Positions 1 through 64,000 of a stretch of DNA of 64,000 nt are shown here, piece by piece. Below the pieces are notes generated by a model. It saw only the letters and a list, made by a program, of their open reading frames with translations, did no database searches and had not been told where the DNA came from. The position numbers and the translations under genes are program-made. This stretch comes from Ulva prolifera (taxonomy: Eukaryota; Chlorophyta; Ulvophyceae; Ulvales; Ulvaceae). Every line of letters begins with the position of its first letter. Within the stretch, counting starts at the first letter, position 1. The DNA lies in the NCBI GenBank assembly GCA_023078555.1, contig CM041201.1, positions 8,563,172 through 8,627,171 on the forward strand, written 5' to 3'.

Positions 1-2606
1 TTGATGTCACTCTGCGCCTTCTTGCCGATCGCCTGCATCATCGCCGCGAGAGGGTTCTCCGGGCGCTCCTCAAGCTCAGCGGCGCCACCATAGCCGCCAG
101 CCGCCGACGCCTGCTCCGGCCCCGCGTCCTCGTACGGGTCCAGCGTCAGCTGAATGTTCTGCACAGGTCCGTCCTCCTGCGCCTGCGCTGCGGCCGCGGC
201 CGGCTTTGGTGCCGCGTGGGCGCCCTCCTTTGCGGCCCGGCGTGCCGCAAACTGCGAGCCGCCGGCGTGCCCGACGCCATGCTGCCCTCCCTGCTTCATC
301 ATCTGCGTGAACGCCGGCTTGGCGAGGGACGGAGGCGGCTTGGCGGACTGGTTGACGCTGCCGTACGGTGTGCCGCTCGTGGCCACAGGGGCACTGGCGT
401 GCTGGCGCTGCGGGAACAGAATTCCACCAAGCCACGCCTCGAATTGCTTGCGGGGGTGAGTCTCCTCGATCTTGCGGGCGGCCTGCGCGTCCGGGTTCAG
501 AGGCGCCTGTGCGGCTCCGGCCTGCGTTGGCGGGATCGCACCCTGCTTCTGTAGGTACTCCCAGAACTCCGAGGGGTCAGGGATTTCGGGCTCCTCTTCC
601 GGGGCAGCCACCGAGGCCGCCGCCTTTTGCGTCGCCTCGTGCAGAACCGCAAAGACCTTGCGGTTGCCGGCGGCAAACGCGAGATCCGACGGTGTGCGCC
701 CAAACTGCATGCCATGTGGAATCACGACAAACGGACGAACGAGACTGAAACACCCGCATTGACCTTGCACAAATCTCCGCAGGCGAAACATGTAATGCCT
801 CGGTCATCCACGGAGTTCAAGTGCATCGCAATGCACTGTCATCCCATTGGGAGCCCAGGCACATGATGGAGCGGGGGGTGCGCACGCGGTCCGCGATCGT
901 AGGGTTTGCGCCAAGCTGCAGCAGGAGCTCTACGCAGTCCTGGTCGCCACTGCGCACAGCCTCATGCAGCGGCGTGCTGCCGTCGTGGGACGTCGCCTGC
1001 AGGTCCGCGCGCCCCGAGTGGAGCAGCCGGAGGGCCTCCCGGTGGCCCTTCCAGGCCGCGAGGTGGGCCGCCGTGAGGCCGTCGGCCGTCGCGAGCGCCA
1101 CGTCAGCCTTGTACTCCAGCAGCGTGCGCATGCTGGCAAGCTCTCCGGCAACAGCCGCCTTTTGGAGGGGGGTGAGGCCATGCTGCAAGCGGGCGCCTGG
1201 GTGTCAACGGTTGATGCCAGCTGTGACACTACTAATGCTGCCGTGCATATGCATGGGCTCAGGGTGACTTGCTCTATGAGTGTGGCGGTGGTGGAATTCA
1301 AGTATGTACGTATGCATAATCACATGAGCATATCAATTGGAATTCGACATCTTCAGAAACCCGGACTCATTCAGGCACTCAAGCCATGTTCCACGCAAAC
1401 CCGTGACACGTCAGGCCCCAGCCTGGCCCTTACATGCAGAACATACGAGAACACAAACATGGGTCCATATGACTGTTGATCGAGTGGAAACATGGGGGAA
1501 CATCCTGATGCTGGCGGGGGGCCAGGCAGATGTTATGCAGGCGCTTCCGATGTGTGGGGGTGCATGTTTTCAGGCGCGGTGAGGTGTGGGCATGGCAGAG
1601 GCCGCCGGCTCCGGCCGGTGCGGGGCACACCTTGTCGCGAGTGTCGACGTCGGCGCCGGCGTGGAGGACTCTGCGTAAGCACCGCTCGCTGCCGTTGAAG
1701 GCGGCCAGGTGGACGGCTGTGCGGCCAGCCTGCATGCGTGGGAAGAGCTGCTTCGTGCATGCATGGGAAGTTGAATCTATAGAGCCCGCCACAGCTTGCA
1801 GCGGCATACTCACGCACCCACCTAGACGTCCAGTCAAGGAACGGCTGGTCTGAGCATGGGTCTACAAAATAATATGTAAGAAGAAACATGGAACTAAGGT
1901 GACGAGGTTGCATGTGTCATTAAAGCGATGGCGCGCGTGGAATGGACCGGAAAGCTTCTGATGACTGTCCAGGAAGCGCACCGAGTCTTGCAGGCGCAGG
2001 TCAGGATTCCACTTCAGCAAGGCACCAAGAGCCTTCATGCGATCATACCAGCAAGCGACCTGGACCGCGGTCCAGCCATCCTGCAACATCGGCAGGCGTG
2101 AAGCTCGTGCATATCTGATCATTCACGCTTGTGTTCCAGAACCGCTCCACCGGAAACGCGAAAATCGCCAGTCGCGCGATTGCTAAACCTCGCAAAATGT
2201 TTAGCACCACTCGAATGCTGCACGCACGTCCTGGTCCTGGCAGTCACTGCCGGTGTCACCGTCGTACCACCGCTTCCGACATGCCCCACATGGAGCGCTG
2301 TCGGGGAACGTCCTGCGCGTGCAGTGGAACCCGCCACAGACCCCACATACAGCGTCAGAGCATCACTTGAGAGAACGATTGATTCAAATGAGCGCATATG
2401 CAGCCCCACCCACCAGCATGCGGCGACGGAACCCGGGAACAAGATCGCACTTGGTTCAAGTCGTTAATGCGCCCGCCGCGGGACAAGAATTTCTCCACAG
2501 CAGTCGCGTCATCTTCCTGAACTGCTTCAAATATATCGGCATACGTGTGTCCATCCGGGGACTTGCCTTGCAAGATATTGCCCAGCGCTGCAAATGGATT
2601 CGCCAT
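1..2606 (-). CDS. Ankyrin-repeat protein, 5' part (runs off the left edge)
   Basis: Five exons: 2451-2606, 1982-2080, 1631-1729, 886-1182 and 704 down to the window edge. All junctions are phase 0. Exon 1 starts MANPFAALGNILQGKSPDGH. Exons 2 and 3 are each 99 bp (33 residues) and exon 4 is 297 bp (99 residues), so exon sizes are exact multiples of one ankyrin repeat. Typical ankyrin cores are visible: GWTAVQVACWYD, GRTAVHLAAFNG, GLTPLQKAAVAGE, GLTAAHLAAWKG, GSTPLHEAVRSGD and FGRTPSDLAFAAGN. Exon 5 then leaves the repeats for an Ala/Pro/Gln-rich tail that contains SEFWEYLQKQGAIPP and a possible acidic patch. Ankyrin repeats mediate protein-protein contacts; no catalytic domain is seen before the edge, so the function is unknown. 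Donors are GTGCG or GTGTG. The C-terminus lies outside the window. Confidence 0.85.
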
Positions 2607-2988
2607 GTTTATAGGCAGGGCCCCGCAGTGTAGAATGCCGCAGCGGGAAAATTCGCAGTCAAGATGCACCACGTTCTCTCCAGGGAAATGTATATAGTGA
2701 TGGCATGTCGCTACGCGCAGTCGAAGCACATGGTATGTAATCTAGCGGGACGGTCATGCATTGCCACGGGACATGTGGCTACCAGGGCAGACAGCTCCCC
2801 CGAAGGTGCCCAGCGGTCGCCCCTGGCAGTTCCGTTCAGTAAGCACAGTCGGCGTTGTGATCATCAACCGCGCCCACTGGCGGTCACTGGTGCGCAGCAT
2901 CGGCAGAGCCAATTTGGGACGAACAGCAGAATTGAATGCAAGTTCAGCCAATTGGTGCTCATCATGCGATGCCAACAGGGGCATATAT

Positions 2989-3018
2989 ATCATATGACAT
3001 GGGATCATATGACATGGG
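2989..3018. repeat. Tandem 15-bp direct repeat
   Basis: ATCATATGACATGGG occurs twice head to tail (2989-3003 and 3004-3018) with no mismatch. Each copy contains the NdeI-like palindrome CATATG. No function is inferred. Confidence 0.9.
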
Positions 3019-3875
3019 CCTCTGTACATCGGGGGACGGATCCAACACTGCCCAATTGCCCAGGTACTTGAAACACTTTGGCTGTGCACTGTACCAATGC
3101 TCATGGCGCCACATATGCCACAGGCGTTTCCAGCACATACGCAAAGCATCTCTGCAGGCCTGCCAGGGGCAGGATAAATGCCACCTGATCTGCACACAAA
3201 GACCACCTTGCATAGATGCCCATGAGGATGTTAGATTTGCAACAGTCAGGGTACCCCCAGCCAGGGCATGACTCAGCAACAGTCAGGGTTCCCCTGGATC
3301 ACCAAACTCCTTCAGGGGTCTCACTGCAGTGAGTCTCAGGATTTACAGGAAAGTCAGCGATCGAAGAGCTGTGCACCAACTGGCTTCTCTCCATCACCAG
3401 CGCAGCCACTGTCAGCTTGGCTGCCCACATGAGCTCTAGTACGTCCTGCAGGGAGTAGCAGTAGTATATATGCACCCGCAGGCAGTCATGCCAAGCCCAG
3501 ATGTGAATTCACACATACACTGCGGTTGGCGTGGGTGGGTGCTGGCGTGTGCGGCGGCACGGATGTGTTGGTCTGTGTTGCGTGCTGGTGCTTGCTTGCG
3601 CGCGTGTGTGCCCCTATGTGGAAAGTACAGTAACCCTGAATTTACTGAGCTGTATCCCATTGGACATTGACAGCTCCGAGTTAATGGGACCACACATGCC
3701 GAAGGGGTAAACCACCTGGAAAGACAACCGTACGCAACTCACAGGGCCTCCTCCTGTGCCAAGCGAGGTGGTCACGTACGGCCGTTTCGATTCCCCAAAG
3801 CGCATGCAGAATCGATCCCACGACCTCCTGAAGCGGAGGGGGTAGCTTGTAATCCGTCTTCAACCCAGTGGACCC

Positions 3876-3906
3876 TACTTTGTCCTTGTGTTACAAGGAC
3901 AAAGTA
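3876..3906. repeat. Perfect 14-bp inverted repeat with 3-nt loop
   Basis: TACTTTGTCCTTGT (3876-3889), loop GTT, then the exact reverse complement ACAAGGACAAAGTA (3893-3906). It lies in the gap upstream of the FO-synthase gene. It could form a cruciform or an RNA hairpin, or be a relic of a small palindromic insertion. Confidence 0.9.
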
Positions 3907-4537
3907 AGCAAGGCAGGTAGCACCGAGAGCAACAACCAGGGGAACCGCACACCACGCACAAGCCACACGCAGCACACACCAACACACCCACGCAACGTCA
4001 GCACCCGCGCCGGCCACAGCCACACACACGTGCATAAGCCCCCCTGTGCATAAGCCAGCCTCATAAGCCACAGTGGTGCAGCGTTGGCAGCCATTGGATG
4101 TGACATATTCATCTTGTAATCTCCTTCCATACCACCTTGCCCCTCTCAAACATCAGATGCGTCTCACAAGCACACAGGCAAGGAGGCATGCGGCACATGA
4201 GCTGTATGTGGCCACACGTGGCCACAGCCGAAACGAATGACCGTGTTGACATGGCTGACAATGCACGGAGATGGACCAGCCCTAGCAGCGGTCTGTGACG
4301 GCATCAGCTGGGCCCGACGAGTTCTAAAACTGATGATGAGGTGCTTCGTGTTTCAAGCCGGCTCTCTCGCAATCCATCTGCCAAGGTCCGAACTCGGAGC
4401 ATGGCCGAGGTGAGGCAATTCGGATCTGTAATTGCTGCTTGATTCACAGCCACGACGCAGCACGACTGCTATCTTCGCACATGCGCTGACCTATCGTGAA
4501 TCTGCCTGCCTTGATCGGTGGTCCTCTGAGAAGCATC

Positions 4538-7500
4538 ATGGTTGCCCGTTTACACGAATGCAGCGCAAGGCCACTGGTTTCCGCACGCTGTGCAGCCTTG
4601 ACGCGCAACAAGCGCACTGAACAGGTACATCACAGACGTAGTAATGTGACATGTGCCTCTGGTGCCAACGAAGTACGCCCATCCTCCTCTGTGACCTGCC
4701 TTTGATCATGTCACACGAAAGGTCACCCGTTTCATGCTGGCCAGGCCTGTCACCAGGCTGCATGGCGACGCAACGGTCACACACGTCAATCATGTGATCA
4801 TCTGAAGTGTTAGAATCAGCATGATGATCCTCCCTATGCGACACACGTGCAGTGGATGTTGACAGCCCCTCTTCCAGAGCTCATGGAGAGAGCGGCCACG
4901 ACTCGAGATGGTAGAGCCAGCTCTGCCGAGATCGTCACGTTCTCCCCGAAGGTCTTCCTACCTGTGACTAGACTCTGCCGAGATACATGTGGCTACTGCA
5001 CCTTTGCCCAGCCACCCAGGCCAGGGCAGCTCGCTTACATGCTGCCAGAAGAAGTCCTGAGCACAGCTCTGGCAGGCCAGGCTGCTGGCTGCAGTGAGGC
5101 TCTGATCACCCTCGGCGACAAGCCAGAGCTCAAGCACGAAGCTGCCGCAGAGCAGCTGCGCGAGCTGGGTTTTGATTCAACCGTCGAGTATGTCGCACAC
5201 TTGTGCAACCTCATTCTCAGGCACACCGAGCTGCTGCCACACGTCAACGCTGGCGTGCTGACAAAAGAGCAGCTGGCGCAGTTGCGAAGGGTGTCCGTGA
5301 GCCAGGGCCTCATGCTGGAAACATCGTCTCCAGCAGTGCTTTCCAGTGGAGGCGCACACGATGGCTGCCCTGACAAGGATCCTCAGCTTCGCCTGAACGT
5401 CATCAGGCATGCAGGTCAGCCCCCTTCACCCCGCCGAGATGTTGTGTATCTCCACTGGTGTTGACAGGAATCGTGTCCCACGGAGTTCAGCATTGGGTGG
5501 GCTCCCCCCACCGCGCCCGAGGTAGTTGCAAGTGTGTGTACGCCAGCACGTCAAAACCCAGGGTGATTCCTTATCGGTTTGCTGCAGGTGAGCTGGCCAT
5601 TCCATTCACGACAGGCCTCCTTCTGGGCATCGGCGAGGCACCCGAAGAGCGCCTCTCAGACCTGGAGGCGCTGCTTCAGCTGCAGCACGAACATGGGCAC
5701 ATCCAGGAGCTGATCATTCAGAACTTTCGAGCCAAGCCCGGCACAGCCATGGCAGACCACCCGGAGATCTCCCGTGAGGAGCATCTGCGGACCATCGCCA
5801 TGGCCAGGCTACTATTCGGACCCAGCATGAACATCCAGGCCCCTCCAAATCTCAGCTTTGACAGCAGCGCATCTCCTGCTGACCAGTCGCAGTCATGGCA
5901 GGACATCATCACTGCCGGTGCGACGCTCCGGCACAAGACCGGGAGAACGCACTAGACATACATAGACACCTGCCACAGCTGCTGGCCCGCTGGCTGCACC
6001 AGACAATGTGCGTGTGCTGCAGGCGCCAACGACTTTGGGGGTGTCTCTCCTGTGACCCTTGACTGGGTGAATCCTGCGTCCCGGTGGCCGCTCCTCAGCT
6101 CCCTCGCAGCTGCATGTGCGGCGGAGGGGAAGCTCCTCCTCCCGCGCCTGCCAGTGTATCCAGAGCACATACAGCAGGCTGGGAAGTGGCTGGACACTGA
6201 CGCCCTTCCGCACGACCCCGCAGACGCCCCTGCTGCCGGGTCTGGACAGAGAAGCGGCCCGGCTTTGTCCACTCTCGCAAGGACACTCGCATGTGCTGAC
6301 GCTGCGGGGTACGCACGCGCATCAGGCTGGTACGCGGGCCAGACGCAGCCACCGGATAGCTCGCCCGCTGATGAGCCAGAGACAGCCTCCGGCAGCCGCT
6401 GGCATGTGCAGCGGGCACGGTGGGCCGTCGAGCTGGGGACAGACGGTGCGCTAGCCGGCTGCGAGGCGCCGCCGGTGACGCCGCCAGTGCAGGCCGTGAT
6501 GGACAGGCTTGCTGAGGTACGCTGCGCGGCAGCGGCGGGGGGCGCTGGCGGGCGTGGGGACGGCGAGGGCCCGGGAGTGGACGATGTGGAGGTGCTGCTC
6601 TTGGCGCGGGGGCAGAGTGCACAGGCCGTCGTGCAGTGCGCAGACGAGCTGCGGCGGAGCGTGTGTGGGGACCACGTGACCTATGTTGTGAACCGCAACA
6701 TCAACTACACCAACGTGTGTACGTATGGGTGCGACACACTGCGATATGAGCTTCTCCGCCTGGAATCATGCAACAAGATGCTGTCATGTGATGCATGTGT
6801 GTGATGCATGTGTGTTTCGTGCCTGCCGGCTGTGGTGGGTTGAATGGCTTGTTGGGAGGCCCAGGGAGGTTGCTGTCGTGGTACATGTGTAATCAGTGGG
6901 TGTGCGCAGGTGCAAATTCTGTGCATTTAGCAAGGGCCGGCGGGCGGAGACGGCGCGGGAGGAAGCATACTTGTTGCCGCGAGAGGAGATTCAGCGGCGC
7001 GTGGCGGAAGCATGGGACCGTGGGGCGACGGAGGTCTGCCTGCAAGGTGCGGGCCAGTTGACCCCTCCAACCGCACCTGCCGAGCACGTTCATGTGTGAC
7101 CTGTACTGAGCTGTGATACGTATGGCCGCAGGGGGCATCCATCCGGACTTCACCGGGGATACGTACCTGGACATCCTGCGTGCGTGCAAGGAGGCTGCCC
7201 CAGAGATGCATGTCCATGCGTTTTCACCACTGGAGGTGCACCACGGAGCGTCGACACTGGGGGAGCCCGTGTCACGATACCTCCAGCGGCTGCGGAAGGC
7301 GGGGCTGGGGTCTCTGCCCGGAACGGCAGCGGAGGTGCTGACGGAGCGAGTTCGGAGTGTGATCTGCCCGGATAAGCTATCTACACAGCAGTGGTTGGAC
7401 GTGGTCGCGGCGGCGCATGGCGTGGGGCTGCGCACGACCAGCACGATCATGTTTGGTCATGTGGACGGACCGCGCGACTGGGCTGAGCACCTGCTGGCAT

Positions 7501-8443
7501 TGAAGTGCGGTTCTTGTGCTTAGTGAAAGAATGGGAGCCTGCGCAAGGCAGCCAGCCGTGGGCAGCGACGGGCTTTCACTTCCGTGTCTTGCAGCCGTCA
7601 TGCCGCACATCACAAATGGGCTGGGACATGGCGCAGTCCTACCTCAATTGCCCCTGCTGTATGTTGGCATTGATGATCAGAGCATGCCGAGTGGTATTGT
7701 TCGCCAAGGAATGTTTGGTGCTGGTGTCCAGGCAGCTGCAGCAGTCGACGGGCGGAATCACAGAATTCGTTCCGCTGCCGTTTGTGCACATGGAAGCACC
7801 GATTTATCAGAAGGGCAGATCAAGGCGAGGGCCAACGCTGCATGAGGCAATGCTTCTGCATGCTGTTGCAAGGCTGGTGCTCTATCCAGAGATCACCAAC
7901 ATCCAGGTATCTAGCTACATTTGTGAGATGTCAGTGAGGGGAATTTTGGTGTGCTGATCTGATGTACGCAGATCGCATTCAATCCAGGCAAAATGCGGTG
8001 CTTGAATGCAGGCAAGTTGGGTGAAGATGGGGCCCAGGTGGGCAACCCATCTACTAAATGCAGGATGCAACGACATGGGAGGATCAATCATGAACGAGTC
8101 TATCACAAGGCATGCTTTCGCGCCCTGTCTTCAGCAAGCATCACAGTAGAGGAATGCAGTCACATCCGCAATGGCTGGCATGCACATGTGGGACAAGCCC
8201 CGTCCACTGGCTGCGGATGATCATTCACAATTACCCACTGACTGCACGGTGATGCCGCAATGACCGAGTCGCATGTGTAGGGCAGCGGGCGCAGGACATG
8301 GGCAAGAACTCAACCCAACCGAACTGCAAGATTTGATCAGCAGCATCGAACGAATACCTCGTCAAAGGACCACGCTGTACGGGATGGCGCCTGAAGAACA
8401 AGTAGAAAAGTCGTTTGCTGCCGGGCCGCTAATGCCAATATGA
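4538..8443 (+). CDS. fbiC: FO synthase (fused CofG-CofH, deazaflavin biosynthesis)
   Basis: Nine exons: 4538-4624, 4853-5414, 5588-5917, 6023-6728, 6910-7046, 7132-7504, 7732-7906, 8012-8109 and 8281-8443. The model closes in phase at 876 residues, close to bacterial FbiC (about 856). Two radical-SAM halves are visible. The CofG half has CRDTCGYC (Cys71/75/78), GLLLGIGEAPEERL and GANDFGGVSPVT. The CofH half has NVCTYGCKFCAF (Cys559/563/566), GGIHPDFTGDTY, STIMFGHVDGPRDW, ITEFVPLPF, ASWVKMGP and CNDMGGSIMNES. In known members the two halves join 5-amino-6-ribitylaminouracil and tyrosine into 7,8-didemethyl-8-hydroxy-5-deazariboflavin (FO), the antenna of some DNA photolyases and the core of F420. 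Exon 1 encodes 29 basic, Ser/Ala/Arg-rich residues (MVARLHECSARPLVSARCAA) that look like an organelle-targeting peptide; this start is inferred from phase and context. Intron 8 is GC-AG. A TGTAA lies about 210 nt after the stop. Confidence 0.93.
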
Positions 8444-8925
8444 CTGGCGGGCAACAGCACGGCAAAATTTACGTCCAGATCACAACAATAGCAATCAGTT
8501 CTGAGTTTTTAGCCATTTTTTTTTCCTGTCCATGCTTGTCACAAAATGTTCGGTGACAGATGACGTTGGGCCAACAACACGTAAGACATGCAAATACAGC
8601 GGGTTTGATAACAGAACGTAATATGATTTGGTATGCTGTGTACGTACTGTGTAAATCATCAGTGACAGAGTATCTCGCGTGCCCTTCTGCCGGCCGCATC
8701 CGCAGTACTTGCAACAGTGGCTACCCGCGAACCCATTTTGGCCGGGTGGGCATGTGCCTCACTGATTGCTGTACATCCTGAGATTAAACTCTTAGACGTG
8801 TTTGATGTTCAACAATTCATCGAGGCTTTTGCTTGCGCAACGTTTCGTCCTCAACTGTGGTCATGCGCGCATCGTCCCGGTAGCGCCGCTGGCGACGTTC
8901 TCAGAGCTTCCATGAGCAACCTCAC
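8444..8925. other. Gap between FO synthase and CPL3-like gene
   Basis: It contains a TGTAA at 8650-8654, a candidate poly(A) signal for FO synthase, and presumably the promoter of the next gene. Nothing else recognised. Confidence 0.5.
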
Positions 8926-11900
8926 ATGAGTGCGGAGGAAGGTGAAGTGTCCGATGGACAGGTCCATTCAGATGGAGGGCTGGTGCGCGCTCTCCGGGTC
9001 CCGTGACCGCGCCGCTGGTGATTGCCCAGACGCATATGTACATAAGTGTTTGTATCATCATATACTGCTGTGGATTGTCGTCTCCTGCCGCAGAATGCAT
9101 TGTGTGCTCCGACAATGCTCACAAAAACGAATTCGAACGGATGCGCTCACGCCTGCGTTGGCTTACAGGAGTCTGGCGAGGAGTCAGATCATGATAGCGC
9201 TCCGAATAGACGCAACCATCGTGGTTCACATGCTGGGCGAGGTGCGGACGAAGTGCGTTATCACCGGATGGACCGCATGGATGCTGGCCATGCGCGTTCC
9301 GACCGCTGGAGAAGAGGCTATGTGCGTGGAGGGGAGCCCCACAGAACTCACAATCGAAGCCATGAACGGTCCGATAGACCAGGCAGACATTTGAGCAAAA
9401 ACGTGTCGCCCGGGAAACCCCCTGTGCAGCATTCCCGTGATAGACCTGGTGATGTGAGAGATCGTGGGGGTGGTAGGGAACGAGCCGGCAGCCAGCACAG
9501 ACCATCAGGTCCTTCAAAATCTAAGGCAGCTATAAGGGATGGCTCGTCTTCGCTGGACGAGGCAGCTACCAAGCAGGCTGCTAGTTCGCCTCAGCCTGTC
9601 CACCATGCCGACCTCAGCACAATGCAGAAGCTCATCACCTTGGACACAGTTGGGGTTGCAGCGGCGAAACAGTGCGCCTCGGGAACATCATCTTGAGCTT
9701 ATGCATGCATCGTTGTTAAAATTGTGCTCTGAAATGCTTGAATTCAGCTCCACAATGACTGTTTTCAGATCCTTCACTTACACATGCGCTGTCCTCCGCA
9801 AAGGGCTTGCCATACAGCAGCAAGTGTGGAGCGCAGAGCGCGATCGAGGACAGGCAGCTGCGCTTTATCAAGACCCAGAGTGGGAGGGGATGCGCACACG
9901 TCTCCTCAGCGGTCTGAAGGCTGTTCATCTTGTCTGCACTGCGGGCGTTGTCAGCGACATCACATCTTTGAAGCTGGGGCTGAGCACACTCGAGGAAGCC
10001 AGAGAAGTGTCAGCAGTACGGCCCTTTCGACCATACCACACTGACCTTGCGCTTCCATGCAACGTCAGCGTGGCATACCTGCACAGCCGCAATGCCTTGA
10101 CACTGCGTGCAATGAGGCAATGATGAACAAATTGCGCAAGGAATCTGAAGCAGGCATTCATTCTCAGCCTGCTACACATGAGAGTGAATCTTCTCTCTGA
10201 GCTTCGGCATGCACTTCCCTGGCACCACGGCAAGTGCACTGCTGCACTGGGACCTCCTGTGGAAGTGAAGCGCTGTCATTCAGGCTCTCACGAACCTTCG
10301 CAAGCCCCAGCAGACGTCAGAGGTCGTGTCATGGTGCACAAGCCTGGCAAGCGCTCTCAGCATGAAGCAGAAGCCCCGCTCCCCTAGCCCCTCCGCCGCA
10401 GCATCCTCCCGGTCCACGACTCCCGCCAGCAGCCGATCTGCTTCACCCCGGTCGACTGCCGGCGCTGCGCAGCCAGACTTCGACGGTGCTGCCAATGGTA
10501 TGGTCAAGACCGGCAGTGGACAAGACACAGCCGCCCCTGGGGATGAGGACGCAGTGGCGGAGGGGGTGTCTCGCAAGCAGTCAGATGGCAGCAGGGAGGG
10601 CACAGGCACCAAAGTCTCCCTGGCCCAGTCGCAGGAGCCGGAAGCGCAGGCGTGTGGATTCAAGCCGCGCGTGATGTTCCGGCTGAATATTTCGGGCACT
10701 GGGGCGGCAGCAGGGAACGCAGCGTCTGAGCTCGTCTGCGACCGTGCGCCCAAAGCATCGCTGCCGGCTGCACAAAGTCCGGTGTCAGAGCCACGAGCAG
10801 ATGTGGGTGCGCCTGGTGAGCCAGCACCACAGCCTTCCCCCGAACCGTCAGCTGTTGAGCTGGCCGGAGCTCCCGTTGAGGGGGCCCAGGTGCCGGATGA
10901 GGATGCCAGTGGCGACATGCATCGGACCGACACTGTTGTAAGCAGGTCGCAGTCCCCTGCACCGCTCCCGCCAGAGCCGGCGGAAGAATCTCCAGCGGTA
11001 GCTGCATCGGCGGAGGCAAAATGCACTGCTTCTGCAGAGTGGCCGGCAGCGGCCGGGCCGTGGGCTCCTATAGCACTGCCAGTCACCCCAGAGGCACCCG
11101 TCGCAGACATCGGGGGTGCTGCTCATGTGGACACGGCCGTGCGTGTGGACGCTGTGGCACCCGCAAAGCCCGCGGCAGTCGCAGTAGCGCCGGCGGCCTC
11201 AGGCAGCGCGCCTGCTGCAGCATCGGGTCCACAGTCTGCGACAGCAGCGGCGCCAGCTCCGCCTGCGCGCAGTCGCAAATCGAGATGGGACATGCGTGCA
11301 GAGCCGCCACAGCTTGCAGAGCCATCCACGGCTGAGGCAGTGCCTGCTGCACAGCACAGCGAGTGGCCACGGGCCGTCGCACCGTCCACAGCAGCTGCAA
11401 TGGAAACTGGCCCTGCTACCAGCAGCGCCGCTGCAGCCCCTCCAGCAAGTGATGGCGGGCTGGAGCGTGAGTACATGAATGGCCGCCGCAGGGATCCTGA
11501 GCGGGATGTGCGAAGAGAGCGCGATGCCGAGCGTGCGCGAGACCGTGAGCGCGAGCCGTACAGAGACAGAGACCGGGAACGTGATAGAGACAGGTTGAGA
11601 GACCGCGATTGGGAACGGGAGAGAGGCCGGCAGCCGGTGGCAGACGCACCGCACCGGGGAGATAGCTATGGCGAACCAGACCGGAAGCGAGGCCGCTTCG
11701 ACCGCGATGGGCCGCGGCGGAATCGTGACAAGGTGCCCCACCTGGAAGAGGAGCGGCAGCGCGGCCGCAGCCCAGAACATGTGGCCGGGGGGGCAGATGG
11801 CAGGGGTGGCCATGGCCCAGGAGGCCTGGGCAGCTCTGCAGGGGAGAATAGTTCCGCGCATGCGGCCCCTGGCGGGCGGGGCAGCCTGTCTCCGTCAGTC

Positions 11901-14687
11901 GTGCGCACACCTGCTGCGTGTGCGCCGGTACGCACGAGCAAGCAGGTAGGTCTCATCATTGAGGAGGAGCCGGTGACACCGCCAAGCGCGGCTGGGCTGT
12001 TCACAGTGCCCGCCGCGCGGCCGGTGCTTGTGCGTGAGGAGAGCGTCACTCCTGTAGCCGCGAGCCTTCCTGCCGAGAGGCCTGCTGCACAGAGGGCTGA
12101 GTCTCCAGCCACACCTCCGCCCGACTCCCGTGTCAGCCCGGACATCAAGACGGAGATCAAGTCCGAGCCGCCGCAATTGTCTAATGGCGCCATGAAAGGT
12201 GTGACCACAGCGGAATTGAAGCGCAGCCCGGGCGGCAAACGAGACGCAGCCCTGGCAGAGCCACCAGAGCGGCCGCTGGGCAGCGCTGCGGCTCACGCTG
12301 CGCCTCCGCCTATAGCTGTGAAGCCACAAGATGCCCACACTCGATTCCTGCCGGAAGTGCATGGCTCCCCGGTCACACCACCCGAGGGCCTCCCCCCGGA
12401 GGCACAGGATGCGCGGCAGCCATTTGGGCCGCCCGCTCTCACTGAGCCCGCAGAGCCGCCCCCCGCCCCATCATCTGTGGCCCCACCTCCAGCGCCGCGG
12501 TCACCCCCAGGGTGCGCCGCGCAGCGGCCGCCTGCGGCTCCACCTCCCCCTGAACCTGCGCTGCGGCCAGCTCCACCGGCAGCGCCCCAGGCCCGGCCAC
12601 CCGACGGTGTGCCTCCGCAGCTGCTCAGGCCTGCGTCGACAGCTAAGACACTCAGAATCTAGTCGATGCCCTCGCCAGGTGTCGTACATGCACGTTCACC
12701 ATGGCGATGTTGAATGGTTCTGACATAATCCATGTTTGCAGGGTCCGGATCGGGCAGTGGGGGGGCCCCAGTTGCGCCTGTGGCCCCCACAGCATCCCAT
12801 TGGACACCACCATCCCCACACTACGCAGGTCCCAGCTCCCAGGCTCCGCCTCCGGCCGGGCCAGCACAGCAGATGATATCCGGCGGCAAGCTGCTGCTGC
12901 TGGTCCGGGTCGAGGGCACGCTGGTGGATGTTGCCAAGCCTGTGAGTGTTGACAAGTGGCCTGCAGAGCAGCGGCAGCAGCTGCAGCTGAGCGTGAAGAC
13001 CCAACACCCCAACGACACCAGCCTGCTGCAATTGCCGGGGTCGCTGCTGTGGGTCAAGCTCCGCCCAGGCATCCGGACGTGTCTGCGGCAACTTTCAGCC
13101 TGCTTCTCAATGCGCCTGGTGTGTCCCCTGGGTGCTCTGTGGGGTGTTGCGAACTACTCAGCTTTGGATATTCGTTCTACCTTGCATCTGTATGCACCTT
13201 TCCTGCACTGACTCCAACAAAACCTATATTCTGCAACTGCAGCAGTTACAGTTCGCTGCAACAGGGCTCGCAGCCATACGAGAAGGTGAGTGACGGATGT
13301 TGGTCAATCGCCTCCTTCCCGCCCACACCAAGATGATCAATACAGAACAGCTGCTCTTGAAGCCTTCATGGAGCCTTGGTGCCATGAGCGCTACAGTGCA
13401 GTTCACATCAGCATTGGTGTTCTGTCTGGCACTGTGTGGCAGCCCCGGGGCGCTCTGCCGTGGCGAAAGGTGCAATTGCGGGTTCTGTTTGCAGGTGAGT
13501 GACTTGAAGCCGGAGGTTTTGACACACATCCAGCACATGCTTGACCCTCGTGGCACTCTGTTTGAGGGCTCCGTCGTGGACAGCGGGTCAAAGGTGTCTG
13601 GCAGCAAGGGCAAACCGGTCCGGCACCTGGACCGCGAGCGGGGCGTGGCCGGGCTGCTGCCGCTCACACTTATCCTCGATGTCAAGCATCAGCAGTTCTG
13701 GCAGCCCTCAGACTCGCAGTATGTCCTTCACTGCGAGCGGTATTGCTACTTTCCACGTAGCTCAACGGTACGCATTCTCTTTTGCATGCATGAGTAAGGA
13801 ATGGTTGCCCCGTTGTCATGTACCAAGACACCAAGCCACTGACTCACACCCACTCCTCATTTCCCAGCCAGCATCTGCCACGGTGGTATGTTGTATGCAC
13901 TCTTGCATCGGACGCAGACTGCTGAAGCATCTGCTCCATCAGGCACATCCATGAAGTTTGATATCCACTTGGTCTCCTACAGACTCCGTCTCGTGCTTGA
14001 TTTCGAGCTCCGTGTGTGTATCGCGGTGAGACTGATGGCATGATGAGGATGGCATTTTGAATTGTTCCAGGATTGATAAAAAGCACAATATTGTAATGTA
14101 GGCCACAACAATGCCATGCCTTCTTGCGGCCGGCAGGGATGAGTCCGCCATAGGAGGCGTGTTTTCATGTGCGTGCAGCGCACTGCTACTGATTCACCGG
14201 CGCTGCCTCGAAACGCTCATGTCTCAGCCCTGCTCTGCTGCGGCCAGCAGTAATGGCGCATTCCTGGCTTGGGATGCAGCTTCAGTGATGAGGCGCGAGC
14301 GGTCCCGAGTGCTGCAAGGCTGCGTCGTGCAGCTGGCATCATGTGCTGCATCTCTGAGGGTAAGCTCCTGAGCTGCTCTGTTCATGGGTAGGGGACAAGA
14401 AAGCAGTGCATGCCCTCACTGGAGTGGATGGCATGCAGGAAAGGCAGATCGAGTACTTGCAAGAACTAGCACGGGACTTTGGAGCTCATTGGGGTGGGAA
14501 GGGTGCAATCAATGCTGCAAACAGCGATGATATCACCCATGTGATTGCTACTTCGCCTGATAGCCCAGAGGCTATCTGGGGGATACAAAACGGCCGTGCA
14601 GTGGTCAAGCCATCCTGGCTCCTATGCTGCTCATTGTCATGGAGACGGGAGGCCGAAATGTCTTTTGCTGTTACTGAATGGGAGTAG
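8926..14687 (+). CDS. CPL3-like FCP1/BRCT protein, catalytic aspartates missing
   Basis: Exons: 8926-8982, 9169-9671, 9769-10008, 10361-12606, 12742-13120, 13246-13285, 13495-13767, 14102-14359 and 14439-14687. They close in phase at 1414 residues. The join between exons 3 and 4 is the least certain. The N-terminus is acidic and Arg/Ser-rich. A helical block at the exon 2/3 junction (KQSFTYTCAVLRKGL) resembles the N-terminal block of plant CPL3. A long disordered Ala/Pro region with an RD/RE repeat follows (about 11500-11640). Next is an FCP1/CPD-type domain with LWVKLRPGIRTCL, LDPRGTLFEG and YVLHCERYCYFPRS. A C-terminal BRCT domain follows (ITHVIATSPDSPEAIWG, NGRAVVKPSWLLCC). CPL3 and CPL4 remove phosphates from the RNA polymerase II CTD using a DxDxT nucleophile motif. 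Here the aligned positions read RVEGT (Arg1071 and Glu1073, bases 12906-12914), and the distal DD reads DV. By family rules this is a pseudophosphatase. A TGTAA lies at 14817. Confidence 0.85.
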
Positions 14688-15065
14688 TCACTGAGCCGTT
14701 TGCTCACTCTATGCTGAGGTAGTAGGTCTGATTTTTCTCAATGTCCTCAAGATAATTAATTCATGAACTTTTGGACAGACGTGATTTCGGAAACATTTAC
14801 ATCATCTATTGGAACATGTAAGGGACGATACATAAAGGAAACTGTCTTGATGCCAGCTGATTTTGGCAATGTTGCATTTCTGCAATTCCATGACAGCACA
14901 ATTATCTGATGTACATTTGATCAGGCTGTGCATCCTTGCACAGTACCTGTGCCAGGGTCGCCATCATCACTAGATGCACTTGATGAAGATGGCCACAAGT
15001 TGGTCGATGCATCGATGGATTCATCATTCAACAAAGTCCTTCTCAATCGCTCCAGCCTTCGCCGC
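14688..15065. other. Gap between convergent genes
   Basis: 3' flanks of the CPL3-like (+) and disordered-protein (-) genes. TGTAA at 14817-14821 fits the poly(A) signal of the former. AT-richer than the coding sequence; no gene seen. Confidence 0.5.
14817..14821 (+). terminator. Candidate TGTAA poly(A) signal of the CPL3-like gene
   Basis: TGTAA 130 nt after the stop codon. TGTAA is the common green-algal polyadenylation signal. The assignment rests on position only. Confidence 0.4.
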
Positions 15066-18000
15066 CTACTGGTACTGCACACATGATCCTGTTTTGAGCA
15101 CGATAACGCTGTCCACAAACAGCAAGCACGCATGGGATTGGGACACGCACCCCCGGTCCATGACATCTGTAGGCTGGTTGCTGCTGTCATCAAGCGCACC
15201 AGCTGAGGATGCGCGCTGACTGACATCAGAAATGTAGCCAGAACAATCGGACGGCATGCCCATGTCCGGAATAGCTGCTATGACAGCCTCCATATCTGGC
15301 GGCCGCCATAACTTCCTTCGCAGTGACGCATACTGGTCTAGCGTGCCCTGCCCCACTGTCCCCTGCGGAACGGTCTCCTGCCGCGCAGTCGCCGTGCGGC
15401 CTGCACCATGGATGTACGCAGGCTGCAACAGCTCCCTGATCGCTGGTGACATCTCTGAAGGGCTGGCCCATGTCGTGTGCAAGCCCGTGGCTGATACCGG
15501 CTCCGCCCGAGGCGTCGTGGCCGCGGACACAGCCCCACTGTCTTCACCAGCCCCGCCGTGCGCATCGCCTGCATCTTTCCCTGCATTCTCCGTCGCCAAA
15601 CCAGCTATAGGACCCGATTCCACGGGCGGGACATCAGCGGCACCGCTCCCTTCCTCTGCAATCGGCACCGACTCCACACTGCAGGCAGCCTCAGAGGCGG
15701 GCTTGTCCACGTCCGCACACGCACCACCGTCCCTGTCGACCTCAGGTTCAGCATCGGCACCTGCGTCGTCATCAGAATCGGGTGCGGCGGCTTCACGGGA
15801 CACCGCGAGGGCGCGGGCGACCAGCTCTTCGCGCTGTGCCAGAACCTCCTGCAACGATAGGTAGGAGGCGGAGACCCGGGGCGTCTCGGGGGAGTCCGAG
15901 TTGCACCGGCGCAGCGGCGGTGCCAGTGCGGCAGCGCGGCGGCCCGTGATTTCAAAGTCCTCTGAGGAGCGGGCAGATGCGAGAGCGAGCCTCGTGTTGT
16001 GTCTCATCTCTGCACCGCATGACTCTACCGTGGCTGCAGTGTTGGGGCCTCCAGCACATCCGAGACCCACTCGCATCCCCAAACACCAGCAACAGGACCT
16101 GGACATCTTAATATACAACACAGCCAGACATTACTTGGGGGATACTTGCGATCCACCAGTACCTAAAAGACACTACCTGCAGGCTAGTGAGGGCGTGCTG
16201 CAGCTATATGTGCCGCTGCTGGTGTGCAGCCTCCAATGCAAGCATGCGGACGATGACTCTGTCGGAAACTGTGCATGCACACGGACGTGCTCAGTTCAGG
16301 CTGCGGTGTGAAGCGATGCAAGCAGGTTGTTGCATACCTTGATACTTTTCCCGGATCCGTTCTTCGAGGGAGACTGGCCGCCTCCAGGTTGGCATCGAGT
16401 CAGACAGCACAGGCATACAGCCTGAAGATGCCACTGTGCCATGAACTGTAGCCTCATGCATACCACCATAGGGGTACACTGCAGGCCCAGCCTGTGGAAA
16501 GGCAGCCGTTACCGGCACCCCAATAGCGATGCTCCCCAGAATTTCTTGCATGGGCAAATTTCCATGGGAATCATCTGGGGAAGCAGTCTCCGAAACTTTC
16601 TCTTCTGCCAACTGACCTACACAGCAGCTGCAGTTGTCTGCACAGCGTGGACATGTCCTTGCGGCATTCTCGCATTCGCAAGATCACTCACCTGACAGAT
16701 TTCGGTTGATACTGTCAGGGTCGCCATCATGTTCACCTGCTTCTTTTTCACTTACACTGTTTGCAGCTACAGCGTCAGCATCTGCGTCACCAGATTCACT
16801 CCCATGAGCCTGTTTGTCTCCAGCAGCTGGACCTTTGCCAGAGGACCCGCCATCGCCTGAAACTTCAGTGTTTGCCGCTTCACCCTCCGGCCCTTGTCCA
16901 GCACCCTCAGCAGCGTCCTCAGCATCACTGTGCTCTGATGCATGTGAACCACCGGAGCCCTCCGATCCTGCGCTCCCATCCTCAGCGCGGCTTGCAGTTG
17001 GGCTGACATGCCCGTCACCTCCTTCGCTCGAGTGACTGCCACTCTCCTGCCCCCCAGCTGCCAGTGCCTGCAGGCGAGCCTCTAGCGCCTCGTGCAGGAT
17101 GTCCACCGCGACGGAGTCGCGGAGGTCGGGCGCTGCCATTTTGATGTCACTCAACATCTCCCGCCCCGCTGCAGTCGCATCTGCAACAGCGCTTTCAGGC
17201 CCCTCGTCGTTGCCGGCAGCGCCACTTCCCCCCGGACCCGTCCTGTCCTCAGCGCCGCGACGTGACCAGGCGCGCCCATCTATATCGGCATGCTGTGTCT
17301 TGGGCGGCTCGAAAGCCGGGTGGTGTCCGTCCCGATGCTGCTCCGGGCTCGTGGCCATGCTGGAGGACGCGGCGGAGCCGCTCCGCAGCGCCCCGGCCTC
17401 GATTGCGCGCCGAACACCCGCAGCGCAGAGGTCCTGCATCATGCCGTGCATCGCGGGCGCGCCCATTGCAGCCGGCCGGCCCGGTCCAGCTGGGAACGGG
17501 AACTCTGTGCCGGGGACGCTGTGCCCACTGTGCAGCAGCTTCTCCAACGCCACAAACTCAGCCGCGCGAGAGTCCTCTGCGCCTTGGTGGCGCTCTGAGT
17601 CGTCCCGTGCCCCGTGTGGGATGATGGACGTGATTGCCGCGGCGGCGCCGGGGGGACGGTGCAGATCAACTATGGACAGGAACTCTTGGCGTGGCTCTGG
17701 TGGCCGAGGCGCCGCCCATGCCGCGGCCTCGACCATCGACCCGAACGGCTGCAGGGGGTCCAGCCCATGCTGCACTGCGCTGAGTGCTTGGGTGTGGGCA
17801 GGCATTCGTAAGCCTGCCCTAGCCTCTCTCTCTCTCCCAGTCTGTGGCGAGTCGCTGCGGTGCTGACGTTGAGCTGGCGCGCCTCCAGCATGCGGAGCGC
17901 TCTCCTGCGCCTGATCTGCCTCATCGCCTGCTGAAGCTGCAGCATGGTTGGTGCTATGAGGCAGCGCAGTGTCGGGGGCAGCAACTGGGGCAGCTGGTAC

Positions 18001-19647
18001 CGGCGCGGACAGTGCTGGAGGTGCATGCTGAGGTAGATGCTGCGGAGGAGACGTCGTGCCATGCCGGATCACCTCTGTCAGCCCCTGCAGCAGCGCCACC
18101 AAAGCCACATCTGTTGTGCTGGAGCCAGCTTGCGGTGGCGTCGCCCCGGCACGCAGCACGGCGCCAGGCTCTGCATGCTCCTGTCGGATCTGCCGCGGCG
18201 CATCGCCGGCCCAAGCCTGCCAATGAGACGAGTCCGCGCCTATGTTTGTAGCTGCCTCACCTTCAGGCGGGGGCCCCCGCATGTGGCTTGTTGCATGGAT
18301 CGGCCAGGAACCGCCGTCCAACATGCGATCCACATGGCCGGGAACATGTGGGCGCATATGGCTGTGTGCATGCACAGGCCCATCCCCCACATGCATGTTC
18401 GCAACCGCCGGCCAGCTCTGCTGTTGCCCACACACCTCAGCTGTGCCGGGGGCAGCCTCCCCAGGGCATGTGTCATGGTGCCCACTCGCCTGCGGTGGGG
18501 ACCGCCCAGACTGGCCATACCCTGGGGCCAAAGATCCAGACTTACTGACGCCAGAAGCTCGTGGCCGAGCTGAACCCTCTTCAGCGGTAGGCACTCCTGA
18601 CACACGCCGGCCGAATGCGACGTCCGCTGGCCGCCCGCGCCGCCGCTCAACGGCGCGGTCGAATGCAGCCTGCGCACGGGCCGACATGGCCGCCGCGCGA
18701 ATGTTGCTGCCATCTCTCAGCGGCGGCCGCTGCGCTGGCATGGCCTTCTGTGCTCGCGCCCCGGCAGACCTCGATCGCTTCCGCGCCGGCGGCGCCCTTG
18801 CATCCTCTTCCCCAGCCCGGCCCGCCCGCGCCGCAGGACGGAGCGGTGGTTGCTCCAGCCCCGCCTCTTCCCCTGCCTCGTCCTGCGCCACCGCCCAGGC
18901 CCCCCCAGACCGCCGCGCACTCGCAGCCTGCCGCGCAGACAGCCGTTGCAGCGCCTTCGCCGCGGATAGCGCCCCAGACTTTGCACCTGCAGCGCGGCCG
19001 CTGGAGGACAGCGCCGCCGCGCCGCCTTCGCTCACGTCGTGCTGGATCTGCGCAGCCCGCAGCGTGACCTCATATGCACACGCCGCCGCAAACACTGACA
19101 GATCCTCCATCGCCTCCACGCTGTGCCAGCTTGGCAGGCCACCCGGAGGGGCCGGCGGCACCGCTGAGTCCGCCCCCCGCTTAAACGACTGCACTGCCGC
19201 CTGTGCCTCCGCGGCCAGTGCACGCGCCTTGCCCTTCGCCGCCGAGTAGTCCACCCCCGGCCCCATCGATGTCGCCAGGCGCTCTGCCGCCAGAGCCTCA
19301 TAGTCCGGCTGCGGTGGCTCCAAAGCCGTCTGCGTTTTTATAGCGGCCTCAGGAAGCAGGGCAGCGCGAGCCGCATCCACCATGGCCTGGAGGGAGGGGT
19401 GCAAAGGGGGCTCTACAGGGCGACCCAGAGGCGAGGGCGGCGAGGCGGCTACAGATTCCGGCTGCTCAGGAGGTGAGGCACCGCGTGAGGCGCTGCTACA
19501 CGGCGTCCCTGGGCGGGATGCAGCTGTCTCCGTGACTGTCGCCTTGTGCCGCGCCGGTGCCTGCTGACGTGGCACCCGCCTTTGAGCTGCCCGACCATTG
19601 TGAGCCATGGCCTTGGTAGCTGCACGCACAGGTACCGGCTGAACCAT
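15066..19647 (-). CDS. Large disordered protein, unidentified
   Basis: Three exons, 16692-19647, 16338-16616 and 15066-16009, with canonical boundaries (donors GTGAGT and GTATGC) and consistent phase, giving 1392 residues. Exon 1 alone is an uninterrupted ORF of nearly 1 kb of protein. Composition is rich in Ala, Gly, Ser, Pro, His and Glu, with no membrane segment. Possible ordered islands are a helix-prone N-terminal stretch around HPSLQAMVDAARAALLPEAA and ERLATSMGPGVDYSAAKGKA, a basic patch ARKRSRSAGARAQKAMP (nuclear-signal-like), exon 2's PTWRRPVSLEERIREKYQ and exon 3's YLSLQEVLAQREELVARAL (coiled-coil-like). An acidic Asp/Glu/Ser tail ends exon 1. No family was recognised. A regulatory or scaffolding role in the nucleus is only a guess from composition. 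It is convergent with the CPL3-like gene. Confidence 0.75.
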
Positions 19648-20314
19648 CCAGCCGTTATAGGCAAGTGGGAATGGCGGCCGGGCCAGTGCAGCAAGCAGTA
19701 TGCTGGCAATCAGACAAAGCTGTATAGAGCCTTGCCACTCTCAAACGTAGATGCACTTTATTGCAGGTGCAGGTATAGAAGTATGGTGGTACAGCGGTCA
19801 TCAGCAATTTTGAACATGGCCTTTTATGTGGCAGTGAACACGCAGCTTCGAGGGCATACAGCAATGTTCGTCTGAATCGGCACGCCAAGTCACCAGGAGG
19901 ACGTGTGGTGCGCACCCCCAGCAGCTGACTGGCCTGCTGCTGTCGCCCTGGCTGCTGCACGTGCTGCAGGCGGGCCAGGGCCATCTGATTTTGCGGTCGC
20001 TCGTAAGTGTTGGGCTGCGAGGGGGTGACGCAAATCTGGTGCCAGTAGCTTGGCTTCGCTGCCAGGAGCCAGGTTGGCTGCAGACATAGATGGTGGGCTC
20101 TCTACTCCTGCCTGAGACTGTGGCTGTGGCAGGCGCCGCAGAGACCGGCCCTGCAGGAGCAATAGTGCAGTGCCAGGTCGCTATCGCTTGATGTGCTGAC
20201 CAGCGTGACACCCACAAGCTGCAGTAGGCAGCTGCTGTGTACGCCACAGCACGCCCAGCAGGCCACATTCAAACAAAATTTTATGGCCAGCATCGGCTAT
20301 ATAGGGAATCAGGA
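19648..20314. other. Gap between two minus-strand genes
   Basis: 5' flank of the large disordered-protein gene and 3' flank of the next. Short open frames here show no protein-like signal, so no gene is called. An unseen extra 3' exon of the upstream gene cannot be excluded. Confidence 0.4.
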
Positions 20315-21920
20315 TCAGCGACGGCTTGTGTAGGACTTATCATGAAGGCAGTGGAGGCACACCACAGGAGTCGCGGAATGGGGCGGCGGAGGGGCGTGCG
20401 GAGCTGCCTCTGTTAAGCGATGCCCTACCACTCGAGGGCCAATAGGCTTTTCCTGGACCATGGCTGCAAACATCCCTGGTCCCACTGCGTTTGCTAAAGC
20501 ACTGTTGGCAATTCCCATGCGGCTCTGCTGTAGGAGCACAGCCTTGAGAACCTGGGACAGCTCAGAGTCTGCGTCGTGCTTCACAGCCTGAGCTGCAGCG
20601 ACTGCTGCAGCGGCTGCGACCTGTGTGAGTGTCTCTGCAGGAACATGTGGTGCTGCATGAGGCTGCGTTGTGGCTGGTTGGGCCGGCCATGGATGTGGTG
20701 CTGTCAAACGCTGCTCCGTCTGGCGACATGAAGCGTCGGCCTGGCCTCCTATATGTCCTGGTGCTGTTGCCCTAGGAGAAGACACAGGCTGCAAATGAGA
20801 CTGGATCGGCTGTGTCAGAGTGGGAGGTGCTGCAAAACGATGGAAGCTATCAGTGTGAGGCGAGAGGGGTCTGCTTGTATGACGCATGGGGCTGGGTGGC
20901 GCTGCGGCAGGGTGGGGATGCCTTTCCTTGTGACGGACCAGAGAGTTGACTGCCTGTTCCTGACTATGGATGCGGTCACGCAGAATTGCCTGACCAGCGT
21001 CCGTGAGGCTGAAAGTGTGCTGAGCTTCTGGCTCCGGGCTCCGGGCTGGGCTTGCAGATGCACTGGGCCTTGAGTTCGGGCCTCCCTATACGATCACGCA
21101 TATGAATTGTTATGTTTGAGGGCTGAAGTGCCAAGAAACTGATCACAAAGATTGGCCGCCCGTACCTCACCAAGGTTGCATGCCTCATGAGTGTTCTGCG
21201 ATGGTGATCTGCTTGCTTGTGATTTCCCATGGAGCCCCATCGACCCAAAGACCTGCGAGCATTCGAATTATGCAACCTCTGTCCCAGAACTGAATGTTTT
21301 TTAGGTTGCATCCCAGCACTTCAAAACCTGCAGCATCAACTGGCAGGAGCTCACCTGTTCAACATAGGCCAGAGGCCCATTCAGATCTACGTCATCCACG
21401 TGTATTCCATTAGCAAGTAGGGCCTCCTTGATGGTGCTTTGCATGCTTTCTGCATCCACTACTCCAGCGCGCTCCTGCGCCATGCTGTATACTTTCAAAC
21501 CGGGCGACAACACGGCATGCCGGCACGATGGCTTCGGCTGAATCAATCAACATATCATAGATCGTGGGGAATCAAATCGAAGCACACGTTCATATGTCGG
21601 AATAGCATCCCAGAGAGAGCCTCGGCTCCCGGCTCTTGGGCCTGCGCTGAATTGACGTTTACACCCACGGGTAAACATTCGGCAATGTTTGCCGTCACAT
21701 CTCGAGTGTCCATCCGACCCAAATTCTTCTTTTGCTGTACATTCTGCCCCGTTTCGGCACCAGAGGAGCGGGTGGGCGAGGTACTGTCGGAAGACAAGGG
21801 ACTGCGATCGTCATTTGCTCCGCCCTGGTCTGATGCAGCGGTAGCAAATTTTGCATTGGCCTCGCGCAAGCCCATTTTGGCCCGTTCTAGCTTGAGTTGT
21901 TGTGTAGCGGAAAGCGACAT
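20315..21920 (-). CDS. Unidentified 411-residue protein
   Basis: Three exons, 21586-21920, 21355-21484 and 20315-21085, fit in phase. It starts MSLSATQQLKLERAKMGL, an amphipathic, helix-prone N-terminus. Exon 2 encodes an acidic, structured-looking block (ESMQSTIKEALLANGIHVDD, then LNGPLAYVEQ). Exon 3 has FSLTDAGQAILRDRIHSQEQ, an Ala-rich segment with LTQVAAAAAVAAAQAVKH, SELSQVLKAVLLQQSRMGIA, and a C-terminal CLHC pair in PVVCLHCLHDKSY. No family recognised, no signal peptide and no membrane helix. The exon 1/2 boundary (donor GTGCTT) was chosen for phase and is the weakest call. Confidence 0.6.
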
Positions 21921-22422
21921 TCCTATTTGATACGTTCAGCATCTGTCTCAACGTGACAGGCCTTACTCGAAGCCTAGGCGCGATTGCGTCATGGATGCCA
22001 AACTATCGTGGTGATAGTGTGAAGATTGGCTTGAGGATGTTTTGGCAACGCGTGCATCACGCTGATTCAAGCAATTGGCCAGGCACCACTCTCCGGCTGT
22101 TGCAACGCAGCAGGCAGCTTGCCCCGATCATGCATGCCAAGAACCTGGTCTGAACAAAACAGTTCTCTTGCCTTGGACCCTGGCAGACAGCATAGATGAC
22201 TCATGCGATTCATTAGCACAGCTATATGCAGGGCCATAGCCTTCCATATGCCTTCACCCATGGTCTTGACCTACCCACAAATTCATACAGTGATTGTGAG
22301 CTGAAGATGAGGATGGACAGCTTCACGCACAGCTTGCAGTGTAAGGCTCCAGCAAGAGTCCGCATTAGGGCTGCCCGTCCATGCAGCTGAGATGAAGGGA
22401 CATGCAGGGTGGGGGCTGCCGT

Positions 22423-22454
<32 letters not shown>

Positions 22455-23111
22455 GGACCATGGTGATGACACAGCTTTGTAGGAATTTCGAGCATGCTCA
22501 CCTTGCAGCTGCACATGTACACTTGCGGTTGTGTTGCGTGTATCCCAGCAGCGACCCAGATCATGCGCACTATTCATGGCATTAATCCATGGGTTTTGCT
22601 CGGACGCTTGATTTCCAGATGCTTTGACGCTCTGAGGTGATTGTGCTGGAGTGACTGACCAAATTCTCCCACAGATGGCTACAAGTGTGCTACGGGCTAC
22701 ACAGAAGCAACTCGTCAACCCCTCCCGAGTAAAGTCGCTCTATGGACGGCGCCACATCACATGAGCACAGGATCATAACAGCTGCTAACATTTGTATTTC
22801 CGCGGTGTACTGGTTTACGGCTGCGAAGCCTGGCATGCATGCACATTGCTCGTAAGCCCTCGTCCATGCCCGAACTGCAGCGACTAAGCTCCGTGTGACC
22901 CCCAGCAACATCAAGAGGCTGAGAAATTTGCTATCACATTGCTGCATATGGCGTGTTTGCGGTGATCTCAAGGTCTCCTCGTGTACCTCGTGTCTCGAGC
23001 GATAATCACTTTAGAGGTCCTGAGCGGACCACAGAGTCGAGACGCTCCTTGTAAGGGCTTGAAATAAGCAACATGCGGTATCTGTCGGCTGGAACTTGAC
23101 AACGGGTATAT
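21921..23111. other. Gap upstream of nicastrin, with possible minus-strand exons
   Basis: On the minus strand three stretches look exon-like: about 22740-22950 (with LLMLLGVTRSLVAAVRAW), about 22505-22660 (with QASEQNPWINAMNSAHDLG, ending at a GTGAGC donor) and about 22280-22378 (LMRTLAGALHCKLCVKLS). A 31-nt G-run (22423-22453) separates the last two. No family recognised and the joins are not secure, so no CDS is called. Confidence 0.25.
22423..22453. repeat. Homopolymer (G)31
   Basis: Uninterrupted G-run on the plus strand, C-run on the minus strand. It may lie in an intron of an unconfirmed minus-strand gene. The exact length may be unreliable in sequencing. Confidence 0.9.
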
Positions 23112-26100
23112 ATGATGGGACTGCGGTGCCCAGCACTGAAGGCAGCATCGGTCCTCCTCAGCATCGGTATGCTCCATCAAGATTCCCCGTCGCTGACCAA
23201 GCACCTGACGACAAATTATGAGTTATTGTATCCCTCCTTGTCTGCAGTTCTTGGGTCGCCGGCTTGTTCTGGTGCTGGGGTGGACTCCTGGACCAATGTG
23301 CCATCTACAGTGAAGGAATTCCAGCGCGCATTGTCAACGTCCTTCTCCGACAGAACTGCGCTGCTGATAGGCACAGTCAATGGGGTCGTCGGTGGAACAG
23401 GCACGACTGCGAGAAACACCTGACTGTAATCAAAGCTGATGCGTTTGTATGGGGACCTTGAATTGTGCTGTTTTCGAATTGAAGGGCTCATCAGACATCA
23501 CACAGTGCATCACTTCCTACGAGCTAACATGGTGACACGTATGCAGGATCGGAAAATGCACCGTTGGTGTACATCCCGCGTTCGTGCACAGAGTCCAGTG
23601 CAACTGCAGGCTCGTACGATGAGTGTTTGCCACCCAACAGCCGAGGTGCGACTCCATGCTACATGTGATCCTGGACACAGCAGTCACAACTCCATCACAA
23701 CTTGAGCGCTTCCTGCCTCAGCGTGTGGGCCTTCATGCAGATGATTATGTGGCAGTGGTGGAGGAAGAGGACCTGCCTGCATTGCTGCAGATGATTAGCC
23801 CTGCAACCGGTGCCGAAGGGTCGACCGTAACCTACATTCCCCGCAGCATCATAACTCTACCTGCTCCCACAACTCAGCCTTTTGCACCTGGGCCCAAAAG
23901 CCCACTCTCCTTGTACTACCCATCTAACGCCTCTACAACACAGTTCTGGAATCCGGGTGGTACCAGTCTGATCGACCTAGCAATACCATGCGGCGTCTTT
24001 TTAGCACCAGAAGACCGGGCGTCCGAATACCGCGAGCAAGCACAGCACAACAACCGCCGGGTGTGCACCCTGGCTGCAGGGATCCCTCACCCATGAGCAG
24101 GGCAAGGGCGTGCTCCGACAGGACAGTGCTGCGGTTGCTCACTATCATCCTGTGTCTCATCATTTACATGCTGCTGCCGGCTGTTGCCTCGCTCTTCTGC
24201 ATCAAGGCCAGCGCCCTCTGCTGCATGCAATTCCTGCAGGTGGCCAGACGCTGCGGTCCCGCACACGCATGCACCTTTTTAGTTCACATACAGCTGTACA
24301 GAGCGGTGGTGTATCGACATGCGCGCCCCCTTGCCACATTCGTCGACATCCCCTCACACCGGCCGCCATCACTCAGTCCTGGGGGGTGAAGCAGGGCAGC
24401 AATTATGTGAGATAGCATTGCTGGGCAGCAGCGAGTGTCTACTCTGTTTCCGGCTGGTGTACTGTGGGGACCGGATCTTTGCTGGCAAGGTAACATGACA
24501 TGACAGTATGACATTAGGATGCTGCAATTGTGGGACTGCTGGCTGCTGCAATGCTCCGCCCCTCTTCATTGTGAGCACGTGCCTGCGTTTGTGCACAGCT
24601 GCCGTGAGGCCCTGTCGCTATCCTATCGGCGGCACCATGTGCCGCCCAAGCTGCTCCTGCAACGCAAAGGCATCACCGTATCAGGTGCACCTTGCAGGGT
24701 TTCAAGGGCCCCACGTATGGCGCCTCCATCGCGCTGAGCACGCAGATGACGCTGCAGTCAGACTCTGCGGCATGCATTGCAGCAAAGCAGTGCCTCCCGC
24801 TCGGCGGCTACTCTGTCTGGGCCGCGCTGCCCCCGCTCGCGGCTCCTGAGAGCGCTGCGGGCGCACAGCGGCAGCAGATTGTTGTCATGTCGCACTGGGA
24901 CAGCCGCAGCTTGTTCCGATACATGGCCACGGTGCGTCGCCCGCTCGAGCATGCCTGGCTGGCACCGCTGGGGCGCTGCGGGAGACTGTAATGCGCCTGC
25001 AATCGTCTCTGTATCCTGCAAGAACGCATTCAGCGAGGCAGGCAGCGCCGCATGGGTCTGGCCTGTCCTACATTCGCCTCGTTGCATACACCTTGCCGTT
25101 TACCTTGCCTTGTTGCAGCGCCCATGGTGCATGGCTGACCTGGGTGTTGCTGACGAGCCGATCCGCCACTGCTCAAACAGGCAACATGTGCGGCTCTACC
25201 ACGTGTGACAACCATGACCATCACCGCGGTGCTCAGTTATGTGCTCTGGCTGTAGCCGGTTGATGGTGACCCCACGGCCAGCACCTCAGCCTCGTCTGTT
25301 ACTGATCAAGCTGTGCCGAAGCACCCATGCGCATGACAGCACCCATCCCCCTGCCCACCGAGGCCCTGCTGAAGCACGGGAATGCCGGCAACCCTGCCTT
25401 ATGCATGGCCCCTCTGAGAACGCCTGCCAGGGGAACAGGCCTGACGCGGTAGCACGGCCGTGCAGGGTACCCACAGCGCCCTGTCAGGCCTGATCGCGAT
25501 GCTAGTGGCTGTGGACATCCTCAGCCTCGACCGCGGCCGAGGCTACACCCGCGACCTCATATTTGTCAGCCTCTCCGGAGAAGCCTACGACCTTCTCGGC
25601 TCGCGGCAGCTGCTGTACAACCTCGACACCGCCAGCGGGCCCCACAATGCGAGCGTTGCAGGCCTGCGCAAGGACAGCATTGCCGCGCTCGTAGAGGTCG
25701 GCATGCTCGGCCACGATCCAGATGCCTTCAATGACACCGCCGACGTGGAGCCGGTACTCGACGGCCGCCCGAGCACAGCTCGGCGGGAGGTGTTTCTGCA
25801 CCAGGCTGGCAATGATGCGCTCGGTGTGGCGGCTGCGTGCACGGCTGCCGCAAACTTCGCCGGCGCTCCACTGGTGCGCCTCCCTGCGCTCTGTTCAGTG
25901 ATGCGCAGTCTGTGCAAGACGTGATGCCGTTTGAAGCGCACAAGGCGGAGCGTAGGCATGATGCGATCACCGTTGGTCAGCTTCTGGACCTGCCATGAAG
26001 ATCCACTTGCCCTTATAGCCTGAACGGAAGGCTGCGCTGTTGAGAATAAACCGTGTACGCGGTACAGGTGTTCAACTCCTCGCGGGACGAGCTGCCGCCG

Positions 26101-27351
26101 TCATCACTGCTCGCGTGGCGTTCTGTGCTCCCAGATGTCGGCGCGGTGTACCTCGGCGACTTCAATGAACAATTCAGCGAGGACAGCTACTGGAGCTACA
26201 AAGACCTCGGGTTGCGGCAGTGGTCGCGGGACTCGGTGGCGCGCTCGGCAATCCTCCTCGCACGCACCCTGCACTTGCTCGCCAGCGGCAGCCAGCTTGA
26301 CGACATCTCGATACAGGTGTGCTGTGCCTACTGGCCTGCTGCGGCAGCCTTGAGCACCGGGCCGCACGCCAGCACAAGAACGTGCTGGTCCGTGGGGCGC
26401 ATTGGCCGTGTCAAACTCATGCAAGTGTGTGCTACATGGACGCGAGCTGCACAGCCGGTTGCACCGCAACAGAAAGGAGCAAGCACGCATCTTCTGGCGG
26501 GTGCCACCTTGCACAAGTCCAGTTCAGACTGTATGTCCAGATCTGATAGGCTGCCCTGTGTGCAGAGGGTCACAGAGCTCACAGATGAGCTGTTTGAGTG
26601 CCTGGCGAAGCCGCATGGCCTGCGCTGCGAACTCGTGCAGAGCATGACGGGCACCCATACGTTCAGCTCGGCGGAGCGGAACACGGCGGAGCAGTATGTG
26701 GGAGTGCTGCGAGAGCGGCCCGTCGACGACCAGAGCCGGGGAGCAACGCACAAGAAGAACATAGAGCGGTTTGTGTGGGAGTTTCTGGCAAACCGGACGT
26801 ACACCGGGACCCCGCATGACGTACCCGACAAGGACGGGGCTCCCGTTGGCTGTGATGAAAACATCAACACGTGCCCTGAGCAAGAGGTGCGGCTGCCTTT
26901 CGTGCCTCGGGCTCGAGCGTTCCTGGTGAGACGTGGTCTGGTGCCTTGTGAGCGGTGCTTGTGGGTGCAGGTGTGTCTACACGTGTCCGGAGGGAATGGG
27001 GAGCAAGGACAGTGTGTGCGGGCGGACGTCAAGTACACGCCTGCTTACCCAACAAACCTCGACTTCGAGCCATGTGACAAAGAGGCAGATCCAGAATGTC
27101 TGGGGGTCTGGGTGCTTGCAGACGCAGACGGGACAGATAGAGATGCATCGGCGTGGGCCCGATCGCACGGGCTGCCGGATGACCCAATGTGGACAGAGAC
27201 TTTCAACGAGATCGTGGGGGTCACTGTCAACCTCCGTGAGCGTCCATTGCACGATGCTATCTTGCTGGTGTGTGGGGTATTGAGCACCGGTCTCGTGGCT
27301 GCCGCTGTGATTGGGATCAAGGCTCTGCACAAGCGCCAGAAACTTGATTGA
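23112..27351 (+). CDS. NCSTN: Nicastrin (gamma-secretase subunit)
   Basis: Secure exons: 23641-24060, 24698-24931, 25466-25873, 26068-26316, 26566-26886 and 26971-27351, all phase 0. A plausible 5' end is 23112-23166 (signal peptide, MMGLRCPALKAASVLLSIG) plus a 20-nt exon 23547-23566. With these the model is 695 residues, similar to known nicastrins (about 680-710). Landmarks are CLPLGGYSVWAALPPL, THSALSGLIAMLVAVDIL, the DYIGS-like YDLLGSRQLLYNL, RDELPPSSLLAW, YLGDFNEQFSEDSYW, ARTLHLLASGSQ, KYTPAY and a single C-terminal membrane helix (LLVCGVLSTGLVAAAVIGIK) with a short basic tail. Nicastrin is the large glycosylated ectodomain subunit of gamma-secretase and gates substrate entry, working with presenilin, APH1 and PEN2. 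None of those is in this window. The 5' exons are tentative, as an alternative ORF at 23257-23423 exists. Confidence 0.9.
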
Positions 27352-27487
27352 TGTCACACAGGGCTCCACCTGCATGGCGTTTCAACACGAGGGGGCGTTT
27401 TTTTTCCCAGCCACCTGATGTGTTGTTAAATCGTTGTATCCCACGTTTCGGTAGTGGAGTGTATAGCGATTCAACTGCATGACTCGT
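27352..27487. other. 136-bp gap between convergent nicastrin and aminotransferase genes
   Basis: Very short tail-to-tail gap holding a T-run (GGGGGCGTTTTTTTT, around 27395). No separate poly(A) signal for nicastrin is obvious. Confidence 0.5.
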
Positions 27488-27492
27488 TTACA
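27488..27492 (-). terminator. TGTAA overlapping the stop codon of the aminotransferase
   Basis: The gene ends ..GAC ATG TAA, so the algal poly(A) pentamer TGTAA is made from the last Met codon and the stop codon. Whether it is used is unknown. Confidence 0.35.
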
Positions 27493-29265
27493 TGTCCTCG
27501 GGCATGCCAGTGAGCATGCCATAAGGCACAGGCGTATGCTGACCCGAGTACTCTACTGGTTCCATGTCGTTCACGATCATCTGCCGTATCGCGAGTGCCT
27601 GCACGCCTACAGTGCCGTCCCCGATGTCCCGGCCATCCCACTGAGTTACTGCCATGACAGGCACCGACCCGCCCGTCATGAACGCCTCGTCTGCTTCAGC
27701 AATGTCGTTCACCGTCAAGGGACCCTGCACATGCACACACACTTGCATGTAGTGCTTTGGTAGCGCTGACGTGGCAAAAGACTCCCCACCGTGTGACAGA
27801 TTTCATGTTGCCGCATGAATGCAATGACTCGCTTGCCGCGGCGACCGGCCGGTTGTCACTGCAATGTGCCGGGCCGGTCTGCCCAAGGAGAAGTGAGAGA
27901 GCGTGCCTGTTTCCAGCTTGTGATACCTTCTAGCAGATCCTGCTGCGAATATTCAGGGATCAGGTCCAGGATGCGCTGCATGGTGCAGCCTCGGAGGCAC
28001 TCCTTGAACGCAGGTGTATGCAGCACGCCGTCCTTGACAATGGCGAAGTTCAGGTTGGGTCCCTCACAGATGGTGCCATCAGGGTGCACAAAAATGCCTT
28101 GGTCAAAGCCACCGTCTTCTGCATCCATCAGGTTCAGGGCATTTTGGAGGTAGTTGACAGACTTCAGCTCAGAGAAGATGCCAGGCTTGTTCGGAATAGG
28201 GGAAGGCTTGACGCTCCACCCTTTGGTGATATCCGGCTCTGTGTATGGCCCGTTGTAGAATATGCAGTACATTTCAGACCCCATTGTCCCCTTGGTGGAT
28301 AGATTGAAGTCTCCGCGGCCTGCTGAGAGCCAAAACCTCATGAATCCTGCACGGGTAATCATCCATGAAGATGCATGCAGAGGCTTTGTGACGTATCTTG
28401 CAACGGTGCGCCGCAGGAGCACTGCCAGCAACCATTGTGAGAGGCGGAAGGTATACCCAGTAGAGAAGCCACAGTCCGCATTAAGTGCACAGAAGCACTG
28501 TGAGCATACAGCCGCAAGGTCAAGTATGCAACAAGGTTCAATGCGCGCGGGGGGGGGGGGGGGGGGGGGGGGGGGGGATTGATTTGCCCCCAGTTGCGCT
28601 TGCTGCATTACTGTGACAGCACAATTCAGGGCTTACCGCTTTGGCAACGACTTGCTGCTGCCGTGTCCATGATGATACGTTTGATTTGGGCTTCGTGCGT
28701 TGGCAGTGGTATCCGTGCAAGCTCTGCTGACTTCATGAAGCGCTCAACGTGCTGGTCAAGCTGGTAGATATGCCCCCCAGCGACAATTGCAGTGTCGAAA
28801 ACAGCGTGACCACGATGAGCCATATGATCATCGACAGGAATGGTCATGAAGACGGGGTGCGTTGTGATGCCACCTATGACACTGGAATAAAACGCTTTAT
28901 AGTGATTGATCGCATCCTCATGCACGGAATCCACCAATGTCTCTAGGACCTGCACCCAGTCACGCGTCCAGTCACAACAGGTTCCTATGGAACCAAGGCA
29001 CCGATGCTGGCGCCTGCACATGGCGTGGACAGCTCAGTTCGAACCGGCGGGCTGCAATGCAAGCTGCACCAGCCGTCGACGTTGTCACCTGCTCGGCTGG
29101 AAAGATTGCCGTCGGAAACACCAGGTCGGGCTCTTCTCCTGGGCTCTGTATATATTCCCACAAATCATCCGACATCTCCACGCCACGCGATCTTGCAACA
29201 AGCCGTTTGAACGCAGCCCGCTCGCGAAGTCGCTGACGCGGCAGCGAAAGTCTCACAGCGGCCAT
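27488..29265 (-). CDS. Class IV PLP aminotransferase (D-amino-acid transaminase/ADC lyase type)
   Basis: Exons: 29089-29265, 28637-28949, 27907-28346 and 27488-27724, in phase, giving 388 residues. It is closest in motif order to plant At5g57850-type proteins, which act as D-amino-acid transaminase and aminodeoxychorismate lyase. Visible blocks are IPVDDHMAHRGHAVFDTA, LRFWLSAGRGDFNLS after the PLP domain start, SELKSVNYLQNALN (Lys225, the expected PLP Schiff-base lysine), GIFVHPDGTICEGPNLN and CTMQRILDL. Exon 1 starts with a basic leader (MAAVRLSLPRQRLRERAAF) suitable for a plastid or mitochondrial transit peptide. ADC lyase makes p-aminobenzoate for folate in plastids; which activity applies cannot be told from sequence. 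The last intron is GC-AG (CAG|GCACGC), chosen because the nearby GT donor gives the wrong phase. Intron 2 carries a C29 run on the sense strand. Confidence 0.9.
28549..28577. repeat. Homopolymer (G)29, C-run in sense of the aminotransferase intron 2
   Basis: G-run on the plus strand inside intron 28347-28636 of a minus-strand gene, so the pre-mRNA carries poly-C. It begins about 60 nt from the 5' splice site. Confidence 0.9.
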
Positions 29266-29780
29266 GTTCCCAATGCAGCTCGCAAAAGCAGTGCTGAGCA
29301 ATATAATAGATGCTGCTGAAGAATTTTATCGGGGATAGTAGCCGCGATCGGCACACGCGAACGATGTCGTCAATTTGGAAACGCGGCACTCCGATCTACA
29401 GAGCTGCACCAGACCCAGCCATCCCTCACCCCCATTAAACGACCTTAGTTTTTTTTTTCCAAAATTTCAGATCGTGCAAAGCTGGCAGACGCAATGATGC
29501 GCATGCAGCAAACAATGCGAGCAGTGGCGATAGGCACGTTCCCGAGAGAGCGTTTGAATGGGATCCGAGCTTGACGATAACAAAAAATCCTACAAAACCC
29601 CAGCAAACACCGAATTTGAGGCCCTGAGTACCAAATGTATCGCATGCTTTGGCTTGTGCGCCGTGTCCCCGTCGATCGTTCGCATCCCTGAGAGCCGCTG
29701 CCAGACGGAGTCCGAAGTCCGATCAGCGTGATATTCTACTGCGACTGTGTGCACTCTCACACGAGAACGTCGACGATACA
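29266..29780. other. Divergent promoter region
   Basis: 515 bp between the starts of the aminotransferase (-) and the acyl-CoA dehydratase (+). No gene seen. It holds a T9 tract near 29450. It probably carries both promoters. Confidence 0.5.
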
Positions 29781-31235
29781 ATGGCTTCTGTGTCAGGGGA
29801 CTCAAAACAAAAGTACACTGGGGTATGAACGACACGATCTGTGACAGGTCACAAGCATGGGCACCCGCGTCAAAGTGGATTTGGCGTGCAGACAGTCCAG
29901 TACCTGATCGGCTATAATCTGGCATGCTTTGTTGGATGGTACGAGGCCCCATCATCCAGTACATGCAGTGTCCACTGCTGTTCCCACACACGAAAGACTC
30001 TGTGTCAGAATCAGGTACCAGGTAGAGTGCAGGTCGGCATGCCTGGCGATCACTTGGAAGAACGTCGTCGATAGAACAAACACCAAGAAACTTTACGATG
30101 TACGAATTCTTAGACAACCTGTATGTATCGTCCACATCCATGCAATGCACATCTCCGAAGCGGACTCTTGATTTGCCACCTAATTCCGAGCATGGTTTTG
30201 TTGCCATAAAGTTGATGGGATACATTTCTCAATATATCTATATCGCAATCTCATGATATGTGATGCCTCATTGGATGGGCAGACACATGTCACTCTGACA
30301 CGAGCATTTATGTACTGCCTGTGGAAAGGCGACAGGCGACAGTTACGGACCATTGGCTCGTAACTGTCGTATCTGCTGTCACTCAAACGGTCGTGCAGGA
30401 GATAATATTGGCACTACAGATCACGCAGACTCTTGCCGTCCTTGAGGTGGTGCATGCAGCGTTCGGTTTGGTACGGAGCCCAGTGTTCACAACAGCTCAG
30501 CAGGTGGCGTCGCGTATTTTCATTGTGTGGGGAATTCTCACAGCCACTCCAGAGGCAATTCAACAGGGATCCATCACGCTGGCCAGGTCGTTTTCCTTCC
30601 TAGATACTGTTTTCTTGCGTTCAGTGGCGAACCACCATTGCATGGTTCCTGGGGGACCACACAGTGCTTCCAGCACATTCATCCATTAGCAAATGTTGAT
30701 GTCAGCCATGCGTCAAATCACAACTCCCGCAGATCGATTGCACAAGCTAATTCTGACGTCCTTTTGACTGCAGGATCGGTGGTATTAGCTTTGGTCTGGA
30801 TTTGTTCTCGCTGGTCTTCGCTTGGTGTGTTACAGAAGTCATCCGATATTCCTTCTACGCTCTGAAAGAAGTAGGGTCTGTACCTGCGCTGCTGACTTGG
30901 CTGAGATACACAACGTTTATCGTGCTGTACCCAATCGGCGTCAGTTCTGAGCTGGCAATGGTGTGGCTGGCGTTGCCAGTTCTGCGGCAAACAGGCTTGT
31001 GGTCAATGAAGATGCCAAACCAATTCAACATGGTGTTCGACTACCACGTATGCTGCATCCTGATCATGCTTGCATACGCTCCAGGTGCGTGGTCTCTCCT
31101 AATATCTTCCTCATACGTCTTCAGCATGCTGCCGTCGGAACACTGAAAACCTGTGCAGGCTTCCCTCCATTGTACATGTACATGTTCAAGCAAAGACAGA
31201 AAGTGCTGTCAGCATCGAAAAGTAAACAGATCTGA
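29781..31235 (+). CDS. PAS2: 3-hydroxyacyl-CoA dehydratase (HACD/PASTICCINO2 type)
   Basis: Exons: 29781-29822, 29892-29938, 30329-30586, 30774-31084 and 31159-31235, giving 244 residues (Arabidopsis PAS2 221). It carries the PTPLA family signature: LAVLEVVHAAFGLVRSP, WCVTEVIRYSFYALKE, LLTWLRYTTFIVLYPIGVSS and MPNQFNMVFDYH. The family's catalytic Tyr and Glu are present as Tyr168 and Glu175 (YPIGVSSE). The enzyme is a multi-pass ER membrane protein that dehydrates 3-hydroxyacyl-CoA in very-long-chain fatty acid elongation. The C-terminus is Lys/Ser-rich (QKVLSASKSKQI), as in ER-resident members. The exon 2/3 junction uses an AAG acceptor and is the least certain step. The last intron is only 74 nt. 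TGTAA lies 18 nt after the stop. Confidence 0.92.
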
Positions 31236-32585
31236 AGGCCCGCCATGTTTGCTGTAATGATTTGTGGTCTTGCAATGGCTGCCAGGGTGAGTGAAGACTG
31301 ATGATCTGGGGGGTTGGCACAGGCAGCATGCCCACACTGCATCGACACCCAGAGACCATGTGTCTGTGTCGTCTGATGCACGGGATACCTTAAGTAGATC
31401 TCCTTCCCAAATCCTGTTGTGTAAGGCCTACTCCCACACTCACATTGTATTACGTAAGAAGCGGCAGCAGACATGCAAGCAGATTGTCCGACATCTCTCA
31501 CATGTACGGCCACGCCACATCGCCACCACTTCAGGCACCAGTACCGTCTCGCGGATTGTAACTGTGTTGTAATGATTGTGCATGTCCTGTGCGCATTGAG
31601 GAGTTTACCAGTGCCTTCAAATGCCATGAGACATGGGTATGCTATGCATATGTGGCGTACCCATTTGAATCAGTGGTGACAGACATCCTGAACAAACGTC
31701 ATCGGCCCTTGGTCACGCACTGCACTTGTTACAGCAAAGTACAACAGCCATGATGGGGTGGAGCCTCGAGAATGGTGCACAGCTTACTGCTCCAGTGCAC
31801 TCTTTGTTCTCCTGATGGTCTGACATGGTGCAATACAATGCTTGCGTTGACAGTCAGCATGACGTCAAATGCTCTATCGTGCATACAGCCACATACTTCG
31901 TATGCGGTGGTACAGGGTGAAAGATGATGTGCGGGAACAACACAAGGATTTGCCGCGATCGAAACAACCTGCTCATCTACTGCTGATGCTCGGTGAGCCA
32001 CGGAAAGCATCCCTATGCTGAACGTCAGTATGTGGCCTTCTTCCAAGACAAATTTGTATAAGAGCCTGCTGCTTCACAGTGTGCCTAACGTGGCCTGCAC
32101 GAATATGCACCTGATGGCCTCAATAACAGAGAAATCGACACAATGCCTCAAGTAGGGCCAGCAATAGGTCAATGCACACCACACAAACTGTTGCTGAACA
32201 TGATGTGGCATTTCTAATAATGCATAATATGTGTACAGATGCTGGGCAGACACTACAAGTGTAAGGGCATTTACATCAGTCGCTCACATGGCCGTTCACC
32301 CAGAAGATTAATATGTGATCAAATGTATGCTTTTCCCCCAGGTACATGTAACGCTGCCTTGTTTCAAATTGCAACCATCACGCACTTTACAAAACTCGTG
32401 GACATCCGAAATCTTTTAACAGCTACAGGATTATCATGCAAAGATTCTGTGTCAACAGACTGTACTGTTAGCATGAAAGTGCCTAGAGTAGTTTTCACCA
32501 CCCCATGAATGAACTGTGCGTGCTCCAGCTTCAGTATAACCACAAACTGTTGCCAAGAACCTACTCAAAATCGCACAAGCACGAT
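31236..32585. other. 1.35-kb gap between convergent HACD and Ran genes
   Basis: No supported gene. AT-richer than its surroundings. TGTAA on the minus strand near 32385-32390 could be the Ran poly(A) signal. No repeat family recognised. Confidence 0.45.
31253..31257 (+). terminator. TGTAA poly(A) signal of the HACD gene
   Basis: Starts 18 nt after the stop codon at 31235, implying a very short 3' UTR if used. Confidence 0.5.
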
Positions 32586-34139
32586 CTAGTCATTCAGCAA
32601 GTCATCATCGCCATCATCGGGCAAAGGCTCATGAGCAGCATTGATCAGCTCTTGCTCGATTGCTTGCTGTGCTGCTGGGTCCACCTACAGCAGCAGCATC
32701 GATTTGAAACACTGATCATAGTAAAGGATTGCCAACCTGACATGACAAATGCAGATGCACTGCTGACAAGGCATGGCCAATGAGAAGACTCGAGTGGCTT
32801 CGTACCGATACTTCTGGAGGCGCAAGTGCCACCTCCTCAACAAAGTGCAAAGTTGCATCACCGGTCAATTTCCGGGCCAGATATAGGAACGGCTTCTCGA
32901 AGTTGTAGTTCGACTTCGCTGAAATCTCATGATACTGCAAGTTCTTCTTACGATGGAACGTGACTTGCTTTGGTTTCACCTGCCGGTTCTTGACATCCAC
33001 CTTGTTGCCACAAAGGACGATTGGAATACCTTCACAAACTCTGTACCACACTGCAACGCTCAAACTTGCGCAATGGAATACACAGTCACAACATGCCGTC
33101 TTCCGTCCACCAACGTAGTTTACGAGGTGCAACCTGCCATGCAGGTGTAAACAGGTACCCCCCCGCATAACATTGAATTGCACAGCTGATGCAACGTAAG
33201 AAAGACAACAATGGAGAACACCGTCGGTGGCATGACATTGTGAACGATGAGCTTCAGGTCACCTGTGACAGCATCCATGTAAATGCTTCTCGCTGCATCG
33301 CCAATGAGGTATTCCACCCCAAAGATGCATGCACATGACATCAGCAGCCCACAGGGACACAGCGAGAATGCACCCCTGAGGGCAGCGTTATAACAGGGGG
33401 GGGGGGGGGGGGGGCATTTGAAAGAGGCCATGTTCGGAGAATGACGGAGCAATTTCTGACCGTGATCACCACCGACACATGCAGTGAGCACACCTGCATA
33501 GGTCCCGATGCCAAGTAGGCACATTCTTGTATGTAAGCCGCGAAGTCACGTCAAACATGATGATTGCACATTTCCCGTGGATGTAATAGCCGTCCCGAAG
33601 CCCACCGAACTTTTCCTGACCAGCTGTATCCCAGCAATAGAAACGGATAGGACCGCGGTTGGTGAAAAAATCCAGTGGATGCACCTCCACTCCAATTGTT
33701 GCTGCAATTGTGGTTTTGGGGCGTCAGCTTGAACGGCGCAATACTTTTTAGGCAGCACGACATACAGCAATTGCAGCGCCGGAACGCACGTTCATACTTC
33801 TTCTCGAAGTCGCCGGTCAGATGACGTTTGACAAATGTTGTCTTCCCTGCATGATCAATGAAAAGATGTTTAGCAAAGAAGATTTGAATTTTCTGCATCC
33901 GCCGGGCTCTGGACGTCAGCGAAGCGGCTGCGACCCACCACGAACGGCCGCAGCTATTTCACATTCAAATTAAACCAAGGACGGATAGTTTAGGTTATAT
34001 TATCAGACAGTGTATCTCGAGTGGGTCACGGATAAGAACCGGGCATGTGCAGTCTGATTTCCAGAAGACCGCGGACCTGTGCCACCATCGCCAACCAGGA
34101 CCAGTTTGAAAGACGGCACTCCGTCAGGCGTCTCTTGAC
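32586..34139 (-). CDS. RAN: Ran GTPase (5'-most exon not located)
   Basis: Exons in coding order: 34077-34139, 33790-33846, 33494-33701, 32806-33040 and 32586-32684. The phases chain perfectly. The first block needs a short upstream exon ending in phase 1 (start Met not assigned, probably within about 34200-34500). All G motifs are intact: P-loop GDGGTGKTT (split by an intron), [17 protein letters not shown] (switch I, plant-type), [19 protein letters not shown] (switch II), GNKVD and [13 protein letters not shown]. The acidic C-terminus ([12 protein letters not shown]) matches the Ran DEDDDL-type tail. Ran sets the nuclear/cytoplasmic RanGTP gradient that drives importin and exportin transport and spindle assembly. 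Intron 33041-33493 carries a C19 run in sense. Confidence 0.95.
33396..33414. repeat. Homopolymer (G)19, C-run in sense of a Ran intron
   Basis: Plus-strand G-run inside intron 33041-33493 of the minus-strand Ran gene, about 80 nt from the 5' splice site. Confidence 0.9.
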
Positions 34140-35138
34140 CTGGAAGAGCCTGCAGCGATGCAGAGTGTCAAATGAAACGTCGAAGTTGACTTCAGGGCCA
34201 ATGCAGCTACGAAGCGCACCATGTGCAAAGTTTGTCGTGGCTGTCAACAGTAAGGATAAGTAATAGGATCTAATTACGGACATTGCCGATAACAGCCACA
34301 TCTTTCCACATAAGAACAGCAGCATTGCAACGGTTCTTGGTCAAGACGTCCCGTTTGACACTAGCCAGTGGAACCTTCGTTCCATGCATTCGCCTCAGCC
34401 GCTTGTGACCACCGAGCACTGTGGTCAACCAGCCCTTGCTCAGAGCAACACGGCAGCGACTATCGATGCTACAAACGACTGCTCCGAAACACACATGTTC
34501 GAGGGCCTAGTGTAGCACGCTTTGGACGGCCATACGAGCGATAATGCGGTTCACATCCTGCTCAAGTAACAAAGCTTGAGCGTGTGATCTGCTCGCGCGC
34601 AATTCGCCGATATCGGGGGAACAGCAATAGTAATATGCATACACACAAATTCTAGCAAGCTCTGGATCCGATCTGGTGTTGCTGTAGCAGCGTCAGAGCT
34701 GTCGAGGTCTGATTGGTGTTAGCGGTTATTGCGCAGAAAGCAGGTACAGCGATCGCTGGTACTGAAGGATGATGTGCAAGGGAAGCATAAGCCGTATACT
34801 TCTGGGTCATGGTGCTGTTCCAAAGGTATGATCGCTACAGCAGGGCAGTACAGTCACGTTGTCTTGCAGTACACGTGCTGCGCACGCGCATGAGCTGTGG
34901 CCTGCTGCCTCGGGGCGTAGGTCCAGGAGATAAATCTCTAGCACATCCTGCTGCCGCGTATCTGAACCGAGACTTACTCTCATGAACCTTAGGATGGTGC
35001 TTGAGCCTGCAGAGGCATGGCTACAGTGGCTTGGGCAGCAGAAGATCTCGCAGGGACACGCAATGCCTCTCGAGAAAAGATAAAAGCGGAATTTCAGGAG
35101 CATGGGCATCATTTCTGCGGGGGGCCGGACTGCAAAGT
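34140..35138. other. Ran 5' region and promoter interval
   Basis: It should contain the missing first Ran exon and the divergent promoters of Ran and the small membrane protein. No start codon could be chosen with confidence. Confidence 0.4.
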
Positions 35139-35381
35139 ATGGACTCTATGGTGGATTCGATGGATTCCCCGAGTGCCTCTCGACCCAAAAGGGCCCCATT
35201 GTCGGAGCAAGACGAGGCCATAAGAAAGCAGGAATCCACATTCCTCAATGTGTGGACACAGCAGGCATTCTTCCTGATCGCAGGAGGAATCACGCTGGTC
35301 TTGTTGGTGGGATTGCTGTCCGTGTCAGGCCAAACGGGGACTGCTCCATCGGATCCCCGGTGCACCTTGCCGTGGTGTTGA
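35139..35381 (+). CDS. Small single-pass membrane protein
   Basis: 80 residues starting MDSMVDSMDSPSASRP. It has a basic, polar N-terminal half, then one clear membrane helix (AFFLIAGGITLVLLVGLLSV) and a short Cys-containing tail (RCTLPWC). The open frame extends upstream, so an earlier or spliced start is possible. No family recognised. The single C-terminal helix suggests a tail-anchored or type II small membrane protein; the membrane is unknown. Its position between two minus-strand genes continues the alternating gene order. Confidence 0.5.
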   Translation: MDSMVDSMDSPSASRPKRAPLSEQDEAIRKQESTFLNVWTQQAFFLIAGGITLVLLVGLLSVSGQTGTAPSDPRCTLPWC

Positions 35382-36959
35382 CCACATTGGGGTGAATACA
35401 TTGCGATTCAGCTCGAGAGTTGCCTCCGTATCATGGCAAGCGGCATCGGCACATGTGCCGAGTGTGTCCAAGAGTCAGCTGATCTGCTGACTGCAATACA
35501 GTGACTGCTGACAACATGTGTCGTTCTGATGCCCGAAACAATCAATTCTTATCCTGAGTACTTGTGTTCTTAGTGCATGTGCAATCTTGTCCGTGTCACA
35601 GTTGTGCGGATGTGCTGGCAGTTGACCGATCATCTGGGTACACCCTACACCATACTGGGCAGGCATTGGTCGTTCAGCAAGTGCACCTCTGAGTGAGCGT
35701 GTCTGAGGGCTGGTTCATTGCTTAGATACTCATGCTATGTAGCATGTTGTGTCTTTATTGTTGTAGGATGCTGCACAGCGGCCAGACTTTCGATTCGGTC
35801 AGCCATGTACATGAGTGAGCTATGGTCGCTCTGGATTATCTCATGCATGCATTCTCAGAAGCATTTAATTGGCGAATGGGCCCCCAAAGAGGGTGATGCT
35901 TGCGTGGTGAGGTGGAGGGCCACAGCCAAGAAAAATGCTGTACCTGAAGTGCTCTGTGCACAAGTTCCTCTCGGTGCATCGACTACGTTGGCACTCGCAG
36001 TGCTCCTAGATGAAAAGGCCGTTCTCCAGCAGTGGCTGTACAATACGTCTGCCGGCCACTGGTTGCGCTGTCCTGTGTGCAGATCTTGCAACAGGCAACA
36101 TATGGAACTGGCACCTCTGAAGTGTTGAGATAAATGCAGAACGAGTAGAGATTGTGCAGTGCATGAAAATACATGCGCCTTGGACAGTGCACGTAGCCCC
36201 CTGGCGACAGCGGTGGTATTAGGCCTTGCATGGACTTTCATAGAAGCATTGTTGTTGCAAGAGTCTCTCGCCATCCTGCAGGGAGCTGCTTTTGTGACCT
36301 CCCAGGCCCTGTGTGGTGCAGGTACGGGTGCAATGCAACCATTTGCTACTTTGTTTGTGATCTGCATGGGCAGACCATCCTGTCTTAGCCAAGTTAACAA
36401 AGGACTGCGGTGTGGCCGAGCTTGTCGAGATGGTGAATTCTATGGTTCATCGTCTGTCATTGACACAAAAATAAAGAGTTTGTACATATCAAACCCACCA
36501 GAGCAAGTGTGCACTCCCGTGTGTCGCCTGGGTCGTAACTGCACGTACTTGATGAAATCAACCCCAATACCAAGAAAGGTTACCATCCAGAACATAGTGA
36601 AAGGTGGAAATGCATATTACAAGCGAACTTCACATCTACGAAGTCTCGTTCTCGCCCCACGCACACAAACGGCAAAAGTGGTGGAGCACATCAATTAGAA
36701 TATGAACTCAAACTGTGCATGCTGCTGGACTGCTCTACATATTATCCACTGCATGAACTTGATTTGCTACTCCTTGAATTGCCATGAAGTACACACTACA
36801 GCCAGCAGATCGCCACATGATCATATGTGCATACCTTCAAACAGCTCCAGTGGCAAAAGGACGTCTCAATTCCTTCTCAAGATGGCCAAGGACATTGTCT
36901 GCCGATGTCTGTTGCACTGTGCACGATCGTCTGCATTGGTGCTCACAGCCGTGCACAAG
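35382..36959. other. 1.6-kb gap between convergent genes
   Basis: 3' flanks of the small membrane protein (+) and the deubiquitinase (-). Two plus-strand open frames (35718-36128 and 36159-36698) lack recognisable domains and exon structure and are not called. Confidence 0.4.
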
Positions 36960-39587
36960 TCACGGAGGGCTGTGCTCATAGCACACAATGTATGCCTCTG
37001 CCTGCTGTACAGCATGCCAGTCGACCTGCAGGCACATGCTCACGTGATGCCAAAATCCACCAGCGAGTCAAGCTTCAATTGCCTGCAAGACGGGCCTATG
37101 CAGCACTGCATGAAGGTACTCAGCATGTGCGGGCTGTTCAGCACATTCGTATGGTCAAAGCATTGGAGGTGCCTCCAGGAGGAGGCAGCCTGGCGGTCTC
37201 TCACCGCACTGACCTTGTGGTCGTCGCATAGATTCCAAATGTCGCCGATGCGTATGTAACAGATGAAGTGGCCCCCATGTATGCGGCTCCCAACATGCTC
37301 GACCACAGCCTTGAGCCGATATCGGAACTGTCCAGAGGACCGTAGCTCAAACACTTTCGCGGAGGTCGAGCCTGCGCCGAGGCCATCAACACCGGCCGTG
37401 GTGCAGTCAAACATATCCAACTCACGAGGGCAATGCATGTGGCCTCGGAGCTTGCTGTCGCATTGAAAGCGCTGCAGAAGGAAGCGGTGTCAGATGCCAG
37501 ACAGATGACCCGCCCCGTGAGCCCAGAACTTGAATCTGGACAGCCAGGCACACCGGCACATCTACTCAGAGACATCATGCATGAACCATGTGCGCCAAGT
37601 GGAGCATGCAAACACACAAATGTAGACTGCTGGTGAAACCCTGGCCCGTGTTCAAGGCACATGGCAGGTGCTGCCGGGCCACAGCAACTCAAACAATCGG
37701 GCTGTGTGAGACCGAATACATCGGCGCTGATCGGTGACTACCTGAGGATCTGATCGAACGACCCAAATTGCAGACGGACAGCGTGCGCAGAAAGCAGCAC
37801 ACCTTGATATGGAGAACCAGCTGTGAGGGCAGCTTCCTGATTGACAGCTGCCGGCGAGCTGTGGTCTCTAGGTCGCAACTCGCACAACGGAAGCCCTCGA
37901 TGTCTTCCGCACCACAGACGTGCCTCAACGCATCCACCAAACTTGTGCCGGGGGTCCCCTCTGCTGTAAACAAGCGCCCTCGTCAGGCATGCACAGCTGT
38001 GTGCAAAGCAGCAAGCATACAAGCCAAATACATCAATGCACCATGCGGACAGTTGGGCAGCTAGTGCGGTACAAGCGATCAAGACCAGAAGTTGAAGGAA
38101 TGCTGAGGGAGGCTCGCTATGATGGACGTTGCCGGCAGCGGTGCCTGAGCGTGGGGCGTACCCGTTGCAGTGGTGCAATCATTGGCTGTGGGATCTGCTG
38201 TTGAGTCTGCTTTGAAAATCTGCGGACTCATCGCCAGAGGGCTTTTGTGCCTGCATGGTTAGCACATTGACACCCCACCAGCTCTGGATGCATGGACAGA
38301 TGCAGGCAGTCTATTGAACCGGGGGTGCACTGTCAGGAAGCACCTGCCGTCGAGTGGTGCATGCTTATGGATAGACCCGTTCATATCTGCGTCTTCTGAG
38401 GCTGTGGCACTTGGAATGTCCATACTTGGCTCTGCACTAGTGAGCATCGATCCACCTGGACACGAATGCTGCTTGTTGCGAGTGCATGCAGCCATGCAGC
38501 TGCTGCAGTGAGAGGAGGCTGCCACGATCCGGCGGATCTCCCACCTTGTGAAGCATCACGGCTGCTGCCTTTTAGCACACCCTCGGTACCCACGGACGAA
38601 CTGCTGTCGATGTCATGCATGGGTGTGTACCGAGGAGACAGTCCGTCTGCCAGAGAAACCAGATGTGGTGTAGGTGGCACATCTGTGGCATCAGCTAGAC
38701 GTTTGCTGCAGGGTGGCTCTGCTGTCATTGATGGAGATTGCTCACTGCCGGGGTCAGGGAGCGCGACTTGGAGGTCAAAGCAGGTTTCGCTTGTTTGGGA
38801 CCGGTGTCCACAGTGGCTACAGGTGACTGTGCTCCACATGGTCAGCCCAAACAGATACCGGGCAAGTGTGATATCACGGTCAGCAACGGCGCCATCTAGA
38901 GCCTCGAAACGGCACTTGCTGCGGTCTGTGGGATCTAGTATGATGGCATCGAGGCTGTTGGCGAAAGCAAGCCAACACATATGTGCATCTTCCATTGTGT
39001 TGCTAGCGACATCTGCGACCTTCCACAGCGCTGCAACGAGGTTTGTTGGAGCAATTGCCAGTTCCTCTCGGTACAGAGCATGCACAACAGCATCCTGCAG
39101 AAACAGAAGCGTGTCTACGCACCATGCAGTGTCACGCACAACACTGCAGTCAAAAGCATGAGTCGGGGAAAGCTGAGGCCTGCTCATATATTTCAGAGAG
39201 GAGGCACACAAGCTGCCGAACGAGGTCCCGGCGTTGCCGTGCGGACACTTGCAGAGGGTGATCGGGCTCTACAGCAGCGTCTGGTGGATCTTCAGGCACC
39301 AAACCGGTGAGGAAAAAGGCTGTGACAGGCGAGTTAACGATGTATTGAATGATACAGTTGATATAGCATGTGTGACCTATGTTCTTGAGACCCTTGCAGC
39401 GTATATCTTCGTTGCGGTGTGCCTGTACAAACGCTGTCAGACGGTCTGATCGAGGAGCAACAGCAGAGACTTCACCCACAGCAGCTAATCAAACGGTTGG
39501 CGAAAATTGCTGCTGCTATCGTTTTCTTGCAGGGGTACGCACAGTCTTTTTCTTTTTCCTCTTTGGCGCGCTGGGTTTTTTTGGCAT
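36960..39587 (-). CDS. USP-type deubiquitinase (USP22/Ubp8-like catalytic domain)
   Basis: Exons: 39543-39587, 39210-39422, 38464-39094, 37803-37963, 37205-37471 and 36960-37004, giving 453 residues in phase. It starts with a very basic leader (MPKKPSAPKRKKKKT). The Cys box is GLKNIGHTCYINCIIQYI (Cys34). The degenerate QDAHEF box reads MEDAHMCWLAF. Finger Cys pairs are CSHCGHRSQTSETCFDLQ and FRCASCDLETTARRQLSIRK, followed by LVLHIKRF. The His box is AVVEHVGSRIHGGHFICYIR (His418) with CDDHKVSA, and it ends QAEAYIVCYE. The catalytic Cys, His and Asp are present. The domain order resembles USP22/Ubp8, the SAGA H2B deubiquitinase, but no N-terminal ZnF-UBP is seen. A long Ser/Pro-rich insert (about 38520-38720) splits the domain. 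The exon 2 end could instead be a GC donor (CAG|GCCTCA) ten residues later. Confidence 0.88.
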
Positions 39588-40671
39588 GCTGGCGAGCCCC
39601 CCGCCGGGCTCTCCTAACGAGCCCGGCTCTCCAGATCTTCCACGCTATTGAGTGCCTCAGAGGTTAGCTGTCCAAAGTGAGATAGCCAGAACGTGCCATG
39701 TTGTGGGGCAGCTGCGCAGCTAGAGCATGATCTAGCGGCCACGACTGTCGAATTCAAACTGTCCTTAGACGGCAGTTCCACGCAGCAAGCCGACACAGCG
39801 TTCTAAAAATCGTGAGCACTGATTACAATCGGTGATCGGCTTCGGAAGGCTGCCATCGCATCGCCACGTGCGCAGGGACGACCTGTGTTCCAGGACACCG
39901 CCTACAATGGTGCAGCACAAAGAGGTGACGTGAATTGAGCCGGCTGGTGGCGCAGGAGACTGCTCTGTATTGCATACGCTGCGGACGCGGTTAGCCGACT
40001 GTGGCGCTCTGCTGCAAATTCAAAAGCATCTATGCGGTGCATTGCCACTCGAACCATGTGCAGCCCGTGGCCTATCTTGCACAAACACCGTCGCTGTTCG
40101 AGTTGTTAAGAGTTTCAGAGCATCCTGCATCTGCGTGCATCCTGTCTATGTGTCTCCAGTTGCGCTTCAAGCGAGCCGAATTACTGCTGCTGATGTCAGG
40201 TCGATGATTTGAGCATGCCAAACACGTATGGGCCGGGAATATCTAGAGCTTACAAATCAAGCGTAGAGACAACTTTTACGAGGACGAGGGGCCGCGAGCA
40301 TCTCGTCGCTGAGCCATTAGCATGTAGCTTACCTTGAGTGCACTTTACAATTCTCGTGCAGGACAGTAATGTTGCATTATATAATTTCTCGGAATATGCC
40401 TGCCTCTAGATTGTGACACAATTTAACCTACAGAAGTAGAGTTTCGGTGCGAACGCGATTTCTTCTGTGTTTGACGTCAAAGGAAATATTCCTTGACACT
40501 GCGCTGTCGTAACAGGCCTCTGAACGAAATCACCAATGCGCTTTAAAACAAATGCACGCTAAGTAGCGAGCGTGCTAGACACCTGAAGCAACATGAGCTG
40601 TTTTGTCCAGCTGCTAATAGACAATCGAGTCAACAGAAGAACACGCGCCCACTTACGTGTACCTGACGAGT
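39588..40671. other. Divergent promoter region, deubiquitinase and LRRC57-like gene
   Basis: 1.08 kb with no supported gene. It presumably holds both promoters. Confidence 0.45.
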
Positions 40672-41770
40672 ATGGGATCCTGTTTCGGAAGTTTCGTTCG
40701 CGCAAAGGATACAGAGCTGGCGGAGGTGCCAGCTGGTTATGGCAAGAAGCAGAGTGTTCTGATGCACCAACAAAAGCATTGGGCAGTCACGGGTGTCGTC
40801 AGCGTGAGAGACGGCCGGTTGAAAGTACGCTCTACATATTCCGTCACATGCGTCCATCATACTGTTTCTATATTGAAGGTAGTATTCTGTTCAGGAGCTA
40901 CCGTCAGGGCTGCAAGAGCTGACTCAAGTAGTTAAAGTCATAGACGTTTCGGGAAATACGCTGGAGTCTCTGCCTGCTAGCCTCACAGCAATGCATAAGC
41001 TGGAGAGGCTCATTGCCCCTGGCAATCAAATTTCGGCGATTCTTTGTCAGATGTCTGCCTGGACCAAGCTCAAGGTGCAGACGCTGACAGCGGTGCGTTG
41101 TACAACACAGCGATGTCCAGAATTACTTCTAAGGAACCCATATGCCACTTGCAGGTACTGGATTTGTCAGACAATCGCTTATCTGTATTTCCAGATGACC
41201 TATCGCAGTGTCACACTTTGGAGGTGCTGAAGCTCTCAGCGAATCAATTGACAGATATCCCTGCATCAATTGAGCGACTTACGAAGCTAAAAGAGCTCCA
41301 CATAGCAAATAATTGCCTGCAGTCACTACCTGCAGAGCTTGGGCACTGCACTGGCTTGGAGCATGTGGACTGCAGCAGCAACCATCTTACATCTGTGCCG
41401 GACACCCTTGGTGGATTGAAGAAACTACGACGCCTAATTTTGAATGACAACCCGCATCTGCGAGACGTTCCTGGTGCCGTGCTGCGAGACTGCATACTGC
41501 TGCACACACTGGAGATGCATGGCACAATGATATCTCGAGAGGTATGCAGGCATCTCATGTATGACCTCGGTTTGAGTATTGAATCGAACCATGGTCCATT
41601 GGGGTGATGGCCACACCCAGTGTGCATGTGTGGCGCAGGTGCTGCAAGGCACAGATGGATACGAACTTTTCGAGAAGCGTCGACAAAACAAATTCTCGAA
41701 GGCCATAGATGGGAACGCGATGATCAAGCAGGGAGGGGTGGATGAAGGGGTGGATGTTGCTGTGATGTAG
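40672..41770 (+). CDS. LRRC57: LRRC57-like leucine-rich-repeat protein
   Basis: Exons: 40672-40824, 40895-41074, 41155-41541 and 41639-41770, all phase 0, giving 283 residues. The start MGSCFGSF is a good N-myristoylation context with a Cys at position 4, as in animal LRRC57 (MGNS...). About seven leucine-rich repeats follow, for example IDVSGNTLESLPASL, LDLSDNRLSVFPDDL, LKLSANQLTDIPASI and VDCSSNHLTSVPDTL. The C-terminal helix LQGTDGYELFEKRRQNKFSK matches the conserved end of LRRC57. Its molecular role is unknown in most lineages. The sequence supports membrane tethering by lipidation and a protein-binding solenoid. Confidence 0.88.
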
Positions 41771-42064
41771 TTTGTTGTAGTTGTGACATGCATTAGATCC
41801 AGGCTTTTATTCAGCAGTGCCACGAAGCCACCTCCTGGTATATATGATTTCAACAGGCAGTCCATTCGGGGTTCAGGATGCAGCACCTGGACCTGTGTCC
41901 CTCATGCATAGCATGTGGCGCATGTCAGCAATACTGATAAAGCAATTTCAGGCAGCAAATTGTTACCAGATACACAGGCATTGACAAACTGCTTCAGTCC
42001 ATTGTATGCAACAGCCACATCTCACAACATTACCCAGTCTACACTGCACATGCATGAGAAACCT
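41771..42064. other. Gap between convergent LRRC57-like and BTF3 genes
   Basis: 294 bp, AT-richer, with no gene. No clear TGTAA was found for either gene. Confidence 0.5.
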
Positions 42065-43108
42065 CTAGTCATCCCCAAACCGGCCTTCCACCAGGTCGGG
42101 GACGTCCTCATCATCATCCTCTTCTGCTCGGCCCTCGGGAATGCCTGGCATACCGCCAGCCGCGCCCTGCATATGCACAGTAGGGGCACTCACTGTATCC
42201 TTCGCACCTCAGCACTATGGATTGTCAGTACTCGATCGAACAGGCTGGTGAAACACGCAGCAATAAATCACAGGTTCCTTGCACACATGCGGACATAATG
42301 TATATCCCAGTCCCCACAAGCTAGCTGGATGTATGGGGTCTTACCATCATTCCCTTCAGACGCTCAAGACTCTCTGGTGATGGTCCACCCGGGCCTCCTT
42401 GCCACAAGCCTGGGAACATTTGGTCAATACCTTCAAGAAGGTTTTCCAAAATAACAAACCGAACATGTGAGCCACACCACGTACACTTTATGAGAAACAG
42501 ATAGAGAACGCACTCCTTTCTTGTGATTGTCCACTGACCACATACGTGTTTGCGCCGATCGATGCTTGAACTGCACTGGGGCATGTTGGTGATGGCCATG
42601 CTTAAACACATACACGCCACATTTGAAACCATGATGAGGCGGTCAGAACTAACATTGCGACAGAGCAGCCTACCTTTGGGATTTGTGAAATGAATAACGC
42701 TACCCTCTTCCTTCATGATCATGACCTCTTCAATACCTGGGATGATGTTTACGCCTAGCCGCTTCAGTGTGTTTTGAAGACGCTTATCGTCCGTTGCTGC
42801 GGGCTTGTGAACAGCTTTCTTCTTCCTAAACTGACATTAAAAACGAGTTTATCACTAAAGCTAAGGGAACAGCATGTTGATCACGGTCAAAACGATCAAT
42901 TGCAACCCTGCTGACTCTGCAGCTACATGTACTGGCCAAACCACGCAATGCCCTCTTTCAAGAGGCAAAAATTAGACATGTAAGCAGGTCCAAATGGCCG
43001 ATGTTGTGCGACCGCTTTGCTTACGGGTGTAGCGGCGTACCTCCGTACTGTGCCCTTACCCCCCGTTCGCACGGCACCAGTCAACTTCTTCAGCCTATCC
43101 ACATCCAT
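42065..43108 (-). CDS. BTF3: BTF3 / nascent polypeptide-associated complex subunit beta
   Basis: Exons: 43041-43108, 42674-42825, 42514-42570, 42345-42430 and 42065-42166, giving 154 residues in phase, normal for the family. It starts [20 protein letters not shown] and continues RRKKKAVHK, the conserved ribosome-binding RRKxK motif. The NAC domain follows ([49 protein letters not shown]), with an acidic end ([19 protein letters not shown]). With NAC alpha it binds nascent chains at the ribosome exit and prevents mistargeting to the ER. Exon 4's acceptor is GAAG|GT rather than CAG; it was chosen because it is the only AG giving the family sequence. Confidence 0.95.
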
Positions 43109-43625
43109 ACTGGTAGCTAGATCTACGGTGTAGGTTTAGATCGTCCGCTAACAGTAGATTATACCGTAACGAAGATGCCGTGCCGCAGTCCAAGCGTCGT
43201 TGCCGGTGTAGTCAGAAGTAGGTGAAGCAGCGCCGGTTTAGCAATGGTCGGCAATGCTTATTTCACTGCTGTCGTCACGGGATGTCGGAGTGATAGGAAG
43301 CCCTGTCTGCACAAGTGGCGATGGGCGAAAACCGCTGTCGGAGCATGGCGCGGCGGCTCCTTGGGGGCAAGGGAAGGCAAAATGCGCGCCACGCAGCTGG
43401 CATATGCACATATGTGGATGGTGCAGCGTGTACCATCTGGTCGTCAGCCCCAGATGTACAGGGTCGCGGATCGGGGTGTTTCCAACTTGGCGTGGTCACC
43501 GTGCGTCTTGATTTGTCCCAGCATGCCAGTAGTACAGCGATGCAGTAGCTATGTAGCATGATTACATCTTGAACTAGGCCGCCTATAAGACTACTAAGGA
43601 CTATCTGTGGTCCAAGCATCTTGCC
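43109..43625. other. Divergent promoter region, BTF3 and rhodanese
   Basis: 517 bp between start codons. No gene; shared upstream region. Confidence 0.5.
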
Positions 43626-45384
43626 ATGCGCGTATGCGCGAATTTGTGTGCTGCCTGGGCGCATCCGAGGCCGCGCTTAGCGGACGCTTTGGGGTTGAGG
43701 CAACATCAGGGAAAGCAGCACGAAACGATCCGGAGTCGACGTCGTCGAAGCCGTGCAGTGCCGAGTGGAGTTTTCGTGACAACGGAGTGGCTGCAAGACA
43801 ATTTGAACGATGTTGCCATCGTCGATGCACGGGGCCAGGTTGAAACGGAAACTGCCGCACGAGGAGTGGAAGTTTCTACTTATAAGTCCTTGAAAGATGA
43901 TTATCTAGAGAGGCACATTCCAGTTGCGCCCTGGCTGCTTTTGAGTTGATCACATACCGTGTCGGGTCGATTCTTCACTGCTGATTCATTAGGCCAGGCC
44001 GGGGCTAAGCATACACCGATCGGCCTTAATTTTGTGGCAGCTGTGAACGCCTACGTCAGCAACTCGCTCGGCAAATGCAGGGTGCAACCTTCTGGGACTG
44101 GACACGGGACGCGATCGACCATCAATCGAGTATTCCTGTACAGCTGGATCTGGATTGTGATAGCTTCGCCGCGACGGCCGAAGAGAAAGGAATTTCCACC
44201 GACAGGCCAGTAGTCATTTATGATGACGGCAGATCTGGCAGCATGTTCGCGTGCAGGTGCGAAGATGTAGCAACGTCTTGTTGTTAACGGCCCTAGGCCA
44301 TTAGGGCTACCAGTCTGTCCGCCTTCCCGAAGCGATAGAGGATGTACTACTTCAGGTATTGGCTGGGACCATATGCTGCAGTGTGCTTAATGCTGTGTGG
44401 TAGTGCTATATGGACTGATCTGCGCCACTCTGAATGGTGCACCTGTGTGTCACTCGCACACCGCTGCTGCTGCATGAAGCAGGCTATGCACATTGGAACA
44501 CATATGTAACCCAATCTCAAATAATCAACAGACTTGGTGATATTTGTTGCGGCTTGCTGCGGGCGGGTGCTCCTCATCACGCCTTGAACAGATCTGTGGC
44601 CATAACATGAGCATGCTGATCATTGAATGGGGGCACGTGATCTGTATAGGGTGTGGTGGTCTCTTACAGTCCACGGCCATGAGCAAGCCCGCGTGCTCGC
44701 TGGAGGTTGGGCAGCTTGGTCAAGCACAGACGCCCCTACCGAAATCTACGAACCATGTCCTCTGAAGGTGCGCGTAGCTCAGATGTGCATGTGAGGCCAG
44801 GAGGAGTCACCTTGCGCACCTCAATTGCACAGTGAGGTGTTAAAGCAGTATTGTCTCTGATCATGGTGCAAGCAATATGAACTTGTGTTTAGCAGGTGCT
44901 CTACGATCACCGCACCATCTCAAGAACGAAACATGGCCGTGGGCTGCAGGTCATGAGCAGCTTTGAAGCTTCAATGAAAAGACACTTGTATGCCGACATT
45001 GATGACGTTGTTAAGGCATCTAAGGATCCGAAACAGGCAGTGCAAATTCTGGACGTGAGGAGCGTTGAGCAGCACCAAGGTAGCGTCAGGCGGGGGAAAC
45101 ATGCAGGAAGAATTCCCTCGGCCAAGAGTCTGCCGTATAAGCAGCTCCTCGATTCGAGCACTTCGATTCTTGAGCCGGACAAGCTCAGACAAGTATTTGA
45201 CAGATCAGGTATCAATCTGCAAGAGAAAGTCATTGTATATTGTAATGGCGGTGTGTCCGCATGTGTGGCGGCTGCTGCGCTTGAGTGTTTGAGGTCGGAA
45301 GATGGTCCGCGCCTGTGGAGTGTATATGATGGGAGCTGGAACGAATATGGAAACCAGGACAAATATCCTTTTGATGGGGGCTAA
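43626..45384 (+). CDS. Two-domain rhodanese-family sulfurtransferase
   Basis: Exons: 43626-43922, 44081-44256, 44650-44767 and 44896-45384, giving 359 residues. The N-terminal inactive rhodanese domain has GVFVTTEWLQDNLNDVAIVD, ERHIPGATFWDW and VVIYDDGRSGS, then RVWWSLTVHGHEQARVLAGG. The C-terminal domain has ILDVRSVEQHQG, GRIPSAKSLPYKQLLD and the active loop VYCNGGVSAC (Cys313), then VYDGSWNEY. Such enzymes move sulfane sulfur from thiosulfate or 3-mercaptopyruvate to thiophilic acceptors. The loop CNGGVS is neither the classic rhodanese CRKGVT nor the MST CGSGVT, so substrate choice is open. The Arg-rich, Ala-rich N-terminus (MRVCANLCAAWAHPRPRLA) looks like a mitochondrial or plastid leader. 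The first donor is GTTGCG. Exon 4 could also begin at the in-phase acceptor near 44951. Confidence 0.88.
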
Positions 45385-45954
45385 GTGCATTGAACTGGTC
45401 AGATTGTGGCTGTGTCCATCTCAACAGTTGGACGAACAAGGCCAGTCTTTCAAGGACACTGATTGATGCCGTGTCATGTACCGACGCCAGCAGTTGACTA
45501 TTGTTGATTTAGAGTGTGTGGCGGCGCGAAAAACACATTGTCGCGCAGCATGCATCACAGTGAATGGACCAGGTCCAGTGCCCTGATGATAGAGTGACTG
45601 GAAGCGAATGTGAAGGAGCAATGCCAAAGACGTAAGCACAGCTACAACGATGTCATTTGTAGTTGTATAAGATGCTGCTGCGCTGTCGCTGAACTGAATT
45701 GGGGTGTGTAACACATAGCCACACAGCCCTGAGTTGATACATCATCTGAGCTGCATATGCTGCAAGGCATTAAGAATGGGAACTTGTTAAGCACAATGTT
45801 GGTGTGCGATGCTGTTTTGGCAAATCCAGAAGACATTGGAGTCTGCAGAAACCTGTGATTGTGCAAATGGCACAGAGCATTGTGTGTAAGCTCGCAACTG
45901 CAACCGCGCCACTGCATGGCCTGTCGATTACAGTCAGCACTGGTTCAAACGGCA
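45385..45954. other. Gap between convergent rhodanese and sulfotransferase genes
   Basis: TGTAA at 45707-45711 (+) suits rhodanese and TGTAA at 45928-45932 (-) suits the sulfotransferase. No gene. Confidence 0.5.
45928..45932 (-). terminator. TGTAA poly(A) signal of the sulfotransferase
   Basis: About 23 nt after the stop codon in the minus-strand direction. Confidence 0.5.
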
Positions 45955-48793
45955 TCACTTTGACGGTGATGATCTCCCACGCCGAGGCATTTCATGTGTC
46001 AATCCAGGGTAGCCAGTCTTGGACAGGAGGAGTTTAAGGTCATGATCAGCCTGGCGGAAAAATAGCTCCAAAAATTTAACAGTATGTATATCCAAATCTG
46101 ACAGCTCAGATTTGTTGTAGCCTCCATTGTAGCCCCATACATTTTGAAGGTTTTTCTGATGAAAGTATGGGCCATCAACCTCCGCAAAATCCAGAATCGT
46201 GTTCAGAATTGGCAGAGGATCCTTGCCGTGAAGGTCGTCACTGTTGATAAACATGAACCTCGACTTGGGAAAGTGCCCAAACCACCAGGACAGCTGTGCC
46301 GCATACATGGACACTGACAGAGTGAGAAATGGCTGAGCGTGGCACGGCTGCTTGTTGAAGTGCCACATCTGGTTGCAGGTCTTTTGTGATGGGAAGGTCA
46401 CCTTGCAGCTGTAGCAGTCTGCCCAGGTCTTAGGGAACATCTGGCCCTGGACACAGCAGCGCTGTTGCAAAGCATGCCTAGCAGGTGTACGAAACAGGAG
46501 GGACGAATTGTTAAGGCTGTCGCGCAGAAGCACACCTTTCTGTTGAACGCGCAGCCTTGTTTCTCCAGCAGTTCAGCTTCTGCCATCACAATCTCAGCAA
46601 ATGTGGGGAATTGGCAAGGCTGAGTTGGGTGCCTCTGGGCGTGCTCTCTGCAAGCCATCTTCTTGCTCATCTTCCACGCAGAGTACGCTCTGGCAATTGG
46701 ATCCTGCATGATAGCAGTGCCTGCTGGGCCATTTGAGCGCATGTTTCATTGAAGCACAGCACCGACAGGCCAAGCGGCGGTTTGCTTCTTCCGAATTGCA
46801 TATACTGCGCATTTGGAGAGTTTGCTGGGGGTCAATGGGGACAAGTAAACCAGAATAAACACCAATACTACCAAATACAAATGCACCAGGTCTGCATAAA
46901 CAATGCTATAACAGCAATTTGAGATGGTCACTTCATGTGGTCAAGCCCTGCATGGATGTGGGGTACATAGCTATCCTCAGCATATCGCACCCGCAGCAGG
47001 ACGATAAATTTTGCATGTGGCCACATAGCCTTGATCCGTGGTGCAGCCATGGCATTGTACATATAGTCCGGAGTTGCATCAACAAGAGTGTAATTGACAG
47101 CCTGCGGGTGTTCATGCAGGTGTGGCAACTTCCATGTCTTCTGTGGAAAACAGGCGAGATATGCCCTCTTGGCATCTTTTGGCAAAGGCCATCGATTGAA
47201 AAAATGTACCTCCTTTGCCCAGGGGTTTTTTCCCTGCCTGCATACTTTTATCGCATCACTAGGCTGCTGCAAGAGAGCATTGAGCACAAGCGCAAGTGCA
47301 ATTCAGTAGAGCAACAGATTGCCACTGTTGCAGCGTGTATTACTTGCATGGCCATTGACACCTTGTTGATGGCGAAACATGCACCGAAGAGACTGGACAG
47401 AATCAACCCTCTGTTATTGCAAAACAGGAGTGCAACCATCTATGCAGATAGCTCCGTTGCATGACTGCAGTCAAATCTCATGGTGTATGGCTCAAGCTTG
47501 GGACCCCAAGCTGCATGCCAGCAAAAGCTTTCGATGTGGAAAGGGAGCTCACCCGTAAGCATGGTCAGCACCAACGAAACCTTTGTGCTTTGCCAGTGCA
47601 TTGAAAAGGAACGTCGTGCCTCCCTTCTGGGTGCCCAGAATAAACATGATGCGCCGCCGCTCGTCCAGTGGAGATCCAAGGTCGCGCTCGAGTGCAGGAC
47701 ACATTTTCTTGCGCGAGTGTATGCTCAGAGACCCTTCTGTTTCCTTCTGAAAGGCATACGGAGACCTGGTTCTATGTCCTTCAGCATGAGCCCGAGGATC
47801 ATACTCTTTCTCTCGTGCGATTAGAACATCCAGCCGGTCTCGCAAGGCTTTCTCAAGCTTGAGATCATGCTTCTCTGTGGCTTCTTGGCCATTAAAGCGC
47901 ATCTCAAGCCATAGCTGCACACGTGCTGGCTTGGAAAACAGGACACATCACTGTGTTAATAAAAGCATCGGCATGGAAATGCGCAGTCACGCCTGGATGC
48001 ATCAAAGCAGCAACGATGAGATATATGCAACAATACTGTGCATGGCCGGGGCTGGAAGTGATCGCACAGTCCCTTCATCGGGTGCGGTACAGCACAATGG
48101 TGCAACAGAAACATGACCAGAAAAGCTTACATCGTCCTCAGCAACAGCCTTGATAGATCCGTGCATGGAAGCATGTTGTGCATAGAGATTTGAGAGCTCC
48201 GTAGCCATCTGGATGTCCACACGGCGGTTGCCACCATGCTTCCTCAATGAAGCATCTCCATATGCGATCGACCGGAAATACTCTAAATACTTCGCGCGTG
48301 TGAAAGGCGGCTCAAATGCTTTTGTGCCCAGCCCAATATTCCCCATGGTGTTGTCCATGGCATCCATGACCTTTTGCCTTGGCTTGCCTTTAGCATCAGG
48401 CTGAGCATGGTCATTAAAGCCTGTGCCTGCACACGCCCCAACGCTCGACAGCAAGTCGAAAATCTGGAAGGACCCACATTGAAGTGCTTCTTCAACATAC
48501 CGCTGGTGCTCTGCTCTCATATGTCACACAATGAAGCACTCACCCAGCACATCCAAATCCCACAGGAGATTGCTTGCTACGTAGCCAAAGCCGAGTGCAG
48601 CTACGAAGGCGATCGCCAGAAATATTTGCTCTGTGCTCCATGTAGCTCTATAGCTGGGATGCCTGCGGGGCCTTCGAGGACTGCTGTGGTCAGATCTAGG
48701 CGATGCTGCCCTGTCACCGCCTGCGAAACGACGGTACGCTGGCGGGTCTGGAGTCCACTCGAACGGAGACGCACTACCTTGCATCCCTATCAT
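45955..48793 (-). CDS. Type II membrane (Golgi-type) sulfotransferase
   Basis: Exons: 48544-48793, 48131-48489, 47553-47929, 46991-47237, 46536-46703 and 45955-46446, giving 630 residues in phase. A cytoplasmic Arg/Ser/Pro-rich head is followed by one membrane helix (about residues 56-78, IFLAIAFVAALGFGYVASNL), then a lumenal stem. The 5'-phosphosulfate loop is IMFILGTQKGGTTFLFNAL (Lys305). The 3'-phosphate loop is HAKFIVLLRDPIARAYSAW. The acceptor region contains GKNPWAKEVHFFNRW and VDATPDYMYN, as in carbohydrate and heparan-type sulfotransferases. It would transfer sulfate from PAPS to a glycan or protein in the Golgi; the acceptor is not predictable. Exon 3 may start at 47929 (AAG acceptor) or 47914 (CAG); both keep phase. 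Confidence 0.88.
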
Positions 48794-50880
48794 TGCTTAG
48801 CGTCAATGCCGCATGTGGAGCAGGCGGCGATTGTAGACGCGCCCCTGCTGATCAGCGAACACGCCTTTGCTGTCTATCAAACGAACGCAAGGAAGCACAC
48901 AGCTAACACAAAAGCTCCGTCATACTCTTCTGATATCATGATGCTGTCGGGGTGAACTGAGATGTCATCTTGGGGGGTCACGCGATCAACCAGACCTGCC
49001 TGAACACGTCCAGGTCTGTCCCCCTCCACCAATACCCCTTTGCATCGCTTGCGAAAAAGCTATCAGAAACGCATCAATATGTCTGGCAGCGGCATTTGGT
49101 ATGTTCCGGGCACGTGCACTATACACCGTAGCCTGTCGACGAGTGCACGCATTCATGATATGATATTGCCTATGCATGCCGTTGTTTGCGACAGGGGCCC
49201 CGCGGGGTTGCTGCAGTATTTTGACCGAGCGTCCTCTGACCGCGAATGCACAGGATCGTAGACCTTATTATATGGACTTTGCGCATCACGATCGAGCTTC
49301 GCAGTCGTATCTCTGCTTGGCTTGGAGCATTGCTCACTGTGCATATGCAGCCTGCTGTTGACCTGGTAGGGCTCATCAAGCTGCCGCGGGCCATCCTTAT
49401 TCACGATCCCCTAGCTGATAAACGCGTGATATGATGCAACATCATGATCGTAAGCATCCGTTGCGACAGCCAATCCAAACATTCCTCATGGTCACCTGTG
49501 AACACTGCCGCTAGCTGAAACTGCCTTTCAGCAGACTTGAAGCGTCGATAGTGCACGCAGCGCCTATATCTAGCGGTTCTTTGTTCATATACGTTCCGTC
49601 GTGATGCAAGTATGGGCCAAGCGGCGACACCATAGCCAGGTCTGCAGCCTACACCTGGCTCGCAGCGACGGACATTCGCCCTGTTCGGAGCCGCTTTGGG
49701 TGCTCTGTGGTATCTTGCGCAGGTCAGTAATCGTGGGAATTGATGCACGCCCTGGGATGCGATTGTACCGCTGGAGAGGATGTCATGGTGAGGTATTCCA
49801 CATGAAGCAGCCACTTGTGCATCTACAGAATATGTACCGCCCCCGATCTTGAAGCCAACATTTTCACGGCGAGATTCCTGCTTGGATCGGACCACTTGCG
49901 GGCGTGCGATGCCACCTGATGTGCTGCTTTCCCTCTCTTCGGAACGATGGCGTCTCTCCTTTTTTGTGCACGGCTTATGCAGGAGCACAGACCGCCTTCA
50001 ACTTCCAAAGGCACCTTGGACACCAATAAGATCTTCTAGGACTAACGCTCAACAAATGATGGAATTACGTGATACTTTCAAGCTCTGTGTGCAGTTGTAC
50101 AGGCGGAGGCTGTTTGATTAGTGATCCGCCACACGCGGCACTGTATTGATAGCTCCCTAGTACCTTGAATTTCTTACTTCTATCACTTGCAACGCCTTGC
50201 AGCAGGTCAAGTCATTGTGCACCTCCGTGCCACCCAGCATGTCCACAGGCACCCTTCTTTCGCAGCCATGCAGCCCGCCAGGCCCGGTGTAGCTGCACAT
50301 GTGAGCGCATGCACCCGCCCTGACCCAGCATCCATGGCAGTGTGGCTGGGGCCTCCGATAGTATGCAGCCAGAGGTTGTGCTACATGCTGCCTCCAGGCT
50401 GCTGAAGCCATGCACGCCCTCCTCCTCTGCAACGACCTGCTTTGTCCCAGGAGCAGCATGTCAAGGTAGTGCTTGGCTGCTACGGATGCACTTTTGAAGA
50501 GGGGAGCTACAGTGCCATCTGCTGCCTCCGCAATTGCAATCTCGGCGCTTCTGGCTCAGCAGGCAGCTGATCCCGTGCTGTCGGAATGCCAAAGAAGGGG
50601 TCTGCTGGGCACATGCTGAACTAGTAGCATCTGATTGATTGGACAGCCACATCCTAGCAAAGCCGCCCTGCACGTGCAGCACAGGCCAGGGGCATGCTGA
50701 CAATCAAGCTGGCAGGACAAAGCATGCTCAGCATATCCCAATTCGGAAATAGGTGCCGCACAATTGGAATTTGAGAGTGCAGCGACTGCTTCAAGATGCT
50801 AGCTGGGCAGTTGCTGTGATGCAGGGACGTTCGTTTGTAATGCGTGGGGAGGACCAGGTTGCGTCGCTGCTGGGCGCCTC
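48794..50880. other. 2.1-kb interval without a supported gene
   Basis: The longest open frame is 49401-49988 on the minus strand (195 residues, Arg-rich, with NVGFKIGGGTYSVDAQVAAS). It has no recognised domain and could contain exons of a small unidentified gene. The rest shows nothing recognisable. Confidence 0.3.
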
Positions 50881-51954
50881 ATGAAGCACTGCAGAATGCA
50901 GCTATGGCTGACGGTGCGCTTGTATGTATGTCTAAATGTAATTGATGTTGCGTGTGTGTTCTCTTTGCCACCTGGGGTGCTGAGGCTGATGCCCGTTCAG
51001 GTGAGGCGTGATGCCCAACTTCATGTGATCTCGCCTTGCAGGCTGGCGCCAAGTCTGGCCCCTGTACACTTTAGGTGCACTAGTTCACAATCCACCGCGA
51101 TTCGGGGTCACTCTCAACGGGGGCCGGGGGTGGGCGGGGACTTTCATTCCCGCATCACGGCCATTGCGGCAGAACTGAAACGATATGCACACATCAGACT
51201 TGCCTTACAGGCTCCACCCGAGCCTGAGCATCGCCGCCGACGTGGGCCACCCAGGGTGTCCAAACGTCTCGGCATGCATGATCAGCCGTCCAAACAAAGC
51301 CCTCTCACAATCACGTACTCAAATCTTACCCGTGAGAAGGTCGTGGCTGTCATGTGGTTGGCATACCTTGAACAACGATTTGAGAAGCGTGGTCGCGACA
51401 ATAAGGTCACTGGAGAGTGGTTGCGTGGTGTGATAACACACGAACTAGGGTCACTAGCCCCGTTTATGGACTCCGTTGAGCCCGGTCTTGTGCGTGTGCT
51501 AATGTCTGCTCGTTCGGGTCTGTCTCCTTTCTTGTGTAGGCACCGTAGTGAAAAGCATTTGGAATATTCACGTGCTGCTGATGTCTTCACATCCTACATC
51601 GCACGTGCACCCATCGGGGCAGTTCTGCCACCTGTCCCAGTGGCACATCGTGATCGGCATGTCTCCGCCGTTGCGGTTTTGGTGCGGCAGTTGCTCGCAC
51701 GGCCAGGTCCTTATGACAGTGCCTCTGGTGTTTCGTGGTCTGATGTAGCGGTTGTGCTTATTGTCGGTGTTGATGGTGTCGGTGGTGATGCTGGGGTGTC
51801 GGGTGTTGCAAATCGCCCGTCCCCTCTCGGTGAATTGGCTCGTGTTGTTGCATTCTGTGGCGCAAGTCAGAGTTTGCGGCAGCATGTTGCTTGGATGCCT
51901 CTTTCGGTCCCGGATTTCGGAGTTGTCAATGTCCAAATGGATACGGCTATGTAA
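50881..51954 (+). CDS. Unidentified 357-residue ORF, possibly mobile-element-derived
   Basis: An intronless open frame unlike the intron-rich host genes around it. It has a basic middle (EPEHRRRRGPPRVSKRLG) and a helix-rich section (YSNLTREKVVAVMWLAYLEQ, VTGEWLRGVITHELGSLAPF). The C-terminal part is Val/Ala/Gly-rich and uses many T-ending codons, unlike its neighbours but like the retrotransposon fragment downstream. The stop is only 5 bp before a CATA microsatellite. No family recognised. Start chosen as the first ATG of the frame; the true N-terminus is unknown. Confidence 0.35.
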   Translation: MKHCRMQLWLTVRLYVCLNVIDVACVFSLPPGVLRLMPVQVRRDAQLHVISPCRLAPSLAPVHFRCTSSQSTAIRGHSQRGPGVGGDFHSRITAIAAELKRYAHIRLALQAPPEPEHRRRRGPPRVSKRLGMHDQPSKQSPLTITYSNLTREKVVAVMWLAYLEQRFEKRGRDNKVTGEWLRGVITHELGSLAPFMDSVEPGLVRVLMSARSGLSPFLCRHRSEKHLEYSRAADVFTSYIARAPIGAVLPPVPVAHRDRHVSAVAVLVRQLLARPGPYDSASGVSWSDVAVVLIVGVDGVGGDAGVSGVANRPSPLGELARVVAFCGASQSLRQHVAWMPLSVPDFGVVNVQMDTAM

Positions 51955-51959
51955 TCATG

Positions 51960-52684
51960 CATACATACATACATACACTCCGGCCGCCGACGCCGATGCT
52001 GGACACAGCGCCCAGATGGGGCGCCACGCGCCAGACGCAGCGCGGGCTGCGGCCCTGGCGGCGGCGGCGGCGGCGCCGGGTGGTCAGGACCCGGCGGGGC
52101 CTGGGGAGCAGGCCGCTGCCGCGCAGGCGACGGCGCTGGATCAGGTGTTCAGGGCAGTGGCCCAGGAGAAACTCGGGGACATCATGTTTATGCCGCCGGG
52201 TGACCCTTTGTGCATAGGAGATGTGTCGGTTGTGAACCCCTGTGCTGGTTCCTATTGCGGCCGTGCGGCCCGCGAGGACGGGGGTGCTGCGGAGACGCGG
52301 GACGTGCAGAAACGCACTGCTTATCGTTTGTACGACCCTGATGCGTATAGTTTTGTGCCGTTGTCGCATGAGACGCATGGTCGATTGGGACGGCCTGCCA
52401 TGAATCACTTGAATCGGCTGGCGGAGGTTGCGTCTCGGTGTGGCAAGGTGAACCGTGCTTTGTTTGTGACGAATGCTCTGCGCCGGTTGAGTGTGGCGTT
52501 GTGCAAGGGGAATGCTCTTGTGCTCCGTGCGGGGCTTCACTCTTTGGCTGGCATCACCGGCCGAGCTGTGGTACGTGCTCGTGCCCGGCCTAGTGCCATG
52601 ACTGCGTGAGTGGATAAGCGTGTGTATTCCTGGCAACGGCTCGCTTCCCGGCCTCTGTCCTTTGTAACTACATACATACATAGA
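51960..52684 (+). mobile_element. 5'-truncated retrotransposon (LINE-like) 3' fragment in a CATA microsatellite
   Basis: A (CATA)n stretch at 51960-51978 and another at 52669-52683 bracket about 690 bp. An open frame running to 52609 contains MPPGDPLCIGDVSVVNPCAG, RDVQKRTAYRLYDP, YSFVPLSHETHGRLGRPAMN and RRLSVALCKGN. From memory this block pattern follows the reverse transcriptase in many algal and plant non-LTR elements. No reverse-transcriptase motif is present, so this would be the 3' end of a 5'-truncated copy, as target-primed reverse transcription leaves. The class (non-LTR versus other) is inferred, not proven. Confidence 0.5.
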
Positions 52685-53500
52685 TGCTGTGGGTCGTGTC
52701 TAATGGCACGAGTTTCTGTGAGTGTAACATTCAGCAGGTTCTTTCCCCTGGCCAGAAGGCCAAAGCAACAGGAGTAGTGACGGTCTGCGCATCCTGTGCT
52801 AAGATGTGCCGCACTCCAATTCACATCGCAAAGGCTGAGCCTATGGAGATCAAACCACTTTCAGAACAGGACACACATTTGAAGAGGCCAACTGTTTGAC
52901 ATGGACTAGGTTTGTTTTTTGTGTATTTGGAATGCACATGTGGGAGCAATGGATTGCACAATAAAGGAAGGGCAAGCTCTGGGCAAATGATGGCATCTGA
53001 AGGCGATGTTGCAGTCGCCGCTAGTGGTGAAGACAAAAGCGACGACTCAGCTGAGCTCAGTGCAGACTGTGCATGCATGGCTGCAGCTGTTGTGGTAGAC
53101 GTATATTCATATGGCCATCTGCACTTGTGTGAGGCCGCACAGACAGTAGTAGTATCCAGCACTTTGGTCGTTTGGTCCAGGGCCAGTGATACACATGCGG
53201 CCACATATTCGGTGGCGTCGTACCGAGCGAGGTCTGCTTGCACCACACGTGCGATAGGCCTGTGTGCTACACGTGTATCCGTGCCGAAATCGTATCATGC
53301 ATTCCGAACAAAAAGACCTGCAACAGAACAGCAACAGTTTACTATTGCGCGGTCGTCACACAGGGAGCAGATAATCGAATCCTTGTCCGAGGGAGAATGT
53401 GTCATATCACACTTCTCGTTCGTTCGGAACGATAGTTGACCACGAAGTCCCGGGCGTCTCAATTGTTGCTAGTGCCTGCTCTTTGAGATCAGCGGTCATT
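52685..53500. other. Gap upstream of the first DAG-lipase-like gene
   Basis: Open frames on both strands here (for example 52912-53439 +) show no recognisable domain. It presumably includes the promoter of the next gene. Confidence 0.35.
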
Positions 53501-56500
53501 ATGTCGGGATCAGATGATGGTGATGAAGGAAGCCGGCAAGGAGTGCTGGGAGCTTTGAATAACACGGGCAAAAATTCAGGGCTGAAGCGGGGATTCCGCG
53601 GAATTAGCCAACGCCTGGCCATCAGCTGTGGGCACGCCTCCGCGTCCATCGCTGAATTGTCGGCGCGATGACATTTGATGCCGAAGCTATGAAAATTTCG
53701 TGTTCGATTGCAGGAGACTTGTGAACCGCACCAGCTATGCAATCGCGAGCACCGTCGGGCTGGTCATTTCTCCAATTGGCGGTGTCTGCGTGCTTGGAGC
53801 AGGGTCCGTCATAGCCGGCACCATCCTGGGAGCAAGGAAGTCTGCACAGATAATTGTCGTGTCTGCAGGGATAATTTCGACTATGCAGTTTCTGTATGGC
53901 TTTGTGTCCAGTCCTGCTAGGGAGCTTAGCGGCATTGAAGTTCTGGCTCAAATCTCTGGCGGAGACGACACGATGTGGTAGGACTTTGTACTTGACGCTC
54001 TATCATTTCCCTCGAGAATTTTGTCGACTTCGTGCATCTCTGCTGGTGACCTGGCTTTGTGCGACAGTGCATGGCTGCGTGTGTAAATGCATGCCATAGA
54101 GCCTGCATGCTCTTTGCAAATGGGCAGTCACCTGAGTCAGTACATACACCACCATTCCCATCTCATGGCGGCGCAGTGGACTGCTGAGAATTGGTCACAC
54201 AAGCCTGGTGTGCCTGCGACTGAGTCTGTCACACTGAGACTGGGATCGTTACGCAGGAAGGCTGGAAAGAAGCTGATGAAAACGTTTGACAAGTGCGGCC
54301 CCCATGCACACATGCCCATCGCCGTCTCGCGGGGCCTTGCCTCCCTAGCCTTCACTCCGCTGACTGAGCCAAGTTCTTTGCAAGCTGAGTGCGCAGTGTG
54401 ATCCAGAAAGCGTATGTGCCCCAGTGACTGTGCCACATGTTTCCAATGGTGGCTTCAGGGACCGTTCTTGTCGCAGACTTTTCTTCGTGACATAAGCAGT
54501 GATGCAGCATTCTGACCAATGCCGTACCTGTCATGTCCAATGTGCACTGCGATCGTGCTTGCGCTGCAAGTCAATGCGCTACTGTAGGAGCAGTGTCCAC
54601 CTGCATGCCGCGTGACTTCAGCTACACTACGCAGGCTCCTGAAAGCCTTTCCCCAGCTCAACCGGTCCCGGATTGCTGCTCTCCGTGATGGCGCACCTGA
54701 CGAGCTGCTGCTCCGTGTCATGACATTGATCGGCAAGCACCAAAAGCAACACCAGCCAGAGGAGGCAAAAGGGGCGCGCAAGAACGCCTTTGACGGCACC
54801 TCTCCCAAAGACGAAGACGGGGGCAAGGACGACTCAGGGCCAGGGACAGCCGCCCGGGAAGAGGTGATCCAGGTGTGTGCTGATGCAATGAGAGTGCGAC
54901 TGCAGACCCCTCAGGCAGCATTCTCATGCCACGGTCCAACGGCAATGACTTCGCGCTCTGGTCTAGCGGGCCCGTCTGCGTTCTTCCTCAAGCCATTCTC
55001 TGCTAGCCGAAGATGAGTACAGTGCATCGTGGTCCCATCACACGACATGACCCCCCCCCCCCCCCCCTTCGCACTGCTTAGATTCATAGCAGGGCATCAT
55101 GTGGTGGCCCAGGTCTCACAGATCTTCATACGTTGTGAATCACAACCTGTAATTCCAATGACGAGGCTGCAAACTCACTCATCATCGTTGCAGGAGCTGC
55201 GGCACTGGATCCACTTTGCCGAGGCGGCGTACTACGACATGGACACAGAGGACAAGATCAGCGCCTGGCTTCGCGAGGAGAACTGCGAGCTGCTCTATGC
55301 GTCCAAGCAGAACGCGCCCAACGCGCCCGTCTACTTTGTGGCGGTGCACCATGACCGCAAGGAGCTGATCGTCTCTCTGCGGGGCACTGTGAGCGTGGAT
55401 GACGCCGTCACTGACATGATTGGTGCGGTCAGGGTACCTCCAAGCCCAGTGATCTGCACCCCACGCACTCGCATGCCGGTGCCAAATGGGGCTTGCCTTT
55501 GTGGCGAGAAGCTCTATCCTTTCCCTGTGAACGCCCCCAGGGCTACACTGGTGACTGCTGTGCTCTTTGCTCACATCACCGCAAAGGAGTGCTTGCACAC
55601 CTGCCGGGAGTTAGCACCCTGACTCACGCCGCATGAAGTTTCTGTCTGTAGACGACTGAATTCACGGCCCTCGCGCGGCCATGGTCAAACGCACGGACCA
55701 CGCATTGAACACAGGGTGAGTGTGAGGGATCCATCTGGGATGCGCCTTCGACAGCAATGCGCCCCACGAGCTGCGGCTAGCTGCTTTGTGGCCTGGCCCA
55801 CGCCAGCACCCTACAGGATGTATGGCAGCCCATTCCTCTTGCAGCCAACTGGCCATTTGCTCACCACCCACCATTCTGCACGCAACAATGCGGGTATCTG
55901 CATGAGCTGCACAAAACACTGCACTCTCTGTGTTCCACGCCGACCTGTGCTATGTGTGCTATGGTCATGCTGCGGCGTGCTGTGCAGTTACGCCTATGTG
56001 CTGGGGAGACGACGACGACCACCGCGTGCACAGCGGCATCGGCAAGAGCGCCGACACCGTGTACACACGCCTGAAGCACCTCGCGCCGGCGTTCGCGGGC
56101 AACGGCTACTCCATCGTGCTCATCGGCCACTCCCTTGGCGCCGGCGCCGCGGCACTGCTCGCGTGGAGGCTGCGCAAGCAAGACGGGATCGAGAACGTGC
56201 GCGCAATCGCATACGCGACGCCGCCTTGTGCTTCGCCGAGTCTCGCTGAGGAGTGCCGGGATTTTGTCGTGACGTGTGTGTTCCGGGATGACGCCGTGCC
56301 GCGCCTCGCACCCAAGGCGATTGTTTCGCTGGAGAAGCAACTGTTGGAGCTGGACTGGGACGAGATGAAGGAGCTTGCGGACGCCTGGGGGCCAGTTGGC
56401 AAGATCATATATGGGCGCGCGTCGGAGGCGGCGAAGAATAACAAAGAGAAGCTGGACGAGCTCGAGCAGAAGCACAAGGAGGACCCGCTTGGGCATAAGA

Positions 56501-56904
56501 GCAAAAACGAAGATGGGGACGATGGCGGCGATGGTGAAAATGGCAATGACAGTGGCGAGCAGAATGGGGATGAGGGCTCGGAGGGTGGAGGCAGCGTGAT
56601 GATGGACCCGACAGTGCCGGGGCAGATCGTGTTGCTTCATGCAGCGTCAGATGACGCAAAGAAGATGAAGGCTGCACAGGTGAGGTCCGGGGAGGGCGAA
56701 GGGGCGTCGGTGCCGGACGACCAGAGGGAGATGGAGTTTGAGGCTGTGGAGATCGGGGCGCAGGAGGCGTGCCTGTGCGCGTTCCGGCTGGCCCAGCAGG
56801 CGGTGAATGACCATCTGCTGGATCAGTACCGCATGGGCCTGCAGATGCGGCCGCGCATTCCGGGGGGTGCCGAGGACGACCCGGCTCATGCGCGGCTTGA
56901 GTGA
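53501..56904 (+). CDS. DAG-lipase-like class 3 lipase, copy A
   Basis: Exons: 53501-53658, 53714-53977, 54257-54292, 54635-54872, 55194-55422 and 55988-56904, giving 613 residues in phase. The N-terminus is acidic (MSGSDDGDEGSRQG). Exon 2 encodes a hydrophobic membrane hairpin (SYAIASTVGLVISPIGGVCV ... IIVVSAGIISTMQFLYGFVS). The lipase domain begins ELRHWIHFAEAAYYDMDTED, then VYFVAVHHDRKELIVSLRGT, HSGIGKSADTVYTRLKHLAP, GYSIVLIGHSLGAGAAALLA (nucleophile Ser357), FVVTCVFRDDAVPRLAPKAI (Asp409/410) and DHLLDQYRMGLQM (candidate His). This order matches sn-1-specific diacylglycerol lipases and related class 3 lipases, which act on membrane DAG. An acidic insert (about 56460-56600) lies between the Asp and His regions. 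The nearest paralogue is immediately downstream. Intron 4 holds a C17 run. Confidence 0.85.
55051..55067. repeat. Homopolymer (C)17 in intron 4 of DAG-lipase-like copy A
   Basis: A sense-strand C-run in intron 54873-55193. Copy B has only a short C-rich stretch (around 59743-59757) at the matching place. Confidence 0.9.
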
Positions 56905-57820
56905 GCGTCAGGCGTGCAGGCATGGGATGTGCCGTGATGGAGAATTCAAGAGTTAGTGAGATCTCATCACTGCTGTGAACATGACCTTGTGCAGTCAGGC
57001 GTTGTGGGCCAGTGGCCAAGTTGGTGTGTGTATATATGATTCGTTGGATGTGGATGGGGCCTGGTCACATGTCCACGCGAACCTGTCAATTTCACGTATT
57101 TCTGTACATTCCTGGCGAGGCAAAGGACTATTGCACTGTTGTACTGTCCGTTTCAAAGATAAAGTTCTGTGTTTTTCTGTGACTGAGGGGTGCATGCGGC
57201 CTGCCGGTGTAATTACATGCACATGTCTAGCATTCCTGGGCTTGAGATTCAGGCTGTGCAACGTGTGATCGCTGAATGCTTGCGTTATCTGTTGGTCTGG
57301 GTGTAGCCGTTGTGCACATGCAGCTGCACACGATGTGCATGCATTCGCGTTGAGTTGCCAATCCTTATCACCTGGCTCGATCATCAGATACAGACAGGCA
57401 CGAAGTTATAATGTTCATAAGGAAAGGCCATGCGCTCAGATGGAGCAGGCTCTGTATCTGTGGCACCAACAAACCACAAGGCCTAACGGGTAGCACCACC
57501 GCCTGGCGCTCTAACTCAACGTCATTGCGACAAAGTCGTGTCACGAATATGCCGCGTGCTCCTGAGGATTTATGGGGTGAGCACCTGGGCGCGCTGTCCC
57601 CACGACACCCGACAAGCGCCGTGCAACACGGTTTGCCTGTTACGCAGGTGGATAACGCGTTGAAGCCGAGGGTAATCACCAATGTCGAAGCTAGCAATGC
57701 CATCGCGCGCAAAGGATTTCCGTGTGGACTAACAGAATTGATCGGCGTAGAACAGAAGCCGACAAGTATATCCCGGTGGCATCGTATCCAACAAGTGTGT
57801 GCTCTCCGCCATACGTCGAC
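56905..57820. other. Gap between the two DAG-lipase-like copies
   Basis: 3' flank of copy A and 5' flank of copy B. TGTAA at 57208. The segment at about 57435-57660 has a diverged match at about 62345-62590, one repeat unit further on. Confidence 0.5.
57208..57212 (+). terminator. TGTAA poly(A) signal of copy A
   Basis: 304 nt after the stop. Copy B has TGTAA 303 nt after its stop, so the position is conserved between the duplicates. Confidence 0.5.
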
Positions 57821-60800
57821 ATGTGGCGGGGATCAGAAAGTGATGGTGAAGATGCTCAGCAAGGTCTGTTGGGAGCCTTGAGTGACACAGGCGGGCATTC
57901 GACACTGCAGGGAGGAATGAGCGGCATTGGCGAGCTCCTGGCTGTCAGCTGTGGGCACGTCTCAACTTCTATTGAAATTTGTCACCACATCAACGTGACT
58001 TGCCCAAAGCTACTTACTTCCTCTTTCTTTGCAGGAGGCTTACTAGTCGTACCAGCTATGCAATCGCCTACACCGTCGGGCTGCTCATATCTCCGATTGG
58101 CGGTGTTTGCGTGCTTGGAGCAGGATCCATCATGGCCGGCACATTACTCGGGGTTGCAAAATCCGCCGAAATATTCTTCACATCTCTAGCTGTCGTTGCA
58201 TCTCTTCAGTGTGCGTACGGTTGTGTGTCGAGTCCAGCACGGGAGGTTAGTGGCACTGAAGTCCTGGCTCAGCTCTCTGGTGGAGATGACACGCTATGGT
58301 GGGAACTCTTGCTCATACGCTGGACCAGTTGTCGGCTTGGTACATCTCTGCTGCTTAGATGGCTTGTGCAGCCGTGCATGGCTCCGTGCACCCATGCATG
58401 CTTGCAAGCCTGCATGGGAACCGGGTACCAGTCAGGCCCCACGGCATCGTACTGGCCACCTTCAGTCTCTGCTGTGAGGGCAGCTTCGTTGACGTGCACA
58501 TGTCGTGATGTTGACGTTGGGATGGTCATGCAGGCAGGCTGGAAAGAAACTGATGAAGACGTTTGACAAGTACAGTTCCCCTGCACACATGTCCACACCT
58601 GCTTTACACAAGGCTACTTGTATCACCCGCCGTTTCCTCGCTGTTTCAATGCATTCACTGGCAAACTGCAGCTCTTAGCGTGATGTACGTGTCGTGCATG
58701 CCCGCAATTTCCACGATTGCATCAAGCTGGTCTGTTCCGGCAGCCCAGTGTGCTTTCCCGGCCGAGGATGCGGATGTGACGTGTGCGTTTGTGTACACTA
58801 TAACGTTTCTGATTGTTCCTGCCGTGTCCCTGCTGGGTGCTGGTGCGGTGCCAGTGTGCATATGGGGTGGCAGTGTCCGTCATTGCGGGCGTTGTCTGCG
58901 GAGTTCGCAAAGTTGCCGCCGGCCGTGTGCTGATCCTTTGATGGAGTGTTATTGCCGGGGTGTGGCAATCCCATCGCATCTGCTCCGACGCGGCAGGTGT
59001 GTTACATGTGGGGCCCTCCAGGAGCCTGCGCAGGATGCGGCGGCGGCTGTTCGATGAGTCGTGTGTGTGATCTGCCCGCTGGTCGGGGTGCTGAGACACA
59101 TGCCCGTCTGGGGCGAGCACCGATGCCTGGTCTGGACCTCATTGTTGTTGCACCTGGCTTCACTGATCGCCTTCTACACGGTCATGCTGCAGCGCGCTCA
59201 CAAGTGGTGTAGGTGTCGTGTGCACGGCGTGCAGCCCTGGTCTGCAGGGCGGTGCACGTATATCCGAGTGTAGTGCAGCGTGACTTGAGCAACGGCGCGC
59301 AGGCTCCTGACCGCCTTTCCCCAGATGAATCGGTCCCGGATTGCTGCGCTCCGCGATGGCGCACCTGACGAGCTGCTGCTCCGCGTCATGACATTGATCG
59401 GCAAGCACCAGAAGCAATACCAGCCAGAACAGGCTGAAGGGGCGCACGAGGACGCTCTTGACGGCGCCGCTTCCGCGGATGCAGACGTGGGCAAGTCAGG
59501 CCTTGGAACAGCTGCTGCGGAAGAAGTGGTGAAGGTGCGCGCCTGCGTGCGGTCACAGTGCAACTGTGGACTCATCAGGTGGAGCTTTCTTTCATCTAGT
59601 GGTGTAAGGTGCCCTGAGGCCCTGCAGTCTCAGGCCCGCAGGAAAGCATAGTTGCATCTTTGCTGCTCGCGCCAGCCGATAGCCCGACGTGCGCTCGGTT
59701 GAGGTGGCATGATGCTTTCAGTCTTTGACCAAGCTGATTGACAAGCCCCCCTTTCCCTTACTAGTGCCTTGCCTCACGACGGGGGGGTGCTCATGGAATA
59801 CCCATATCTATGGAGGAGTGCGCAAGTGTTTGGGTCTCTCGGAAATGCTCCAGGTTGGATGTAACCCTTCAGATTGTCCATTGCAAAAGCAACATTGGAG
59901 CAATGTCTCAACTTCCCATGCAGGAGCTGCGATACTGGATCCACTTTGCAGAGGCGGCGTACTACGACATGGACACTGAGGACAAGATCAGCAGATGGCT
60001 TGCCGCGGAGGGCTGCGAACTGCTGTACGCCTCCAAGCGCAACGCCCCCCATGCGCCCGTGTACTTTGTTGCGGTGCACCAAGACCGCAAGGAGCTGATC
60101 GTCTCTCTGCGGGGCACCGAGGGCGTGGACGACGTCATCACCGACATGATCGGTGCGCCCCGGCTGCCAGCATCTATCATAGCCACTGTTTGCTCTGGTC
60201 TGTGGAACATCTGTAGTTCGGTCGAAATGACGACCCCGCCACACGAGCTGGGTCCTCTGAGGTGAAGGTTGGTGCATCAATATTTCCTGCAATGTGCGCA
60301 AGGGGACCACTAAGGGCCACGCCACACAGGACGTCACTGGGGCCTGAATCCTGCGTCTGCGGCTCGCGGCTTGGCTGCAAGCCACCATCATGTGGTATAC
60401 ATGCTTGCCGCGGATTGACAAAGTCCCTGGAACCTTCACAGGCCGCTTGTCAAGCCCCCCATGCGGCGTGGCTCCACACATCAGAGTGCTGTCAACATGG
60501 GGTCTTCATACTGGTCGCTCTGTAAATTTTGCGAATCAGCGTTGACCTTGTGCGGTGAAGCTCCAGGCGTGTCCTGTCAGACCCCTGTCTCTCGGTTTTG
60601 TCTTGGCTCCTTTTGCGCCGTTTGCTCATACTCCAGAAGCCACTACAAGATCTGCGTGCGATTCCGGATGCGATCATTGCCGTTGCCAACCCGGCACTTG
60701 GTGTGCGTGTGTTCGTGGGCCTTGTGGGCCATAGCGTCGACGTGAGCAAAGCACTTACGCAGCGGCGCATATCCTCTGCAGCTGTATGCAGCACTCCCAG

Positions 60801-61820
60801 CCACAGCACGCGCCCAAATGCCCCCCTGTTCCAACCAGCCGTCAGCCAGCAGCAGCGGCCTGCCTGTGCGACCAGCATGCATGATGCATGATTCCTCCAG
60901 TCATGCTACGGTGTGTAGTCACGCCGATTTGCTGGGGAGACGAGGACCACAGCGTGCACAGCGGCATCGGCAAGAGCGCTGACACCGTGTACACACGCCT
61001 GAAGCACCTCGCACCGGCGTTCGCGGGCAACGGCTACTCCATTAAGCTCATCGGCCACTCCCTCGGCGCCGGCGTCGCGGCACTGCTCGCGTGGCGGCTG
61101 CGCGAGCAAGACGGAATCGAGGATGTCCACGCAGTTGCGTACGCAACGCCGCCATGTGCTTCGCCATGCATTGCGGAGGAGTGCCGACGGTACGTCGTGA
61201 CGTGTGTGTTCCGTGATGACGTAGTGCCGCGGCTGGCGCCCAAGGCAATTGTTTCGCTGGAGAAGCAACTGTTGGAGCTGGACTGGGACGAGATGAAGCA
61301 GTGCGCTGAGAGGTGGGGGCCGCTCGGGGGGATCATTCTCGGCCGCGCGAAGGATGCGGCGGAGACGAACAAAGAGGAGCTGGATCTGCTTGAGCAGCAG
61401 CACCGGGAGGACCCGCTTGGGCATGGGACAATTCGGGATGGTGGAGACGGTGGCGGGGGGAACATCGGGGGGGAAGAGGGTGGGGATGAGGCCTCGGACG
61501 AGGGGAGAGGCGTGTTGATGGATCCAACCGTGCCGGGACAGATCATATTTTTGCATGCCAGGTCGGCCGAGGCAAAGCGGATGAGGGCTGCAGGGGTGAG
61601 GTCTGAGGAGGGTGAGAGCGCTTCCGTGCCGGACGATCAGAGGGAGATGGATTTTGAGGCTGTGGAGATCGGGGCGCAGGAGGCGTGCCTGTGCGCGTTC
61701 CGGCTGGCCAAGCAGACGGTTGATGACCATCTGCTGGATCAGTACCGGATGGGGCTGCAGATGCGGCCGCGCATTCCCGGGCGTGCTGAGGACGACCCGG
61801 CTCAGGCGCGGCTGGAGTGA
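57821..61820 (+). CDS. DAG-lipase-like class 3 lipase, copy B
   Basis: Exons matching copy A one for one: 57821-57980, 58035-58298, 58534-58569, 59303-59534, 59924-60152 and 60919-61820. Exons 2, 3 and 5 have identical lengths to copy A (264, 36 and 229 bp), and the last exon differs by 15 bp. Motifs are intact: membrane hairpin SYAIAYTVGLLISPIGGVCV, DTLW, LLRVMTLIGKHQKQ, VYFVAVHQDRKELIVSLRGT, GYSIKLIGHSLGAGVAALLA, VVTCVFRDDVVPRLAPK and DHLLDQYRMGLQM. The catalytic Ser, Asp and His are therefore present. Exon 1 does not join exon 2 in frame with the visible donor (GTCACC) and acceptor: it ends one base short of copy A. Either another donor, another first exon or a real defect applies. Introns 3 and 5 are much longer than in copy A or differ fully in sequence. 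Confidence 0.78.
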
Positions 61821-64000
61821 GTGAGGGAGTGCATTGTGGGGGGCACGTGTGGACTGCGCCCTGATGGAGAGTACAGGAGTGAGACCGATCCGCCGCTGGC
61901 GACAGTAGTGGTTGCTGGCTTTCATCTTGCCTCCTACAGTCATCTTGGCCGCGCTTGATGTGGCCAGCTTCGTCACCTTTATACGAATTTCATGCGGTTG
62001 TGCATATTTGTGTGTATCTCTGGCGGGGCTAAGGACTTGTGTGTCGCAGTGCTTGCCGATGTGTCAGACGTGAAGGCTTTTGGTTCAATTCAGTGACGGA
62101 CAGGCGACAGTGTCGCGGGGCATGTAATACGCGACTGCAAAGAGATGTCTACTTTCCTTGCGCTTGCATCTCAGCTGCCGACGTGTGTGCATTTGCTGCG
62201 TGCGTGTTTCTCTCAGTGCTCAGCACTGGTTCAGGTACGACCAGTCGGCATGCGCTTGCGATGAGCTGCTATCCCGATGTTCTGGTATGATCTGCTTGTT
62301 CAGCAGGTTCCGTCGGCTTCCGTGCTCGCGAATGCGGTCCCCGCTCTCAGCGGGAGCAGGCTCTACATCTGTGGCACATCGCCCACATGCCACAAGGCGT
62401 CGACACTGGCCGACATGCCAACTCGGGTAATGTTCTCAAACTGGTGACACAGGAATGCGCCTGATACAGCGGTAACTTGGGGAAAGAGCTGCAGCGGTTC
62501 ACTCCAGTATGACACGTCGCGCCAGGGCATCGAAATAGCTATAAGCACGTCAGCGCTTGGCATTGCGCAGGTGGACAACGCATCGGAAGCTTGGCGAGGC
62601 AATCGCCACAGGCGATTAATCGCCACAATCCTGAGGCAGCCTCGTACCGCGTTGACACACGCGCCTGACGCACGCTGCCATGCATTTGGCAAGCGACCTG
62701 CGAGCGTGAACCCATCATGCAGCACATCTTGCCGCGTGATGCGGTGCTGCATGTTTGCTTGGTTCACATCTTGAGATACGGCCCCCCACCCGCTGCCAGT
62801 GGCTGACTATCGGCATGTGCCCATATCATGAATCTCTTACGTCATACCAAAGCTTTCTCACCCAGTTGAGTCATTTGTCGGAAGTGTATTGAATGGTAGA
62901 TGCTGCTGCTCTGAGCCAGATTTCGTACATGGCAAGAAAGTGTCCGCGTGGCGCTGGGCTCTACCCGTCACATGGGAGGATGCTGTCACAGCTTCAAAGC
63001 TCGTCGTGACTGAAAATGACTGTCAGGGTAGCGGAGGGCATGCAGGCCGCCATCGGTAGTCGCAAGTTCGGAAACAAACAGCTCATCGTTGCAACTGGCC
63101 CGGCTGGATTCAGTGCTCGCCGCGGCGTGGCCGCTACGTCCTGACCTCGCGAGGCCTCACTTAATACTGCTTGTTCTGCTTGTTTCAGAGGGTTGATCGG
63201 CAAGCATGCGGGCTGCGCTTTTGATCCTCTCGTCAGCATGCTACCTAGGATATCTGAATGGCGATCGCGAACTCTGTGGCAAGACTTCTCAGCGAGTCCC
63301 TCGCCGCGCTGGTCGAGATGCCTCGATGCCTGAGATGCCTGGGGCGCTGTTGCCGTTGCAGCGCGAACAGGCTCTGAAGTAGGCTGCCTTTATGTTCGTC
63401 ACGTGCACGCTTAGGTGCAGCACACATTTGTATATAGCGAACACGCATATACGTTGCTCTGCGCCACTCCCTTCACACCTCCGGTGGGTCCACAATTTGC
63501 AGCCAACGTGCTGTTGCGGCCAACAATTTCGCGATAGTTCTGCCGCAGCTGCCGCCGCAGCGTCTGCGCGCGGTCGGACGCACCAGCAGCTCCAGAGCGA
63601 TGTCATTACTCAATGCGGCTGTCAAGATTGCGATCTCGCAGGCACTGCCCGCGCGTGTTATGTTCATTGATCACATCAATCACTTGAAGCTGTGCTCACC
63701 GCGACAGCTGTGAGCGTCAGGCTTGTGCACACTGGTCATATCGCGCGACCGTCGGCAGCGAGCGTGTCGACCAAATTGCTGATGTATAGAAACCTTGAAT
63801 GGCGACGAGTGCAGCAAGTACAAATCGTGATGCATCAGCACACCGTCGACGTCAACAAGGGCGCTGTGGCATGTACATGGGTGGGACGTTCACTCCAGCA
63901 CGGAGATCCATACAGCAGCGAATAGCATCCCGCGTTGCTGTAGCACACAAGGTTTGGAGCTATACCGCCAGCATATCGCGCTGTTCCTTGCACTTCCGCA
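61821..64000. other. 3' flank of copy B, partial third repeat unit, and unassigned sequence
   Basis: The interval 62345-62590 matches, with divergence, the copy B 5' flank (57435-57660), for example GAGCAGGCTCT(A/G)(C/T)ATCTGTGGCAC. No third lipase exon was found downstream to the window edge. From about 62800 no gene could be supported. Confidence 0.4.
62123..62127 (+). terminator. TGTAA poly(A) signal of copy B
   Basis: 303 nt after the stop at 61820, the same spacing as in copy A. Confidence 0.5.

Follow-up and report, generated by a model that had tools for sequence, protein, structure and literature searches.

A strongly diverged FCP1/CPL-family gene with replaced catalytic aspartates, probably encoding a pseudophosphatase, in Ulva prolifera

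The window analysed here is a stretch of 64,000 nucleotides of the Ulva prolifera genome (C6:8563172-8627171), and the genome searched alongside it comprised 88.9 Mb in 44 contigs, among which a profile search detected 38 matches to the chlorophyll a/b-binding family. On the forward strand of the window, an FCP1-like gene was modelled as five exons between positions 10362 and 14687, forming a single open frame of 1116 amino acids with GT/AG sites throughout and matching phases across all joins. Since the exon sites were picked by the analyst among several candidates for open frames and matched phases, this agreement of phase and frame is partly built in. Exon A (10362-12606, donor ACG/GTGTGC) contributes 748 codons of a long, low-complexity N-terminal region with no Pfam match at E 0.01, and begins at the first ATG downstream of an in-frame stop at 10266. 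Exon B (12742-13118), whose translation carries KLLLLVRVEGTLVD and LWVKLRPGIRTCL, holds the motif I site and the KLRPG block of the FCP1 homology domain; an exon of 12742-13120 had been proposed in an earlier reading of this DNA (the sequence-only reading) and is indeed present, but most likely ends at 13118, with the donor CTG/GTGTGT. Exon C (13495-13793) translates as PLTLILDVKHQQFW and covers the region of motifs II to IV, with the blocks LDPRGTLF, LILDVKHQQFW and ERYCYFPRS. Exon D (14179-14359) includes LLLIHRRC and, further on, VMRRERSRVLQGCVVQLASCAASLR, its final 20 codons forming the start of the BRCT match, and exon E (14439-14687) encodes the bulk of the BRCT domain and then a TAG stop. 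The 5' end of the model is uncertain, further exons upstream of exon A being possible. Just 5' of exon A, the forward strand has open frames (9046-10120) for which Pfam gave no match at E 0.01, the first being Arg-rich, and these could belong to this gene as additional 5' exons.

Elsewhere in the window, the reverse strand holds an open frame of 1018 residues (16687-19740) with no Pfam match at E 0.01. Two forward-strand open frames about 5 kb apart (55906-56901 and 60885-61817) share near-identical stretches, possibly as the result of a duplication, and the second of them was identified as a class 3 lipase (PF01764, E 1e-13).

The joined domain part of the FCP1-like protein (368 aa) matched the profile TIGR02250 (FCP1_euk) with E 5.7e-10 over 152 of its 156 positions (5-156), at a score of 39.6 bits that is far below the family cut-off of 135.25, a cut-off also missed by the intact paralogue described below (104.6 bits). 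Comparison with Pfam NIF, a check put forward in the sequence-only reading, gave 22.8 bits against a cut-off of 21.8 (residues 94-197, profile 24-124), a match that starts at profile position 24 and so leaves motif I outside it. Pfam BRCT scored 26.0 bits against a cut-off of 21.3 on residues 267-350 of 368, and because exon E starts at residue 287 this match spans the join of exons D and E. A search of the PDB down to E 1 retrieved four sequences; Fcp1 took the top three places (4xpz, 3ef0 and 3ef1, with E 0.031, 0.046 and 0.076, respectively) and a haemoglobin the fourth (E 0.77). By its predicted product the gene is thus a homologue of the FCP1/CPL family, beyond chance resemblance, and carries a BRCT domain as the sequence-only reading had held, the assignment ending at the level of FCP1/CPL (CPL3, CPL4 and FCP1 undivided) given a comparison set without plant or algal CPL sequences. 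A further match of the joined domain to Pfam MTHFR_C (E 0.0065, 16.3 bits against a cut-off of 27) was put down to chance. In the unspliced genome, TIGR02250 independently picked up 12885-13121 of the window (E 0.0056, profile positions 5-80), and NIF and BRCT searches made exon by exon did not detect the gene. No other copy or close paralogue of it was detected in the genome, the next-best matches having E 0.010 and 0.028. A collection of viral contigs gave 36 pattern matches to related loci, none of which was confirmed, and a TFIIF-alpha search of the genome, made with binding to RAP74/TFIIF in view, returned no match, as did all 14 controls, and so carries no information.

In HAD phosphatases the first aspartate of motif I is the nucleophile and the second the acid/base, while the aspartates of motif IV bind the metal. 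The DxDxT/V motif itself is described as the catalytic core (PMC2994645). In a three-way alignment of the window gene with the intact paralogue and the joined pieces of Fcp1 (PDB 3ef0), motif I, DLDHT in the paralogue and DLDQT in 3ef0, was replaced by RVEGT (12906-12920, forward strand; CGG GTC GAG GGC ACG), with D to R and D to E changes in an open frame. In motif IV, IDD became LDV, the second aspartate being replaced by valine (13678-13683, within LILDV at 13669-13683, also in an open frame); the aligner placed a gap beside this site and the pairing of Asp-Val with Asp-Asp was read by eye. The sequence-only reading had named exactly these two sites, and rightly, but left unmentioned an arginine (13621-13623) at the place of the motif III lysine, whose position we take from the Fcp1 literature, and SDL (13498-13506) opposite the TMG of Fcp1 in motif II, where the threonine is probably replaced by serine, an alignment that depends on the join of exons B and C. 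KLRPG was kept, as were the threonine of motif I, the first aspartate of motif IV and the basic character of the motif III residue. Around the site the fold, which had been described as conserved, can still be recognised but has diverged strongly, identity being 72 of 297 aligned columns (24%) with the intact paralogue and 52 of 261 with the joined pieces of Fcp1. At no position does the nucleophile codon CGG share a base with either Asp codon, and the change is thus not one recent hit; the remaining Asp changes are each reachable by a single-base substitution.

Were the gene model wrong or the assembly in error, an intact motif could lie in another exon or the bases 12906-12914 could be incorrect. 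Some room for this is given by the uncertain 5' part and by a small candidate exon that was read by eye inside the intron between exons B and C (13243 or 13246 to 13285). Against it, D.D.[TV] occurs at just two places in the six frames of 9000-15500, at 10542, inside exon A and far from the domain, and at 12149, out of frame, neither with the surrounding motif, so that an alternative exon with an intact DxDxT was ruled out across this region. A frameshift at the motif I site was likewise ruled out, both other forward frames being nothing like DxDxT, and motifs I and IV are both changed though they lie in separate exons. As the direct join of exons B and C stays in frame and aligns ungapped to Fcp1 through the region, the small exon was set aside, while still counted as possible. 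We consider an artefact of model or assembly to be very unlikely.

Maintenance of the frame was examined with a coding test based on 33 reference segments (4949 codons), in which the leave-one-out range, with stops ignored, was 0.035-0.584 log-odds per codon. Values for exons A to E were -0.051, 0.071, 0.199, 0.036 and -0.002, respectively, placing exons A and E below all 33 reference segments and exon D at the bottom of the range. With stops ignored, the read frame ranked first of six in exons A, B, C and E and third of six in exon D, and once stops were counted it ranked first in all five. The long frame that the sequence-only reading regarded as maintained is therefore open, but three of its exons (A, D and E) score low as coding sequence. 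The joint chance of exons B to E being stop-free under base shuffling with composition kept was 3.7e-6, a value biased by the choice of open exons. Among core positions identical in the paralogue and Fcp1, the window gene keeps 13 of 37, or 15 of 45 with the insert included. A preferential loss of catalytic sites was consequently unsupported; with so few conserved core positions kept overall, general relaxation accounts for the catalytic losses equally well, and these may be part of a general drift of the sequence.

The low core conservation and the weak coding signal of three exons both speak for relaxed selection or an early pseudogene, that is, for a copy drifting once unneeded whose frame is open through short time or chance. 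Such a copy would nevertheless have had to reach 24% identity to its paralogue with a five-exon model that needs no stop or frameshift, against the small, if biased, stop-free chance given above, and with KLRPG, LDPRGTLF, ERYCYFP and a BRCT domain above its cut-off still present. We regard this explanation as rather unlikely, though it deserves to be kept in mind.

A second, intact gene of the FCP1/CPL family, of the sort that the sequence-only reading had suggested looking for, was found on another contig (C3:7951746 onward). This FCP1-like paralogue keeps DLDHT, FTMGN and IIDDT, has a BRCT domain, and scores 104.6 bits with TIGR02250 and E 2.6e-24 against Fcp1 of the PDB. It is the sole site in the genome that pairs one of the five TIGR02250 matches with one of the six BRCT matches listed. 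FCP1 domain and BRCT are thus found in both genes of the one genome, the C3 gene differing from the window gene in its intact catalytic motifs and in having no comparable Arg-rich N-terminus in the part read, which excludes its start and middle. Besides the window gene, six NIF loci (nine NIF matches) were found in the genome, the C3 paralogue among them, a count from which genes as diverged as the window gene may also be missing, given that the NIF and BRCT searches missed the window gene itself. Both motif I aspartates were kept in all six (DLDHT, DLDGT, DLDET, DLDGA, DVDDV and DIDYT); in three of them (C9:5034339, the C8 locus and C9:167929) motif I lies beyond the NIF match, in an adjoining open frame, and was read by eye. 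Five of the six retain the aspartate that comes first in motif IV, the exception being a gene on C1 with VSES. Matches resembling the heptads of the RNA polymerase II tail numbered six, at two candidate loci, with five at C6:8248884-8251230 and one on C2.

Three of these NIF loci have features of their own. On the reverse strand of C9 (5029500-5039499), a single protein seems to combine a RING finger with an SCP-type NIF phosphatase (C9:5034339-5034743, E 4.7e-35) and a further HAD domain, Put_Phosphatase (E 2.9e-9). This protein was itself joined by hand, and its N-terminal part, for which Pfam gave no match at E 0.01, resembles an SPX domain. A NIF member on C8 (5883891-5884520, reverse strand) has DLDGA instead of DxDx(T/V) in motif I, as read by eye in the adjoining open frame. 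The C1 member (5660375-5660818, reverse strand), presumably Tim50-like, has DVDDV in motif I and VSES where the motif IV aspartates are expected.

The N-terminal region encoded by exon A contains a stretch rich in Arg, Asp and Glu (11478-11639, forward strand; 22 R, 10 D and 8 E in 54 residues) and KSRWD (11277-11291, forward strand) within RSRKSRWDM, similar to the U2AF ligand motif of splicing factors. The consensus of UHM ligand motifs (ULM) consists of basic residues followed by RW[D/E] and is matched by RSRKSRWDM; the motif was noticed first and the test made afterwards. Of 20000 shuffled versions of exon A, 153 contained [KR].RW[DEN] and not one contained KSRWD. When the window and 75 loci were read in all six frames (711770 residues, counting overlaps), [KR].RW[DEN] occurred 16 times and KSRWD twice, both at one place shared by the window and an overlapping locus. 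A cyclic peptide with KSRWDE binds the UHM domain of SPF45 (PMC7648758). KSRWD as a putative UHM-binding motif is accordingly a post hoc lead only.

A pseudophosphatase, as an inactive homologue retained for binding, would combine a homologous domain whose catalytic residues are replaced with expression and purifying selection. The predicted protein has such a domain, and what bears on its maintenance is an open frame together with the weak coding signal of exons A, D and E. With both motif I aspartates and a metal ligand gone, the HAD reaction, from what is known of the family, should not run, and the protein should thus be without phosphatase activity, as far as HAD chemistry allows this to be predicted. 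It might conceivably still be catalytic, with another nucleophile or another reaction in a remodelled pocket, and the motif I threonine, the first motif IV aspartate and the basic motif III residue do remain; with the HAD nucleophile itself among the residues replaced, we give this very little credence. The explanation that we favour, with some confidence, is that of a single-copy, strongly diverged pseudophosphatase of the FCP1/CPL family that would serve as an adaptor without catalysis. A second FCP1-family gene would have been retained for binding instead of catalysis, and dephosphorylation would be left to the C3 paralogue. The architecture would place such an adaptor near RNA polymerase II, where partners might be held via the BRCT domain, the remodelled pocket or the N-terminal tail. 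With aspartates changed to arginine and valine, the metal site would be gone and the pocket would be more basic. Binding to the phosphorylated polymerase tail or to transcription partners is putative. One elaboration, which we hold to be improbable, is a dead bridge from the phosphorylated polymerase II tail to the early spliceosome, in which a metal-free basic pocket would be combined with a ULM-like tail for a U2AF-type UHM.

In FCP1 and its plant orthologues CPL3 and CPL4, the FCP1 homology domain precedes a BRCT domain (PMC8774115, PMC2994645), and FCP1 is described as dephosphorylating the RNA polymerase II tail and as essential in yeast (PMC2175518). The window gene has the same domain order as Fcp1/CTDP1 and CPL3/CPL4 but, unlike them, lacks both aspartates of motif I and one of motif IV, together with the motif III lysine and probably the motif II threonine. 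Tim50 is a component of mitochondrial import without a BRCT domain, from which the window gene differs in belonging to the FCP1/BRCT branch. Both have an FCP/SCP-related domain with an imperfect DxDx(T/V) motif, and fungal Tim50 is reported to have no phosphatase activity and a non-catalytic role in protein import (PMC8346121). Among catalytically dead proteins of this fold that have taken on a different function, fungal Tim50 is the nearest precedent. For a different phosphatase family, inactive members have been suggested as natural substrate traps or scaffolds (PMC2994645). No description of a pseudophosphatase of FCP1/BRCT type was found in the literature searched, which was available in part and had most subscription journals outside its scope, and none of FCP type in the accessible portion of an Entamoeba phosphatome (PMC3827238). 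The window gene is probably a pseudophosphatase of the FCP1/BRCT branch, unusual, yet of a kind that has precedent. If it is indeed an inactive relative within this branch, an FCP1 domain can persist for binding alone, and the protein would offer a natural dead version for probing the non-catalytic roles of FCP1 domains.
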